Shown piece after piece: positions 1 through 42,010 of a stretch of DNA of 42,010 bases. The stretch comes from an uncultured Acidobacteriota bacterium. GTDB taxonomy: Bacteria > Acidobacteriota > Thermoanaerobaculia > UBA5066. Position 1 is the stretch's first letter, and each line of letters starts with the position of its first letter. Under the pieces are notes generated by a model. That model searched no databases, was not told the origin of the DNA, and saw only the letters and a list, made by a program, of their open reading frames with translations. The stretch is taken from NCBI GenBank assembly GCA_937888435.1, contig CALAQS010000326.1, positions 1-42,010 of the forward strand, read 5' to 3'. The position numbers were made by a program, and so were the translations under genes.

Positions 1-43
1 CTACAAATGCCTGAACTGCGGCGCGACGAGCGGCTGCAGCTGA
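1..43 (+). CDS. nrdJ: Class II (B12-dependent) ribonucleotide reductase, C-terminal tail only
   Basis: Only the last 13 codons are inside the window. They read YKCLNCGATSGCS followed by TGA. A Cys-rich CxxC tail of this form is typical of the C-terminus of adenosylcobalamin-dependent ribonucleoside-diphosphate reductase, where the cysteines re-reduce the active-site disulfide after each turnover. The call rests on family memory of this tail, with no catalytic domain visible. The gene ends inside the 3' end of the opposing membrane-protein gene, a tail-to-tail overlap of 43 bases. Another protein with a zinc-ribbon tail is the main alternative. Confidence 0.6.
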   Translation, partial: YKCLNCGATSGCS

Positions 44-1698
44 GATGACCGGGGGGGAAAGAGCCGTTCCCTAAGCGCCGCCAAGAGGCCGCGACGACGC
101 ATCACGATCTCGCTCCGGCCGGGGGCCGGACGGACGAGGATCGTGCCCCAAGCCGTCGTGTCGACACGGCCCGGGCTTCCCGCGCTCACCGTGAGAAAGG
201 GATTCGCGAACTGATTGATCACGAGGGTGCCGCCGGGAGCGGCGTCCACGGTGAGGCGGAGTTCCGGAACGTCGACGATGCCGTAGAGCGCAGCCTCGGG
301 GGACGCGTTCTGAACGACGCACCCCGTCGCCTCGAGAAAGGGCCGCCGGGGCGGGAGCGAGACCCCGTGCGGGCGAAACGCCCCGCTGAAGACCGGCGTA
401 GCGGCGAGCCGTTCCGTCGTGAGGCTCGCCTCGATATCCTTCACGCTGAAGATCCGATCGGTGGGCGGCCTCCCGACGCCGTAGAAGACCTGAAAGAGCA
501 AGGCGAATAGCAGCACGGCGCGGAGGACTGATCGAGCCGCCGGGCGTGGCAGGCTCGCTTCCAGGAGATCGAGCGAAAGGCATAGAGTGAAAATCGAAAC
601 CGATGTCGAGAAGGCGAGGAGTCGCCAGGGAAACTGGATGAACTGGATCGAAGGCGCGAGGCGGTAGAGCGGCGCCGAGAGAGGCGTTTGAAGGACGAGA
701 TAGAAAACAGCCGACCCGACGACGAGAAACCAGGCCGGGAGCATCTCTCGGACCCGGTCCGCCGAAACCTTGCGGCGGGCGAGCCCCGCCGCCACAGCGG
801 CGAAGGAGATGAGGGATAGCGTGTTGAAGCCACGCCCGATCTCCACGGAATAACCGGCCGTGCTCGACGTCCAGCCCCCGGGGCGGTCGTAGAGATATTC
901 CTCGAGAGGCGCGAAGTTCCGGAAGACGCTGAACATTCCCGTCCGGAGGCGGTCGAGATCGAGGTCCTTGCCGAAGAGCCAGATTCCGGCGACGAACGGT
1001 CCCGTGACAGCGAGGACGACGAGAGCCGCTTGTCCGAGGTTGAGGAGCGCCCGCCGCCAGTCCTTCGAGAGAACGAGCGCTCCCGCGAAGGCGACGAGAA
1101 CGAGCGCGAACGCGAAGACGAAGATCGTCGACTGCGCGAAGAAGATCAGCGACAGCACGGCGCCGAGCCCCCATCCCGCGCGGGGCGTTCCCCGCACGAC
1201 GCCGAGCGCGGCGAAGGTGAGCCAAGGGACGAGCATGAAGGCCGCGAACTCTCCGAACGCTCCCCTCACGTACCAATCCGTGTAGGCATAGTTGGAGAAA
1301 ACGAGGAGCAGGGCTCCGCTCACCGCGTGGAACGGTCCGAGCCCCAGCGTGAGGAGCGCCCGGCGCATTCCGAGCGCGCCCAGAAAGAGAAGGAGCGGAA
1401 TCACGACCTTGACGGCCGTGTAGGCGGAGCCCGTGGCGAGCGCGACGGCGCCCGCGAGCGTGTTGAAGAGGCGGTGGTAGAAGAACGGGAACGGCGAACC
1501 GTAGCCGTTCTCTGCGAGAGGCGTCCACAGAGGCATGAGATTTCCGTCCGCGAAAGCGCGCCGGAAGATTTCGACCTTCTGAAAGCAGGCCACGCCATCG
1601 TGGTTGTCCGGCCAGCCGCCTAGGACGAGGATCCGGGAGCAGGCGAGAACGCTGGCCAGAAGGAGAAGACCAGACGAGCCTGCGCGCCGAAGCGTCAT
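1..1698 (-). CDS. Polytopic membrane protein, PTPS-related / GT-C-like family
   Basis: Protein of 565 residues from ATG at 1698 to TAG at 3-1. It has about 11-13 hydrophobic segments covering residues 10-410, then a soluble C-terminal domain of about 150 residues. After TM1 there is a loop with PLWTPLAENGYGSPFPFFY; this pattern of Trp-Pro, Gly-x-Gly and aromatic-rich residues is typical of the '6-pyruvoyl-tetrahydropterin synthase related' membrane family (PF10131), which resembles GT-C lipid-linked glycosyltransferases. Despite its name the family has no proven pterin role. It is the last gene of a minus-strand set of three, 9 bases after the preceding GT-C-like gene. Likely role: transfer of sugars or other groups at the outer face of the inner membrane; substrate unknown. 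Its last codons overlap the ribonucleotide reductase gene on the other strand. Confidence 0.75.
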   Translation of the reverse strand: MTLRRAGSSGLLLLASVLACSRILVLGGWPDNHDGVACFQKVEIFRRAFADGNLMPLWTPLAENGYGSPFPFFYHRLFNTLAGAVALATGSAYTAVKVVIPLLLFLGALGMRRALLTLGLGPFHAVSGALLLVFSNYAYTDWYVRGAFGEFAAFMLVPWLTFAALGVVRGTPRAGWGLGAVLSLIFFAQSTIFVFAFALVLVAFAGALVLSKDWRRALLNLGQAALVVLAVTGPFVAGIWLFGKDLDLDRLRTGMFSVFRNFAPLEEYLYDRPGGWTSSTAGYSVEIGRGFNTLSLISFAAVAAGLARRKVSADRVREMLPAWFLVVGSAVFYLVLQTPLSAPLYRLAPSIQFIQFPWRLLAFSTSVSIFTLCLSLDLLEASLPRPAARSVLRAVLLFALLFQVFYGVGRPPTDRIFSVKDIEASLTTERLAATPVFSGAFRPHGVSLPPRRPFLEATGCVVQNASPEAALYGIVDVPELRLTVDAAPGGTLVINQFANPFLTVSAGSPGRVDTTAWGTILVRPAPGRSEIVMRRRGLLAALRERLFPPRSSQLQPLVAPQFRHL

Positions 1699-1707
1699 GG
1701 GGGGATA

Positions 1708-3294
1708 CTAGAGAGACACCGGGGACCAGAGCCGCCAGAGGTTGCTGCGCACCGTGGGCGGCGGCGCGTCCGGCGCGCGGGGAACCGCGTATTCCGAGTA
1801 GAGCGTGGGCCGCGTCGAAAGCGAGGTGAAGCCCAGAGCGTTCCCCCACGCGTCGAGCGCGGGTGTGTGCTCCACGAGGACGACGTCGGCCGCGAATCCG
1901 GCGAGCGGAACGTCGTCGCCACGCGGCGTCCCCTCCGGCATCGCGGCGTGGAAGACCTGCTCGATGCGCTGCCAGCAGAAATACTTGAAGACGTCGCGGC
2001 CCGTGCGCGACACGACAATCACGCGCTTGCCTTCGGCCGTCAGATCCCGGGCGCGCTCGGCCATCTCGGTGACGGCCTCGTTGAAGTACCAGGCCGCGCT
2101 TTCCGACCTCCCGAACGTCATCACGTATGCGTGAGCCTGCAGCGCGAGCCAAAGAGCGAGGAACGCCGCGAGCGGGACGCGCAGTCGCGGCGCACAGGCG
2201 AGGAATGCATCGCACCCGAGCGCGGTGAAGACGAGCCACGCCGGCAGCAGGATGAGGAGGCGCGTGAGGCTGGGGCCATAGAGGCCGAGGAGCACGCCCC
2301 CGGCGACCCACACCACGAGGAGAAAGGAAAGGGACGCGGATTCCTTCCCGCGCCTCCACGCGAGAAGTCCGAGAAGCGCCAGCGGCCCGGCGACGTAATC
2401 GATCGGGTCGAGCCCGCTGGCGGTCAGCGCCACGCCCGTCACGTCGAAGGCATGACCCGGTCCCTTCCAGACGCGGTAGCGGTCGGGATAGCCGAAGGGA
2501 AGGAGAAACGTCGCGAAAACGTTCGCGAGCTTGTCGAAGGGCGTACCGCGCGACACGTAGTAGCCGCGATCGAGGAGCAGACCGGGCGCGCGGAGAAGGA
2601 AGAGCAGATTCGGGATCGAGACGAGGGTGAAGCCCGCGAGAAGGCGCCGCGCCTCGCGGCGCAGCGCGGGCCGCGCGGCAGGCGTGCGGCGCCAGCGCAG
2701 CGCGAAATGCAGCACCCACGCGACCGGAAGGAGGCGACAGGCCGAGTACGCGTAGATGCCCAGTCCGAGAAGGGCTCCGGCCGAGAAAGGCCGGTCCGCG
2801 ACGTCCCGCTCGGCACGGTCATCGAGCAGGAAACACGCGCCGAGGAGAACGAGAGGGGCCGCGCTCGCGCGGAGCCCGACCTCGCCGGAATGGAAGAGCC
2901 AGACGGAGGAAGCCGGCACGAGAACCGCCACCGCGAGCGGCAGCTCTGGCCGGACGCGCCTCACGAGCACCGCGACGAGAACGAGCACGGCGACCGAGGC
3001 GAGGATGCTCGGGACGATGAAGGCGATCCGCGTGGGGCCCAGGGCGGCCACGCACGCGCCCGTCACGTAGAGCCAGAGCGTCTCGGCAGAAGGACCGATC
3101 GACACGGTGAGGACCTCGAAACGGCGGAGGAGGACCAGGCGCAGGCCACGCATGGCCTCGATGACGGGATCGCCTGCGACGCCTGGCGGGACGCGTCCGG
3201 CCGCGAGGGCGTGCAACGTGAGATACGCCGCGGCCCCGAGGGCGAGGGCCGAGGCAAAGCGGACCCGTTGGCGTCGCGACTCCGCGGGGGGCAC
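1708..3294 (-). CDS. Polytopic membrane protein, GT39-like (GT-C) glycosyltransferase candidate
   Basis: The open frame runs upstream to 3531, but that part overlaps the zinc-ribbon gene and lacks hydrophobic character. I chose GTG at 3294 because it lies 6 bases after the previous gene's stop, with GGAAAG about 11 bases before it, and gives 528 residues starting just before TM1. About ten TM segments fill residues 10-400. The first periplasmic loop contains GDPVIEAMRG and the helices carry short Arg-rich cytoplasmic loops, as in GT-C/PMT-type enzymes. A C-terminal soluble region of about 130 residues follows. No specific donor or acceptor can be read from the sequence. It is probably co-transcribed with the downstream PTPS-related protein; the two may act on the same surface polysaccharide or glycolipid. 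Confidence 0.7.
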   Translation of the reverse strand: MPPAESRRQRVRFASALALGAAAYLTLHALAAGRVPPGVAGDPVIEAMRGLRLVLLRRFEVLTVSIGPSAETLWLYVTGACVAALGPTRIAFIVPSILASVAVLVLVAVLVRRVRPELPLAVAVLVPASSVWLFHSGEVGLRASAAPLVLLGACFLLDDRAERDVADRPFSAGALLGLGIYAYSACRLLPVAWVLHFALRWRRTPAARPALRREARRLLAGFTLVSIPNLLFLLRAPGLLLDRGYYVSRGTPFDKLANVFATFLLPFGYPDRYRVWKGPGHAFDVTGVALTASGLDPIDYVAGPLALLGLLAWRRGKESASLSFLLVVWVAGGVLLGLYGPSLTRLLILLPAWLVFTALGCDAFLACAPRLRVPLAAFLALWLALQAHAYVMTFGRSESAAWYFNEAVTEMAERARDLTAEGKRVIVVSRTGRDVFKYFCWQRIEQVFHAAMPEGTPRGDDVPLAGFAADVVLVEHTPALDAWGNALGFTSLSTRPTLYSEYAVPRAPDAPPPTVRSNLWRLWSPVSL

Positions 3295-3299
3295 GCCCC

Positions 3300-3731
3300 T
3301 CAGCGCTTTCCGAAGAGCTGGTCGAAAGCCGAGCGGGCATGATCCGGAGAGTCGGCGGCCTTCGTCCCGGTGAGGTCGAGCGACACCGTGGGTGCGTAAA
3401 ACGTGCAGGCGTTCGCCTTCGATTTCGCCGGGATGGGCGCGGGAATCTCCTGCCGGCACTGCTGGTGCGCGGCGCCGTCGAAGAAACGGCACTGCGCGCA
3501 CGCGTGGAGCGCGGCGCCGCACTTCCTGCAAACAGACTCGGGCCCGACTTCAGGGTCGTTCTTCTCGCTGCAGGTCTTGCAGCGGAAGACCTCTGCCCTA
3601 TTGCGCTCGGCGCCGCGCCCCTTCGGGGCCCCTTCGAGCCGTGCGGGCCGGTCCGAGGGTCCGGAGAAGCCCCCGCGCCCCGACCGTTCGCTCTCCCGGT
3701 AGCCGCGCTGGCGGTATTTCTGCTCGGTCAT
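3300..3731 (-). CDS. Small zinc-ribbon protein of unknown function
   Basis: A 143-residue protein beginning at ATG 3731. The N-terminal 45 residues are polar, rich in Arg, Gly and Ser, and probably disordered. Four Cys pairs or singles follow: CKTC, CRKC and CAQC, then single cysteines at QQC and NAC, which would bind one or two zinc ions. The CAQC-(x)-C-(x)-C part with ANACTFYAP resembles a small domain I associate with uncharacterised acidobacterial proteins; this is memory, not a search. It heads the minus-strand membrane-protein set. A TACAAT box 8 bases before the ATG, and no Shine-Dalgarno sequence, predict a leaderless mRNA. Function not recognised. Confidence 0.7.
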   Translation of the reverse strand: MTEQKYRQRGYRESERSGRGGFSGPSDRPARLEGAPKGRGAERNRAEVFRCKTCSEKNDPEVGPESVCRKCGAALHACAQCRFFDGAAHQQCRQEIPAPIPAKSKANACTFYAPTVSLDLTGTKAADSPDHARSAFDQLFGKR

Positions 3732-3739
3732 GAGATGCC

Positions 3740-3745
3740 ATTGTA
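3740..3745 (-). promoter_or_regulatory. -10 box TACAAT of the zinc-ribbon gene
   Basis: On the minus strand TACAAT is followed by 8 bases and then the ATG at 3731. No recognisable -35 element lies 17 bases further upstream. The expected transcription start falls at or next to the start codon. Confidence 0.5.
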
Positions 3746-3774
3746 GGGTCCGGCGGGAGCCGCCGCGCCCGAAC

Positions 3775-3780
3775 TAGAAT
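3775..3780 (+). promoter_or_regulatory. -10 box TAGAAT before the small membrane protein gene
   Basis: TAGAAT lies 20 bases before the ATG at 3801, leaving a short leader of roughly 13 bases that contains GAGG as a possible ribosome binding site. It is divergent from the TACAAT box at 3745-3740. Confidence 0.4.
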
Positions 3781-3800
3781 CGTAGGTCGAGGTTCGTGAC

Positions 3801-4163
3801 ATGAAAACCGTCCTTCGCGTCCTCATAAATGCCGCCGCTCTCTGGGCCGCGGCGTCGTTCGTGCCGGGGATCCACGCTGGCGGAATCGGGTCGGTTCTGG
3901 CGCTTGCGCTCGTGTTCGGGGTGGCGAACGCTCTCGTGAGGCCTTTTCTGAAGCTCGTGAGCTGTCCGATCATACTGCTCACGCTGGGGTTGTTCACGCT
4001 CGTCGTGAACGCCCTCATGCTCATGTTCGCAGCCTGGGTGGGGCGCGGCCTCGGCATCGACTTCAAGGTGGACGGCTTCGTGCCGGCGTTTCTCGGAGCG
4101 CTCCTCGTGTCGATCGTGTCGACCCTGCTCTCGTGGGTGCTCATTTCCCGAAACGAGGGCTGA
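3801..4163 (+). CDS. Four-TM 'phage holin family IV' (DUF360/PF04020) membrane protein
   Basis: A 120-residue protein with four hydrophobic segments, near residues 8-22, 29-45, 55-80 and 93-114. The sequence pattern FGVANALVRPFLKLVSCPI, followed by LTLGLFTLVVNALML, is the hallmark of the mycobacterial 4-TM holin-like superfamily IV. In chromosomes these proteins are common housekeeping genes of unknown role, and no endolysin or phage gene is nearby, so a phage origin is not implied. It is a single gene with its own -10 box and is followed by a possible hairpin at 4181-4202. Confidence 0.9.
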   Translation: MKTVLRVLINAAALWAAASFVPGIHAGGIGSVLALALVFGVANALVRPFLKLVSCPIILLTLGLFTLVVNALMLMFAAWVGRGLGIDFKVDGFVPAFLGALLVSIVSTLLSWVLISRNEG

Positions 4164-4180
4164 AACCGCCCTGCGAGCGC

Positions 4181-4202
4181 CCCCCACTAGTTCAAATGGG
4201 GG
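4181..4202 (+). terminator. Hairpin between holin-like gene and sensor kinase
   Basis: CCCCCA, ten bases (CTAGTTCAAA), then TGGGGG form a 6-bp stem. It is followed by ATTTA rather than a run of T, so it may be a weak terminator for the upstream gene or a regulatory hairpin in the kinase leader. Confidence 0.35.
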
Positions 4203-4247
4203 ATTTACGGGCCGCCTGGTTGCCGGATGCTCAGGCTGGAGGCAGCC

Positions 4248-5858
4248 GTGTTCGGCATCCCATTCCACCGGCATCTCGGGTTCAAGCTGACGGCGGCCGC
4301 GGCGGCGGTCTCGCTCGCGACGATTTCGCTATTTGCGTTCCTGTCGATCCGCGCGCAGCGCGCGCATCTCATCAGCGAGGTCGTCCGGGGCGCCGCGCTG
4401 TTTTCGAGCACGATCGCAACAAGCACGCGGGATCTCATGCTCGAGGACCAGCGGCACGGCGCCTACCGGATCATGGAAAGCATCGGGCGCCTCGAGGGCA
4501 TCGAGAAGGTCCGCGTTCTCAACAAAGAGGGCCGCGTCATGTTCTCGACGGATGCGCGCGACATCGGCGGCTCCGTCGACAAGGACGCGGAGGCCTGCAC
4601 CGCGTGTCACGCGGCGGGCCAGCCGCTCGTGGCGCCCACGACGTCCGCACGCAGCCGACTCTTTACGTCGAACGGCCACCGCGTGCTCGGGATGGTGACG
4701 CCAATCTACAACGAACCCGCCTGCGCGACGGCCTCGTGCCACGCGCATCCCCCGGAAAGGCACGTCCTGGGAGTCGTGGACATCGGCATCTCGCTCAAGG
4801 ACATCGACGCGAGCCTGCACACCCAATCCCTGCGGATGGCGGGCGGAGCCCTTCTCGCCGTGATCGCTCTCGCCGCGCTCGTCAACGGCGTCGCACGGCG
4901 CATCGTCTTCCGCCCCGTGGCCGAGCTCGTGGAGGCCACCCAGCGGGTCGGCCACGGCGACTTGTCGGCCACGCTCCCGGTCCGCTCGTCGGACGAGCTC
5001 GGAATCCTCGCGAACTCGTTCAACGAGATGAACGTGTCGCTCGCGAAGACGCGCCGCGAGCTCGAGAACCTCACGGACGACCTCGAGCACCAGGTCGAGG
5101 ACCGCACGGCGGCGCTCAAGAGCGCGCAGGAGGTCCTCGCGCGGAGCGAAAAGCTCGCCTCGCTTGGCCAGCTCTCGGCGTCCATCGCGCACGAGATCAA
5201 CAATCCTCTCGCCGGCATCCTGACATTCGCGCGCCTCATGACGCGCATGCTCGAGGCCGGGCCGCCGGACGAGGCCACCCGCACGGCCTGCCTGAAGAAC
5301 CTGTCCCTCGTCCAGCGCGAGACCGAGCGCTGCACGGTCATCGTGCGCAACCTCCTCGATTTCGCCCGCGCACGCCCTCTCGACCTGCGCATCTTCGACC
5401 CGATGCGCGCGCTCGACGAAGCCCTCTCGCTCGCGCAGCACAAGATGCAGCTCCAGGGCATCACGGTCGTGAGGAAGCTCGAGGGCACGGGCGCCGTGAA
5501 CGCCGACTTTGGACAGCTCCGGCAGGCGTTCATGAACATCCTGCTCAACGCATGCGACGCGATGCCCTCAGGCGGCACGCTGACGCTCGCCGTTCACTTC
5601 TTCTCCGGCAGTCGCGACGTCGAAATCTCCGTCGCCGACACGGGCACCGGGATCGCGCCCGAGCTTCTCTCGCGGATCTTCGACCCCTTCTTCACGACGA
5701 AGGAGAAGGGGACGGGCCTCGGCCTGTCCGTCGTCTACGGCATCGTCGAGAAGCACGGCGGCTCGATGCGGGTGGAGAGCCGCGTCGGACAGGGAACGAC
5801 GATGACGATCCGCCTCCCGCTCGCCGAGGACGGCGTGGCGCGCGCCGCGGCGACGTGA
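4248..5858 (+). CDS. Membrane sensor histidine kinase with periplasmic c-type haem motifs
   Basis: I chose GTG at 4248 because GGAGG sits 5 bases before it; the in-frame ATG at 4227 has no such site. This gives 536 residues. TM1 is at about 16-34, a periplasmic domain at 35-193 and TM2 at 196-216, followed by HAMP (about 217-275), a coiled coil, HisKA with ASIAHEINNPLAG (phospho-acceptor His near 315) and HATPase_c with NILLNACDAM, DTGTGIAPEL and GTGLGLS. The periplasmic domain carries CTACH (117-121) and CATASCH (159-165, a CX4CH variant), so it probably binds one or two covalent c-type haems and senses redox state or a haem ligand. Such haem-PAS kinases and chemoreceptors are known in Geobacter and relatives. 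The stop overlaps the next gene's GTG (GTGA). Likely partner: the NtrC-type regulator at 6402. Confidence 0.9.
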   Translation: MFGIPFHRHLGFKLTAAAAAVSLATISLFAFLSIRAQRAHLISEVVRGAALFSSTIATSTRDLMLEDQRHGAYRIMESIGRLEGIEKVRVLNKEGRVMFSTDARDIGGSVDKDAEACTACHAAGQPLVAPTTSARSRLFTSNGHRVLGMVTPIYNEPACATASCHAHPPERHVLGVVDIGISLKDIDASLHTQSLRMAGGALLAVIALAALVNGVARRIVFRPVAELVEATQRVGHGDLSATLPVRSSDELGILANSFNEMNVSLAKTRRELENLTDDLEHQVEDRTAALKSAQEVLARSEKLASLGQLSASIAHEINNPLAGILTFARLMTRMLEAGPPDEATRTACLKNLSLVQRETERCTVIVRNLLDFARARPLDLRIFDPMRALDEALSLAQHKMQLQGITVVRKLEGTGAVNADFGQLRQAFMNILLNACDAMPSGGTLTLAVHFFSGSRDVEISVADTGTGIAPELLSRIFDPFFTTKEKGTGLGLSVVYGIVEKHGGSMRVESRVGQGTTMTIRLPLAEDGVARAAAT

Positions 5859-6401
5859 GCGAGGTTGCCCTCTGGTGGATCGGAACGGGCGACGCCGACA
5901 ACGGGCTGCTGGAAAGTGTGCGCACGCACGTGGAGCGGGTGTTTCGCGCTGCGGCCCGGCTCGAGCTCGCGGGCTCGAGGCCGGACGACGCGTTCGACGT
6001 GCGTCGCAACCAGCACTCCTCGCATCGCACGCTCCTGTGGCTCGCGTCGCGGCGGCCGCAGCGGGCCGCGCGCATCCTCGGCCTGACGGACGCGGACCTC
6101 TTCATCCCGGTCCTGACGTTCGTCTTCGGCGAGGCGCAGCTCAAGGGCCGTGCAGCCGTCGTGTCCACGGCCCGCCTGACCGGCGCGGGGCTCCCGGGCG
6201 AGTCCGCCCGGCTCGGGGTGCGTCTCAGGACCGAAGCGGTCCACGAGCTCGGGCATACGTTCGGGCTCCTACACTGCCGCGAGTCCCGCTGCGCGATGGC
6301 GCGCTCCTCGACTTTGAAAGATGTGGACTCCAAGCTGCCGGACCTCTGCGAGACGTGCCGGGCCCTCTTCCTCGAAAACGCCGACGAGATCGGAGACTTT
6401 C

Positions 6402-7781
<1,380 letters not shown>

Positions 7782-7797
7782 GAAAGACAACGCCCCG

Positions 7798-7899
7798 TTG
7801 AATAGCTCAACATCTATCGGCGTGCGGACGACAGCTCGTCGAGCGGCACAAACCCTTTCCTGACAAGCACCTGACACCTCATCCGGCCACCCTGCCGGA
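7798..7899 (+). promoter_or_regulatory. Candidate enhancer region of the sigma-54 promoter, with several short repeats
   Basis: Between the regulator gene and the sigma-54 promoter there are four symmetric or repeated elements: GTTGA-N5-TCAAC (about 7798-7812), GCTCG-T-CGAGC (7834-7844), a direct repeat CTGACA-N5-CTGACA with an 11-base period (7860-7876), and TCCGG-N8-CCGGA (7882-7899). The first two lie 70-120 bases before the -12 element, where bacterial enhancer-binding proteins usually bind. Which one is the true site is unknown. Confidence 0.4.
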
Positions 7900-7901
7900 G
7901 G

Positions 7902-7917
7902 TGGCTCGCTCCTTGCG
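7902..7917 (+). promoter_or_regulatory. Sigma-54 (-24/-12) promoter of the redox operon
   Basis: TGGCTCGCTCCTTGCG matches the consensus TGGCACG-N4-TTGCW at all invariant positions: GG of the -24 element, GC of the -12 element and the 10-base gap between them. It deviates only at base 5 (T for A) and base 16. The start site is expected near 7927-7928. It follows directly after a gene for a sigma-54 activator and precedes seven genes in one direction. Confidence 0.8.
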
Positions 7918-7934
7918 CTGTGGCTGGTGTCGCC

Positions 7935-8174
7935 ATGAGAGAAGCCCAGAACACCTGCCCGCTACTCAAGGAAGTCGTGATGCTTTATTGCGACGCCTGC
8001 CCGACGAAAAAAATGCTGCCCCTCGACCACCTCGTATCGGCCCGGCCCTGCCAGGCGATGCGGTACGTGGACTGCCCCCTGTATCAGGAGGCCGTGAGGC
8101 GGCTCGGGACGGACGTCGCGTACGCGGAGTCGCCCGCCGTGGCGGCGGAAGGCTCCCGGAGGGAGGTCCCATGA
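7935..8174 (+). CDS. Small Cys-rich protein, first gene of the sigma-54 operon
   Basis: From ATG 7935 it has 79 residues. Cysteines occur as CPLL, YCDAC (CxxC), RPCQ and DCPLY. With its conserved-looking Lys/Pro segment (PTKKMLPLDHL) this suggests a small metal- or FeS-binding or redox-active cytoplasmic protein; no signal peptide is visible. The start is uncertain. ATG 7935 would lie only about 8 bases after the predicted sigma-54 start site. GTG 7920 lies upstream of that site. ATG 7980 has AAGGAAG 6 bases before it but would drop the first Cys-Pro motif. The stop overlaps the next small gene as ATGA. I do not recognise a named family. Confidence 0.65.
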   Translation: MREAQNTCPLLKEVVMLYCDACPTKKMLPLDHLVSARPCQAMRYVDCPLYQEAVRRLGTDVAYAESPAVAAEGSRREVP

Positions 8175-8257
8175 TCGCCACGGTTCCCCTCGTGCTCCTG
8201 TTCGTTCTCCTCCTGCTCCTCAACGACCGCGCCACGGCCCGCGCGGCCCGGGTCTGA
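8171..8257 (+). CDS. 28-residue single-span membrane peptide
   Basis: Reads MIATVPLVLLFVLLLLLNDR and then a short Ala/Arg tail. It is a single hydrophobic helix with a positive C-terminus, so Nout-Cin orientation is expected. GGGAGG lies 4-5 bases before the ATG, and the ATG overlaps the previous stop (ATGA), which supports translation. Peptides of this size occur as accessory subunits of respiratory membrane complexes. Here it probably associates with the NrfD/HybB subunit encoded two genes downstream; this is inference from position. Confidence 0.6.
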   Translation: MIATVPLVLLFVLLLLLNDRATARAARV

Positions 8258-8269
8258 GGGGGCACCGCG

Positions 8270-9181
8270 ATGAACCTGAATCGCCGCACTCTCTTCAAGC
8301 TCGCAGCAGCGGCCGGCACCGCAGGGGTGGTCGGGGCGGCCGCGAAGTCGCGCGCTTCGGTCGTGCCTGCGGCGCGCAACGCCCGCGGCGTTCTCGTGGA
8401 CACGACACGCTGTGTCGGCTGCCGCGCCTGCGAGGCGGCCTGCGCGGAGGCAAACGCCCTCGCCGGCCCCGAAAAGCCCGGCGACGACACCGTGTTCGCG
8501 TCGAAGCGCTCGACGAGCCCGACGGCCTACACCGTCGTCCAGAAAGGCTCCTTGAAGAGCCCCGCCGGCGAGGACCGCTTCGCCAAGACTCAGTGCATGC
8601 ACTGCGTTCAGCCGGCCTGCGCCTCCGGCTGCGTCGTCAAGGCACTCGAGAAAACCGCGTCCGGGCCGGTCGTCTACCACAAGGACCGCTGCCTCGGCTG
8701 CCGCTACTGCATGATCGCGTGCCCCTTTGGCGTCCCGAAGTACGAATTTTCGAGTGCGACGCCGCTCGTCAAGAAGTGCACGTTCTGCGCGGAGCGCCAG
8801 GCGAAGGGCCTCGTGCCCGCGTGCACGGAGGTCTGCCCGTCGGGCGCGCTCCAGTTCGGCGCGCGCGCCGACCTCCTCGAAGAGGCCAAGGAGCGCATCT
8901 ACCAGAACCCGGAAAAGTACGTCCACAAGGTCTACGGCGAGGACGAAGCGGGCGGCACGAGCTGGCTCTACATCTCCGACGTGCCGTTCGAGTCCCTGAA
9001 GCTTCCCGCCGGCATCGAGAAGAAGTCCTACCCCGAGCTCGCCGACGGCGCGCTTTCGGCCGTGCCCTTCGTCATCACGCTCTGGCCGCCGCTCCTCATG
9101 GGCATGTACACCTTCAGCAAGCGTCGCGACGAGGTCGCGGCGAAAGAGAACGATGGAAGGCAGGAGGAACGCCATGTCTGA
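8270..9181 (+). CDS. Tat-exported four-cluster ferredoxin subunit (HybA/PsrB/DsrO-like)
   Basis: 303 residues. The N-terminus has a twin-arginine signal (NRRTLFK, residues 4-10) followed by an Ala/Gly-rich hydrophobic stretch, so it is exported folded. Four Cys groups follow: CVGCRACEAAC, CMHCVQPACASGC, CLGCRYCMIAC, and CTFC with CTEVC. This is the layout of the electron-transfer subunit in hydrogenase-2, polysulfide reductase and Dsr complexes, expected to hold four [4Fe-4S] clusters. A hydrophobic stretch near residues 262-282 (VPFVITLWPPLLMGMY) could anchor it in the membrane, as in HybA. It ends 8 bases inside the NrfD/HybB gene. Role: passing electrons between the NrfD-type quinone subunit and a periplasmic partner, here most likely the triheme cytochrome. 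No molybdopterin or [NiFe] catalytic subunit is present in the operon. Confidence 0.9.
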   Translation: MNLNRRTLFKLAAAAGTAGVVGAAAKSRASVVPAARNARGVLVDTTRCVGCRACEAACAEANALAGPEKPGDDTVFASKRSTSPTAYTVVQKGSLKSPAGEDRFAKTQCMHCVQPACASGCVVKALEKTASGPVVYHKDRCLGCRYCMIACPFGVPKYEFSSATPLVKKCTFCAERQAKGLVPACTEVCPSGALQFGARADLLEEAKERIYQNPEKYVHKVYGEDEAGGTSWLYISDVPFESLKLPAGIEKKSYPELADGALSAVPFVITLWPPLLMGMYTFSKRRDEVAAKENDGRQEERHV

Positions 9182-10403
9182 GCACGCTCTGAAACCCGCG
9201 CTCTTCGGCGGGCCCTGGATGAGGGAAAACCTCTTCCTCGGGATGCCGTTCCGCGCGTATCTCAAGAGCCTCGTGACACCGGCCAACGCGATCGCGGCGG
9301 CGATTCTCCTCGCGGGCCTCCCCACGATCGCGTACCGGTTCTGGAGGGGGCTCGGCGCTGCGACGAACCTGTCGCAGACGAACCCGTGGGGCATCTGGGT
9401 CGCCTTCGACGTCGTGTGCGGCGTCGCGCTCGCGGCGGGCGGCTACACGGTCGCCTGCGCGGTCTACATCTTCGGCCAGAAAGAGCTGCGGCCGATCCTC
9501 CGCCCCGCGATCCTGACCGGGTTTCTCGGGTACGCGCTCGTCCTCTTCGGGCTCGTCGTGGACCTCGGCCAGCCGTGGCGGCTGCCTTACCAGTTCTTCC
9601 TGACTCCCGGCACGACAGCCGTCATGTACGAGGTCGGCTGGTGCGTCTTTCTATATCTGATGGTGCTCGGGCTCGAGTTCGCGCCCGCCGCGCTCGAGTG
9701 GCTCGGCCTCGTCAAGCTGCGCCGGCTCCTCGGGTCGCTGACGATCGGCATCATCGTCATCGGCGTCACGCTCTCGACGCTCCACCAGTCCTCGCTCGGC
9801 GCCTTCTTCCTCATGACGCCGGGCAAGCTGCACCCGCTCTGGTACTCGCCGTTCCTGCCGATTTTCTTCTTCGTGTCGAGTCTCGCGGCGGGCATCGGCA
9901 TGGTGGTCGTGGAGAGCGCGCTTTCCCACCGCGCGTTCCACGACCGGCTCGACCCGGCCGCCTCCGTGGATCTCGACCGCATCACGCTCTCCCTCGCCAA
10001 GGGCGGCGCGATCGTCCTTTTCGCGTACTTCTTCATCCGGCTGCAGGGTCTCGTTTCGAGCGGCCGCTTCGACCTCCTCGCGACCGGCTGGGGCGCCTGG
10101 TATCTCTTCGAGATGCTCGGCTTCATCCTCCTGCCGTCGTTCGTGTTCGCCTTCGCAGCGCGGCGAAAGAGCGCGAGGCTGGCCCGGATCGCCGGCGTCC
10201 TCACGGTTCTCGGCGTGATCCTCAACCGCTTTAACGTCTCGCTCATCGCCTTCAACTGGAACGTCCCGGACCGCTACGTCCCGAGCGCCGGCGAGGTCAT
10301 CACGTCACTCACGATCGTGACGATCGGCGTCCTGATCTTCCGCTGGATCGTGAATCGCATGCCGGTGGTGAACGAGCACCCCGACTGGCGCGGCGCCCAC
10401 TGA
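9174..10403 (+). CDS. hybB-like: NrfD/HybB-type quinone-interacting membrane subunit
   Basis: ATG 9174 is preceded by AGGAGGAA and overlaps the end of the ferredoxin gene by 8 bases; 409 residues. About ten TM helices. Features of the HybB branch are visible: NPWGIWVAFDVVCGVALAAGG in the early helices, DLGQPWRLPYQF, and a late RFNVSLIAF loop. Proteins of this family exchange electrons between menaquinol or ubiquinone and the ferredoxin subunit and carry no haem of their own. Tight coupling to the four-cluster protein implies a two-subunit module as in Hyb, Qrc, Act or Cbc complexes. Confidence 0.92.
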   Translation: MSEHALKPALFGGPWMRENLFLGMPFRAYLKSLVTPANAIAAAILLAGLPTIAYRFWRGLGAATNLSQTNPWGIWVAFDVVCGVALAAGGYTVACAVYIFGQKELRPILRPAILTGFLGYALVLFGLVVDLGQPWRLPYQFFLTPGTTAVMYEVGWCVFLYLMVLGLEFAPAALEWLGLVKLRRLLGSLTIGIIVIGVTLSTLHQSSLGAFFLMTPGKLHPLWYSPFLPIFFFVSSLAAGIGMVVVESALSHRAFHDRLDPAASVDLDRITLSLAKGGAIVLFAYFFIRLQGLVSSGRFDLLATGWGAWYLFEMLGFILLPSFVFAFAARRKSARLARIAGVLTVLGVILNRFNVSLIAFNWNVPDRYVPSAGEVITSLTIVTIGVLIFRWIVNRMPVVNEHPDWRGAH

Positions 10404-10420
10404 GAGAGGGAGAAAGAGCC

Positions 10421-11089
10421 ATGAACGAATACCAGCTCCTCAACCCGTACACGGCGAAGGCCCTGGAATACGCCCTCGCGATCTCATACCTCCTCCTCTT
10501 CATCCCCTTCTGGCGCTTCGTCCAGGGGGAGGCGGTTCCGGCGCACGCCCTCGGCTTCGGCTGGTTCCAGGTTCCGAACGGCGTCCATCTGCACGCCGGC
10601 CACGCCTGGGCGCGCCCGGAGGGCGGCGCCGTGGAGGTCGGCCTCGACGACTTCGCCCACAAGCTCGTGGGCCCGCTCGAGACGGTGCGTTTTCCCGAGA
10701 TCGGCGCGCCGGTGAGGCAGGGCCAGAAGGCCTTCACGATCGTGGCCGGCGGCCAGCCGCTCGACGTGCTCTCGCCGGTCGACGGCCACGTCATCGCGTT
10801 GAACGAAGCCGTTCGCGCGCATCCGGCCGACGCGCTGCGCGACCCATACGGTGCCGGCTGGCTCATGAAGGTCGAGCCGCGCTGGCTGACCGGCAACCTC
10901 AAGAACCTCTTCTCGGGCGACGCGGCCCGCCGGTTCCTCGACGCCGCGGCGGGGAAGCTCGCCCAACGCCTCACGCCGCAACTCGGCGTCGTATTGCAGG
11001 ACGGCGGAACGCCGGTGCACGGCATCGCGCGAGCTCTCGACGAGGACCACTGGGACGAGCTGGCCCGGCGGTTCCTCGAGGGAAAGTGA
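10421..11089 (+). CDS. Membrane-anchored GcvH-like protein without the lipoyl lysine (1)
   Basis: 222 residues with SD GAGAGGGAG before ATG 10421. One TM at about 14-34 is followed by a GcvH-like fold: LHAGHAWARPEGGAVEVGLDDFA corresponds to the start of glycine-cleavage H protein, and DVLSPVDGHVIALN to its lipoyl hairpin. In true H protein the hairpin contains the lipoylated Lys eight residues before the Pro of xPV. Here that position is Gly in AGGQPLDVLSPV, with no Lys nearby, so lipoylation is not expected. No glycine-cleavage gene is near. The protein is probably a structural or assembly part of the respiratory module; topology (soluble part in cytoplasm or periplasm) is undecided. A second copy is encoded two genes downstream. 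Confidence 0.75.
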   Translation: MNEYQLLNPYTAKALEYALAISYLLLFIPFWRFVQGEAVPAHALGFGWFQVPNGVHLHAGHAWARPEGGAVEVGLDDFAHKLVGPLETVRFPEIGAPVRQGQKAFTIVAGGQPLDVLSPVDGHVIALNEAVRAHPADALRDPYGAGWLMKVEPRWLTGNLKNLFSGDAARRFLDAAAGKLAQRLTPQLGVVLQDGGTPVHGIARALDEDHWDELARRFLEGK

Positions 11090-11099
11090 GGCGGCCGTC

Positions 11100-11450
11100 A
11101 TGAGGCATCTCCGACTCTTCGCCATCCTTCTGACGCTCGGGTTGACCGGGGCGGTTCTCCCGGCCAGCCTCCCGCGCCTGCCGAACGACCGCGCTCTCCC
11201 ACAGGGAACGGAGAGCCCGGGCGTCGTGACGTTCCGCCACTCGTCGCACGTCGACCAAGCGAAGCCCGACTGCACGACCTGCCACCCGGCGCTGTTCCCG
11301 ATCCTCCCCCGTTCCGAGGCCCAGGCGGGCCCCCGACTCCTGCACAAGGACATGGAAAAGGGCGTCGCCTGCGGCAAGTGCCACGACGGCAAGAGCGCGC
11401 ATGGATTCGACGATTGCGCCACGTGCCACGTCGTTCCGAAAGAGAGGTGA
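11100..11450 (+). CDS. Triheme c7-type cytochrome, periplasmic
   Basis: 116 residues with an N-terminal signal sequence or anchor (hydrophobic residues 5-22). Three CxxCH motifs occur: CTTCH (58-62), CGKCH (91-95) and CATCH (106-110). Extra His at 47, 50, 82 and 101 can act as sixth ligands, so bis-His low-potential haems are expected. Motif spacing and size fit the cytochrome c3/c7 class (PF14522-like). It probably accepts electrons from the ferredoxin subunit, or donates to it, in the periplasm. It lies 10 bases after the first GcvH-like gene and 5 bases before the second. Confidence 0.9.
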   Translation: MRHLRLFAILLTLGLTGAVLPASLPRLPNDRALPQGTESPGVVTFRHSSHVDQAKPDCTTCHPALFPILPRSEAQAGPRLLHKDMEKGVACGKCHDGKSAHGFDDCATCHVVPKER

Positions 11451-11455
11451 GCATC

Positions 11456-12166
11456 ATGGAAGCTCTCTTGATGTTTTTGCAGGGAGCCATCATCTTCGTG
11501 GCGGGTCTCCTCATCCGCCTTTTGCTTCTCATCGCCTTCGTCGCCGTCGCCCTCGTGCCCATCCTCGCGGGGTGGGGTCTCTATCGCCTGGCTGAGTCGG
11601 CGATCCGACGGCTCAGGGCACGCCGACTCGGCCTCGTGGAAGTCGACGGCCTGGTTCTCGCCGAGCGCCGCCGTTACACGCCCGCCCACGCGTGGCTGGA
11701 AGAGACCGGCGGCCGCCTGCGCGTGGGTCTCGACGGTCTCGCCGGACACCTCCTTCACGGCGTCACCGCCATCCAGCTTCCGCAGCCGGGCAGCATGCTG
11801 GCCGCAGGGCGCGCGGCCGTGACGGTCGCGTGCGGCGCGCGGACGGCGATCATCCCCTCACCCGTGACGGGCACGGTGGTGGCCGTGAACAGCGCCGTCT
11901 CGCGCCACCCGTCCCTCGTGCTCTCCTCGCCTTACGGGAGAGGCTGGCTCTTCTCGGTGCGGCCGGCCTCGGACACGTACCGCAGCTTCCCGACGGGCGC
12001 GGTGGCGCGCGCCTGGTTCCACGCCGATGAGACGCGGCTCGCGCATTTCCTCGAAGGCGAGCTCGGCCTCGCGGCGGCGGACGGCGGCGAGCTCGTCCTG
12101 CCTCCCCCGGCCCTGCTATCCGAAGATCAGTGGCACCGCGCCGTGTCCTCCTTCCTCGAGTCCTGA
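11456..12166 (+). CDS. Membrane-anchored GcvH-like protein without the lipoyl lysine (2)
   Basis: ATG 11456 with GAGAGG upstream; 236 residues. The N-terminus is strongly hydrophobic (about residues 3-47), enough for two TM helices or a re-entrant hairpin. A GcvH-like domain follows: YTPAHAWLEETGGRLRVGLD, then IIPSPVTGTVVAVN as the lipoyl hairpin. The Lys position is occupied by Ala, in the stretch CGARTAIIPSPV, so it cannot be lipoylated in the usual way. It is a diverged paralogue of the protein at 10421. It is the last gene of the sigma-54 operon, 23 bases before the terminator stem. Function inferred only from context: scaffold or maturation partner of the ferredoxin/NrfD/cytochrome complex. 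Confidence 0.75.
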   Translation: MEALLMFLQGAIIFVAGLLIRLLLLIAFVAVALVPILAGWGLYRLAESAIRRLRARRLGLVEVDGLVLAERRRYTPAHAWLEETGGRLRVGLDGLAGHLLHGVTAIQLPQPGSMLAAGRAAVTVACGARTAIIPSPVTGTVVAVNSAVSRHPSLVLSSPYGRGWLFSVRPASDTYRSFPTGAVARAWFHADETRLAHFLEGELGLAAADGGELVLPPPALLSEDQWHRAVSSFLES

Positions 12167-12189
12167 CCCTGCCGCGTGGTTTGCGCGCC

Positions 12190-12220
12190 AAGGCCGCCCC
12201 TCCCGGGGCGGCCTTCTTCT
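12190..12220 (+). terminator. Rho-independent terminator of the redox operon
   Basis: AAGGCCGCCCC, loop TCCC, GGGGCGGCCTT form a perfect 11-bp stem, followed by CTTCT. It lies 23 bases after the second GcvH-like gene. Confidence 0.85.
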
Positions 12221-12257
12221 GTCAAGATCAAGAGGCTGGAAAAAGGAGACCGTCCCC

Positions 12258-13142
12258 ATGCGCCGATCCACCCTCGTCCTCGCGCTCGTCCTTTTCGCGG
12301 GTTGCGGCAAGAATCCCGCCGCTCCTGCTGCCCGCGTGGCGGGCCCCGACTCTCCCGCTCACGGGGCCGCGCTCGAAGCTTCGGCTCCGGCCGCCGTCAT
12401 CCCCCAAGCGCCTCAGCCCGCTCTCGCTACCGTGTCGGGAGTCGTCGAGGAGACGCTTGACGCCTCCGACTACACGTATATGCGGCTGAAGACCGACGGC
12501 AGTGAGATCTGGGCCGCCGTCACGAAGACGTCCGTGAAGAAGGGCGACCGGGTCACCGTCGCGAACGCGATGTCGATGGACGGCTTCGAGAGCAAGACGC
12601 TGAACCGGAAATTCGAGCACATCGTCTTCGGCAACCTCGGCGGCGGAACGGCCGGCGCTCTGTCGGCTGGCGCGCCCCCCGCGCCGGTCTCGGCGCACGG
12701 CTCCGCGTCCGAAGCCCAGCCGCGCTCCCAAATGGCCGCGCAGCACGCGGCGGTGGCGGGCGGCCCGGCGGATGCCGGTGACGTCGTGGTCGCGAAGGCC
12801 GAAGGCAAGGACGCGCGCACGGTGGCGCAGATCTTTGCGGAGCGCCTTTCGCTTAAGGACAAGACCGTGTTCGTGCGCGGCAAGGTCGTGAAGGCGAACA
12901 CCTCGATCATGGGCCGGAACTGGATTCACATTCGCGACGGCTCCGGTTCACGTGAAAAGAAGGACGACGACCTGACGGTGACGACTAAAGACGGCGCGGC
13001 CGTCGGCGACATCGTGGTCGCAAAGGGCGTCGTTCATGTCGACCGCGACTTCGGCGCCGGCTACTCGTACCCGGTCGTCCTGGAGGACGCGAAGATCACG
13101 CGCGAGCCGGCCTCGACGCGGGCGGACGCGACGCTAAGGTGA
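12258..13142 (+). CDS. OB-fold lipoprotein, two repeats
   Basis: ATG 12258 has AAGGAGA 8 bases upstream; 294 residues. The N-terminus is a lipoprotein signal (LVLFAGC, Cys near residue 16). An Ala/Pro-rich stretch follows, then two beta-rich units: about 60-125 ([18 protein letters not shown] ... KGDRVTV) and 200-285 ([19 protein letters not shown], then GDIVVAKG). Both look like OB folds of the kind found in NrfJ/YgiW-type or nucleic-acid-binding-domain periplasmic proteins. The linker (130-185) is Ala/Gly/Pro-rich. Its stop overlaps the GTG of the aromatic-biosynthesis fusion gene, but a functional link is not obvious. Ligand unknown. Confidence 0.65.
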
Positions 13143-15031
13143 CGCCGCGCGGGGCGGAGCTCGCGGGCTATCAGGGGCAGCCCGGCTCCTTCTCAGCCCG
13201 CGCGGCGGCGCGTTGCGGGAAGCCGGTGGCCTTCCCCACCTTCGAACGCACGCTGCGCGCGCTCCTCGCCGGAGAGATCGCGTGCGCCGTGCTGCCCGCG
13301 GTCAACCGCGTGGACGGGCCGATCCTCGAGTCCCTGGACGCGCTCGCCCGCTCGCTGGCAGAGCTGGAGTCCGCGATCGCCGTCGAGGCCGAGATCGAAG
13401 TGCCCGTGAGGCTCGTTCTCGCCGCGCCAGAGGGCCTCGCGCTCGAGAGCGTGCGCGAGGTCCATTCCCAGGCCGCGGTGCTCAGGCAGTGCCGCCATCT
13501 CCTCGCGCGCCTCGACGCGATTCCGATCGACACGCACGACACGGCGTACGCGGCGTTTCGCGTGAAGGAGGCGGGAGGGCCTCGGGCAGCCGTCTGCTCG
13601 GAGGAGGCGGCGCTCGAGGCCGGCCTTCTCATTCTCGAGGAAGACGTGTCGGACGTGCGCCCGAACACGACGCGCTTCTGGCGACTGGCCCGCGCCGGGG
13701 CGACCGCGGATGCGGTGCCGGGGGATGACGTCGCGCCCGACTCTTCGGCGCCGCGCGTTGTTTTCTACGCGGGCGTGCGGGCATCGTCGGCCCTCGCGGA
13801 AGCGGGCGCCGAGCTGCTCTCGCTGCCGGGCACACCGGGCGATCCGGTCCGCGGCTTCGCGGTCGTGCCCGAGAAGAACGTCGCGCGCGCGGCGGCGGGT
13901 ACGGGCCGGCCCGCGGCAGGAGAGCGCGTGATCTGGCTCGGGCCCGCCCCGGAGTTCGTGCGTCCACCCCGGATGCGCGACCTCCCGAAGGTGACCCAGG
14001 TGCGCGAGCCGAGCATCGTCGCCGTTGGGCCCTTCGTCGTCGGCGGAGGCCACCGCGCCGTGATTGCGGGGCCGTGCGCGGTCGAATCGCCCGAGCAGGT
14101 CGCGCGGCTCGCGCGCGCCGTGGCGCGCGCCGGCGCGACCGCGCTCCGCGGCGGCGTCTTCAAGCCGCGCACGTCCCCCTATTCGTTCCAGGGGCATGGC
14201 CTCGAAGCTCTCGGCTGGCTGAAGGACGCGGGAGACGCGGCGGGACTCCCGATCGTGACGGAAGTGATGGCGCCCGCGCAGGTCGTCCCGGTGGCCGAGC
14301 GGGTCGACGTGCTGCAGATCGGCGCGCGGAACTGCCAGAACTACGACCTCCTGAAGGAAGCGGGCAGAAGCTCCCGCCCCGTCTTTCTGAAACGCGGGTT
14401 CGGAACGACCGTCGAGGAGTGGCTCTCCTCGGCCGAGTACCTGCTCGACGCGGGCTGCAAGAACGTGATCCTCTGCGAGCGTGGCATCCGCACGTTCGAG
14501 AAGGCGACGCGCGGGACACTCGACCTCGGCGGCCTCCTCGTAGCGCGCAGCCTCACGCATCTCCCGCTCTTCGCGGATCCCTCGCATGCCGCGGGCCGGC
14601 GCGACCTCGTGCCGGGTCTCGCGCGCGCGGCGTGGGGCGCGGGTGTGGACGGACTCATGATCGAGGTCCACGATGCCCCCGAGTCCGCGCTCTCCGACGG
14701 GCCGCAGGCTCTTTTACCCGAGGATCTCGAGGAGCTGCTCGACGAATTCGGCATCCTGCCCGGCGCGAGCGGCTCGGTGGAGAGGATCCGGCGCGCGATC
14801 GACGTCGTGGACGGCGGCATCGCGCGGCTCGCGGCGCAGAGACTCGAGCTGGCGCGGCGCGTGGGCGCCGTCAAGAAGGCCTCCGGCCGCCCGATTCGCG
14901 ACGAGGCGCGCGAGGCGAGCGTGCGTGCGCGTTTCGCCGAGGCGCTCGGAGGAGACACCCTGGGCGCGACGCGGCTCGCGGACACGCTCATAGACCTCGC
15001 TTTGGAGGCGGAGAAGCCCGGCGACGCGTGA
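13139..15031 (+). CDS. Three-domain fusion: prephenate dehydratase - DAHP synthase - chorismate mutase
   Basis: GTG 13139 overlaps the upstream stop; 630 residues. Domain 1 (about 8-185) is prephenate-dehydratase-like: [20 protein letters not shown], then NTTRFW containing the catalytic Thr-Arg-Phe. Its usual PxENS loop reads PAVNR, so the conserved Glu is lost. A linker (190-295) has no clear ACT domain. Domain 2 (about 300-535) is a type I-beta (AroF/KDO8P-like) DAHP synthase: [58 protein letters not shown] and SDGPQ. Expected metal ligands are C313, H483, E509 and D520. Domain 3 (about 545-625) is an AroQ chorismate mutase with [23 protein letters not shown] and [16 protein letters not shown] synthase-chorismate mutase and chorismate mutase-prephenate dehydratase fusions are known; all three in this order is unusual. 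It could couple shikimate-pathway entry to phenylalanine synthesis. Confidence 0.9.
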
Positions 15032-15080
15032 AAAACTCGACCCGATCATTCTGCGGGTTGTAATCGTCGCGCCGCGGATG

Positions 15081-15094
15081 GGCGCCTAAGCGCC
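15081..15094. terminator. Short hairpin between convergent genes
   Basis: GGCGC-CTAA-GCGCC, a 5-bp stem and 4-base loop, lies between the convergent fusion gene and the hypothetical gene and touches the latter's stop codon. It is too short for a confident call. Confidence 0.25.
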
Positions 15095-15822
15095 TACTTC
15101 TTGTCGGCCGGCTTGACCTCCTCCTTCGGCCCGGCCCCGGCCTTCTTCGAGGCGGCGGCGGGCTTCGCCTCCTTTTTCGGCGTCCAGAACTCCGGGTCCC
15201 GGGCGACGAACTCCTTCGAGGGATAGCTCATCGCGGGGCTGAAGGCGAAGACGTTGCTCTCGACCGTCGCGAACCCGTCGGACGCCATCTTCGCGAGAGA
15301 CTTTTCGTTCTCGGGGCCCTCGGCCTCCCGGATCGCCCCGGCGCGTGAGATCGAGGCGTCGATCTCGGATATCGATTTCATCGGAAGCAGGATCATGAAC
15401 GTCGGGCCGGGCATCCCGCCCGAGATCTGGTAGACCGCCCACGGCAGCTCGATCTTCGCTTTCTCGTAGGCGCTCCGGACGATCTTCACGGAGTCCTGGA
15501 AGTCGCTCTCGTGTCCCGGGCGCACTCGGAACGTGAGCAGGCGGAAGTACCGCATCTTCGCGATGTCGACGGGGTCGCCCGCGCTCAGATCCTCGCGCAG
15601 GAAGGCGACGAGGCTCCGCCCGTTCGTCAGCAGCTCTCCGTCCTTCTCGACGAGCCTGTCGAGGTCCGCGGTGAGCGCGGTGTTCTTGTCAGTATCCTCC
15701 CGGTCCTTCTCCCATGCGGCGAAGGAGGGGTAGCCCGTCAGGAACCAGGCCTCGCTCGGGCCCGTGACCGTCGTCATGGCGAGGTAATGGGTCGGCCAGT
15801 TTGCCCGGGCCATCGCCGCCAC
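15094..15822 (-). CDS. Hypothetical protein, probably lacking its original signal peptide
   Basis: 242 residues from GTG 15822 (or 239 from ATG 15813). Aromatic-rich segments such as NWPTHYLAMTTV and GPSEAWFLTGYPSF, and a Lys/Ala-rich tail (last 30 residues), suggest a folded stress-response or EthD/NIPSNAP-like secreted protein, but I cannot assign a family. Protein-like sequence continues upstream in the same frame (ETPPKVLQIYREEVKVGK) to an in-frame TAG at 15957-15955. There is no ATG, GTG, TTG or CTG in that stretch and no signal peptide. The gene therefore seems to have lost its 5' end, or starts at an unrecognised codon. It lies 124 bases downstream of yjbQ on the same strand. Confidence 0.55.
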   Translation of the reverse strand: MAAMARANWPTHYLAMTTVTGPSEAWFLTGYPSFAAWEKDREDTDKNTALTADLDRLVEKDGELLTNGRSLVAFLREDLSAGDPVDIAKMRYFRLLTFRVRPGHESDFQDSVKIVRSAYEKAKIELPWAVYQISGGMPGPTFMILLPMKSISEIDASISRAGAIREAEGPENEKSLAKMASDGFATVESNVFAFSPAMSYPSKEFVARDPEFWTPKKEAKPAAASKKAGAGPKEEVKPADKK

Positions 15823-15946
15823 GAAGCCCTTCTCGACCTTGACGTGTGCTGGAGCTTTCCCGACCTTGACCTCCTCGCGGTAGATCTGGAGGACCTTCGG
15901 GGGCGTCTCGTTTGATGTCTCGGCCCGGTTGCGGCAGAGCCTATAT

Positions 15947-16366
15947 CTACTCCCCTAGAATCTTGATGAGGACGCGCTTGTCGCGACGGCCGTCCCACTC
16001 ACCGTAGAAGATCCGCTCCCACGTGCCGAAGTCCAGCCGCCCCTTCGTGATGGCGACGACGACCTCGCGGCCCATGAGCTGCCGCTTGATGTGCGCGTCG
16101 GCATTGTCCTCACCGGTGTCGTTGTGGCGCCAATCAGAGACCGGGTCGTGGGGGACGAGCGCCTCGAAAAAACGCTCGTAATCGCGGTGAAGGCCAGCCT
16201 CGTCGTCGTTGATGAAAACCGAGGCCGTGACGTGCATCGGGTTGACGAGGCAGAGTCCTTCCTTGACCCCGCTCTCGTCGATCGCGGCCTGGACCTCGCC
16301 GGTGATGTTCACGAATCCGATTCTGCCGGGGAGATGAAGCGTCAGGACCTTGCGATGCGATTTCAT
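15947..16366 (-). CDS. yjbQ: YjbQ family protein (UPF0047)
   Basis: 139 residues, ATG 16366, which overlaps the stop of the kinase gene (ATGA). The family pattern is complete: [21 protein letters not shown], then a His-Asn-Asp segment with [13 protein letters not shown], and [18 protein letters not shown] near the end. Members form trimers and bind a metal through conserved His. The enzyme is annotated as 'secondary thiamine-phosphate synthase' because overexpression rescues E. coli thiE mutants; its natural role is uncertain. Coupling to a Ser/Thr kinase is not something I know from other genomes. Confidence 0.92.
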
Positions 16367-18525
16367 CCTCGGTTTTCCACGGCCGGAGCGCTTTCGAGCG
16401 CCTTCATGCCGGCCTCGGCGGCCTTGTGGGGGTCGCTCGCGGGCGCCGTGTTCCTCAGGACTTCCTCGTAAAGCCGCCGCGCGTCCGAAAGGCGTCCCGC
16501 GGTTCCGTAGAGCGCCGCGAGGCCGAGGCGCGCCTGGTCCGCCTGCGAGGAGACCGGGGCCTTGAGGAGGAGCTCCTCGTAGAGCGTGGTCGCGCGGAGC
16601 GCGTTCTGGGCCCTCTCGGCGCCGCGGGCGAGCCGGAGGGTCGCCCGAACGCTCACGTCCGGGTCGCCTGCGCGCGCCGCTTCCTCGAAGACGCGTTCGG
16701 CGGCGTCGCTCTGTCCGAGCGTGTCGAGGACGTCGCCCTTTTTCAGAAGAGCCTCGCCGCGCGACGCGGGAATCTCGATCAGCGCCTCGAGGGCCTTGAG
16801 CGCGCGCGATTTGTCCTGCGTCTTGACGGCGAGGTCGGCGATCGTCGAAAGAAGGACGGCGCGGGACTCGGTCCGCGCCGTCCGGGAGGCGGCGTCCTCG
16901 TAGAACGTGAGGGCGGCAGGCGCCCCGCCCTCGCGCTCGAGGAGCGCCCCGCGCTCCAGCACGCGCTCGAGAGTGACGTCCCCGCCCGCGCTCGGGCGGC
17001 CCGGCGCGACGGCGAGGACCGGCGCCGTCGCGGGAGCCGGCCCGCGCTCTCCCGACGGAAAGTGCGGTGCCCGCTTCGCCCACCACACGCCGACGATGGC
17101 GAGCGCGGCGACGACGAAAGCCGCGGTGAGGAGGCTCGCGCGGTTCGTCTTCTCGCGCGGGATGGAAGGGACGGTGCGCGGCATCCCACCCGCGCTGAAA
17201 GGCACGGCGCGCGTCGCGAATCCGGATGTCGGCTCGCCGCCCGAGAGAAGAGAGGCGATCTGCCCCTGCATATACGGGTCGGGCGGCGTGAGGGCCTGCA
17301 ACTTCCGGAAAAAGCGCATGAGGTTCAGAAAATCGTGTTCGAGGCGGTAGAGCTTCGCGAGCTGAAGGAGGAGGGCGAGGTTGTCGGGGTCCTTTTTCAG
17401 CGCCTCCTCCAGTTCGCGGATGCGCGCGTTGTCGAGCGGCGTCTCGCGCTGCCCGGCGCGCCCCGCAGCGGTGCGCAAGAGCGTCTGGGCGGCGGGGTCG
17501 TCCGGCGTGCAGGCGACCGTCCGGTACGCCGCCCAGAGCGCTTCCTCGGGGCGCGCGTTCGCGTCCGAGAGCAGGCGTTCGGCGGAGGCGGTGGACTCCC
17601 TGGCCAGCCGACTGTTGCGCTCGGCGACGAAGGCGGCGGGATTCTGGAGGAACGTCCGGAAGAGGACTCCCGGCCGCGTGCCGCCCTCCTTCTCGTAGAG
17701 GGTATCCAGGGCGTCGCACGCGGCGTTCGCGCTCGCGAAGCGCCGGGAGCGATCCTTCGCATGGAGCTTTCTGAGAAACGTGTCGACGGAAGGAGGAATC
17801 GACGGGTCGAGAAGTGAGGGCAGGTCGGGCTCGACGTCCGCGACGCGGCGGAGGGAGGACGCGATGGAGTCGGCCGTGAAAGGGTTGTACCCGCAGAGGA
17901 GCTCGTAGAGGACGGTCCCCATCGAGAAAAGGTCGGTCCGCGCGTCCAGCTCCTCCCCACGCGCCTGCTCGGGCGACATGTGCGCGGGCGTGCCGACCAC
18001 CGTGCCCGTGTGCGTGAGGCGCGTGAGGTGCGCGGCGTGGCTGATCCCGAAGTCGCCGATCTTCACGCACCCTTCGCGCGTCCACATGATGTTCTGCGGC
18101 TTGATGTCGCGGTGGATGACGCCCTTCGCGTGAGCCGCCGCGAGCCCGGTGAGGGCCTCCCGCGTGACGAAGAGCGCGATCTCCCAGGGGAAGCGGCCGG
18201 ACTGTTTCCTGAGGCCGTTCAGCTCGCCGCCGTCCACGTATTCCATGACGATGTACGCCTGCTCCGGCGTGGGGCTGCAATCCACGAGCTCGACGATGTT
18301 CGGGTGCTTGAGGGAGATCTGGATCCGGATCTCGTGGAAAAAGCGGTCGAGGAAGTCGGGATCCGTGGCGATGTGCGGCAGGATTTTCTTGAGCGCGACC
18401 GTCCTGCCGGACTTCTCGTCCACAGCCTCGAAGATTTCCGCCATGCCGCCGAGCGCGATCCTGCGCATGATTCGGTAGTGGTCGATGCGCTCGAGCGGCC
18501 GCGACGAACCCGCCTCAAAAGACAT
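16363..18525 (-). CDS. Membrane Ser/Thr protein kinase with C-terminal TPR-like repeats
   Basis: 720 residues from ATG 18525. An N-terminal Hanks-type kinase domain (about 16-280) has a Gly-rich loop ([13 protein letters not shown]), ATP-binding Lys46 (VALKK), catalytic loop HRDIKPQN (Asp140), DFG (158-160) and [10 protein letters not shown] in the activation segment. All catalytic residues are present. A region with helical repeats follows, a single TM at about 463-482, then a second run of TPR-like helices (about 505-710) with [18 protein letters not shown] and [20 protein letters not shown]. With the kinase in the cytoplasm, the C-terminal TPR part would face the periplasm. It heads a set with yjbQ. 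A TAAGAT box 8 bases before the ATG predicts a leaderless transcript. Confidence 0.93.
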
Positions 18526-18533
18526 CTATCCGA

Positions 18534-18539
18534 ATCTTA
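18534..18539 (-). promoter_or_regulatory. -10 box TAAGAT of the Ser/Thr kinase gene
   Basis: On the minus strand TAAGAT is followed by 8 bases and the ATG at 18525. There is no Shine-Dalgarno sequence between. Confidence 0.5.
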
Positions 18540-18614
18540 CGCGCGGGCCGGCATGATCCGGGGAGGGGGTGGACGCCCTCGCGGATAGGGATTCCCGTCC
18601 GCCAGAAGGACTGA

Positions 18615-18620
18615 TATCTT
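18615..18620 (+). promoter_or_regulatory. -10 box TATCTT of the fur-family gene
   Basis: TATCTT is followed by 6 bases and the GTG at 18627. No Fur-box-like 19-bp palindrome is obvious around it, so autoregulation cannot be read from the sequence. Confidence 0.4.
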
Positions 18621-18626
18621 TGGCGG

Positions 18627-19103
18627 GTGAATCAATACGCGGACGAACGCCGGGTCTTCGACGACTTTCTGCGAAAAAAGGGTCTGAAGGTCACGCGCGA
18701 GAGGACCGCCCTCTTCGACGAGATCTTCTCGGCCCACCGGCATTTCGACGCGGAGGATCTCGTGATCCGCATGCGCGACCGCGGAACGAAGGTCAGCCGC
18801 GCGACGATCTACCGGACGCTCGAGCTTCTTCACGGGTGCGGCCTCGTGGGGCGCGTGCGGCTGAACGAGGAGAAGTATCGCTACGAAAGGCTTCGCAAGG
18901 GCGAGCACCACGACCACCTCGTATGCTCGAGCTGCGGCAGGGTCATCGAGTTCATCGACGCAGCCATCGAGAAACGCCAGGAGGCCGTCTGCAGGGAGCA
19001 TGACTTCGTCGCGACGTCGCACTCTCATCAGATCCGCGGCCTTTGCGCCGCGTGCCGCAAAGCGGCCGCGAAACCCGCCGGAAGGGCTCCCGGCGCAGCC
19101 TGA
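18627..19103 (+). CDS. Fur-family metal-dependent transcriptional regulator
   Basis: 158 residues from GTG 18627. The winged helix lies at about 15-85 (GLKVTRERTALFDEIFSAHRHF, then VSRATIYRTLELL, the recognition helix). The dimerisation domain contains the metal-site His cluster GEHHDHLVC and two structural zinc pairs, CSSC and CAAC. The order and spacing fit Fur itself better than Zur or PerR, but the sensed metal cannot be fixed by eye. Nearby iron-rich genes (cytochrome, FeS proteins) lie 6 kb away and are not evidently linked. It ends 7 bases before the convergent lytic transglycosylase gene. Confidence 0.93.
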   Translation: MNQYADERRVFDDFLRKKGLKVTRERTALFDEIFSAHRHFDAEDLVIRMRDRGTKVSRATIYRTLELLHGCGLVGRVRLNEEKYRYERLRKGEHHDHLVCSSCGRVIEFIDAAIEKRQEAVCREHDFVATSHSHQIRGLCAACRKAAAKPAGRAPGAA

Positions 19104-19110
19104 GGACCGG

Positions 19111-21273
19111 TCAGGGCCTCGGCTCGGCTGTCGGAGGCGACGCGACGGGCGGCGCTCCCTCGAGCGGGAAGCCGTAAAGGGCGGCGTAGCTGCCTTGGTA
19201 GAACAGGACGTGATTGACGTAGAGGCGCGTTTCTCCGAACGGGATCGACTCTAGGAACTCGTCTTCCGGCGCGAGGCCCGAGGCCTTTTTCCACGCGCGG
19301 ACGCGCCCCGGCCCCGCGTTATACGCCGCGAGCGCCGCGACGGTGTCGCCCGGGAAAGCATCGAGGAGCTGTCTGAGGTAGCGCGCGCCCAGGCGAAGGT
19401 TGGCGCCGGGGTCGTTGAGGTCCGGGCGTCCCTTCCCGTTCTCCTTCCGGTAGAGCAGGCGGCCGGTCGACGGCATGACCTGCATGAGACCGAGGGCGCC
19501 CGAGCGCGACCTCGCGTTCTCGGTGAAGACGCTCTCCTGCCGGATGAGGCCGAAGAGGAGCGAGGCGGGCACGCCCGCGGCGCGCGCGGCCTCTGCGATC
19601 CGGTCCGCCTCCGCGAGCGGGTAATACGCGCTCCGCGCTTCCGGAGGCACGGCACCCTCCTCCGGAGTCCCCAGCTCCGGATAACGCCTTTTCAGGATGG
19701 CGGCAGCGCGCCGGTGGTTGCCGCTGGCCGAGGCCGTACGGCCCGCGAAGAGCGGGTCGAGCGAGCCCTCGCTTTCGGCGGCGTCCTCGGCCAGGCCGGG
19801 AAAGCCGCACCGGAGAAGCTCCCGCGAAGGCGCGCCCGGCACGCCGGAAGTGTCCTCCGAGTCCACGGGGACGACGGCGGGCGGCGCGGCCGGCAGCGTG
19901 ACGCCGAGCGCGGCGGCGGCCCACCGCGCGTAGAGGTCGGGGACGGTGCCCGGTACGAGCCCCGCGTAAAGCGCCTTCGCGGTGTTCGCGTCGCCGCCTC
20001 GCTCGTGGGCGCGCGCGGACCAGTACGTCGCCCGGCGCTTCAGGAACACCGTACGGTACGCCGTGATCTGCTCGTCGAGGAGGCGCGCGGCGCCCGCGAA
20101 GTCGTGGGCCATGTAATGCGTCCAGGCCTCGGCGAACCACTCCGATGCGCCGGCCTCGGTTGCGGGGTCGAGGCTCACGAGGGGCGTTAGGAGGCGGCGG
20201 GCCTCCTCGGCGTGAGCGGTTCTGAAGGCGAGACGGGTTCCGGTGTCGAGAAGCCGCCGGCGGTCCTCTTCGGACAGTGGCCGCGCGAGGAGCGCGTCGA
20301 GACGTGCGAGGCGTTCTGACGCGGCCGCCTTTTCCTTCTCGGAGACTGGGGCGGGAGACGTCGCGGGCCGGACAGCTCGTGCGCGGCGGGCGCGGCGTGC
20401 GCGGTGCGCACGGCGCGCCCGCGAGGATTCAGGCGTGCCGAGGAGGCTCGTCTCGACGAGCCACGAGAGTGCGGAGATGTGGAGCGCGGCCGCCTCGCCG
20501 AGCGGGGCTTCCCGTAGGCGCGCGAGGAGGCGCTTGGCGTCGCGCGGACTTCCCGCGACGAGCCAGGCATCGGCAGCCGCGGGAATCGAGGCGGCGGGCG
20601 GACTGGCGCCGAGCGAGCGCAGGAGCGCGGACGCCGCCTTCGGATCGCGGCTCACGAGCGCGCGTGCCCTTTTTAAGCGAATGTCGGCGGGCGCCGTGCG
20701 CACAGCCGCGTCGAAGGCGTCGCGGGTGGCGTCGTCGAAGAAGTCGGCGGCGCGCGCGGGTGCGTCGGGAAAGACGGCCGCGAGCTCGACGAGGCGCTGG
20801 CGGCCGGCTTCGCCGCCGAGAACACGCGCATCGGCCAGCGCGCGCGCGATGAAGGCTCGCGGCCGAGAGGGGGGCGGCGCCGGTTGGGCGAGAAGCGCGC
20901 CGCGCACGGACGCGCGCTCTTCGGGGCTCGCGGCGAGACGCGCGGCCACCCCGAGCGCGATGCGCGCGAACGGCTCGCCGGGCTCTTTCGCCGCGAACGC
21001 GAGGAGCGCGCTCACGCCCGTCGTCTTCGGGGCGAGCCCGGCCGCGAGGGCGATCCACGGGGGCAGGCCGGAGAGCCCGAGAGACGACGCGTCGAGGCCC
21101 GCGACGAGAGACGCGGCGGAGCCGTCCTCCCGCGTGAGAGCGGCCGACGCGGCGCGCAGCCGCTCGCGCACGACCTCCGGCTCCCGTGGGGCCTCCGGCG
21201 TGTCGGGAGAGGCCGCCCGGGCAGCGCCCTCTAGGGCGAGCGCGCTCGCGAGAAGGAAAACCCGGAGGATCAG
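19111..21273 (-). CDS. slt: Periplasmic soluble lytic transglycosylase (SLT family)
   Basis: I extend the gene to CTG 21273. This adds LILRVFLLASALALEG, a normal signal peptide, directly after the upstream gene's stop. The first GTG in frame (21171) would give 686 residues without any export signal. With the CTG start it is 720 residues. The body (about 35-550) is an all-helical, Ala-rich superhelix with TPR-like repeats, as in Slt70. The C-terminal catalytic domain (about 565-690) has LIRQESVFTENARSRSGA with the catalytic Glu, GLMQVMP, and YNAGPGRVRAW. It cleaves murein with 1,6-anhydro product formation and is probably used in wall turnover. The start lies 4 bases after the GAF protein's stop, so the two form an operon. 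Confidence 0.88.
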   Translation of the reverse strand: MILRVFLLASALALEGAARAASPDTPEAPREPEVVRERLRAASAALTREDGSAASLVAGLDASSLGLSGLPPWIALAAGLAPKTTGVSALLAFAAKEPGEPFARIALGVAARLAASPEERASVRGALLAQPAPPPSRPRAFIARALADARVLGGEAGRQRLVELAAVFPDAPARAADFFDDATRDAFDAAVRTAPADIRLKRARALVSRDPKAASALLRSLGASPPAASIPAAADAWLVAGSPRDAKRLLARLREAPLGEAAALHISALSWLVETSLLGTPESSRARRAHRARRARRARAVRPATSPAPVSEKEKAAASERLARLDALLARPLSEEDRRRLLDTGTRLAFRTAHAEEARRLLTPLVSLDPATEAGASEWFAEAWTHYMAHDFAGAARLLDEQITAYRTVFLKRRATYWSARAHERGGDANTAKALYAGLVPGTVPDLYARWAAAALGVTLPAAPPAVVPVDSEDTSGVPGAPSRELLRCGFPGLAEDAAESEGSLDPLFAGRTASASGNHRRAAAILKRRYPELGTPEEGAVPPEARSAYYPLAEADRIAEAARAAGVPASLLFGLIRQESVFTENARSRSGALGLMQVMPSTGRLLYRKENGKGRPDLNDPGANLRLGARYLRQLLDAFPGDTVAALAAYNAGPGRVRAWKKASGLAPEDEFLESIPFGETRLYVNHVLFYQGSYAALYGFPLEGAPPVASPPTAEPRP

Positions 21274-21277
21274 CGGC

Positions 21278-22876
21278 TCAGCTCACCGAGCCGAGCGCTT
21301 CGGTCCGCCCGTCGGCGAGGATGCGCACGAGCTCGTCGTGGAAGAAGTTCGTGTCCTGTCGGACGTTGGCGGGCGTGCGCTCGTCGTAAACCTGTCGGCT
21401 TCTTTCGATGTCGTCCTTGAGGCGCTCGTAGAGGTCTTTGGCGGCGCGGCCGTCTTCGACTTTCTTCTCGTTGTAGAGCTTGATCTCCGAGATGAGGAGA
21501 CGGGCGAGGCGGCGCGCGTCGTCGAGCGCACGCTGCGGGTTGTCGGCCGCCACGGCGCGGCTGCGGGGCACGAAGCCCGAGATCGGTCGGGGGGAACTCG
21601 CCAGGTCTCGTGGCGGCATGACGGCTGACGTGGTGCGGACCGGCTTCTGCGCCGTCACGTCGCCCTCCGGGACGCGTCCAGACGCGCGCAGGGCCTCGAA
21701 CGCGCCGGTGAAATCGCCTGTCGAGGCGTTTGCGAGCGGCGACGAGGCAGGCCCGGGCAGGGGCGGCGGCGCGGGCGCGACGGCGGGAGCGGAAGGGAAT
21801 GACGGGAACGAAGGCGGAGGGGGAGCGGGTGCCGCTCCGATCGTGGGAATCGCGCTCGTCAGCCCGGGGTCGGACGAGAAGGAGCGGATCCCCTGAGGGA
21901 TTCGCGTCTTGGCCGCCTCCTCGATGGCACGCAGGGCCTCGCCGGCGTCGGTCGACCTCGAGCGCGTCGGCGCCGCGGCCGGCACCGCGGCCGGCGAAGG
22001 GGCCGGTACCGGAGCGGGCGGGGCGGCGGAAGGGGTCGCGAACTCGAAGTCGGCAACCGGCGCGCGCATCGTCACGCCCGGTGGCTCGAAGCGCGGGATC
22101 GCCTCGCCGGTGGGCGTGAGGGAGGGAGACGGGATCTTCTTGCGCGCGGCCAGGAGATCCACGGCGAGCCCGGTCACGAACGTGAGGACCTCGACGGCGG
22201 CCTCGTTCAGGCGGCCCTCCTCGCCCGGAAGCTCGTCCGCGCAAACGATGCCCGCGAGCCGGTCTCGGATCACCATGGGGACGAGGAGCGTGCGTGCGGG
22301 CGCCTGTCCGGAGAGGGCGCGGCGGAGCGGAGCGGACTCGTCGGGGGGCTCGGCGAGCATGGAGCGCTGCGACTTGAGCAGCGCCGCGACGAACGGATCG
22401 TCCTCGCCGCCGAGGTCGAGCGCGCGCACGGCCTCGTCGCGTCCGCCGGACGCGTCGAAGCCAACGGACTTCCACCCGGTGAGCCGGTCGTTGCGCAAAA
22501 CGAGAAGGGCCACGCGCGAGGCATGCGCGTTCACGCGCGTGAGAAAGCGCGAGAGGACGTCGACCTGTGAGCGGGCCGACTCGATCGCGGCGAGCGACCC
22601 GCGCACGACGGTCCAGTCGGCCTGCGGCGCGCCCGGAGCGGCGGCGGCCGCGGGCGGAGGCGCCGGGGGGATCACGTCCTCGAGCATCAGCGACACGAGG
22701 TCCTCGGGGAGGAGCGGCTTGGCGTGCGCCGGGATCTTGTCCGAGAGGGTCGTGAGAAGCGCCTCGATGTCTCGCCGCGCGTCCACGAGCGACGACTTCC
22801 ACGCCGCGAGGTGATCCTCGAGATGCGTGGAGAGCGATTCGATCAAGCGGCGTGTCGCGGCGGGGTCGACCGGCAT
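21278..22876 (-). CDS. GAF-domain protein with Ala/Pro-rich linker and conserved C-terminal helix
   Basis: 532 residues from ATG 22876, with AGGAGA 3-4 bases upstream. N-terminal helical part 5-70, Pro/Ala linker 71-85, GAF-like domain about 95-245 (RVALLVLRNDRLTGWKSVGF; MVIRDRLAGIVCADE), and a low-complexity Ala/Pro/Ser linker of about 150 residues. The C-terminal helical segment (about 455-530) reads ARRLARLLISEIKLYNEKKV, followed by DLYERLKDDIERSRQVYDER. I recall the same C-terminal motif on several acidobacterial proteins with different N-termini, so it may be a shared interaction module; this is recollection. No catalytic domain is visible. It is co-transcribed with slt. Confidence 0.7.
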   Translation of the reverse strand: MPVDPAATRRLIESLSTHLEDHLAAWKSSLVDARRDIEALLTTLSDKIPAHAKPLLPEDLVSLMLEDVIPPAPPPAAAAAPGAPQADWTVVRGSLAAIESARSQVDVLSRFLTRVNAHASRVALLVLRNDRLTGWKSVGFDASGGRDEAVRALDLGGEDDPFVAALLKSQRSMLAEPPDESAPLRRALSGQAPARTLLVPMVIRDRLAGIVCADELPGEEGRLNEAAVEVLTFVTGLAVDLLAARKKIPSPSLTPTGEAIPRFEPPGVTMRAPVADFEFATPSAAPPAPVPAPSPAAVPAAAPTRSRSTDAGEALRAIEEAAKTRIPQGIRSFSSDPGLTSAIPTIGAAPAPPPPSFPSFPSAPAVAPAPPPLPGPASSPLANASTGDFTGAFEALRASGRVPEGDVTAQKPVRTTSAVMPPRDLASSPRPISGFVPRSRAVAADNPQRALDDARRLARLLISEIKLYNEKKVEDGRAAKDLYERLKDDIERSRQVYDERTPANVRQDTNFFHDELVRILADGRTEALGSVS

Positions 22877-22926
22877 ACGTCTCCTGACGGCGCCATCGCG
22901 GGGGCCTTCGGCGTCGTGTTCACGGC

Positions 22927-22932
22927 ATTATA
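22927..22932 (-). promoter_or_regulatory. Consensus -10 box TATAAT for the GAF/slt operon
   Basis: The minus strand carries a perfect TATAAT about 50 bases before the ATG at 22876, leaving a leader of roughly 43 bases with AGGAGA before the start. No good -35 match is visible. Confidence 0.55.
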
Positions 22933-22971
22933 TTCGGACAGCGCCATGAAACGGGACCCCGAAGAGGCACG

Positions 22972-23000
22972 TTGACCTTGGGCGCCGCCGCCTCTAGCAT
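22972..23000 (+). promoter_or_regulatory. Sigma-70 promoter of the rpsU-mutS2-dnaG-rpoD operon
   Basis: TTGACC, 17 bases, TAGCAT: five of six matches at -35, four of six at -10, and ideal spacing. The start is expected near 23007, giving a leader of about 67 bases before rpsU. Confidence 0.6.
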
Positions 23001-23073
23001 GTGGAGTTTGCCCAAGCCCTCGGGAACGGCGGGTTCCACGGGCATTCGGGGCCGGAGAGGAGGGAGATCCGAA

Positions 23074-23280
23074 GTGCCGTTGATCCACGTCAAGGAAGAC
23101 GAATCGTTCGAAAACGCCCTGCGCCGATTCAAGCGCAAGTGCGAGAAATCCGGAATCCTCTCCGAGCTCAAGAAGCGTCAGCACTACGAGAAGCCCTCGG
23201 CCAAGCGCAAGCGCAAGGCCATCGCCGCCCGCAAGAAGATGCTCCGCAAGCTGGCTGAAGAGCGACGCACGGGGATGTAG
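23074..23280 (+). CDS. rpsU: Ribosomal protein bS21
   Basis: GTG 23074 follows GGAGAGGAGGGAG by about 7 bases, giving 68 residues, the normal bS21 size. It begins [20 protein letters not shown], the standard N-terminus, and has the basic tail [16 protein letters not shown]. The open frame extends upstream to 22972, but that part overlaps the promoter. bS21 sits by the anti-Shine-Dalgarno region of 16S rRNA. First gene of the macromolecular-synthesis operon. Confidence 0.96.
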
Positions 23281-23291
23281 ATTCCCGTCCC

Positions 23292-25697
23292 GTGAGTCAT
23301 TCTGAGCTCGACTGGCCCGGCGCGCTTCGGCTCGCCGGGCGTTTTTGTGCCACGGAGCGCGGGCGCGACCGGCTCTTAGGCGCTGCGCCGTCGCCGGACG
23401 CGTTCGAGGTCGTGCGCCGGCTCGGGGTGACGCGGGACCTCGTCCTCCGGCGCGCCCTCCGGCCCCCGGTGCCGCTCGGCGGGCTCGACGAAGGCGCGCC
23501 CCTGGTCTCACGACTTGGCCCGCAGGGCCGCGCGCTCGCGCCGGAGGACATCCTCGACCTCTTCCTTCTCGTCGAGCGGGCGGAAGGCGCTCGCACCGCG
23601 GTTCCCGTGCCCGACCTCGAGCTCTCCCACCTCGCCGACCTCCTTTTTCCTCTCGCGTCGTTCGAGGACCTTCTCGGCGAGCGCGAGCCCACGTTCGAGC
23701 CCGACGGGCGCATCAAGGACACGGCGTCCGCGCGCCTTTACGCGATCCGCTCGTCGATCCAGCGCCTGCGCAAGGAAGTCGTCAGAAAGCTCGAGGAGGT
23801 CGCACGGACGCATCCGGATGCGCTCACGGGCGGGTACGTCACCGAGAAGGGCGGGCGCTACTGCCTGCCCGTGCGCACGGACCGTCGCGAGCTGGTGGGA
23901 GGGCTTCTGCACGAGCGGTCGGGTTCGGGCCAGACGATCTTCGTCGAACCGCTCGCTGTCATCGAGGACAACAACGCCCTCGCGGAGGCAGTCGAGGAGG
24001 AGCGCGAGGAGCTGTACCGCATCCTGGTGGCGCTCACGGCGCGGTTCTCTTCGCGGCGCGAGGACCTCCTCGCCGCCGTCGAGGTGCTGACCGAGGTGGA
24101 CGCGTATCAGGCGCGCGCGGAATTCTCGTCCTGCGTCGCGGGCGTTTTCCCCGACTTTTCGGACCGGCTCGTCCTTCGGGGGGCGCGCCATCCCCTTCTC
24201 GACCGGCGCCTCGCGGATCTCCGTGCGGACGTCTTCGGAGAGCTCGAGGAACGCCACGCCGACGCGGTGCCGCTGGACCTCGAGCTGCCCGAGGGATCGC
24301 GCCTTCTCCTCCTGTCCGGCCCGAACGCGGGCGGCAAGAGCGTCGCGATGAAAACCGTCGGCCTCTTCGCGCTCCTCGCGCAGTCGGGCTTCGCGATCCC
24401 GGCCGCGGCGGGCTCGGCGCTCCCCGTGTTCGACAAGGTACTCGTCGTCGCGGGCGACGCGCAGGATCTCCTCGGCGACCTCTCGTCGTTCGCGGCGGCG
24501 ATGACGCGCACGGCACGCGTCCTCGCCGAGGCGACGCCGAGGAGCCTCGTGCTCGTCGACGAGCTCGGCAGCGGCACGGACCCCGACGAAGGCGCCGCGC
24601 TCGCGATCGCCGTGCTGGAGGAGGATCTCGCGCGAGGGGGCGTCACGGTGGCCACGACGCACCTGGCGGTCGTGAAGGAGTGGGCGCAGGACCGGCCCGG
24701 GGTTCTCTCGGCGGCGATGGAGTTCGACGAGAAGGCCGGCCGGCCCACGTTCCGCATACGCTCGGGCGCGAGCGGGCGCTCGCGCGCGCTCGCCGTGGCG
24801 GAGAAGGCGGGCCTGCCGGCGCGGGTCCTTTCGGCCGCGAAAAAGCGCCTCGGCGCGAAATGGGAAGCGGCTGACGCGGCGCTCACGCGCCTGGATACCG
24901 AGACGCGCCGCGCCCGCGAAGAGGGGGACAAGGCGAAGCTGGCCGCCCAGAAGGCCGGCGCGCGTCTCGTCGACCTCGAGAAGGAGCGCGCCGAACTCGC
25001 CGTCGAACGGGCGCGCGTGAAGGAAAAAGCGAAGGAGCAGATCGACCGGGCGCTCGCGATGCTGCGCGAGAAGACCCGGCAGGAGCTCGAGCGCATGCGC
25101 GAGGATCTGAAGGCGGGCCGCTCGATCTCGAGGGGCGCGCTCATGACCGTCACGCAGTCGGCGCGCGAGGCCGCACTCTCTCTCTTCGGGGGGGACGAAG
25201 AGCCTCCGCTCGAGGTCGGGCCCGTGGCCGTCGGAATGGAAGTCCGTGTCGCCAGCCTCGGCACGTCCGGTCGGCTCCTCGCGCTCGACGCGGCCCGGGG
25301 CGTGGCCGAAGTCGAGGTGAAGGGCAAGCGTCTCAAGGTGGCAGCTGCCGCCCTGTCCCCGGCCCCGGCAGGCCATGCGGTTCCGGTCCGGACCGCCGCC
25401 CTCGCGTCGAACCGGGCGGCGACTCCCCCGGTGCCACTTTCCGGGGTCGTCGCCACGGCGGAGGTCGTCCTCGTCGGCCAGCGCGTCGACGAAGCCCTGC
25501 CCGTCGTGGAGAAGGCGATCAACGACGCGCTTCTCTCCGGCAAGGCGGCGCTGCGCCTCGTTCACGGCCACGGCACGGGCCGCCTGGCGGCGGCCGTGCG
25601 CGAGTTCCTCCAAACCCATCCCGGGGTCGCGTCGTATCGCTGGGGCGACGCGCAGGAAGGCGGCCAGGCGGTCACGATCGCGAGGCTGGATGTCTGA
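23292..25697 (+). CDS. mutS2: MutS2 ATPase with C-terminal Smr domain
   Basis: 801 residues, GTG 23292, 11 bases after rpsU. Core and clamp helices fill 1-320. Walker A SGPNAGGKS is near 342-350, Walker B LVLVDELGSGTD near 418-430, and ATTHL follows. A coiled coil (about 520-630) is followed by a beta-barrel-like stretch and the Smr domain (about 715-800). MutS2 suppresses homologous recombination or acts in ribosome-collision rescue, depending on the organism. In the Smr domain HGHGTG is intact, but the usual LDLRG entry motif reads VVLVGQ, so its Asp and Arg are missing and nuclease activity is doubtful. Its presence between rpsU and dnaG differs from the classical operon. The stop overlaps dnaG by 8 bases. 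Confidence 0.95.
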   Translation: MSHSELDWPGALRLAGRFCATERGRDRLLGAAPSPDAFEVVRRLGVTRDLVLRRALRPPVPLGGLDEGAPLVSRLGPQGRALAPEDILDLFLLVERAEGARTAVPVPDLELSHLADLLFPLASFEDLLGEREPTFEPDGRIKDTASARLYAIRSSIQRLRKEVVRKLEEVARTHPDALTGGYVTEKGGRYCLPVRTDRRELVGGLLHERSGSGQTIFVEPLAVIEDNNALAEAVEEEREELYRILVALTARFSSRREDLLAAVEVLTEVDAYQARAEFSSCVAGVFPDFSDRLVLRGARHPLLDRRLADLRADVFGELEERHADAVPLDLELPEGSRLLLLSGPNAGGKSVAMKTVGLFALLAQSGFAIPAAAGSALPVFDKVLVVAGDAQDLLGDLSSFAAAMTRTARVLAEATPRSLVLVDELGSGTDPDEGAALAIAVLEEDLARGGVTVATTHLAVVKEWAQDRPGVLSAAMEFDEKAGRPTFRIRSGASGRSRALAVAEKAGLPARVLSAAKKRLGAKWEAADAALTRLDTETRRAREEGDKAKLAAQKAGARLVDLEKERAELAVERARVKEKAKEQIDRALAMLREKTRQELERMREDLKAGRSISRGALMTVTQSAREAALSLFGGDEEPPLEVGPVAVGMEVRVASLGTSGRLLALDAARGVAEVEVKGKRLKVAAAALSPAPAGHAVPVRTAALASNRAATPPVPLSGVVATAEVVLVGQRVDEALPVVEKAINDALLSGKAALRLVHGHGTGRLAAAVREFLQTHPGVASYRWGDAQEGGQAVTIARLDV

Positions 25698-27495
25698 GCC
25701 CGTTTACGACATCACGGACGACGTCAAGCGCGACGTCCTCGCGGCGACGGACCTCGTCCAACTGGTCGGCACGGCGACGTCTCTCAAGAAGGCCGGCCGC
25801 TCGTGGAAGGGCCTGTGCCCGTTCCACAGCGAGAAGACCCCTTCCTTTCACGTCCATCCCGACAAGGGCTTCTATTACTGCTTCGGATGCGGCGCCAAGG
25901 GCGACGCGATCACGTTCGTGAGAGAGACCGAGCGCTTCGAGTTTCCCGAGGCCGTCGCCTACCTCGCGCGCCTCGCCGGCATCACGCTCCCGATGCGCCG
26001 GAGCGGCACGCGCGTTGACCGCGGGAAAGAGACGCGGGCGGCCGAGGCGCTCGCTCTTTCGGCCGCTTTTTTCCGCGCGAACCTCGACCGGCACGAAGCC
26101 GCCAAAGCGCTCCTCGAAAAACGCGGCCTCTCGCTCGAGGACGCTCGCACATACGGCCTCGGCGCGGCCCTCGACGCGTGGGACGCGCTGAAGACGTCGC
26201 TCGCTCCGCGTGTTCAGGAAGACACGGCGCTGGACGCCGGTCTCCTCCAGAGGAATCCGGAGACGGGCCGCGTGTACGACCGCTTCCGCAACCGCCTCAC
26301 GATCGAGATCCGCGACGGGCGCGGCGAGATCCTGGGTTTTGGCGCGCGCGCCTTCGGAGACGATCAGCCGAAATACCTCAATTCGCCGGAGACGGCGCGC
26401 TTCTCGAAGGGCAAGCTCCTCTACGGCCTCGACCGCGCGAAAGAGGCGATCCGCAGGGAGGACGTCGTCTTGCTCGTCGAGGGCTATTTCGACCGCATCG
26501 CGTGCGAGCGCGCCGGCGCCTCGAACGCGGTCGCCTCGATGGGGACGGCACTCACGCCCGCACAGGCCGACCTCCTCGGGCGACAGGCTGCGACGGTGAT
26601 CGTCGCGTACGACGGCGACGCGCCGGGCCTCGCCGCCGCGTACAAGGCGTTTCCGCTGCTCCTCTCGCGTGGAGTGAACGTGAGGCACCTCGCGCTGCCG
26701 GACGGCCACGACCCTGATTCCTTTTTGAGAGAAAAAGGTGCTGAAAGCCTTCGGGCTGCCGTTGCGGAAGCGCGTCCCCTTGTGGCAAGCCTCCTAAACA
26801 GGATCCCGGGAACGACGGCGAACCCTGAAGTTCGCGCGGCGCGACTTTCTGAGGCCGTTAGGATTCTCTTAGAAGCAAAAGACCCCGGCCTTAGAAACGA
26901 ACTTCTCGCCACTCTTGCCGTCGGCGCGGGCGTTTCCCTTAGCACCTTCGCGCCCGGGAAGAATCTGGGGGCTGAGGGGGTTAGAAAGTTGCCTGCAGTG
27001 TCACAACAGGCACTGCCCGGCTCGGAAGCGAGGGTTCTGTCGGTACTGCTAACGGATTGGCCAGACAGCATCCAGGTTGTCGAGCGAGTACCGTTGGAGT
27101 TTTTCACGCATCCAGCTGCAAAAGAAATACTTACGGTCCTAAAAGAGTTTGCGTCTCAACCAGGAACCCTTGATTTTTCGTCGCTTACGACACATCTTGG
27201 GGTCGATGCGGGGGCCGTCGCCGCTCAGCTCCTCTTGCGGGAGGGCAACCTGAAGACGGAAGGCGCGGTCGCGGAGGGCTCGGAGGGGCTCAGCCGCATT
27301 CGTATCCCATTGATGCAATTGAAGATACGTCTTCTGGAGGAGACTGCGAGGAACCTCCAGCCGGAGATCCAGAACGCCGCGGCGGCCGGGAACGTAGAGG
27401 GGCGCGAGGTGGCTTATCGCCGCAAGCAGGCCCTCGTCGAGGAAATCCGGCGCCTGAAGGCGGAACTTAAGGCGGAAAACGCGAGTCGGACTTGA
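25690..27495 (+). CDS. dnaG: DNA primase
   Basis: ATG 25690 inside the end of mutS2; 601 residues. The zinc-binding domain has CPFH (43-46) and CFGC (64-67). The catalytic core contains the TOPRIM signature [11 protein letters not shown] (Glu near 263) and YDGDAPG (near 306). The C-terminal helical domain (about 440-601) should bind the DnaB helicase. The primase makes the RNA primers for replication. Odd feature: from about 26715 to 27200 the base composition falls well below that of the window (27121-27180 is 40% G+C by count) and codons such as TTA, AGA and AAA become frequent, although the frame stays open. Spacing to rpoD is 43 bases. Confidence 0.97.
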
Positions 27496-27538
27496 AGCGC
27501 GCCGGGAAATCCCGGACGCGCGTGGAAGCGAGAAGTCG

Positions 27539-29287
27539 GTGACGGTAGAAGAAAAACACCCCGAAGTCAGAACGCTGATCAACCTCGGCAAGGAGCGCGG
27601 GTACCTGCTCTACGACGAGATCTATCAGGCCTTGCCCGAGGAGCTCGCGAACGCCCCTGACGAGCTGGACGAGATCTACATCCGCTTCGGGGACTACGGA
27701 ATCGAGGTCGTGGACGTCCCCGAGAAGGCGACGAAGAAGCCCGGGCCGGCCGCCGGCTCCGAGACGACGGTGCCCGACCCGACGACCGTCGAGAAGACGA
27801 ATGACCCGGTGCGCATGTACCTGCGCGAGATGGGCACCGTGAAGCTGCTCGACCGCGAGGGCGAGGTCTCGATCGCCCGCCGCATCGAGAACGGCGAAGC
27901 GAAGATCTACCGCGCGCTCTCGACGAACAAGGTCGTCCTCGGCGAGATCCTGAAGATCGTCGAGCAGGCCAAGAAGGACAAGAACGTCGCGCGCGGGTTC
28001 CTGGAATTCGCCGCTGCCGCGCTCGAGGAGGCCGACGAGATCGACCCGAAGACCGCGAACCGCATCGGGTCGATTCAGAAGCACTTCGAGAAGATCGCGA
28101 AGCTCGACGGCGAGCTGCGCAAGCTGGCCGACCGCAAGAGGCCGCCGCTGAAGCCGAAGAAGCTCACGGTCAAGGCGCTCGTGCACGCGAAGGCGAAGGC
28201 CGCGGGAAAGCCCGTGCCGCCCACGAAGCCCGTCCCCGTGGTGGATCCGGCGATCGACCGGCGCGTCTCGGAGATTGCGCGCCTCATCCACGCGATCGAC
28301 TTCACGCCGGCCACGCTCCTGCGCATGGTGAACATGCTGAAGGACCTCGACCGGCAGTTCGCGATGCCCGAGGCCACGATCCGACAGGACCTCGGGAACC
28401 TCAAGAAGGAGAAGAACGAGGTCCGCCGCGACTTCTACAAGCGCCGTGTCGGGAAGTACCGGCAGATGCTCAAAGAGCTCGAGGAGAAGTACCGGATCGA
28501 CCACGACGAGATCAAGCGGACGATGAAGCTCATCCGCGAGGGCGAGGGCGAGGCCGACCAGGCCAAGCAGGAGCTGATCGTCGCGAACCTGAGGCTCGTC
28601 GTCTCGATCGCGAAGAAGTACACGAACCGCGGGCTCCAGTTCCTCGACCTCATCCAGGAGGGGAACATCGGCCTCATGAAGGCCGTCGAGAAGTTCGAGT
28701 ACCGCCGCGGCTACAAGTTCTCGACGTACGCGACGTGGTGGATCCGCCAGGCCATCACGCGCGCGATCGCCGACCAGGCGCGCACGATCCGCATCCCGGT
28801 CCACATGATCGAGACGATCAACAAGCTCACGCGCACTCAGCGTTCGCTCGTGCAGGAGCTCGGCCGCGAGCCCACCGCCGAGGAGATCGCCAAGCGCATG
28901 GACATGCCGGCCTCGAAGGTCCGCAAGATCATGAAGATCGCGCAGGAGCCGATCTCGCTCGAGACGCCCATCGGCGAGGAGGAGGATTCGCATCTCGGCG
29001 ATTTCATCGAGGACCGGCAGGTCATCTCGCCGATCGACGCCGTGATCGTCGCGAACCTCAAGGACCAGACGCGCCGCACGCTGAAAACGCTCACCCCGCG
29101 CGAAGAGCAGGTCCTGCGCATGCGCTTCGGGGTCGGCGACGGGTCGGAGCACACGCTCGAGGAAGTGGGGAAGAGCTTCAACGTGACGCGGGAGCGCATC
29201 CGCCAGATCGAGAGCAAGGCGCTCCGGAAGCTCCGGCACCCCAGCCGGGCCAAGAAGTTGCGGCCGTTCGTGGACGTCGGGCAGTAA
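27539..29287 (+). CDS. rpoD: Primary sigma factor (sigma-70)
   Basis: 582 residues from GTG 27539, with GGAAG and AGAAG upstream. Region 1.1 is at about 10-60 (ending RFGDYGIEV), and region 1.2 starts with [12 protein letters not shown] basic, variable non-conserved region (about 120-330) follows. Region 2 has [18 protein letters not shown], then [13 protein letters not shown]. Region 3 has [13 protein letters not shown], and region 4 the helix-turn-helix [20 protein letters not shown]. It directs housekeeping transcription. Position after dnaG is the classical macromolecular-synthesis order. Confidence 0.97.
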
Positions 29288-29298
29288 CGTGCTATATT
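29271..29298 (+). promoter_or_regulatory. Possible separate promoter for the tRNA gene
   Basis: TGGACG, 16 bases, TATATT, overlapping the last rpoD codons. It would start transcription about ten bases before the mature tRNA. Confidence 0.35.
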
Positions 29299-29314
29299 CG
29301 CCCTTCGGCCGTCG

Positions 29315-29387
29315 GGGTCCGTAGCTCAGCGGTCAGAGCCACCGGCTCATAACCGGCGGGTCCCTGGTTCGAATCCAGGCGGACCCA
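29315..29387 (+). tRNA. tRNA with CAU anticodon, elongator tRNA-Met (possibly tRNA-Ile2)
   Basis: A full cloverleaf can be drawn. Acceptor stem GGGTCCG/CGGACCC; D arm GCTC-AGCGGTCA-GAGC; anticodon arm ACCGG-CTCATAA-CCGGC; variable loop GGGTC; T arm CCTGG-TTCGAAT-CCAGG; discriminator A. The loop CTCATAA places CAU at 34-36. The first acceptor pair is G-C, so it is not initiator tRNA, which has an unpaired position 1-72. The top pair of the anticodon stem is A-C (29341 and 29357). CCA is not encoded (CCG follows). A CAU tRNA can also be an isoleucine tRNA modified by TilS; identity is not decided here. Confidence 0.9.
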
Positions 29388-29494
29388 CCGGACGGTTCCG
29401 ACGGCGAGGGACCGAGAGGGAGACACGACATCCGGGCGCGACGAAACACTTCCGATCCCACGGGCGCTTTCGAGTGCCGGGGATTCGTCCAGCC

Positions 29495-29525
29495 GGGCGC
29501 CTTTGTGGCGTCCGTTTTCGTTTTT
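29495..29525 (+). terminator. Rho-independent terminator after rpoD/tRNA
   Basis: GGGCGCC, loop TTTGT, GGCGTCC form a 7-bp stem with one G-T pair, then GTTTTCGTTTTT. It ends the rpsU-rpoD-tRNA unit. The stretch between the tRNA and this hairpin holds nothing else I can see. Confidence 0.85.
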
Positions 29526-29554
29526 AGGGGGTTCAGGATGATCGGGATGACGAG

Positions 29555-30286
29555 GTGAGCGCGACGATGACGAGTCCGCTCGACAGGCTTTTTCTTCTCC
29601 AGGAGGTTCTTCTCGAGGTTCACCAGAAAACCGAGCGCCGGGACAAGACCCCGGACCACCTCGTCCACATCGAAGCCGCCTACCGCGATTCGCGGCGCCA
29701 GCGGGAGGCGGCGGGGGTCGTTCTCTCCCAGGCGGAGGAGCGCAAGAAGACGCTCGACAGCGAAGTCGAGGATCTCAACGAGCAGCTCAAGAAGTACCAG
29801 CAGCAGCTCCAGTCGGTGAAGACGAGCCGCGAGTACAGCGCGCTTCTGAACGAGATCGACGGGATCAAGCGCGAGGTGAGGACCCGCGAGGACGAGCTCC
29901 TTTCCCTCGACGAGACAGTGGCCGGTTCGTCGACCGAGCTGGACCGGCGGGACGAGGAGTTTCCCGCGGAAGAAGCGGGCTATGAGGAGCAGATGAAGGA
30001 GTGGCGGGCGGAACAGGCCGTCCTCGACGCCGAGATCGCACAGGCGAACGCGCGGGCGAAGACCCTCAGGGCCGAGCTCGAGCCGCGGCTCCTCAAGACG
30101 TTCGAGCAGATCAGGCACAAGCGGGCCGGCGTGGCGGTGGCCCGGGTCGACATGGTCGGACCGCAGACGGCTGCCTGCTCGGCCTGTCACGTGCGCCTGC
30201 GTCCGCAGCTCCTCTCGGATCTCAGGCTTTCGAAAGAGACGGTCTTCTGCGAAAGCTGCAAGAGAATCCTCTACTGGATTCCGTGA
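29555..30286 (+). CDS. Coiled-coil protein with C4 zinc ribbon (zf-RING_7 / CT398-like)
   Basis: 243 residues from GTG 29555. Residues 5-190 form a long antiparallel coiled coil rich in Glu, Lys, Arg and Gln, including the well-known KYQQQLQSVKTSREYSALLNE segment. The C-terminus has a zinc ribbon, CSACHVRL then CESCKRILYW. This is the architecture of PF02591 proteins such as chlamydial CT398, thought to interact with sigma-54 or type III export proteins there. In most bacteria the role is unknown. Its stop overlaps the next gene (GTGA), and rnhA commonly follows genes of this family. Confidence 0.9.
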   Translation: MSATMTSPLDRLFLLQEVLLEVHQKTERRDKTPDHLVHIEAAYRDSRRQREAAGVVLSQAEERKKTLDSEVEDLNEQLKKYQQQLQSVKTSREYSALLNEIDGIKREVRTREDELLSLDETVAGSSTELDRRDEEFPAEEAGYEEQMKEWRAEQAVLDAEIAQANARAKTLRAELEPRLLKTFEQIRHKRAGVAVARVDMVGPQTAACSACHVRLRPQLLSDLRLSKETVFCESCKRILYWIP

Positions 30287-30690
30287 GGGGCAAAGAGCGC
30301 CTCGTTCTCTATTTCGACGGGGCGTCGCGGGGGAATCCGGGCCCTTCGTCGTACGGGGTCTGGTCTCCCGCGGGCCTCACGGATTCGAAGAGGCTCGGCT
30401 CCGCGACCAACAACGTCGCGGAATGGCGTGGCTTTCTCGCGGCTCTCGACGTCGCGCTCGCGTCGGGCGCCCGGGACGTCGAGATCCGCGCCGACAGCCA
30501 GCTCGTCCTCCGCCAGTTCTCCGGCGAGTACCGCATGAAGGCGCCGCACCTCGCCGCATTCCTCGAGGAGGCTCGGCGGAAAGCGCGCGGGATCGAACGC
30601 CTCCGCCTCGTACACGTCCCGCGCGAGGAGAACCGCGAGGCGGACGCCCTCGCGAACCGCGCGCTCGATGCGGCCCGCGCCCGGCGGTGA
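30283..30690 (+). CDS. rnhA: Ribonuclease HI-like protein
   Basis: 135 residues from GTG 30283, overlapping the previous stop. Four acidic catalytic positions are visible: YFDGASRGNPG, NNVAEWRG, RADSQLV and REENREADALAN. It removes RNA from RNA-DNA hybrids. The short form with TNNVAE is the YkwA/rnhA 'reverse-transcriptase-like' subgroup rather than the E. coli type. No basic handle region is present. Confidence 0.9.
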   Translation: MRGKERLVLYFDGASRGNPGPSSYGVWSPAGLTDSKRLGSATNNVAEWRGFLAALDVALASGARDVEIRADSQLVLRQFSGEYRMKAPHLAAFLEEARRKARGIERLRLVHVPREENREADALANRALDAARARR

Positions 30691-30708
30691 CGGGGCGATG
30701 ACGGCACC

Positions 30709-31371
30709 GTGACGCGGGCCGAGGAGATCGCCTCGCGCGTCGCCGATGTGCAGCGGCGCATCGCGGCGGCCGCCGCGCGGAGCGGCCGGGCGCCGGAGAG
30801 CGTCCTCCTCGTCGCGGTCGGGAAGACGTATCCGCTCTCCGACCTGCTCCTCGCCCATGCGGCCGGCGTTCGCGCGTTCGGCGAGAACCGCGTGCAGGAG
30901 GCGGAAGAGAAATTTCCGCATCTGCCGGCCGATTCCGCGGGACATCTCATCGGCCCGATCCAGTCGAACAAGGCGAATCGCGCCGTGAAAGTCGCCTCCG
31001 TCGTCGAGACGGTCGATTCTCTGGACCTCGCCCGACGGCTCGATCGCGCCGCGGCGGCGGCGGGGAAGCGCCTCGCCGTGCTCGTTCAGGTGCGCCTCGG
31101 CGGGGAAGTCACGAAGTCGGGAGTCGAGCCGGAGGCGGCCGCCGCGCTCGTTTCGTCCGTGAAGGCGCTGCCGGCGCTCGACCTCAGGGGGCTCATGACG
31201 ATCCCTCCGCCGGGGGACACGCGAGAGCATTTCGCGGCCCTCAGGCGCCTCGGCGAAACGCTCGGACTTCGGGAGCTCTCGATGGGGATGAGCGACGACT
31301 TCGAGGCCGCCGTCGAGGAGGGCGCGACGCTCGTGCGCGTCGGGAGCGCGATCTTCGGGCCGCGGGCCTGA
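30709..31371 (+). CDS. yggS: YggS-type PLP homeostasis protein
   Basis: 220 residues from GTG 30709. The PLP-binding Lys lies in LLVAVGKTYP (usual form VSK, so Ser to Gly here). Other family marks are FGENRVQEAEEK, HLIGPIQSNK (usual HFIGxLQ), GLMTIPP, LSMGMSDDFEAAV and TLVRVGSAIFG. It has the single-domain TIM-barrel fold of alanine racemase but no known catalytic activity, and controls free pyridoxal phosphate and amino-acid pools. In many bacteria it stands near cell-division genes, and here divIVA follows two genes later. Confidence 0.93.
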   Translation: MTRAEEIASRVADVQRRIAAAAARSGRAPESVLLVAVGKTYPLSDLLLAHAAGVRAFGENRVQEAEEKFPHLPADSAGHLIGPIQSNKANRAVKVASVVETVDSLDLARRLDRAAAAAGKRLAVLVQVRLGGEVTKSGVEPEAAAALVSSVKALPALDLRGLMTIPPPGDTREHFAALRRLGETLGLRELSMGMSDDFEAAVEEGATLVRVGSAIFGPRA

Positions 31372-31400
31372 GGACAGCGCGCGGCCGGATCTCCCGATGC

Positions 31401-31406
31401 TAACCT
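31401..31406 (+). promoter_or_regulatory. -10 box TAACCT of the rhomboid-like gene
   Basis: TAACCT is followed by 7 bases and the ATG at 31414. There is no Shine-Dalgarno sequence. A leaderless transcript is predicted. Confidence 0.4.
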
Positions 31407-31413
31407 CGATGCG

Positions 31414-32115
31414 ATGAGGCCGGCGTACAGGCTGCGGTGGGCGGGCCCTCCCGGCTGGCGCCGCATCCCGCCCGTGACGCGCGGCGTCCTCGCGGCGACG
31501 GCCGCCGGTTACCTCCTGACGCTCTTCGTCCCCGGGGCAGCGAGCACCCTCGCCCTCCTCCCGGGTCGCTTCCTCGCGGGCGAGGTCTGGCGCCTCGTGA
31601 CGTACCCGCTCGTCAACATCTCGATTTTCTCGGTTCTCTGGGATCTCCTCCTGGTCTGGAGCTTCGGGTCGGAGGTCGAGCCGCGCTGGGGCTCGAGGCG
31701 CTTCGCAGTCTTCCTTCTTCTCGCGAGCGCGTCGGCGGCCGTGCTCGGCGTCGCGACGGCTTGGCTCCTGCCCGCCTCGCCTTTCGGAGGCGGCGCCGGC
31801 TTCGCGCCGCCCCTCGTCGCGCTCATCGTCGCGTGGACGCTGGAAGGCCCCTCGCTGCCCACGAATTTCTTCGGCGTTTTGCCCATGACGCGCCTCGGCT
31901 TTGCGGCGATCGCTCTCGCCCTCGTCGTCTTCGGAGAGCTCGAGCAGTCGCGCTCCCTCGCGCGGCTCGTCTTCGTCCTCGGCGGCCTGCCGATCTCATG
32001 GCTCTTCGCGCGCGGTCTGGGGGGCGGCGGACCGCGCTTCCCGCGAATGAGGAACCCGTTTCGACGCCGGCGCTTCGCGGTTGTCGACCCGGGGCGCGAT
32101 TTTCGCGTGCATTGA
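31414..32115 (+). CDS. Rhomboid-like membrane protein lacking the catalytic dyad
   Basis: 233 residues with about six TM segments (20-45, 60-80, 98-122, 128-145, 155-173, 180-200). LALLPGRFLAGEVWRLVTYPLV, followed by WDLLLVWSFGSEVEPRWGSRRF, is the rhomboid L1-TM2 signature (WR and the E-x-x-WG). The active-site helix should have GxSG, but the sequence here is GGGAGFAPPLVAL, without Ser. The last helix lacks the catalytic His (FVLGGLPISW). It is therefore a pseudoprotease of the derlin/iRhom kind, or a diverged membrane scaffold. It occupies the position between yggS and divIVA where many bacteria have yggT. Confidence 0.8.
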   Translation: MRPAYRLRWAGPPGWRRIPPVTRGVLAATAAGYLLTLFVPGAASTLALLPGRFLAGEVWRLVTYPLVNISIFSVLWDLLLVWSFGSEVEPRWGSRRFAVFLLLASASAAVLGVATAWLLPASPFGGGAGFAPPLVALIVAWTLEGPSLPTNFFGVLPMTRLGFAAIALALVVFGELEQSRSLARLVFVLGGLPISWLFARGLGGGGPRFPRMRNPFRRRRFAVVDPGRDFRVH

Positions 32116-32138
32116 TTTGAGTCCAAAGGGTTTATAAT
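32112..32138 (+). promoter_or_regulatory. Promoter of divIVA, consensus TATAAT
   Basis: TTGATT (32112-32117), 15 bases, TATAAT (32133-32138), then 7 bases and the ATG at 32146. The -10 is perfect and the spacing short. No ribosome binding site exists between, so translation should be leaderless. Confidence 0.65.
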
Positions 32139-32145
32139 CAAGCGC

Positions 32146-32661
32146 ATGAGACCCACAATCAGTGCGCTCGAGATCCGCAAACGGCTCTTTCCGAAGCGCT
32201 TTCGCGGCTTCGACGCGGTCGAGGTGACGCAGTTTCTCGAGACCCTTTCCGAGGACCTCGAGGAGATGGCGCGCGAGCTGGATGAGCTGGAGCGCGAGAA
32301 CGCGCGGCTCAAGGAAGAAAACACCCGCCACCGCGACACGGAAGTGACCTTGAAGGAGACGCTTCTCCTTGCCCAGCGCTCGGCCGACAGCCTGCGTGAG
32401 GCGAGCGAGAAGGACGCCGGCCGCATCGTGGGCGAGGCCGAGACGAAAGCCGAACGGATGGTGCAGCAGTCGTTCGTGCGGATGGCCGACACGGAGAAGA
32501 GGATCCGCGAGCTCCGCATGGAGCGGCGGAACTTCCAGCTGAAGCTCCAGAGCACGATCGACCTCTTCCAGCAGGTCCTGAACTTCGACAGGGAAGAGGA
32601 CGAGGCCGAAAGCTCGCTCTCAATCCATCGCCCGAAAAAGCGCGAGGGAGAGACGGCCTGA
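32146..32661 (+). CDS. divIVA: DivIVA-domain protein
   Basis: 171 residues. The N-terminal membrane-curvature-binding domain (6-55) has SALEIRKRLFPKRFRGFDAV, then EVTQFLETL. Residues 56-150 are a parallel coiled coil (EELERENARL-type heptads). The tail is short and charged. DivIVA proteins bind negatively curved membranes at poles and septa and recruit division or chromosome-anchoring partners. Neighbours yggS and a TM protein recall the yggS-yggT-divIVA locus of other phyla. The stop overlaps the CTG start of hutI. Confidence 0.9.
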   Translation: MRPTISALEIRKRLFPKRFRGFDAVEVTQFLETLSEDLEEMARELDELERENARLKEENTRHRDTEVTLKETLLLAQRSADSLREASEKDAGRIVGEAETKAERMVQQSFVRMADTEKRIRELRMERRNFQLKLQSTIDLFQQVLNFDREEDEAESSLSIHRPKKREGETA

Positions 32662-33950
32662 AACGGCTGTCCGTCCGGCATCTCGCCGAGCTGGCGACGC
32701 CGGAGGGAGTCTCGGCTCGCGCCGGCGCCGCCCAGGGCGCGATCCGACGTGTGAAAGACGCGGCGCTCCTCGCAGAAGACGGGCGGATCGTCTTCGCGGG
32801 TCCCGACGCGGATTTCGTGAGGCTTTACGGTGAGGCCCCCGCGCCGGGGGAGACGGTCCTCGACGGCAGCGGCAAGACGGCCGTGCCTGGCTTCGTCGAC
32901 GCGCATACGCACCTGCCCTGGGACGGATTCCGCGAGGACGAGTTCAACCGCCGATTGAAAGGGGAGACGTACGCCGCGATCGCGGCAGCGGGGGGCGGCA
33001 TTCTCGCGACGGTCTCTACGACCCGTGCCGCCTCCGAGGAGACGCTCGCACGGAACGTGCGCGCGCGGCTCGACCTCATGCTGCGGCACGGGACGACGTT
33101 CTGCGAGGCGAAGACGGGGTACGGCCTGGACCTCGCGAACGAGAAAAAGCAGTTGCGCGCGCTGCTCAAGGGCGCGAAAGGCCATCCGGTCGGCGTCGCG
33201 CCCACGGCGCTGCCCGCGCACGAGGTGCCGCCGGAGCGCCGCGGGTCTTCCGCTCTCAAGCGCCGTTACGTCGAGGAATGCCGCGCCGAGATCCTGCCCG
33301 CGCTCGCCGACGGTGGAGCGCGGTTCGTCGACGTGTTCTGCGAGGAGGGCGTCTTTTCAGTCGAGGAGTCGCGCGCGATTCTCGAGGCGGGGAAGGCCGT
33401 CGGCCTCCGGCCGCGCGTCCACGCGGACGAGCTGACGCCACTCGGCGGCGCCTCGCTCGCGGCCGACGTCGGCGCCCTCTCGGCGGACCATCTCCTTTAC
33501 GCGACGGACGAAGGCATCGAGGCGATGGCCCGCTCCGGCGTCGTGGCGACGCTGCTGCCGGGCACGTCCGTCTTTTTGCGGACGAACCGCTACGCGAGAG
33601 CGCGCCACATGGTCGAACGAGGCGTCGCCATCGCGCTCGGAACGGACTGCAATCCGGGCTCCTCGTACACCGAGTCGCTGCCGGCCGTCGCATTCCTCGC
33701 CTCCCTGGGCATGGGCCTCACCGCGGAGGAGACGCTCACGGCGATGACGCTGAACGCCGCCGCGTCGGTTGACGAGGCGAAAGCGCGAGGCTCGCTCGAG
33801 CCGGGCAAGCGCGCCGACATCGTCCTCCTCGACGCCCCCTCTCTCGAGCACCTCGTCTATCACTGGGGCGTCAACCTCGTGTCGGACGTTCTCGCCGGAG
33901 GAGAGCACGTGGTCTCTCGGGGCGATTTGTTAGGCTCGCGCGCGTCATGA
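32658..33950 (+). CDS. hutI: Imidazolonepropionase, probable CTG start
   Basis: 430 residues if begun at CTG 32658, which overlaps the divIVA stop (CTGA) and has GAGGGAGAG 7 bases upstream. The first NTG start of the usual kind is GTG 32751, but that would cut off LKRLSVRHLAELATPEGVSA, a normal HutI N-terminus. Amidohydrolase marks: HTHLPWDG (metal His), FCEAKTGYGLD, VHADELTPLGGA, SADHLL and LGTDCNPGSS (metal Asp), then PGKRADIVLLD. It opens the imidazolone ring in histidine breakdown to give formiminoglutamate. The other hut genes (hutH, hutU, hutG) are not in the window. Confidence 0.93.
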   Translation: MKRLSVRHLAELATPEGVSARAGAAQGAIRRVKDAALLAEDGRIVFAGPDADFVRLYGEAPAPGETVLDGSGKTAVPGFVDAHTHLPWDGFREDEFNRRLKGETYAAIAAAGGGILATVSTTRAASEETLARNVRARLDLMLRHGTTFCEAKTGYGLDLANEKKQLRALLKGAKGHPVGVAPTALPAHEVPPERRGSSALKRRYVEECRAEILPALADGGARFVDVFCEEGVFSVEESRAILEAGKAVGLRPRVHADELTPLGGASLAADVGALSADHLLYATDEGIEAMARSGVVATLLPGTSVFLRTNRYARARHMVERGVAIALGTDCNPGSSYTESLPAVAFLASLGMGLTAEETLTAMTLNAAASVDEAKARGSLEPGKRADIVLLDAPSLEHLVYHWGVNLVSDVLAGGEHVVSRGDLLGSRAS

Positions 33951-34585
33951 CGGCTCTCGTGGCACTTTCCGTCTCGGATTTCTCCCTCGCTCTCGCATCC
34001 GACACCCCGGCTCCGGGCGGCGGCTCGGCCGCGGCGGCGGCCGGAGCAACGGGCGCGGCGCTTCTCGCGATGGTCGTCCGCCTCACGCTGGGCAAGGAGA
34101 AATACCGCGCCTCGTGGCAGGAGCTCGAGCCGCTTGCCTTTCGCCTCGAAGAAGCCCGCGTACGCCTGCTCGAGCTCGTGGACGAGGACACGGTGGCCTT
34201 CGACGCCGTCGTGGCCGCGCGGCGGCTTCCGAAGGACGCGCCGGAGGCCGTGGCACGAAGGACACGCGCGGTCGACGAGGCGAACGTCCTCGCGACCACC
34301 GTACCGATGCAGACCGCGTTCTTCGCGCACGAGGCGCTGAAGACGGCGCCTTTGGTGCTCGGGAAGGGCAACCCGAACGCGGCGTCCGACGCGTGGGTCG
34401 CGGCGCTGCTCCTCCACGGCGCGGCGCTCGGCGCGCTCGCGAACGTCAGGATCAACCTGCCGGGCGTGTCCGACCCGGAGCTTTCGCGGGGATTCCGCGA
34501 GGATGCCGACAACTTCGAGAGAAAGGCCACGGAGGCTCTCGAGGAGACGCACGCTCTCGCGAAGACCCGCCACCTCACCCTGTGA
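33947..34585 (+). CDS. fchA: Cyclodeaminase/cyclohydrolase (FTCD C-terminal domain family)
   Basis: 212 residues from ATG 33947, overlapping the hutI stop (ATGA). ASDTPAPGGGSAAAAAGATGAAL is the family's start, followed by MQTAFFAHEA and KGNPNAASDAWVAALLLHGAALGALANVRINL. It acts on formimino- or methenyl-tetrahydrofolate. Coupled to hutI it is expected to complete transfer of the histidine-derived one-carbon unit to folate, although the formiminotransferase domain itself is not encoded here. Confidence 0.92.
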   Translation: MTALVALSVSDFSLALASDTPAPGGGSAAAAAGATGAALLAMVVRLTLGKEKYRASWQELEPLAFRLEEARVRLLELVDEDTVAFDAVVAARRLPKDAPEAVARRTRAVDEANVLATTVPMQTAFFAHEALKTAPLVLGKGNPNAASDAWVAALLLHGAALGALANVRINLPGVSDPELSRGFREDADNFERKATEALEETHALAKTRHLTL

Positions 34586-35619
34586 GGTCCCGGCGTCGCG
34601 CCGCGGCCCTCGCCGCGCTCCCTTTGGTCTTTTCGGGCCGGCTGTCGGCCGCGGTCCTCGGCTTCGACCGGCCCGCGGACGCTTTTCAACCCGCTCCCGA
34701 CGGCTTTCATCTCGGCGAAGAGGCGCCGCCGCCTGCGGCGGCGGTACGCACGGAGATCCCCGTTCCGACGCCGCCCCGCCTCTTCGATCAAAAGACGGCG
34801 CTCGTGACCGCCAGCGTCCTCATCGGCGCGCCGATCGTCGGTTACTTCGCCTGGTGGCGCACGTCGAGCAGGTCGTCCTTCGAGTTCGCGAACGAGCGCT
34901 GGTTTCAGCGCGACACGTACGCGGGCGGAGCCGACAAGGCGTCGCACATCTTCGTCGGCTACCTCTCGACCCTCACGCTTCAGGGCATCTACCGGTCGCT
35001 CGACAAGACACCCGCCGAGGCGCGCGGCCTCGCGCTCGGCGTCACCGTGCTGACGGGCGCTCTCATCGAGATCGGAGACGGCTTCTCCCAGTACGGCTTT
35101 TCCTGGGAGGACGCCACGGCAAACGCGCTCGGGGCGACCCTGGCGACGGGCCTCGACGCGTGGGGCCTGAAGGACACGGTCGGCCTGCGCTTCGGCCGTG
35201 TGAAGGCCCTGATTCCAGACGCGTGCTGCCGGTACGGCGGCTACGGCGACGACTACTCGAAGGAGATCTATTCGGCGGACCTCAAACTCGCGGGTTTTTT
35301 GCCGCGCGTCGGCGTGAAGCCGGGGCCGGCGCGGTTCCTGCTCCTCTCGCTCACGTACGGCTCGAAGGGTTACCGCTATTCCGCGGCGCCGCTGCGGCAA
35401 CGCAACGTCGGGATCGAGCTCGGCCTCAACCTTCGCGAAGCGCTCCTCGCGGTGGGCGTGCCGGAGAAGAAATGGTGGGGGAAGGTCCTGCTCGCGATCG
35501 GAACGTATATCCGCTTCCCGTACACATCCTTCGGGTGGCACTACGACCTGAACCACGGGACGTGGAGCGGGCCGGACACGGGGGATCAGTTCGATCCGGG
35601 GTCGATCGATTACGACTGA
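34582..35619 (+). CDS. DUF2279 (YfiM-like) periplasmic/outer-membrane-associated protein
   Basis: 345 residues from GTG 34582, overlapping the previous stop (GTGA). A signal peptide (residues 1-25, RRRAAALAALPLVFSGRLSAA) is followed by a Pro-rich spacer. The DUF2279 domain (about 70-205) has QRDTYAGGADKASHIFVGYLS, EIGDGFSQYGFSWEDATANALG. A C-terminal part of about 140 residues is rich in aromatic and Gly residues in alternating beta-like pattern (LLLSLTYGSKGYRYS; IELGLNLREAL). The Asp-Lys-His motif is conserved in the family, whose function is unknown. Convergent overlap of 10 bases with the PHP gene. Confidence 0.85.
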   Translation: MRSRRRAAALAALPLVFSGRLSAAVLGFDRPADAFQPAPDGFHLGEEAPPPAAAVRTEIPVPTPPRLFDQKTALVTASVLIGAPIVGYFAWWRTSSRSSFEFANERWFQRDTYAGGADKASHIFVGYLSTLTLQGIYRSLDKTPAEARGLALGVTVLTGALIEIGDGFSQYGFSWEDATANALGATLATGLDAWGLKDTVGLRFGRVKALIPDACCRYGGYGDDYSKEIYSADLKLAGFLPRVGVKPGPARFLLLSLTYGSKGYRYSAAPLRQRNVGIELGLNLREALLAVGVPEKKWWGKVLLAIGTYIRFPYTSFGWHYDLNHGTWSGPDTGDQFDPGSIDYD

Positions 35620-36731
35620 GGGCGGTCGGCCGCACGCCGTTCCTCCAGCCACTCGGCGAAGCGGTCACGCGAGAAGGCGTTGACCACGCGGGAGGCGGGG
35701 ATGCACGCCAGGCGCGCCACGGCGAGGCCGAAGTCGAGGAACGAGAGGTGCGGCGCGGCATGCGCGTCCGAGGAGAGAGAGAAGAGGCAACCCGAGTCGA
35801 CGGCGAGCACCGCGAGCGCGGGCGGGAGGTCGAGCCTTTCCGGGCAGCCGTTCAGCTCGATGGCCACTCCACGTGCCGCGGCGGCCGCGAAAACGCGCGG
35901 CCAGTCCGCGCGGACGCCGCTTCGCATGTCGTAGAGACGGCCCTTCGGATGGCCCAGGATCGCGACGCCGGGCGTCTCGACGGCTCGCACGAGGCGCGCC
36001 GTCTGGTCGCGCGGGCTTCGGAGGTCCGTGTGCACCGATGCGACGACGGCGCACACTTCGGGCACGCTCCGAGGTGTCACGTCGAGCGTGCCGTCCTCGG
36101 CGATGTTCGCCTCCGCGCCGAGGAACATCGTGAATCCCGATTCGGCTCGCGCGTTCAGGAGATCGACCTCGCGCCGCTGCGCGCGGAAGTCGGCGGGATA
36201 GAGGCCGCCCGCGACGGCGCACTCGCGTGCATGGTCCGTGAGAAGCGCATAGCGGTCCCCCCGGCGCTCGAGCGCGCGATGAAGCGAGGCGAGGGACATC
36301 CGGCCGTCGGAGCGGTCGGTGTGAAGGTGGAGGTCGCCGCACAGATCCGCCCGGCAGATCCCGCCGGGCGCGGAGAGAATCCGGTCGGTATCCGCGCGTG
36401 AGAGGAAATCGCGCTTCCGCCCCGCCGCGGGATCTGTGCGATCGAGCATCGCCGCGAGAGCATCGTCGACGTTCTCGTCCGAGCCGCATGCGAGGAAGGA
36501 GCCGATCGCGTCGGCGGCTCGGAGCGACACGCCGGGCAGGGACGCGAGCGCGAAGCGGCGTCCGAAAAGATCCGTGCCGAGTCCCCGGAGAGTCCGGGCT
36601 GCGGCGCGATACTCGGTCGCCGCGCGTCCGCCCGGCTCCGCGGCTGCGAGCGCGAGAAGCGCCGCCGCGACGCGGTTGTTCGTCACCGCCGGAGCAGGGG
36701 GAACGCGGGACGCGGCGGGGACGGCGGACAT
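35610..36731 (-). CDS. PHP-domain metal phosphoesterase, PolX C-terminal type without the polymerase
   Basis: 373 residues from ATG 36731, with GAGGGGGG upstream. The N-terminal part (16-90) is helical and contains a helix-hairpin-helix-like stretch (FALASLPGVSLRAADAIGSFL). The PHP domain (about 128-365) carries the metal motifs DLHLHTDRSDG, LTDHAREC, GAEANI, ASVHTD, LGHPKGR, IELNG and SSDAHA. In family-X polymerases this domain follows a Pol-beta nucleotidyltransferase core and acts as 3'-5' exonuclease or phosphatase. Here the polymerase core is absent, so it is a stand-alone nuclease or phosphatase, possibly in DNA repair. Confidence 0.88.
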   Translation of the reverse strand: MSAVPAASRVPPAPAVTNNRVAAALLALAAAEPGGRAATEYRAAARTLRGLGTDLFGRRFALASLPGVSLRAADAIGSFLACGSDENVDDALAAMLDRTDPAAGRKRDFLSRADTDRILSAPGGICRADLCGDLHLHTDRSDGRMSLASLHRALERRGDRYALLTDHARECAVAGGLYPADFRAQRREVDLLNARAESGFTMFLGAEANIAEDGTLDVTPRSVPEVCAVVASVHTDLRSPRDQTARLVRAVETPGVAILGHPKGRLYDMRSGVRADWPRVFAAAAARGVAIELNGCPERLDLPPALAVLAVDSGCLFSLSSDAHAAPHLSFLDFGLAVARLACIPASRVVNAFSRDRFAEWLEERRAADRPQS

Positions 36732-36755
36732 CGGGGCGACACCCCCCTCGTCCCG

Positions 36756-36761
36756 ATTGTA
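36756..36761 (-). promoter_or_regulatory. -10 box TACAAT of the PHP gene
   Basis: On the minus strand TACAAT lies 24 bases before the ATG at 36731, leaving a short leader that holds the GAGGGGGG ribosome binding site. Confidence 0.45.
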
Positions 36762-36778
36762 CGGGCGAACCGGGCCGA

Positions 36779-36784
36779 TAGACT
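36779..36784 (+). promoter_or_regulatory. -10 box TAGACT of the GT-C-like gene
   Basis: TAGACT is followed by 9 bases and the ATG at 36794, divergent from the PHP promoter. No Shine-Dalgarno sequence is present. Confidence 0.4.
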
Positions 36785-36793
36785 CGGCGCCGG

Positions 36794-38356
36794 ATGCGCC
36801 GGGAAGAGGTCGTCGACGGAGTGCTGGGCGCAGCTCTCGTTCCGCTGGCGCTCGCCGTCGCGCTCCCGTTCCGGTCCGAGGCGATCGCACGAACACCCGT
36901 TTCCTCCCTTGGCTGGGACGCGGCCCTGCACGCGACGGAGGGCCTCGACCTCTTCGACGATTTGAGGCTCTTTCGTCCGCTCGACGCGCTGGGTCTCCTC
37001 CTGAGCCGGCACTGGTGGGGGCCGGCCTGGGCGCTCGTGAGCGCTCCATTCCAGGCGGTGTTCGGGCCATCGCTTTCCGCCGCGAGCCTGCCGAGCCTCT
37101 TCGCTTTCGCTCTCGCGCCAGCCGCGGCGTTCCTCCTCGCACGCCGGCTCGTTCCCGGCGGACTCCTCGCTCAGGCCGCGACCTTTCTCTTCGTCGCGAC
37201 TCTCTTCCTGCGATCTCCGATGCTCCTCGAGACCTCCGCGTGGCCCATGCTCGAGAGCCTCGGCGGCTTCGTCGCGCTCCTCGCGTGGCTCTTTTTTGCG
37301 CGGCATCCCCGGCGTCGGCCGCAGCGGGTCGCGTTTCTCGTCGGAGCGGCGCTCTTTTTCCTGAAGTATCACTTCGGATTCTTCGTCCTCGCGACGTTTC
37401 TCGCGGTCGTCCTCGTCGAGGAGACCCCGGAGGCGCGACGGCGCCTCGGGGCGGCGGCACGCGCGCTCCTGCTGAGCGGCGCGGGCGCGGGAATCCTCAT
37501 TCTTTCGGCGGCTCTCGCGGTGCTCCGGGTGTTTCTCGAGGCGCGCGGGAGAGACGCTCTCGCCTCTCACGCACCGAGCGTGCCGAACGCCGCGTGGGGG
37601 GCGCTCGTCCTCTTCATTTTCCTCGGCGCCGCTCGCCGGCAGACTCTCTCGGAAGCGTGGATCGGCGCGTCCGCAACTTTCCGCGATCTCGTCCTCTTCG
37701 GGTTCATGCCTGTCACCGGGTGGTGTCTCGATCCCGCGAACGTGCGAGGCTGGTACCGACAGATTTTTCAACCCACGGACGTGCCCGCGCGAAACCCGCT
37801 CGCGAAGCTGGCGGCGTTCTGGAGTTTTCTGCGCGACGACTGGACGCTCGGCACATGGCCCACCTCGTTCGTGCTACTGGGCCTCTTCCTCGCGCTCGTT
37901 CTTCCAGGCGGTCTGACGCGCCGGGCGTTCGCGATCTTCGCGTTCTGGCCGGTGCTTCTGATGTCGCTCGACGCGTATCCCGTGGAGGCCCGCTTCCTCG
38001 CGTGTCTCGTGCCGGCGCTCCTCGCGGCGGCGGTCGCGGGCCTGGCGGCTTTCGCGGCGACTCTTCCCGAAAGGGCCCGGGAGCCCGCCCTCGCGGCGGC
38101 CGCCGTCCTGCTCCTCTTCACGCTGGACGACGGGCGCTGGCATGCCGAGCGCGACGCGCGCGGCCCCTACCGTTACGCGTATGGTCCCGTGGAGATCGCC
38201 GCCGTGAACGCGGCCGTGGCGGCCGCGCCGCCGAGCGGGCCCGTCCACCTGCGGCTGGCCGCGGAACCTCCCGTGTGGCCCACGGTCCGCCTTACTCTGC
38301 GCCTCTCACGCCGCGACCTCGCGCCGGCTGACGTGGACGTCTCCCAGGCGCCGTGA
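36794..38356 (+). CDS. Polytopic membrane protein, GT-C glycosyltransferase-like
   Basis: 520 residues with about 11 TM segments between residues 8 and 455 and a short soluble tail. The first periplasmic loop has SSLGWDAALHATEGLDLFDDLR, the Asp-His arrangement expected for a GT-C enzyme (acidic residues near the first loop). Further loops are short and Arg-rich on the cytoplasmic side. It resembles the two membrane proteins at 1-3294 in type, but not closely by eye. Substrate unknown. Single gene, between the PHP gene and polA. Confidence 0.7.
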   Translation: MRREEVVDGVLGAALVPLALAVALPFRSEAIARTPVSSLGWDAALHATEGLDLFDDLRLFRPLDALGLLLSRHWWGPAWALVSAPFQAVFGPSLSAASLPSLFAFALAPAAAFLLARRLVPGGLLAQAATFLFVATLFLRSPMLLETSAWPMLESLGGFVALLAWLFFARHPRRRPQRVAFLVGAALFFLKYHFGFFVLATFLAVVLVEETPEARRRLGAAARALLLSGAGAGILILSAALAVLRVFLEARGRDALASHAPSVPNAAWGALVLFIFLGAARRQTLSEAWIGASATFRDLVLFGFMPVTGWCLDPANVRGWYRQIFQPTDVPARNPLAKLAAFWSFLRDDWTLGTWPTSFVLLGLFLALVLPGGLTRRAFAIFAFWPVLLMSLDAYPVEARFLACLVPALLAAAVAGLAAFAATLPERAREPALAAAAVLLLFTLDDGRWHAERDARGPYRYAYGPVEIAAVNAAVAAAPPSGPVHLRLAAEPPVWPTVRLTLRLSRRDLAPADVDVSQAP

Positions 38357-38373
38357 GAGGTCGCGGCGGCGGA

Positions 38374-38379
38374 TAGACT
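38374..38379 (+). promoter_or_regulatory. -10 box TAGACT of polA
   Basis: TAGACT is followed by 7 bases and the ATG at 38387. No ribosome binding site is present. Confidence 0.45.
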
Positions 38380-38386
38380 CGCGCCA

Positions 38387-41110
38387 ATGGCGACGCTCGC
38401 GCTCCTCGACGCCTCGAACTATCTCTATCGCGCGTTCTACGCGATCCGAGGGTTGACCGGTCCCGGAGGCAGGCCGACGAACGCGGTCTACGGCTTCCTG
38501 AACATGTGGCGGAAATACCGCGAGGTGCGCAAGCCCGACGCGGTCGCGGTGGCCTTCGACCGGTACGAGAAGACGTTCCGCGAGGAGATGGACGCGACCT
38601 ACAAGGCCCAGCGGCAGGCGATGCCCGACGACCTCGTGCCGCAGATCGAGGACGCAAAGAGACTCTGCCGCCTGCTCGGCCTCGCCGTCGTCGAAGAGGC
38701 GGGCTACGAAGCGGACGATCTCATCGGCTCGATCGCCGTCGCGGCCGCCTCTTCCGGGATGCGCGCCGAGATCTGCTCGGCCGACAAGGATCTCTTCCAG
38801 CTCGTGAAGGACCCCGACGTCGTCGTGTGGCATCCCTCGAAGGAAGTGCTCCTCGACGAGAAGGGCGTCCTGGAGTTCTTCGGTGTGACTCCCTCCCAGG
38901 TCGTCGACGTCCTCGCGCTCATGGGCGACTCGTCGGACAACATCCCGGGCGTCAAGGGCGTCGGCGAGAAGACCGCCAAGGAGCTCATCGGGGCGTTCGG
39001 CTCCCTCGACGCGATCTACGCGCGTCTCGAGGAAGTCAAGGGCAAGCGGAAGGAGCTCCTCGCCGCGGGGCGCGAGGAGGCGTACCGCTCGCGGACGCTT
39101 GCGACGGTCCGCTGCGACCGGCCGCTCCCGGCGCCCGCCGCGGAGCTCCTCGAGCATTTCCGCATCCGCCCGCTCGGCGACGAAGCCGTGAAGGACCTCG
39201 CGGCGTTCTACGAGGAGCTGGGTTTCGCGAAGCTGAGGAAGGAGCTGCTCGAATCCCGGCCGCTCGCTCCCGCGAAGGCGACGGCCGAGGCGACGCTCTC
39301 GCTGTTCGACGATGCGTCCCTGCCCCGGGAAGCCAGCGAGACCCCTCGGTGGGAGTCGTCTGCCCCGGGCCTCGCTTCGCTCGTCGCCGCGGCCAGGAAA
39401 GCGGGTCGCGCCGCGGTTCACGTGGAGTGCGCTCCGGGCAGCCCCTGGCCGGCGCCCCCGCTCGCGGCGGTCGTGGCCGTGCCGGGCGGCGAGACCGCCG
39501 CCTTCGCCCTCGACGAAGCGGGGGCGCGGGCGCTCGGCGAGCTCTTCGCGCGCGTTGGTGTCGTGGCCCACGACGCCAAACGCCTTTTTCTCGCGGCCGA
39601 CGCGCTCGGGATCGCGCCTCCCGCGCGGGTCTCCGATTCCATGCTCGCGAGCTACGTGGTATCGCCGGGCCTCCACGCGCACGACCTCGGCGGCGACGCG
39701 CGCGGCATCCTGAACCTCCCGCCGGAGGCCGTCCCGCCGCTGAAGGAGCTCGCCGGTGGCGAGCCCGCCACGCTCGACGCTCTCGCGTCGGAAGCCGGCC
39801 GGCGGTGGCTCGCTCCCCGCGCGCGCCTCCCGCTCGCGCTCATGGACGCGCTCCTTCCGCGCCTCGTTGAGGGCTCGCCTCTTGCGCGCGTCCTCGAGGA
39901 CATCGAGCTGCCGCTCGTCCCGGTCCTCGCGCGCATGGAGATCGCGGGCGTCGCGGTGGACCGGGGAGTCCTGGCCGTGATGTCGAAGGAGTTCGACGCG
40001 CGCCTCGCCGCCCTCGAACGGAAGATCCACGAGGCCGCGGGAGAGCCTTTCAACATCGGGTCGCCGCCTCAGCTCGGCCGGATCCTGTTCGAGAAGCTCG
40101 GTTACCCGGCGGTGAAGAAGACGGCCAAGACGAAATCGTGGGCGACTGGCTCCGACGTGCTCGAAGAGCTGGCCGCGCTTTCTTCCGGGCCGGTGCCTCT
40201 CCTCGTCCTCGAATGGCGCGAGATCTCGAAGCTCAAGGGCACGTACGTCGACGCGCTTCCCTTCGCGATCGCGAAAGACGGGCGCATCCACACGCGCTAC
40301 GACCAGGCGGTCGCCGCGACGGGGCGCCTCTCGTCGAACGCGCCGAACCTCCAGAACATCCCGGTACGCACGGAGGCGGGCCTTGCGATCCGCCGCGCCT
40401 TCGTCGCGGCTCGGGGGAGCGTTCTCGTGGCCGCCGACTATTCCCAGATCGAGCTGCGCCTGCTCGCGCACCTCTCGGGCGACGAGGCGCTGCTCGAAGT
40501 GTTCCGGCGCGGGGAGGACGTCCACCGAGCGACGGCGGCGAAGATCTTCTCCCTCGCCCCGGAGGCCGTCACCGCGAGCCAGAGGCGCGGCGCCAAGACG
40601 ATCAACTTCGGCGTGCTCTACGGCATGGGACCGTTCGCGCTGGCCGCGCAGCTCGGAGTGCCGCGCGCCGAGGCGAAGGCGTTCATCGCCGCCTATTTCG
40701 ACCGGTTCCCGAGGATTCGCGCGTGCCTCGACGCGATCCTCGAGAAGGCGCGCGCGACCGGGGGCACCGAGACGATCTTCGGCCGCGTGCGGCCCATTCC
40801 CGGCCTCCACGACCGCAACCACAACGTGCGCGCGAACGCGGAGCGGATGGCGATGAACGCGCCGTTCCAGGGCTCGGCGGCCGATCTCATCAAGAAGGCG
40901 ATGATCAATCTCGGCTCCGCGCTCGAGCGCGAGATTCCCGGCGCGCGCCTTCTCCTGCAGGTGCACGACGAGCTCGTTCTGGAGTGCCCGGAGGCTCTCG
41001 CAGATAAGACGGCGGCGCTCGCAAAGGAGACGATGGAAGGCGCGGCGGCGCTCCTCGTGCCTCTCACGGTAGCCGTCGGAACGGGCCGGAACTGGGCGGA
41101 AGCGAAGTGA
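38387..41110 (+). CDS. polA: DNA polymerase I, 3'-5' exonuclease domain apparently inactive
   Basis: 907 residues from ATG 38387. The 5' nuclease (about 1-290) has LLDASNYLYRAFYAIRG, EADDLIGSIA, CSADKDLFQLV and DSSDNIPGVKGVGEKTA. The polymerase domain has motif A VAADYSQIELRLLAHLSGD (near 680), motif B RRGAKTINFGVLYGMG (near 733) and motif C LQVHDELVLEC (near 859). In the middle (about 310-500) the exonuclease fold is recognisable, but the E. coli D355-x-E357 motif reads HVE, D424 aligns with Leu in HDAKRLFL, and D501 is replaced by Arg. Proofreading is therefore probably lost, as in Taq polymerase. Role: gap filling, primer removal and repair. Confidence 0.96.
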   Translation: MATLALLDASNYLYRAFYAIRGLTGPGGRPTNAVYGFLNMWRKYREVRKPDAVAVAFDRYEKTFREEMDATYKAQRQAMPDDLVPQIEDAKRLCRLLGLAVVEEAGYEADDLIGSIAVAAASSGMRAEICSADKDLFQLVKDPDVVVWHPSKEVLLDEKGVLEFFGVTPSQVVDVLALMGDSSDNIPGVKGVGEKTAKELIGAFGSLDAIYARLEEVKGKRKELLAAGREEAYRSRTLATVRCDRPLPAPAAELLEHFRIRPLGDEAVKDLAAFYEELGFAKLRKELLESRPLAPAKATAEATLSLFDDASLPREASETPRWESSAPGLASLVAAARKAGRAAVHVECAPGSPWPAPPLAAVVAVPGGETAAFALDEAGARALGELFARVGVVAHDAKRLFLAADALGIAPPARVSDSMLASYVVSPGLHAHDLGGDARGILNLPPEAVPPLKELAGGEPATLDALASEAGRRWLAPRARLPLALMDALLPRLVEGSPLARVLEDIELPLVPVLARMEIAGVAVDRGVLAVMSKEFDARLAALERKIHEAAGEPFNIGSPPQLGRILFEKLGYPAVKKTAKTKSWATGSDVLEELAALSSGPVPLLVLEWREISKLKGTYVDALPFAIAKDGRIHTRYDQAVAATGRLSSNAPNLQNIPVRTEAGLAIRRAFVAARGSVLVAADYSQIELRLLAHLSGDEALLEVFRRGEDVHRATAAKIFSLAPEAVTASQRRGAKTINFGVLYGMGPFALAAQLGVPRAEAKAFIAAYFDRFPRIRACLDAILEKARATGGTETIFGRVRPIPGLHDRNHNVRANAERMAMNAPFQGSAADLIKKAMINLGSALEREIPGARLLLQVHDELVLECPEALADKTAALAKETMEGAAALLVPLTVAVGTGRNWAEAK

Positions 41111-41135
41111 CGGGCTGCCCAACCTTGCCAGCCGC

Positions 41136-41141
41136 TAGAAT
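41136..41141 (+). promoter_or_regulatory. -10 box TAGAAT of the TonB-like gene
   Basis: TAGAAT is followed by 7 bases and the ATG at 41149. No Shine-Dalgarno sequence is present. Confidence 0.45.
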
Positions 41142-41148
41142 CCTGCCG

Positions 41149-42010
41149 ATGCGGCCCATTTTCCTCGTCGCCGCCGCGATGCTTACGGGTGCGGTCCTCG
41201 CGCACGCGCAGACGCCCGCGCCCCGGCCCGTCGAGGCGCTGCCCGATGCGGTGCGCCTCACGCCCGCCGAGGTCGCGTACGTTCACCCGCTCTTCCGGGC
41301 GGTCGACGAGGCGCCGAGGCTCGCCGAGCGGACGAATCCGCCGGATCTCGACACGCGCCAACCGCTCGTCCTCGCGGTCCATCTCCTCGAGACGGGGCGC
41401 GCCGTCGAGGCCGTTCCGATCGAGCCGCCGCTCAAGGGCCTCGCCGCGCCGCTCGCGGCCCTCGTCCCCCGCTGGCGGTTTGCGCCCGCGAAGAAGGGCG
41501 GACAGCCCGTTCCGACCTGGGCGACCTACTCCATCGACCTCGCGATCTCGCTCGAGAAGGCGATCTTCGCCGCCTTCACGCTCGAGGCACTGCGCAAGGA
41601 CGATCCGCTCGTTCCCACGGTTCGCGACACCTCCGGCGACGCGTGGATGACGCGATACGCACACGACATAGAACCGAAGGACTCTGCGGCCGTCTCGATC
41701 GAGGACATGGACGTGCTTCCGTCGCCCGAGAAGACACCGTGGAGCTTCGAGAAGGCGCGCGTGAGAGCCCGTACGACGGCGCTCGTCGAGGTTTCGGAGC
41801 AGGGCGCGGTCACCCGGTTCCTGCCCACCGGCGAAACGGAACCGCTCCTCGGGATCTGGCTGAGGCAGTTCGCCTCGAAGTGGCGCTTCACGCCGGCGCT
41901 CTCAGGCGGCCGCCCGGTGTCCTGCTGGATGGCGCTCGACGCCACGCTCGACTACACGATCGATTCGGCGAAGAAGAAGAGTGAACGCGTCGTGAAGAAG
42001 AACCTGCGCG
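41149..42010 (+). CDS. Exported protein with two TonB-C-like units, 3' end outside the window
   Basis: 287 codons are visible and the frame is open to the window end. An N-terminal signal peptide (about 1-21, PIFLVAAAMLTGAVLAHAQ) is followed by a short Pro-rich stretch. Two similar units occur, about 60-130 (LVLAVHLLETGRAVEAVPI, then PRWRFAPAKKGGQPVPTW) and 205-270 (VEVSEQGAVTRFLPTGE, then SKWRFTPALSGGRPVSCW). The WRFxPA-xxGxPV pattern is that of TonB C-terminal-like domains, which often occur in single copies in periplasmic proteins. No TonB N-terminal helix is present, so it is probably not an energy-transducing TonB. The Lys-rich end (SAKKKSERVVKK) may lead to a further domain. Confidence 0.75.
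   Translation, partial: MRPIFLVAAAMLTGAVLAHAQTPAPRPVEALPDAVRLTPAEVAYVHPLFRAVDEAPRLAERTNPPDLDTRQPLVLAVHLLETGRAVEAVPIEPPLKGLAAPLAALVPRWRFAPAKKGGQPVPTWATYSIDLAISLEKAIFAAFTLEALRKDDPLVPTVRDTSGDAWMTRYAHDIEPKDSAAVSIEDMDVLPSPEKTPWSFEKARVRARTTALVEVSEQGAVTRFLPTGETEPLLGIWLRQFASKWRFTPALSGGRPVSCWMALDATLDYTIDSAKKKSERVVKKNLR

Follow-up and report, generated by a model that had tools for sequence, protein, structure and literature searches.

Between an NtrC-type regulator gene and a same-strand operon of electron-transfer genes, the window (the whole stretch of DNA analysed here, 42,010 bp) carries a sequence resembling a sigma-54 promoter, which raises the question of whether this site drives the operon and which activator would act on it. 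We favour, with a probability of about 0.92, the reading that a promoter at 7902–7917 drives the operon from 7935 and that the NtrC encoded upstream binds a pair of dyads at 7777–7811. The computed basis for this reading consists of sequence elements, their conservation, their co-occurrence with genes and the assignment of protein domains.

The sigma-54 site and the dyads upstream of it

The sigma-54 consensus is TGGCACGN4TTGCW. At 7902–7917 on the forward strand the window reads TGGCTCGCTCCTTGCG, exactly where the initial annotation had placed a near-consensus site, and the site does keep GG and GC at the -24/-12 spacing, with ten bases between them and only two mismatches, namely A to T at position 5 and a G as last base. 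On both strands of the 42-kb window, it is the only site with GG/GC and at most two mismatches. The proposed placement between an NtrC-type gene and a same-strand operon was likewise borne out, the stop codon of ntrC lying at 7779–7781 and the first ATG of the operon at 7935. A scan of 7600–8300 found no sigma-70-like promoter, and the genome has one rpoN-type gene (PF04552, 215.5 bits).

Taken alone, the -24/-12 motif is weak evidence, since TGGCNCGN4TTGC is not enriched genome-wide (7 occurrences in the 3.7-Mb genome versus 8 for the reversed control). Loose matching to the consensus, with up to three mismatches and no GG/GC rule, is uninformative, because the window holds 34 such matches when 43 are expected from shuffles. 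From the genome density, 1.4e-4 occurrences of TGGCNCGN4TTGC are expected on one strand of the 153-bp gap, and the probability of any GG/GC site with at most two mismatches in the gap is about 0.009 in first-order random sequences of the same composition.

The initial annotation did not include a second set of elements upstream of the promoter. Two predicted activating dyads on the forward strand, GTTGAGAAAGACAAC at 7777–7791, which overlaps the end of ntrC, and GTTGAATAGCTCAAC at 7797–7811, have the form GTTGA-N5-TCAAC; they are set 20 bp apart and precede the -24 element by about 90 bp. No perfect match to this form exists in the genome other than the second dyad, and the pair at 7777–7811 is the only tandem copy under the strict pattern. 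By their sequence and conservation the dyads provide the putative upstream enhancer that goes with an AAA+ activator, and we consider the pair a probable enhancer; since the two dyads are 20 bp apart, two NtrC dimers would sit on one face of the DNA. The NtrC-type gene just upstream had been named as the likely activator, and the tandem dyads are stronger evidence than the promoter motif that the adjacent NtrC would act here. A reading of the dyads as an FNR/CRP-type site with TTGA-N6-TCAA arm spacing was rejected, the arms of the window dyads being separated by N5.

Seven genomes of one family were aligned, including the window's own; they carry the genus labels g1, g2, g3 and g6, and four of them belong to a single genus. 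Enhancer and promoter recur in all seven; in the alignment, it is the dyads and the -24/-12 element that stand out as conserved blocks. The promoter being kept in place in this way, together with the low number expected in the gap, upholds the earlier judgement that chance is unlikely. In each of the seven, two dyads are found 20 bp apart, with a variable distance (100–146 bp) from the start of dyad 1 to the start of the -24 element, and the -24/-12 site lies 30–33 bp before the first ATG, so that the predicted leader is very short; in the window, a transcript starting near 7927 would reach the ATG at 7935 after only about 8 nt. Longer leaders were seen in several more distant loci. In genomes G001–G003 dyad 1 is degenerate, which counts against the favoured reading, and a TTGACA-like stretch is present. 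Altogether, the site at 7902–7917 is very probably a sigma-54 promoter.

The operon and its signalling genes

The operon opens with a small Cys-rich protein (CPxLKEVVM..., 7935–8174) that has no Pfam or NCBIfam match. It continues on the same forward strand with an Fe-S protein (8270–9181) and an NrfD-family membrane protein (9153–10403), whose best NCBIfam matches, HmcB and HmcC, stay below the equivalog cut-offs (351 of 420 and 509 of 550 bits, respectively), and with three genes assigned by profile matches: a first GcvH-like protein (10421–11089), a c7-type triheme cytochrome (11100–11450) and a second GcvH-like protein (11456–12166). With the hexadecaheme HmcA model, the c7 protein of the operon reaches 14.9, where the cut-off is 400. 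From sequence, the combination of Fe-S, NrfD, GcvH-like and triheme c7 proteins suggests a membrane quinone-cytochrome oxidoreductase. Both GcvH-like proteins have hydrophobic N-termini and, by eye, seemingly lack the lipoyl-lysine. Before the Fe-S gene, an ORF for a hydrophobic peptide of 28 aa (8171–8257, forward strand) overlaps the preceding stop codon; it has homologs in loci L048–L050, the L050 copy being full-length and 79% identical and those of L048 and L049 partial. Farther along the window, a prephenate dehydratase / DAHP synthase / chorismate mutase fusion is encoded at 13139–15031.

Upstream, the forward-strand ntrC gene (6402–7781) encodes a receiver, a sigma-54 AAA+ domain and a Fis-type HTH, with PF00072, PF00158 and PF02954 all above their cut-offs. 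Its activator loop reads GSFTGA and not GAFTGA, which counts against the favoured reading. The HTH, with IDRVTLY, is kept among NtrC homologs wherever the dyads are kept. Genomes G005, G008 and G010 encode their nearest NtrC homolog (74–76% identity) elsewhere and not beside the operon; therefore, adjacency alone cannot assign the regulator. This arrangement fits action in trans, and it is at the same time where the naming of the regulator is weakest.

The same cluster encodes a sensor histidine kinase (4227–5858, forward strand), in which Pfam, motifs and a predicted fold indicate a periplasmic Cache-like domain, HAMP, HisKA and HATPase. The predicted Cache domain carries CxxCH at residues 124–128 and CX4CH at residues 166–172; both are invariant in the 22 aligned members of the kinase family and occur together in 60 of 68 kinase frames (five loci counted twice), the other eight being, judged by length, cut frames or other kinases. 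The sensor region was folded alone, since a full-length model matched mainly kinase cores, and is predicted to adopt a Cache fold (mean pLDDT 80.3). Its closest structure among the matches listed is the WalK Cache domain (Z 15.6, 2.0 Å over 130 residues). Foldseek also matched the sensor of GSU0935 (E 8.4e-5), described as heme-bearing in PMC12889525; this sensor is not among the 50 VIA matches listed. Based on the motifs and the modelled fold, the kinase is probably a heme sensor, and we infer both heme attachment and the ligand.

Between the kinase gene and ntrC, with an overlap at the stop of the former and at the start of the latter, lies a forward-strand gene for an archaemetzincin-like metalloprotease of Pfam family M54 (5855–6439; PF07998, 62.1 bits against a cut-off of 24.4). 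The profile match and the metal motif together place it in this family; the motif HExxHxxGxxHC..C..M..CxxC is complete in 37 of the 39 archaemetzincin copies of the loci described below. To our knowledge, the protease family has no known role in bacteria. No paper joining an archaemetzincin with a histidine kinase was found among the matches listed, and a second literature search gave no mention of any archaemetzincin among the 20 of 317 matches listed.

Recurrence of the module and alternative readings

Across 148 genomes of the class, the strict tandem pattern has 11 occurrences, spread over 10 genomes, and the reversed control has 0. Nine of the 11 adjoin the electron-transfer gene family and come with sigma-54 sites (G000, G008, G010 twice, G035, G041, G125, G126 and G127); in G125, G126 and G127 the dyads stand before GcvH-like genes and the sigma-54 sites have one mismatch. 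The tandem dyads of G006 (contig C47) adjoin another NtrC unit, and the tandem pattern of G070, with no sigma-54 site at the expected place, was set aside unexplained. Dyads and promoter lie before the kinase gene instead in G035, G041 and G059 (sigma-54 sites with one to two mismatches), and therefore the regulator would belong to the controlled unit there. In G032, a sigma-54 site with one mismatch is accompanied by dyad-like stretches seen by eye, and the scan found no such pair.

Two side observations concern related clusters. At locus L069 (G010:C57), one cluster contains two more modules of dyads plus sigma-54 site, one ahead of the small Cys-rich gene and the other ahead of the GcvH-like genes. 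Besides, a second NtrC unit is present in L047 (G000:C146, 5551–5937) and L163 (G006:C47); it too has tandem dyads and a sigma-54 site, and is predicted to drive a small repeat-rich protein.

A wider set of 80 named loci, the best 80 of 551 from an alignment of the iron-sulfur protein, spans Acidobacteriota, Myxococcota (Anaeromyxobacter), Deltaproteobacteria, Nitrospinae and others. Most of these loci are contigs of uncultured genomes and not independent, and five of the 80 are contigs of class genomes already used, so that the two sets are not fully independent of each other. Tandem dyads were found in 23 of these best 80 of 551 loci, and in 16 of them a sigma-54 site follows 45–265 bp downstream. 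A site was detected, for example, in the Anaeromyxobacter loci L090, L098 and L100. The 17 module matches in the 80 loci all share the strand of the operon. With 29 permuted half-sites there were zero modules, and -24/-12 spacings altered to N2, N3, N5 and N6 gave 0, 0, 0 and 1, respectively. In the 27 loci with the small Cys-rich gene, a search of up to 400 bp of the gap between NtrC and the first gene, which allowed three mismatches with GG/GC and was thus looser than the module test, found a sigma-54 site in 21, when 1.8 were expected from a block shuffle (not an exact dinucleotide shuffle). Tandem dyads accompany 20 of the 44 loci with NtrC and 3 of the 36 without (Fisher p = 3.7e-4), and the archaemetzincin gene lies beside NtrC in 38 of the 44 and occurs in one of the 36. 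The sigma-54 site was not found in 6 of the 27 loci, nor tandem dyads in 24 of the 44 NtrC-bearing loci at the thresholds used, and both results count against the favoured reading. Judged from these sequences, the predicted module of dyads and promoter recurs before homologous electron-transfer genes in several bacterial phyla.

These results bear directly on the other explanations of the locus. A -24/-12 match arising by chance in G+C-rich DNA would agree with a genome count no higher than that of the reversed control and with loose matches in the window below expectation; yet the small number expected in the gap, the retention of the site in all seven relatives, its excess in the loci with the small Cys-rich gene and the loss of the module upon changed spacing or half-sites make this reading highly improbable. 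A real promoter could also be activated by another enhancer-binding protein, given the 22 PF00158 matches in the genome (four of them weak) and the position of the nearest NtrC homolog away from the operon in G005, G008 and G010. We regard such an activator as unlikely, in that the dyads co-occur with the family of the upstream NtrC and have no other perfect or tandem copy in the genome, and in that this NtrC family retains its HTH wherever the dyads are kept.

The consensus of FNR/CRP-type sites is TTGAT-N4-ATCAA, and the dyads might belong to this type, with the operon run by another sigma factor. The TTGA...TCAA half-sites, the redox nature of the operon and the TTGACA-like stretch in G001–G003 speak for it. 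Tandem pairs are spaced by N5 in 23 of the 80 loci however, and by N6 in only 3, while the dyads are coupled to sigma-54 sites and the region around the promoter lacks a sigma-70-like one, so that this too appears very unlikely.

Returning to NtrC and RpoN, we propose that the kinase of the same cluster probably sets the phosphorylation of NtrC through heme bound covalently in the predicted Cache domain; the signal would therefore be redox state or a ligand that the heme binds, for instance NO. Dyad-bound NtrC would contact the RpoN-polymerase by looping across about 90 bp, and ATP-dependent opening would follow. More tentatively, and as a possibility that we hold to be the less probable outcome, a kinase whose single Cache domain carries two sites for covalent heme, the archaemetzincin and NtrC might form one conserved cross-phyla signalling unit. 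In this unit the protease would control how abundant or how active the kinase, NtrC or a target is, and the unit would switch an Hmc-like quinone-cytochrome complex via the enhancer-promoter module.

Comparison with known systems

For a respiratory gene family that is widespread but little described, and that belongs mostly to uncultured bacteria, the analysis predicts a regulator, a DNA site and a promoter, and it connects the family with a probable heme-based signal. The dyads can serve as a marker for finding further targets, and the recurring archaemetzincin gene gives its protease family a testable biological setting. No paper on the dyad-promoter module was found among the matches listed by a literature search whose coverage lies mostly outside subscription journals.

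Several described systems share parts of the arrangement. In the Desulfovibrio vulgaris sigma-54 regulome (PMC4641369), predicted enhancer sites are likewise paired with sigma-54 promoters, and most promoters lie less than 100 nt from the closest enhancer site; a term search of its main text returned no mention of hmc or NrfD. For Geobacter sulfurreducens, the study of the RpoN regulon (PMC2725144) links RpoN to cytochrome expression, as proposed here, and the same kind of search of its main text returned neither hybA nor NrfD. Among curated models, the Fe-S and NrfD proteins best match HmcB and HmcC of the Hmc transmembrane complex; in contrast to this complex, they fall below the equivalog cut-offs, the c7 protein fails the 16-heme HmcA model and GcvH-like proteins are present.

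The kinase resembles the sCache_heme sensors (DUF3365/Tll0287), for which a 2026 preprint (PMC12889525) describes CxxCH Cache domains with NO-binding behaviour when fused to signalling parts. It has in common with them a Cache fold, here predicted, with CxxCH inside it (22 of 22 members), HAMP and a kinase, and differs by its second motif, CX4CH, about 42 residues further on. A search at E up to 1 listed no PF11845 match for the sensor region of the kinase, and for the 22 members PF11845 is not among the 25 of 35 families listed.

Classical NtrC/RpoN units have in common with this locus the -24/-12 GG/GC element, paired upstream dyads and an adjacent response-regulator activator, whereas the dyad sequence, the respiratory-complex target and the archaemetzincin in the regulator cluster are different here. 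The predicted promoter itself is a further member of an already known promoter type, while a regulator with heme motifs and a protease sets the whole arrangement apart as a variant of the NtrC/RpoN type.

Follow-up and report, generated by a model that had tools for sequence, protein, structure and literature searches.

We report a clade of bacterial proteins that retain the fold of the glycine cleavage H protein (GcvH) without its lipoyl-lysine. These Lys-less GcvH-like proteins apparently constitute a widespread, undescribed bacterial family: we found no description of it in the literature, of which only the open-access part was searched. Two members, GH1 and GH2, are encoded in the window, i.e. 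the whole 42,010-nucleotide stretch of contig C326 of an uncultured Acidobacteriota bacterium analysed here. The common denominator of most loci of the clade is the combination of a haem-sensing two-component system with a Lys-less GcvH, not one enzyme. We favour, at a probability of roughly 0.5, the interpretation that GH1 and GH2 are non-catalytic adaptor or effector proteins through which this two-component system, whose haem binding is inferred from motifs, is connected with a redox complex in the membrane.

GH1 and GH2 are GcvH-fold proteins without the lipoyl-lysine

Both window proteins match the Pfam GCV_H profile (GH1: 63.7 bits, E = 1.9e-17; GH2: 66.8 bits, E = 2.1e-18; cut-off 22.2) and share with GcvH the signature residues HxW, VGxxD, SPVxG and DPYGxGW. 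Their AlphaFold models have a mean pLDDT of 86.2 (GH1) and 92.9 (GH2): that of GH1 aligns with H-proteins in the PDB with Z of about 18-19, among them 1htp from pea (Z 19.5, rmsd 1.4 Å over 131 residues), and that of GH2 recovers the solved H-protein 1onl with E = 1.1e-11. The Foldseek/VIA matches are confined to the H-protein domain; the TM and tail regions were not queried separately. Over 160 residues, tail included, the two proteins share 36% identity.

Counting back from SPV(D/T)G, the position of the lipoyl-lysine is occupied by G111 in GH1 and A128 in GH2. The entire chain of GH2 is devoid of lysine, which excludes its lipoylation; in GH1 the lysine nearest the hairpin, K103, is eight residues off and outside the hairpin tip. 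The first-pass annotation had already claimed the loss of this lysine in both proteins along with N-terminal TM segments, and the latter are indeed predicted, as a helix at residues 9-34 of GH1 and as one long helix at residues 2-57 of GH2. Both ORFs can be taken as real genes, since their dN/dS against close relatives is low (0.10-0.17 for GH1 and about 0.28 for GH2), pointing to purifying selection. Neither is a bona fide H protein: GH1 and GH2 differ from GcvH in the missing lysine, in the TM or Cys-rich N-terminus typical of their clade, in a C-terminal DGG tail and in having no gcvT or gcvP nearby, and they score 57.3 and 54.7 bits against the gcvH equivalog TIGR00527 (NCBIfam), far under its cut-off of 115.85. 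We rejected GcvH membership on this score and the absent lysine. The genuine gcvT-gcvH-gcvPA cluster of the source genome (3.7 Mb, 99.95% complete) lies on another contig (C222), in keeping with the earlier remark that no glycine-cleavage genes are in the vicinity. The close relatives of this genome fall in Acidobacteriota/Thermoanaerobaculia.

The Lys-less clade across bacteria

Relatives came from 80 related contig loci and from whole-genome searches, and 117 of the Lys-less kind were aligned with 83 Lys-type proteins; many of the loci are MAG contigs, and with our home-made gene caller some starts may be missed. The lipoyl column holds Lys in all 83 Lys-type proteins, each with the E-S-x-K context intact, versus five of the 117 in the Lys-less set. 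These five exceptions (four in a Qrc-linked subgroup and one in L179) have variable tips without E-S-x-K; the remaining 112 lack the lysine altogether. The residue at the hairpin tip is free to vary among the 117 members: G, D, A, E, S, T, H, N, P and others all occur there. We rejected a shifted register that would yield a conserved hairpin lysine, since at +1 the members have R in 42/117 and K in 23/117 cases, and the window proteins have Gln and Arg. In a tree built without the Lys column, a single branch (SH-aLRT 96) splits 93 Lys-less from 39 Lys-type rows. As judged from this tree, GH1 and GH2 belong to one clade, apart from all Lys-bearing H-proteins sampled. The initial suggestion that the H-protein fold has been reused as a non-catalytic, non-lipoylated part holds over the aligned relatives and in this tree. 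The clade is distributed across Acidobacteriota, Myxococcota, Desulfobacterota, Bacteroidota, Planctomycetota and others.

The N-terminus of the Lys-less members is a membrane helix in 73/117, and a Cys-rich module in most others. Among the 73 TM-anchored members, K/R residues are commoner after the helix in 69 and rarer in two, an excess which by the charge rule places their C-terminus in the cytoplasm. Hence, the GcvH domain is predicted to face the cytoplasm and should be separated by the membrane from the cytochrome and the Tat-exported FeS protein. At the other end, the C-terminal extension with Asp-Gly-Gly is invariant in the first set (36/36), and is present in 95/117 members overall and in both window proteins; in GH1 the DGG falls in the lowest-confidence part of the cytoplasmic AlphaFold model. 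Some loci encode more than two members: L017 and L018 (Planctomycetota) have three Lys-less GcvH-like genes per cluster and L163 (from the phylum of Desulfonatronum) has four, some of which possess a metal-site-like start, 'CIWMxAGxxxYKLCDxxxxCxxCxxDxAM', replacing the TM.

The window operon

On the plus strand of the window, a regulatory trio (kinase, archaemetzincin, sigma54 regulator) is followed by genes for the small Cys-rich, FeS and NrfD proteins, GH1, the c7 cytochrome and GH2 (Table 1). GH1 and GH2 thus flank a cytochrome in a respiratory operon, as had been noticed at the outset. By their profile scores, the FeS and NrfD proteins are close relatives of HmcB and HmcC rather than equivalogs. 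The promoter TGGCTCGCTCCTTGCG was equalled by none of 200 shuffles of the leader, and the palindrome CAACGCCCCGTTG is inferred to be a candidate binding site of the response regulator.

Table 1. Features of the window around GH1 and GH2
Feature	Coordinates	Strand	Basis and remarks
Sensor histidine kinase	4227..5858	+	Pfam; two haem-type motifs, CTACH and CATASCH, in sensor region
Archaemetzincin (M54 metalloprotease)	5855..6439	+	NCBIfam NF033823 145.1 bits (cut-off 145); motif HELGHTFGLLHCRESRCAM intact
Sigma54-activating response regulator, REC-AAA+-Fis HTH	6402..7781	+	Pfam
Perfect palindrome CAACGCCCCGTTG	7788..7800	no strand	Alignment; kept in four genomes
Sigma54 -24/-12 promoter TGGCTCGCTCCTTGCG	7902..7917	+	~18 bp 5' of small Cys gene; conserved in L005-L007
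Small Cys-rich protein (P0006)	7935..8174	+	Same module fused to Lys-less GcvH in other genomes
Tat-exported multi-[4Fe-4S] protein, HmcB/HybA-like	8270..9181	+	NCBIfam HmcB 351 bits (cut-off 420); Tat motif RRTLFK
NrfD-family integral membrane protein, HmcC/HybB-like	9174..10403	+	Pfam NrfD 65.4 bits; NCBIfam HmcC 509 bits (cut-off 550)
GH1, TM-anchored Lys-less GcvH-fold protein, 222 aa	10421..11089	+	TM ~9-34, GcvH domain ~49-180, DGG 194-196
Triheme c7-type periplasmic cytochrome, between GH1 and GH2	11100..11450	+	Pfam Cytochrome_C7 49.8 bits; NCBIfam nanowire_3heme 63.5 bits, over cut-off
GH2, TM-anchored Lys-less GcvH-fold protein, 236 aa	11456..12166	+	ATG at 11456; DGG 209-211
Conserved lipoprotein-like gene, 3' of GH2	12258..13142		No Pfam match; also in relatives L005, L006
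630-aa ORF	13139..15031		By eye: prephenate-dehydratase-like start, DAHP-synthase-like middle (GPCAVES), chorismate-mutase-like end

Conserved neighbours, redox partners and promoters

In context loci picked by us from GcvH-like matches, the genes within 9 kb of Lys-less and Lys-type members differ: a sigma54 regulator is present in 35/46 Lys-less versus 2/29 Lys-type loci, a kinase in 30/46 versus 3/29, NrfD in 28/46 versus 0/29 and archaemetzincin in 26/46 versus 0/29. The steadiest partners of the clade are the kinase with two haem motifs (CxxCH and Cx4CH, present across phyla), the sigma54 regulator and archaemetzincin. The redox partner varies by locus: FeS-NrfD with c7 or larger multihaem cytochromes; Qrc, as in the sibling operon L117, where QrcA scores 210.3 bits (cut-off 180) and QrcB, C and D are best matches under cut-off; and, in Desulfobacterota, Hdr-type clusters with HdrB/HdrA/MvhD/MetF-like sequences, which were recognized by eye and not by profile. 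The first-pass annotation had cast the family as part of an NrfD respiratory operon: the NrfD neighbours are real, but the description is too narrow as the clade is also found beside Qrc, Hdr and as orphans.

Sigma54 -24/-12 sites occur 5' of 40/56 loci, with 4.5 expected from shuffles, and these include orphan GcvH-like genes. Lys-less GcvH genes outside the usual operon were seen at L009, L010, L012, L130, L131, L134, L173 and L175; their sigma54 promoters are strong, but their transcription units include no redox complex, and in Anaeromyxobacter oryzae such genes are duplicated. At L133 and L134, a small stand-alone protein corresponding to the 'LEY' helix seen in GH1-type proteins is encoded next to NrfD, and this adjacency suggests that the LEY helix packs on NrfD.

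Fusions to receiver domains

The small Cys protein of the window, P0006, matches the N-termini of fused GcvH proteins at L160 (E = 2e-12) and L117 (E = 8e-6). A second kind of fusion is seen in Bacteroidota only: at L189, L190 and L196, a pair of consecutive genes specifies two proteins that combine a receiver with a GcvH domain, a soluble form of 264-268 aa and a membrane-anchored form of 386-400 aa. In the five such proteins scanned both Pfam domains are above cut-off (Response_reg, E = 1e-21 to 1e-31; GCV_H, E = 1e-12 to 1e-21), and GH1 matches the GcvH part of the L190 fusion with E = 4e-26. The phospho-acceptor Asp and the switch Lys are conserved in 15/15 aligned receivers. Several TM-REC-GcvH proteins have a Lys at the lipoyl column, without the lipoylation context. 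These operons also encode a kinase bearing the two haem motifs described above, an FeS-NrfD pair and a 13-haem cytochrome. The fusions indicate, by domain architecture, that a Lys-less GcvH domain can be the output of a phosphorelay; in the window itself the link between kinase and GcvH is merely operonic.

The link to archaemetzincin

Archaemetzincin is a protease with a range from archaea to mammals; its natural substrate is unknown, it showed no activity on the substrates tested and its biology is little known (PMC3427221). The window enzyme meets the M54 motif HExxHxxGxxHCx4CxM (HELGHTFGLLHCRESRCAM) and the NF033823 cut-off; what sets it apart is its tie to a Lys-less GcvH. This tie extends to whole genomes. 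In the phylum of Desulfonatronum (118 genomes) archaemetzincin is present in 29/30 genomes with a DGG-type GcvH versus 15/88 without (p = 1.8e-15); among relatives of the window genome (61) the figures are 26/26 versus 4/35 (p = 2e-13); and in Bacteroidota it is found in 11/11 DGG genomes versus 0/9 where only the tail-less REC-GcvH type was found. Pooled, 66/67 genomes with DGG-type members have archaemetzincin. Relatedness within the genome sets means that the p-values overstate independence. We assigned DGG status from match ranges reaching the tail, with a subset confirmed on fetched sequences.

At three Hdr-linked loci (L167, L168 and L169) the archaemetzincins lack HExxH and keep CxxC; at L167 and L169 the GcvH-like partners that were called have a TGG tail, not DGG. 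It is possible that archaemetzincin and the GcvH tail degenerated together in these loci. L177 has a TGG tail alongside an intact HExxH.

Comparison with known systems

Other divergent GcvH-like families are GcvH-L/not_gcvH (TIGR03077; S. pyogenes 5a35), which retains the lipoylated lysine, and GcvH_rel_desulf (NF045810). Membership in either was rejected, GH1 and GH2 scoring 29-41 bits against cut-offs of 144-150; NF045810 itself gave no match over cut-off in 18 Desulfobacterota genomes. The window operon shares with the CISM-type complexes HmcBC, HybAB and QrcABCD the layout of FeS protein, NrfD and multihaem cytochrome. To our knowledge, none of these complexes has been described with GcvH-like subunits, and the open-access literature yielded no report of such subunits in them.

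A parallel in context is LbpA of sHdr sulfur oxidation, likewise a GcvH-fold paralogue outside glycine cleavage, often paired and encoded beside electron-transfer genes. The Lys of LbpA is strictly conserved and in most cases accompanied by two conserved Cys (PMC6067878), whereas GH1 and GH2 have no such Lys and possess a membrane anchor. Lacking the Lys, and with FeS, NrfD, c7 and regulators as neighbours instead of an sHdr cluster, they were not assigned to LbpA. Tandem GcvH-likes with the motif ESGKWVGP, in which the Lys is kept, occur at L032-L082 (Actinomycetes, Bacillota, Chloroflexi) and, going by this motif, resemble lipoate carriers of the LbpA type that are not part of glycine cleavage.

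Functional interpretation

In the reading we favour, GH1 and GH2 would each be tethered to the cytoplasmic face of the membrane through the N-terminal helix. The diheme-type kinase, whose haem binding is inferred from motifs only, would sense redox conditions in the periplasm and activate the sigma54 regulator, which would in turn switch on the small Cys protein, FeS, NrfD, GH1, c7 and GH2 via the conserved sigma54 promoter. GH1 and GH2 would then dock from the cytoplasmic side, regulating or stabilizing the HmcBC/HybAB-like FeS-NrfD module with its c7 cytochrome; in Bacteroidota the same domain is fused directly to receivers, so that the link between kinase and GcvH can be post-translational. 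Three features suggest that they dock on the redox complex: the membrane anchor, the position in the operon and the LEY helix encoded on its own. Nevertheless, docking on NrfD and the direction of control remain inferences: there is no direct evidence for contact of GH1 or GH2 with NrfD, or for regulation, and no single target is established, because the clade is also found beside Qrc and Hdr and alone in several genomes.

A less probable but serious alternative is that GH1 and GH2 are structural or assembly subunits of an FeS-NrfD-c7 quinone:cytochrome oxidoreductase, with the two-component genes controlling expression only. In its favour, the genes are interleaved in the FeS-NrfD-c7 operon, an arrangement conserved across phyla, often at two or three GcvH-likes per complex operon, and a separate LEY peptide adjoins NrfD. 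It is harder to reconcile with the REC-GcvH fusions and with family members that are orphans or accompany Qrc, HdrABC and HdrA-MvhD-MetF-like modules. We prefer the adaptor/effector reading because of these fusions, the common two-component link and the hints of docking. Compatible with both is the unlikely, though live, possibility that the DGG-tailed proteins are a substrate or activator of archaemetzincin, the DGG linker being cut or bound so as to release or mature the protein. Its action here is inferred from the near-perfect co-occurrence in DGG genomes (55/56 in two phyla, besides the Bacteroidota contrast), from a DGG that was invariant in the first set in spite of lying in a poorly ordered linker, and from the three HExxH-less enzymes with TGG in both called partners. 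This is correlation only, phylogenetically clustered in Bacteroidota, and archaemetzincin also occurs without a DGG-GcvH in the 15/88 and 4/35 genomes noted above; control read from the tail alone is kept as a mere rival since L177 contradicts a strict rule. That lipoate or another swinging-arm cofactor sits on a different residue is very improbable: the hairpin scaffold is retained and lipoylation does occur in other GcvH paralogues, the LbpA proteins of sulfur oxidation (PMC6067878), but GH2 is lysine-free and the tip is free to vary over 117 members. We give scarcely any credence to decaying GcvH pseudo-copies, a reading which the loss of the modified residue might suggest and which is ruled out by dN/dS (0.10-0.29) and conservation over several phyla, together with the new invariant DGG.

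Beyond the adaptor/effector reading for the window, we offer only as a tentative and rather doubtful generalization that the Lys-less H-fold is a dedicated output or adaptor module of haem-sensing two-component systems, exerting post-translational control of electron-transfer complexes both in the membrane and soluble (FeS-NrfD, Qrc, Hdr), and that archaemetzincin has its missing substrate or partner in the DGG members.

Implications

The textbook cofactor-carrier fold has a large cofactor-free side branch. Its members are probably annotated 'glycine cleavage system protein H' in many genomes of anaerobes and soil bacteria; where so mislabelled, metabolic reconstructions that count them as glycine metabolism would be wrong. 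The receiver fusions suggest a way in which respiratory complexes could be regulated via protein contact, beyond transcription alone. Finally, the tight genome-level link to archaemetzincin provides a concrete candidate partner for this protease, one that is directly testable.
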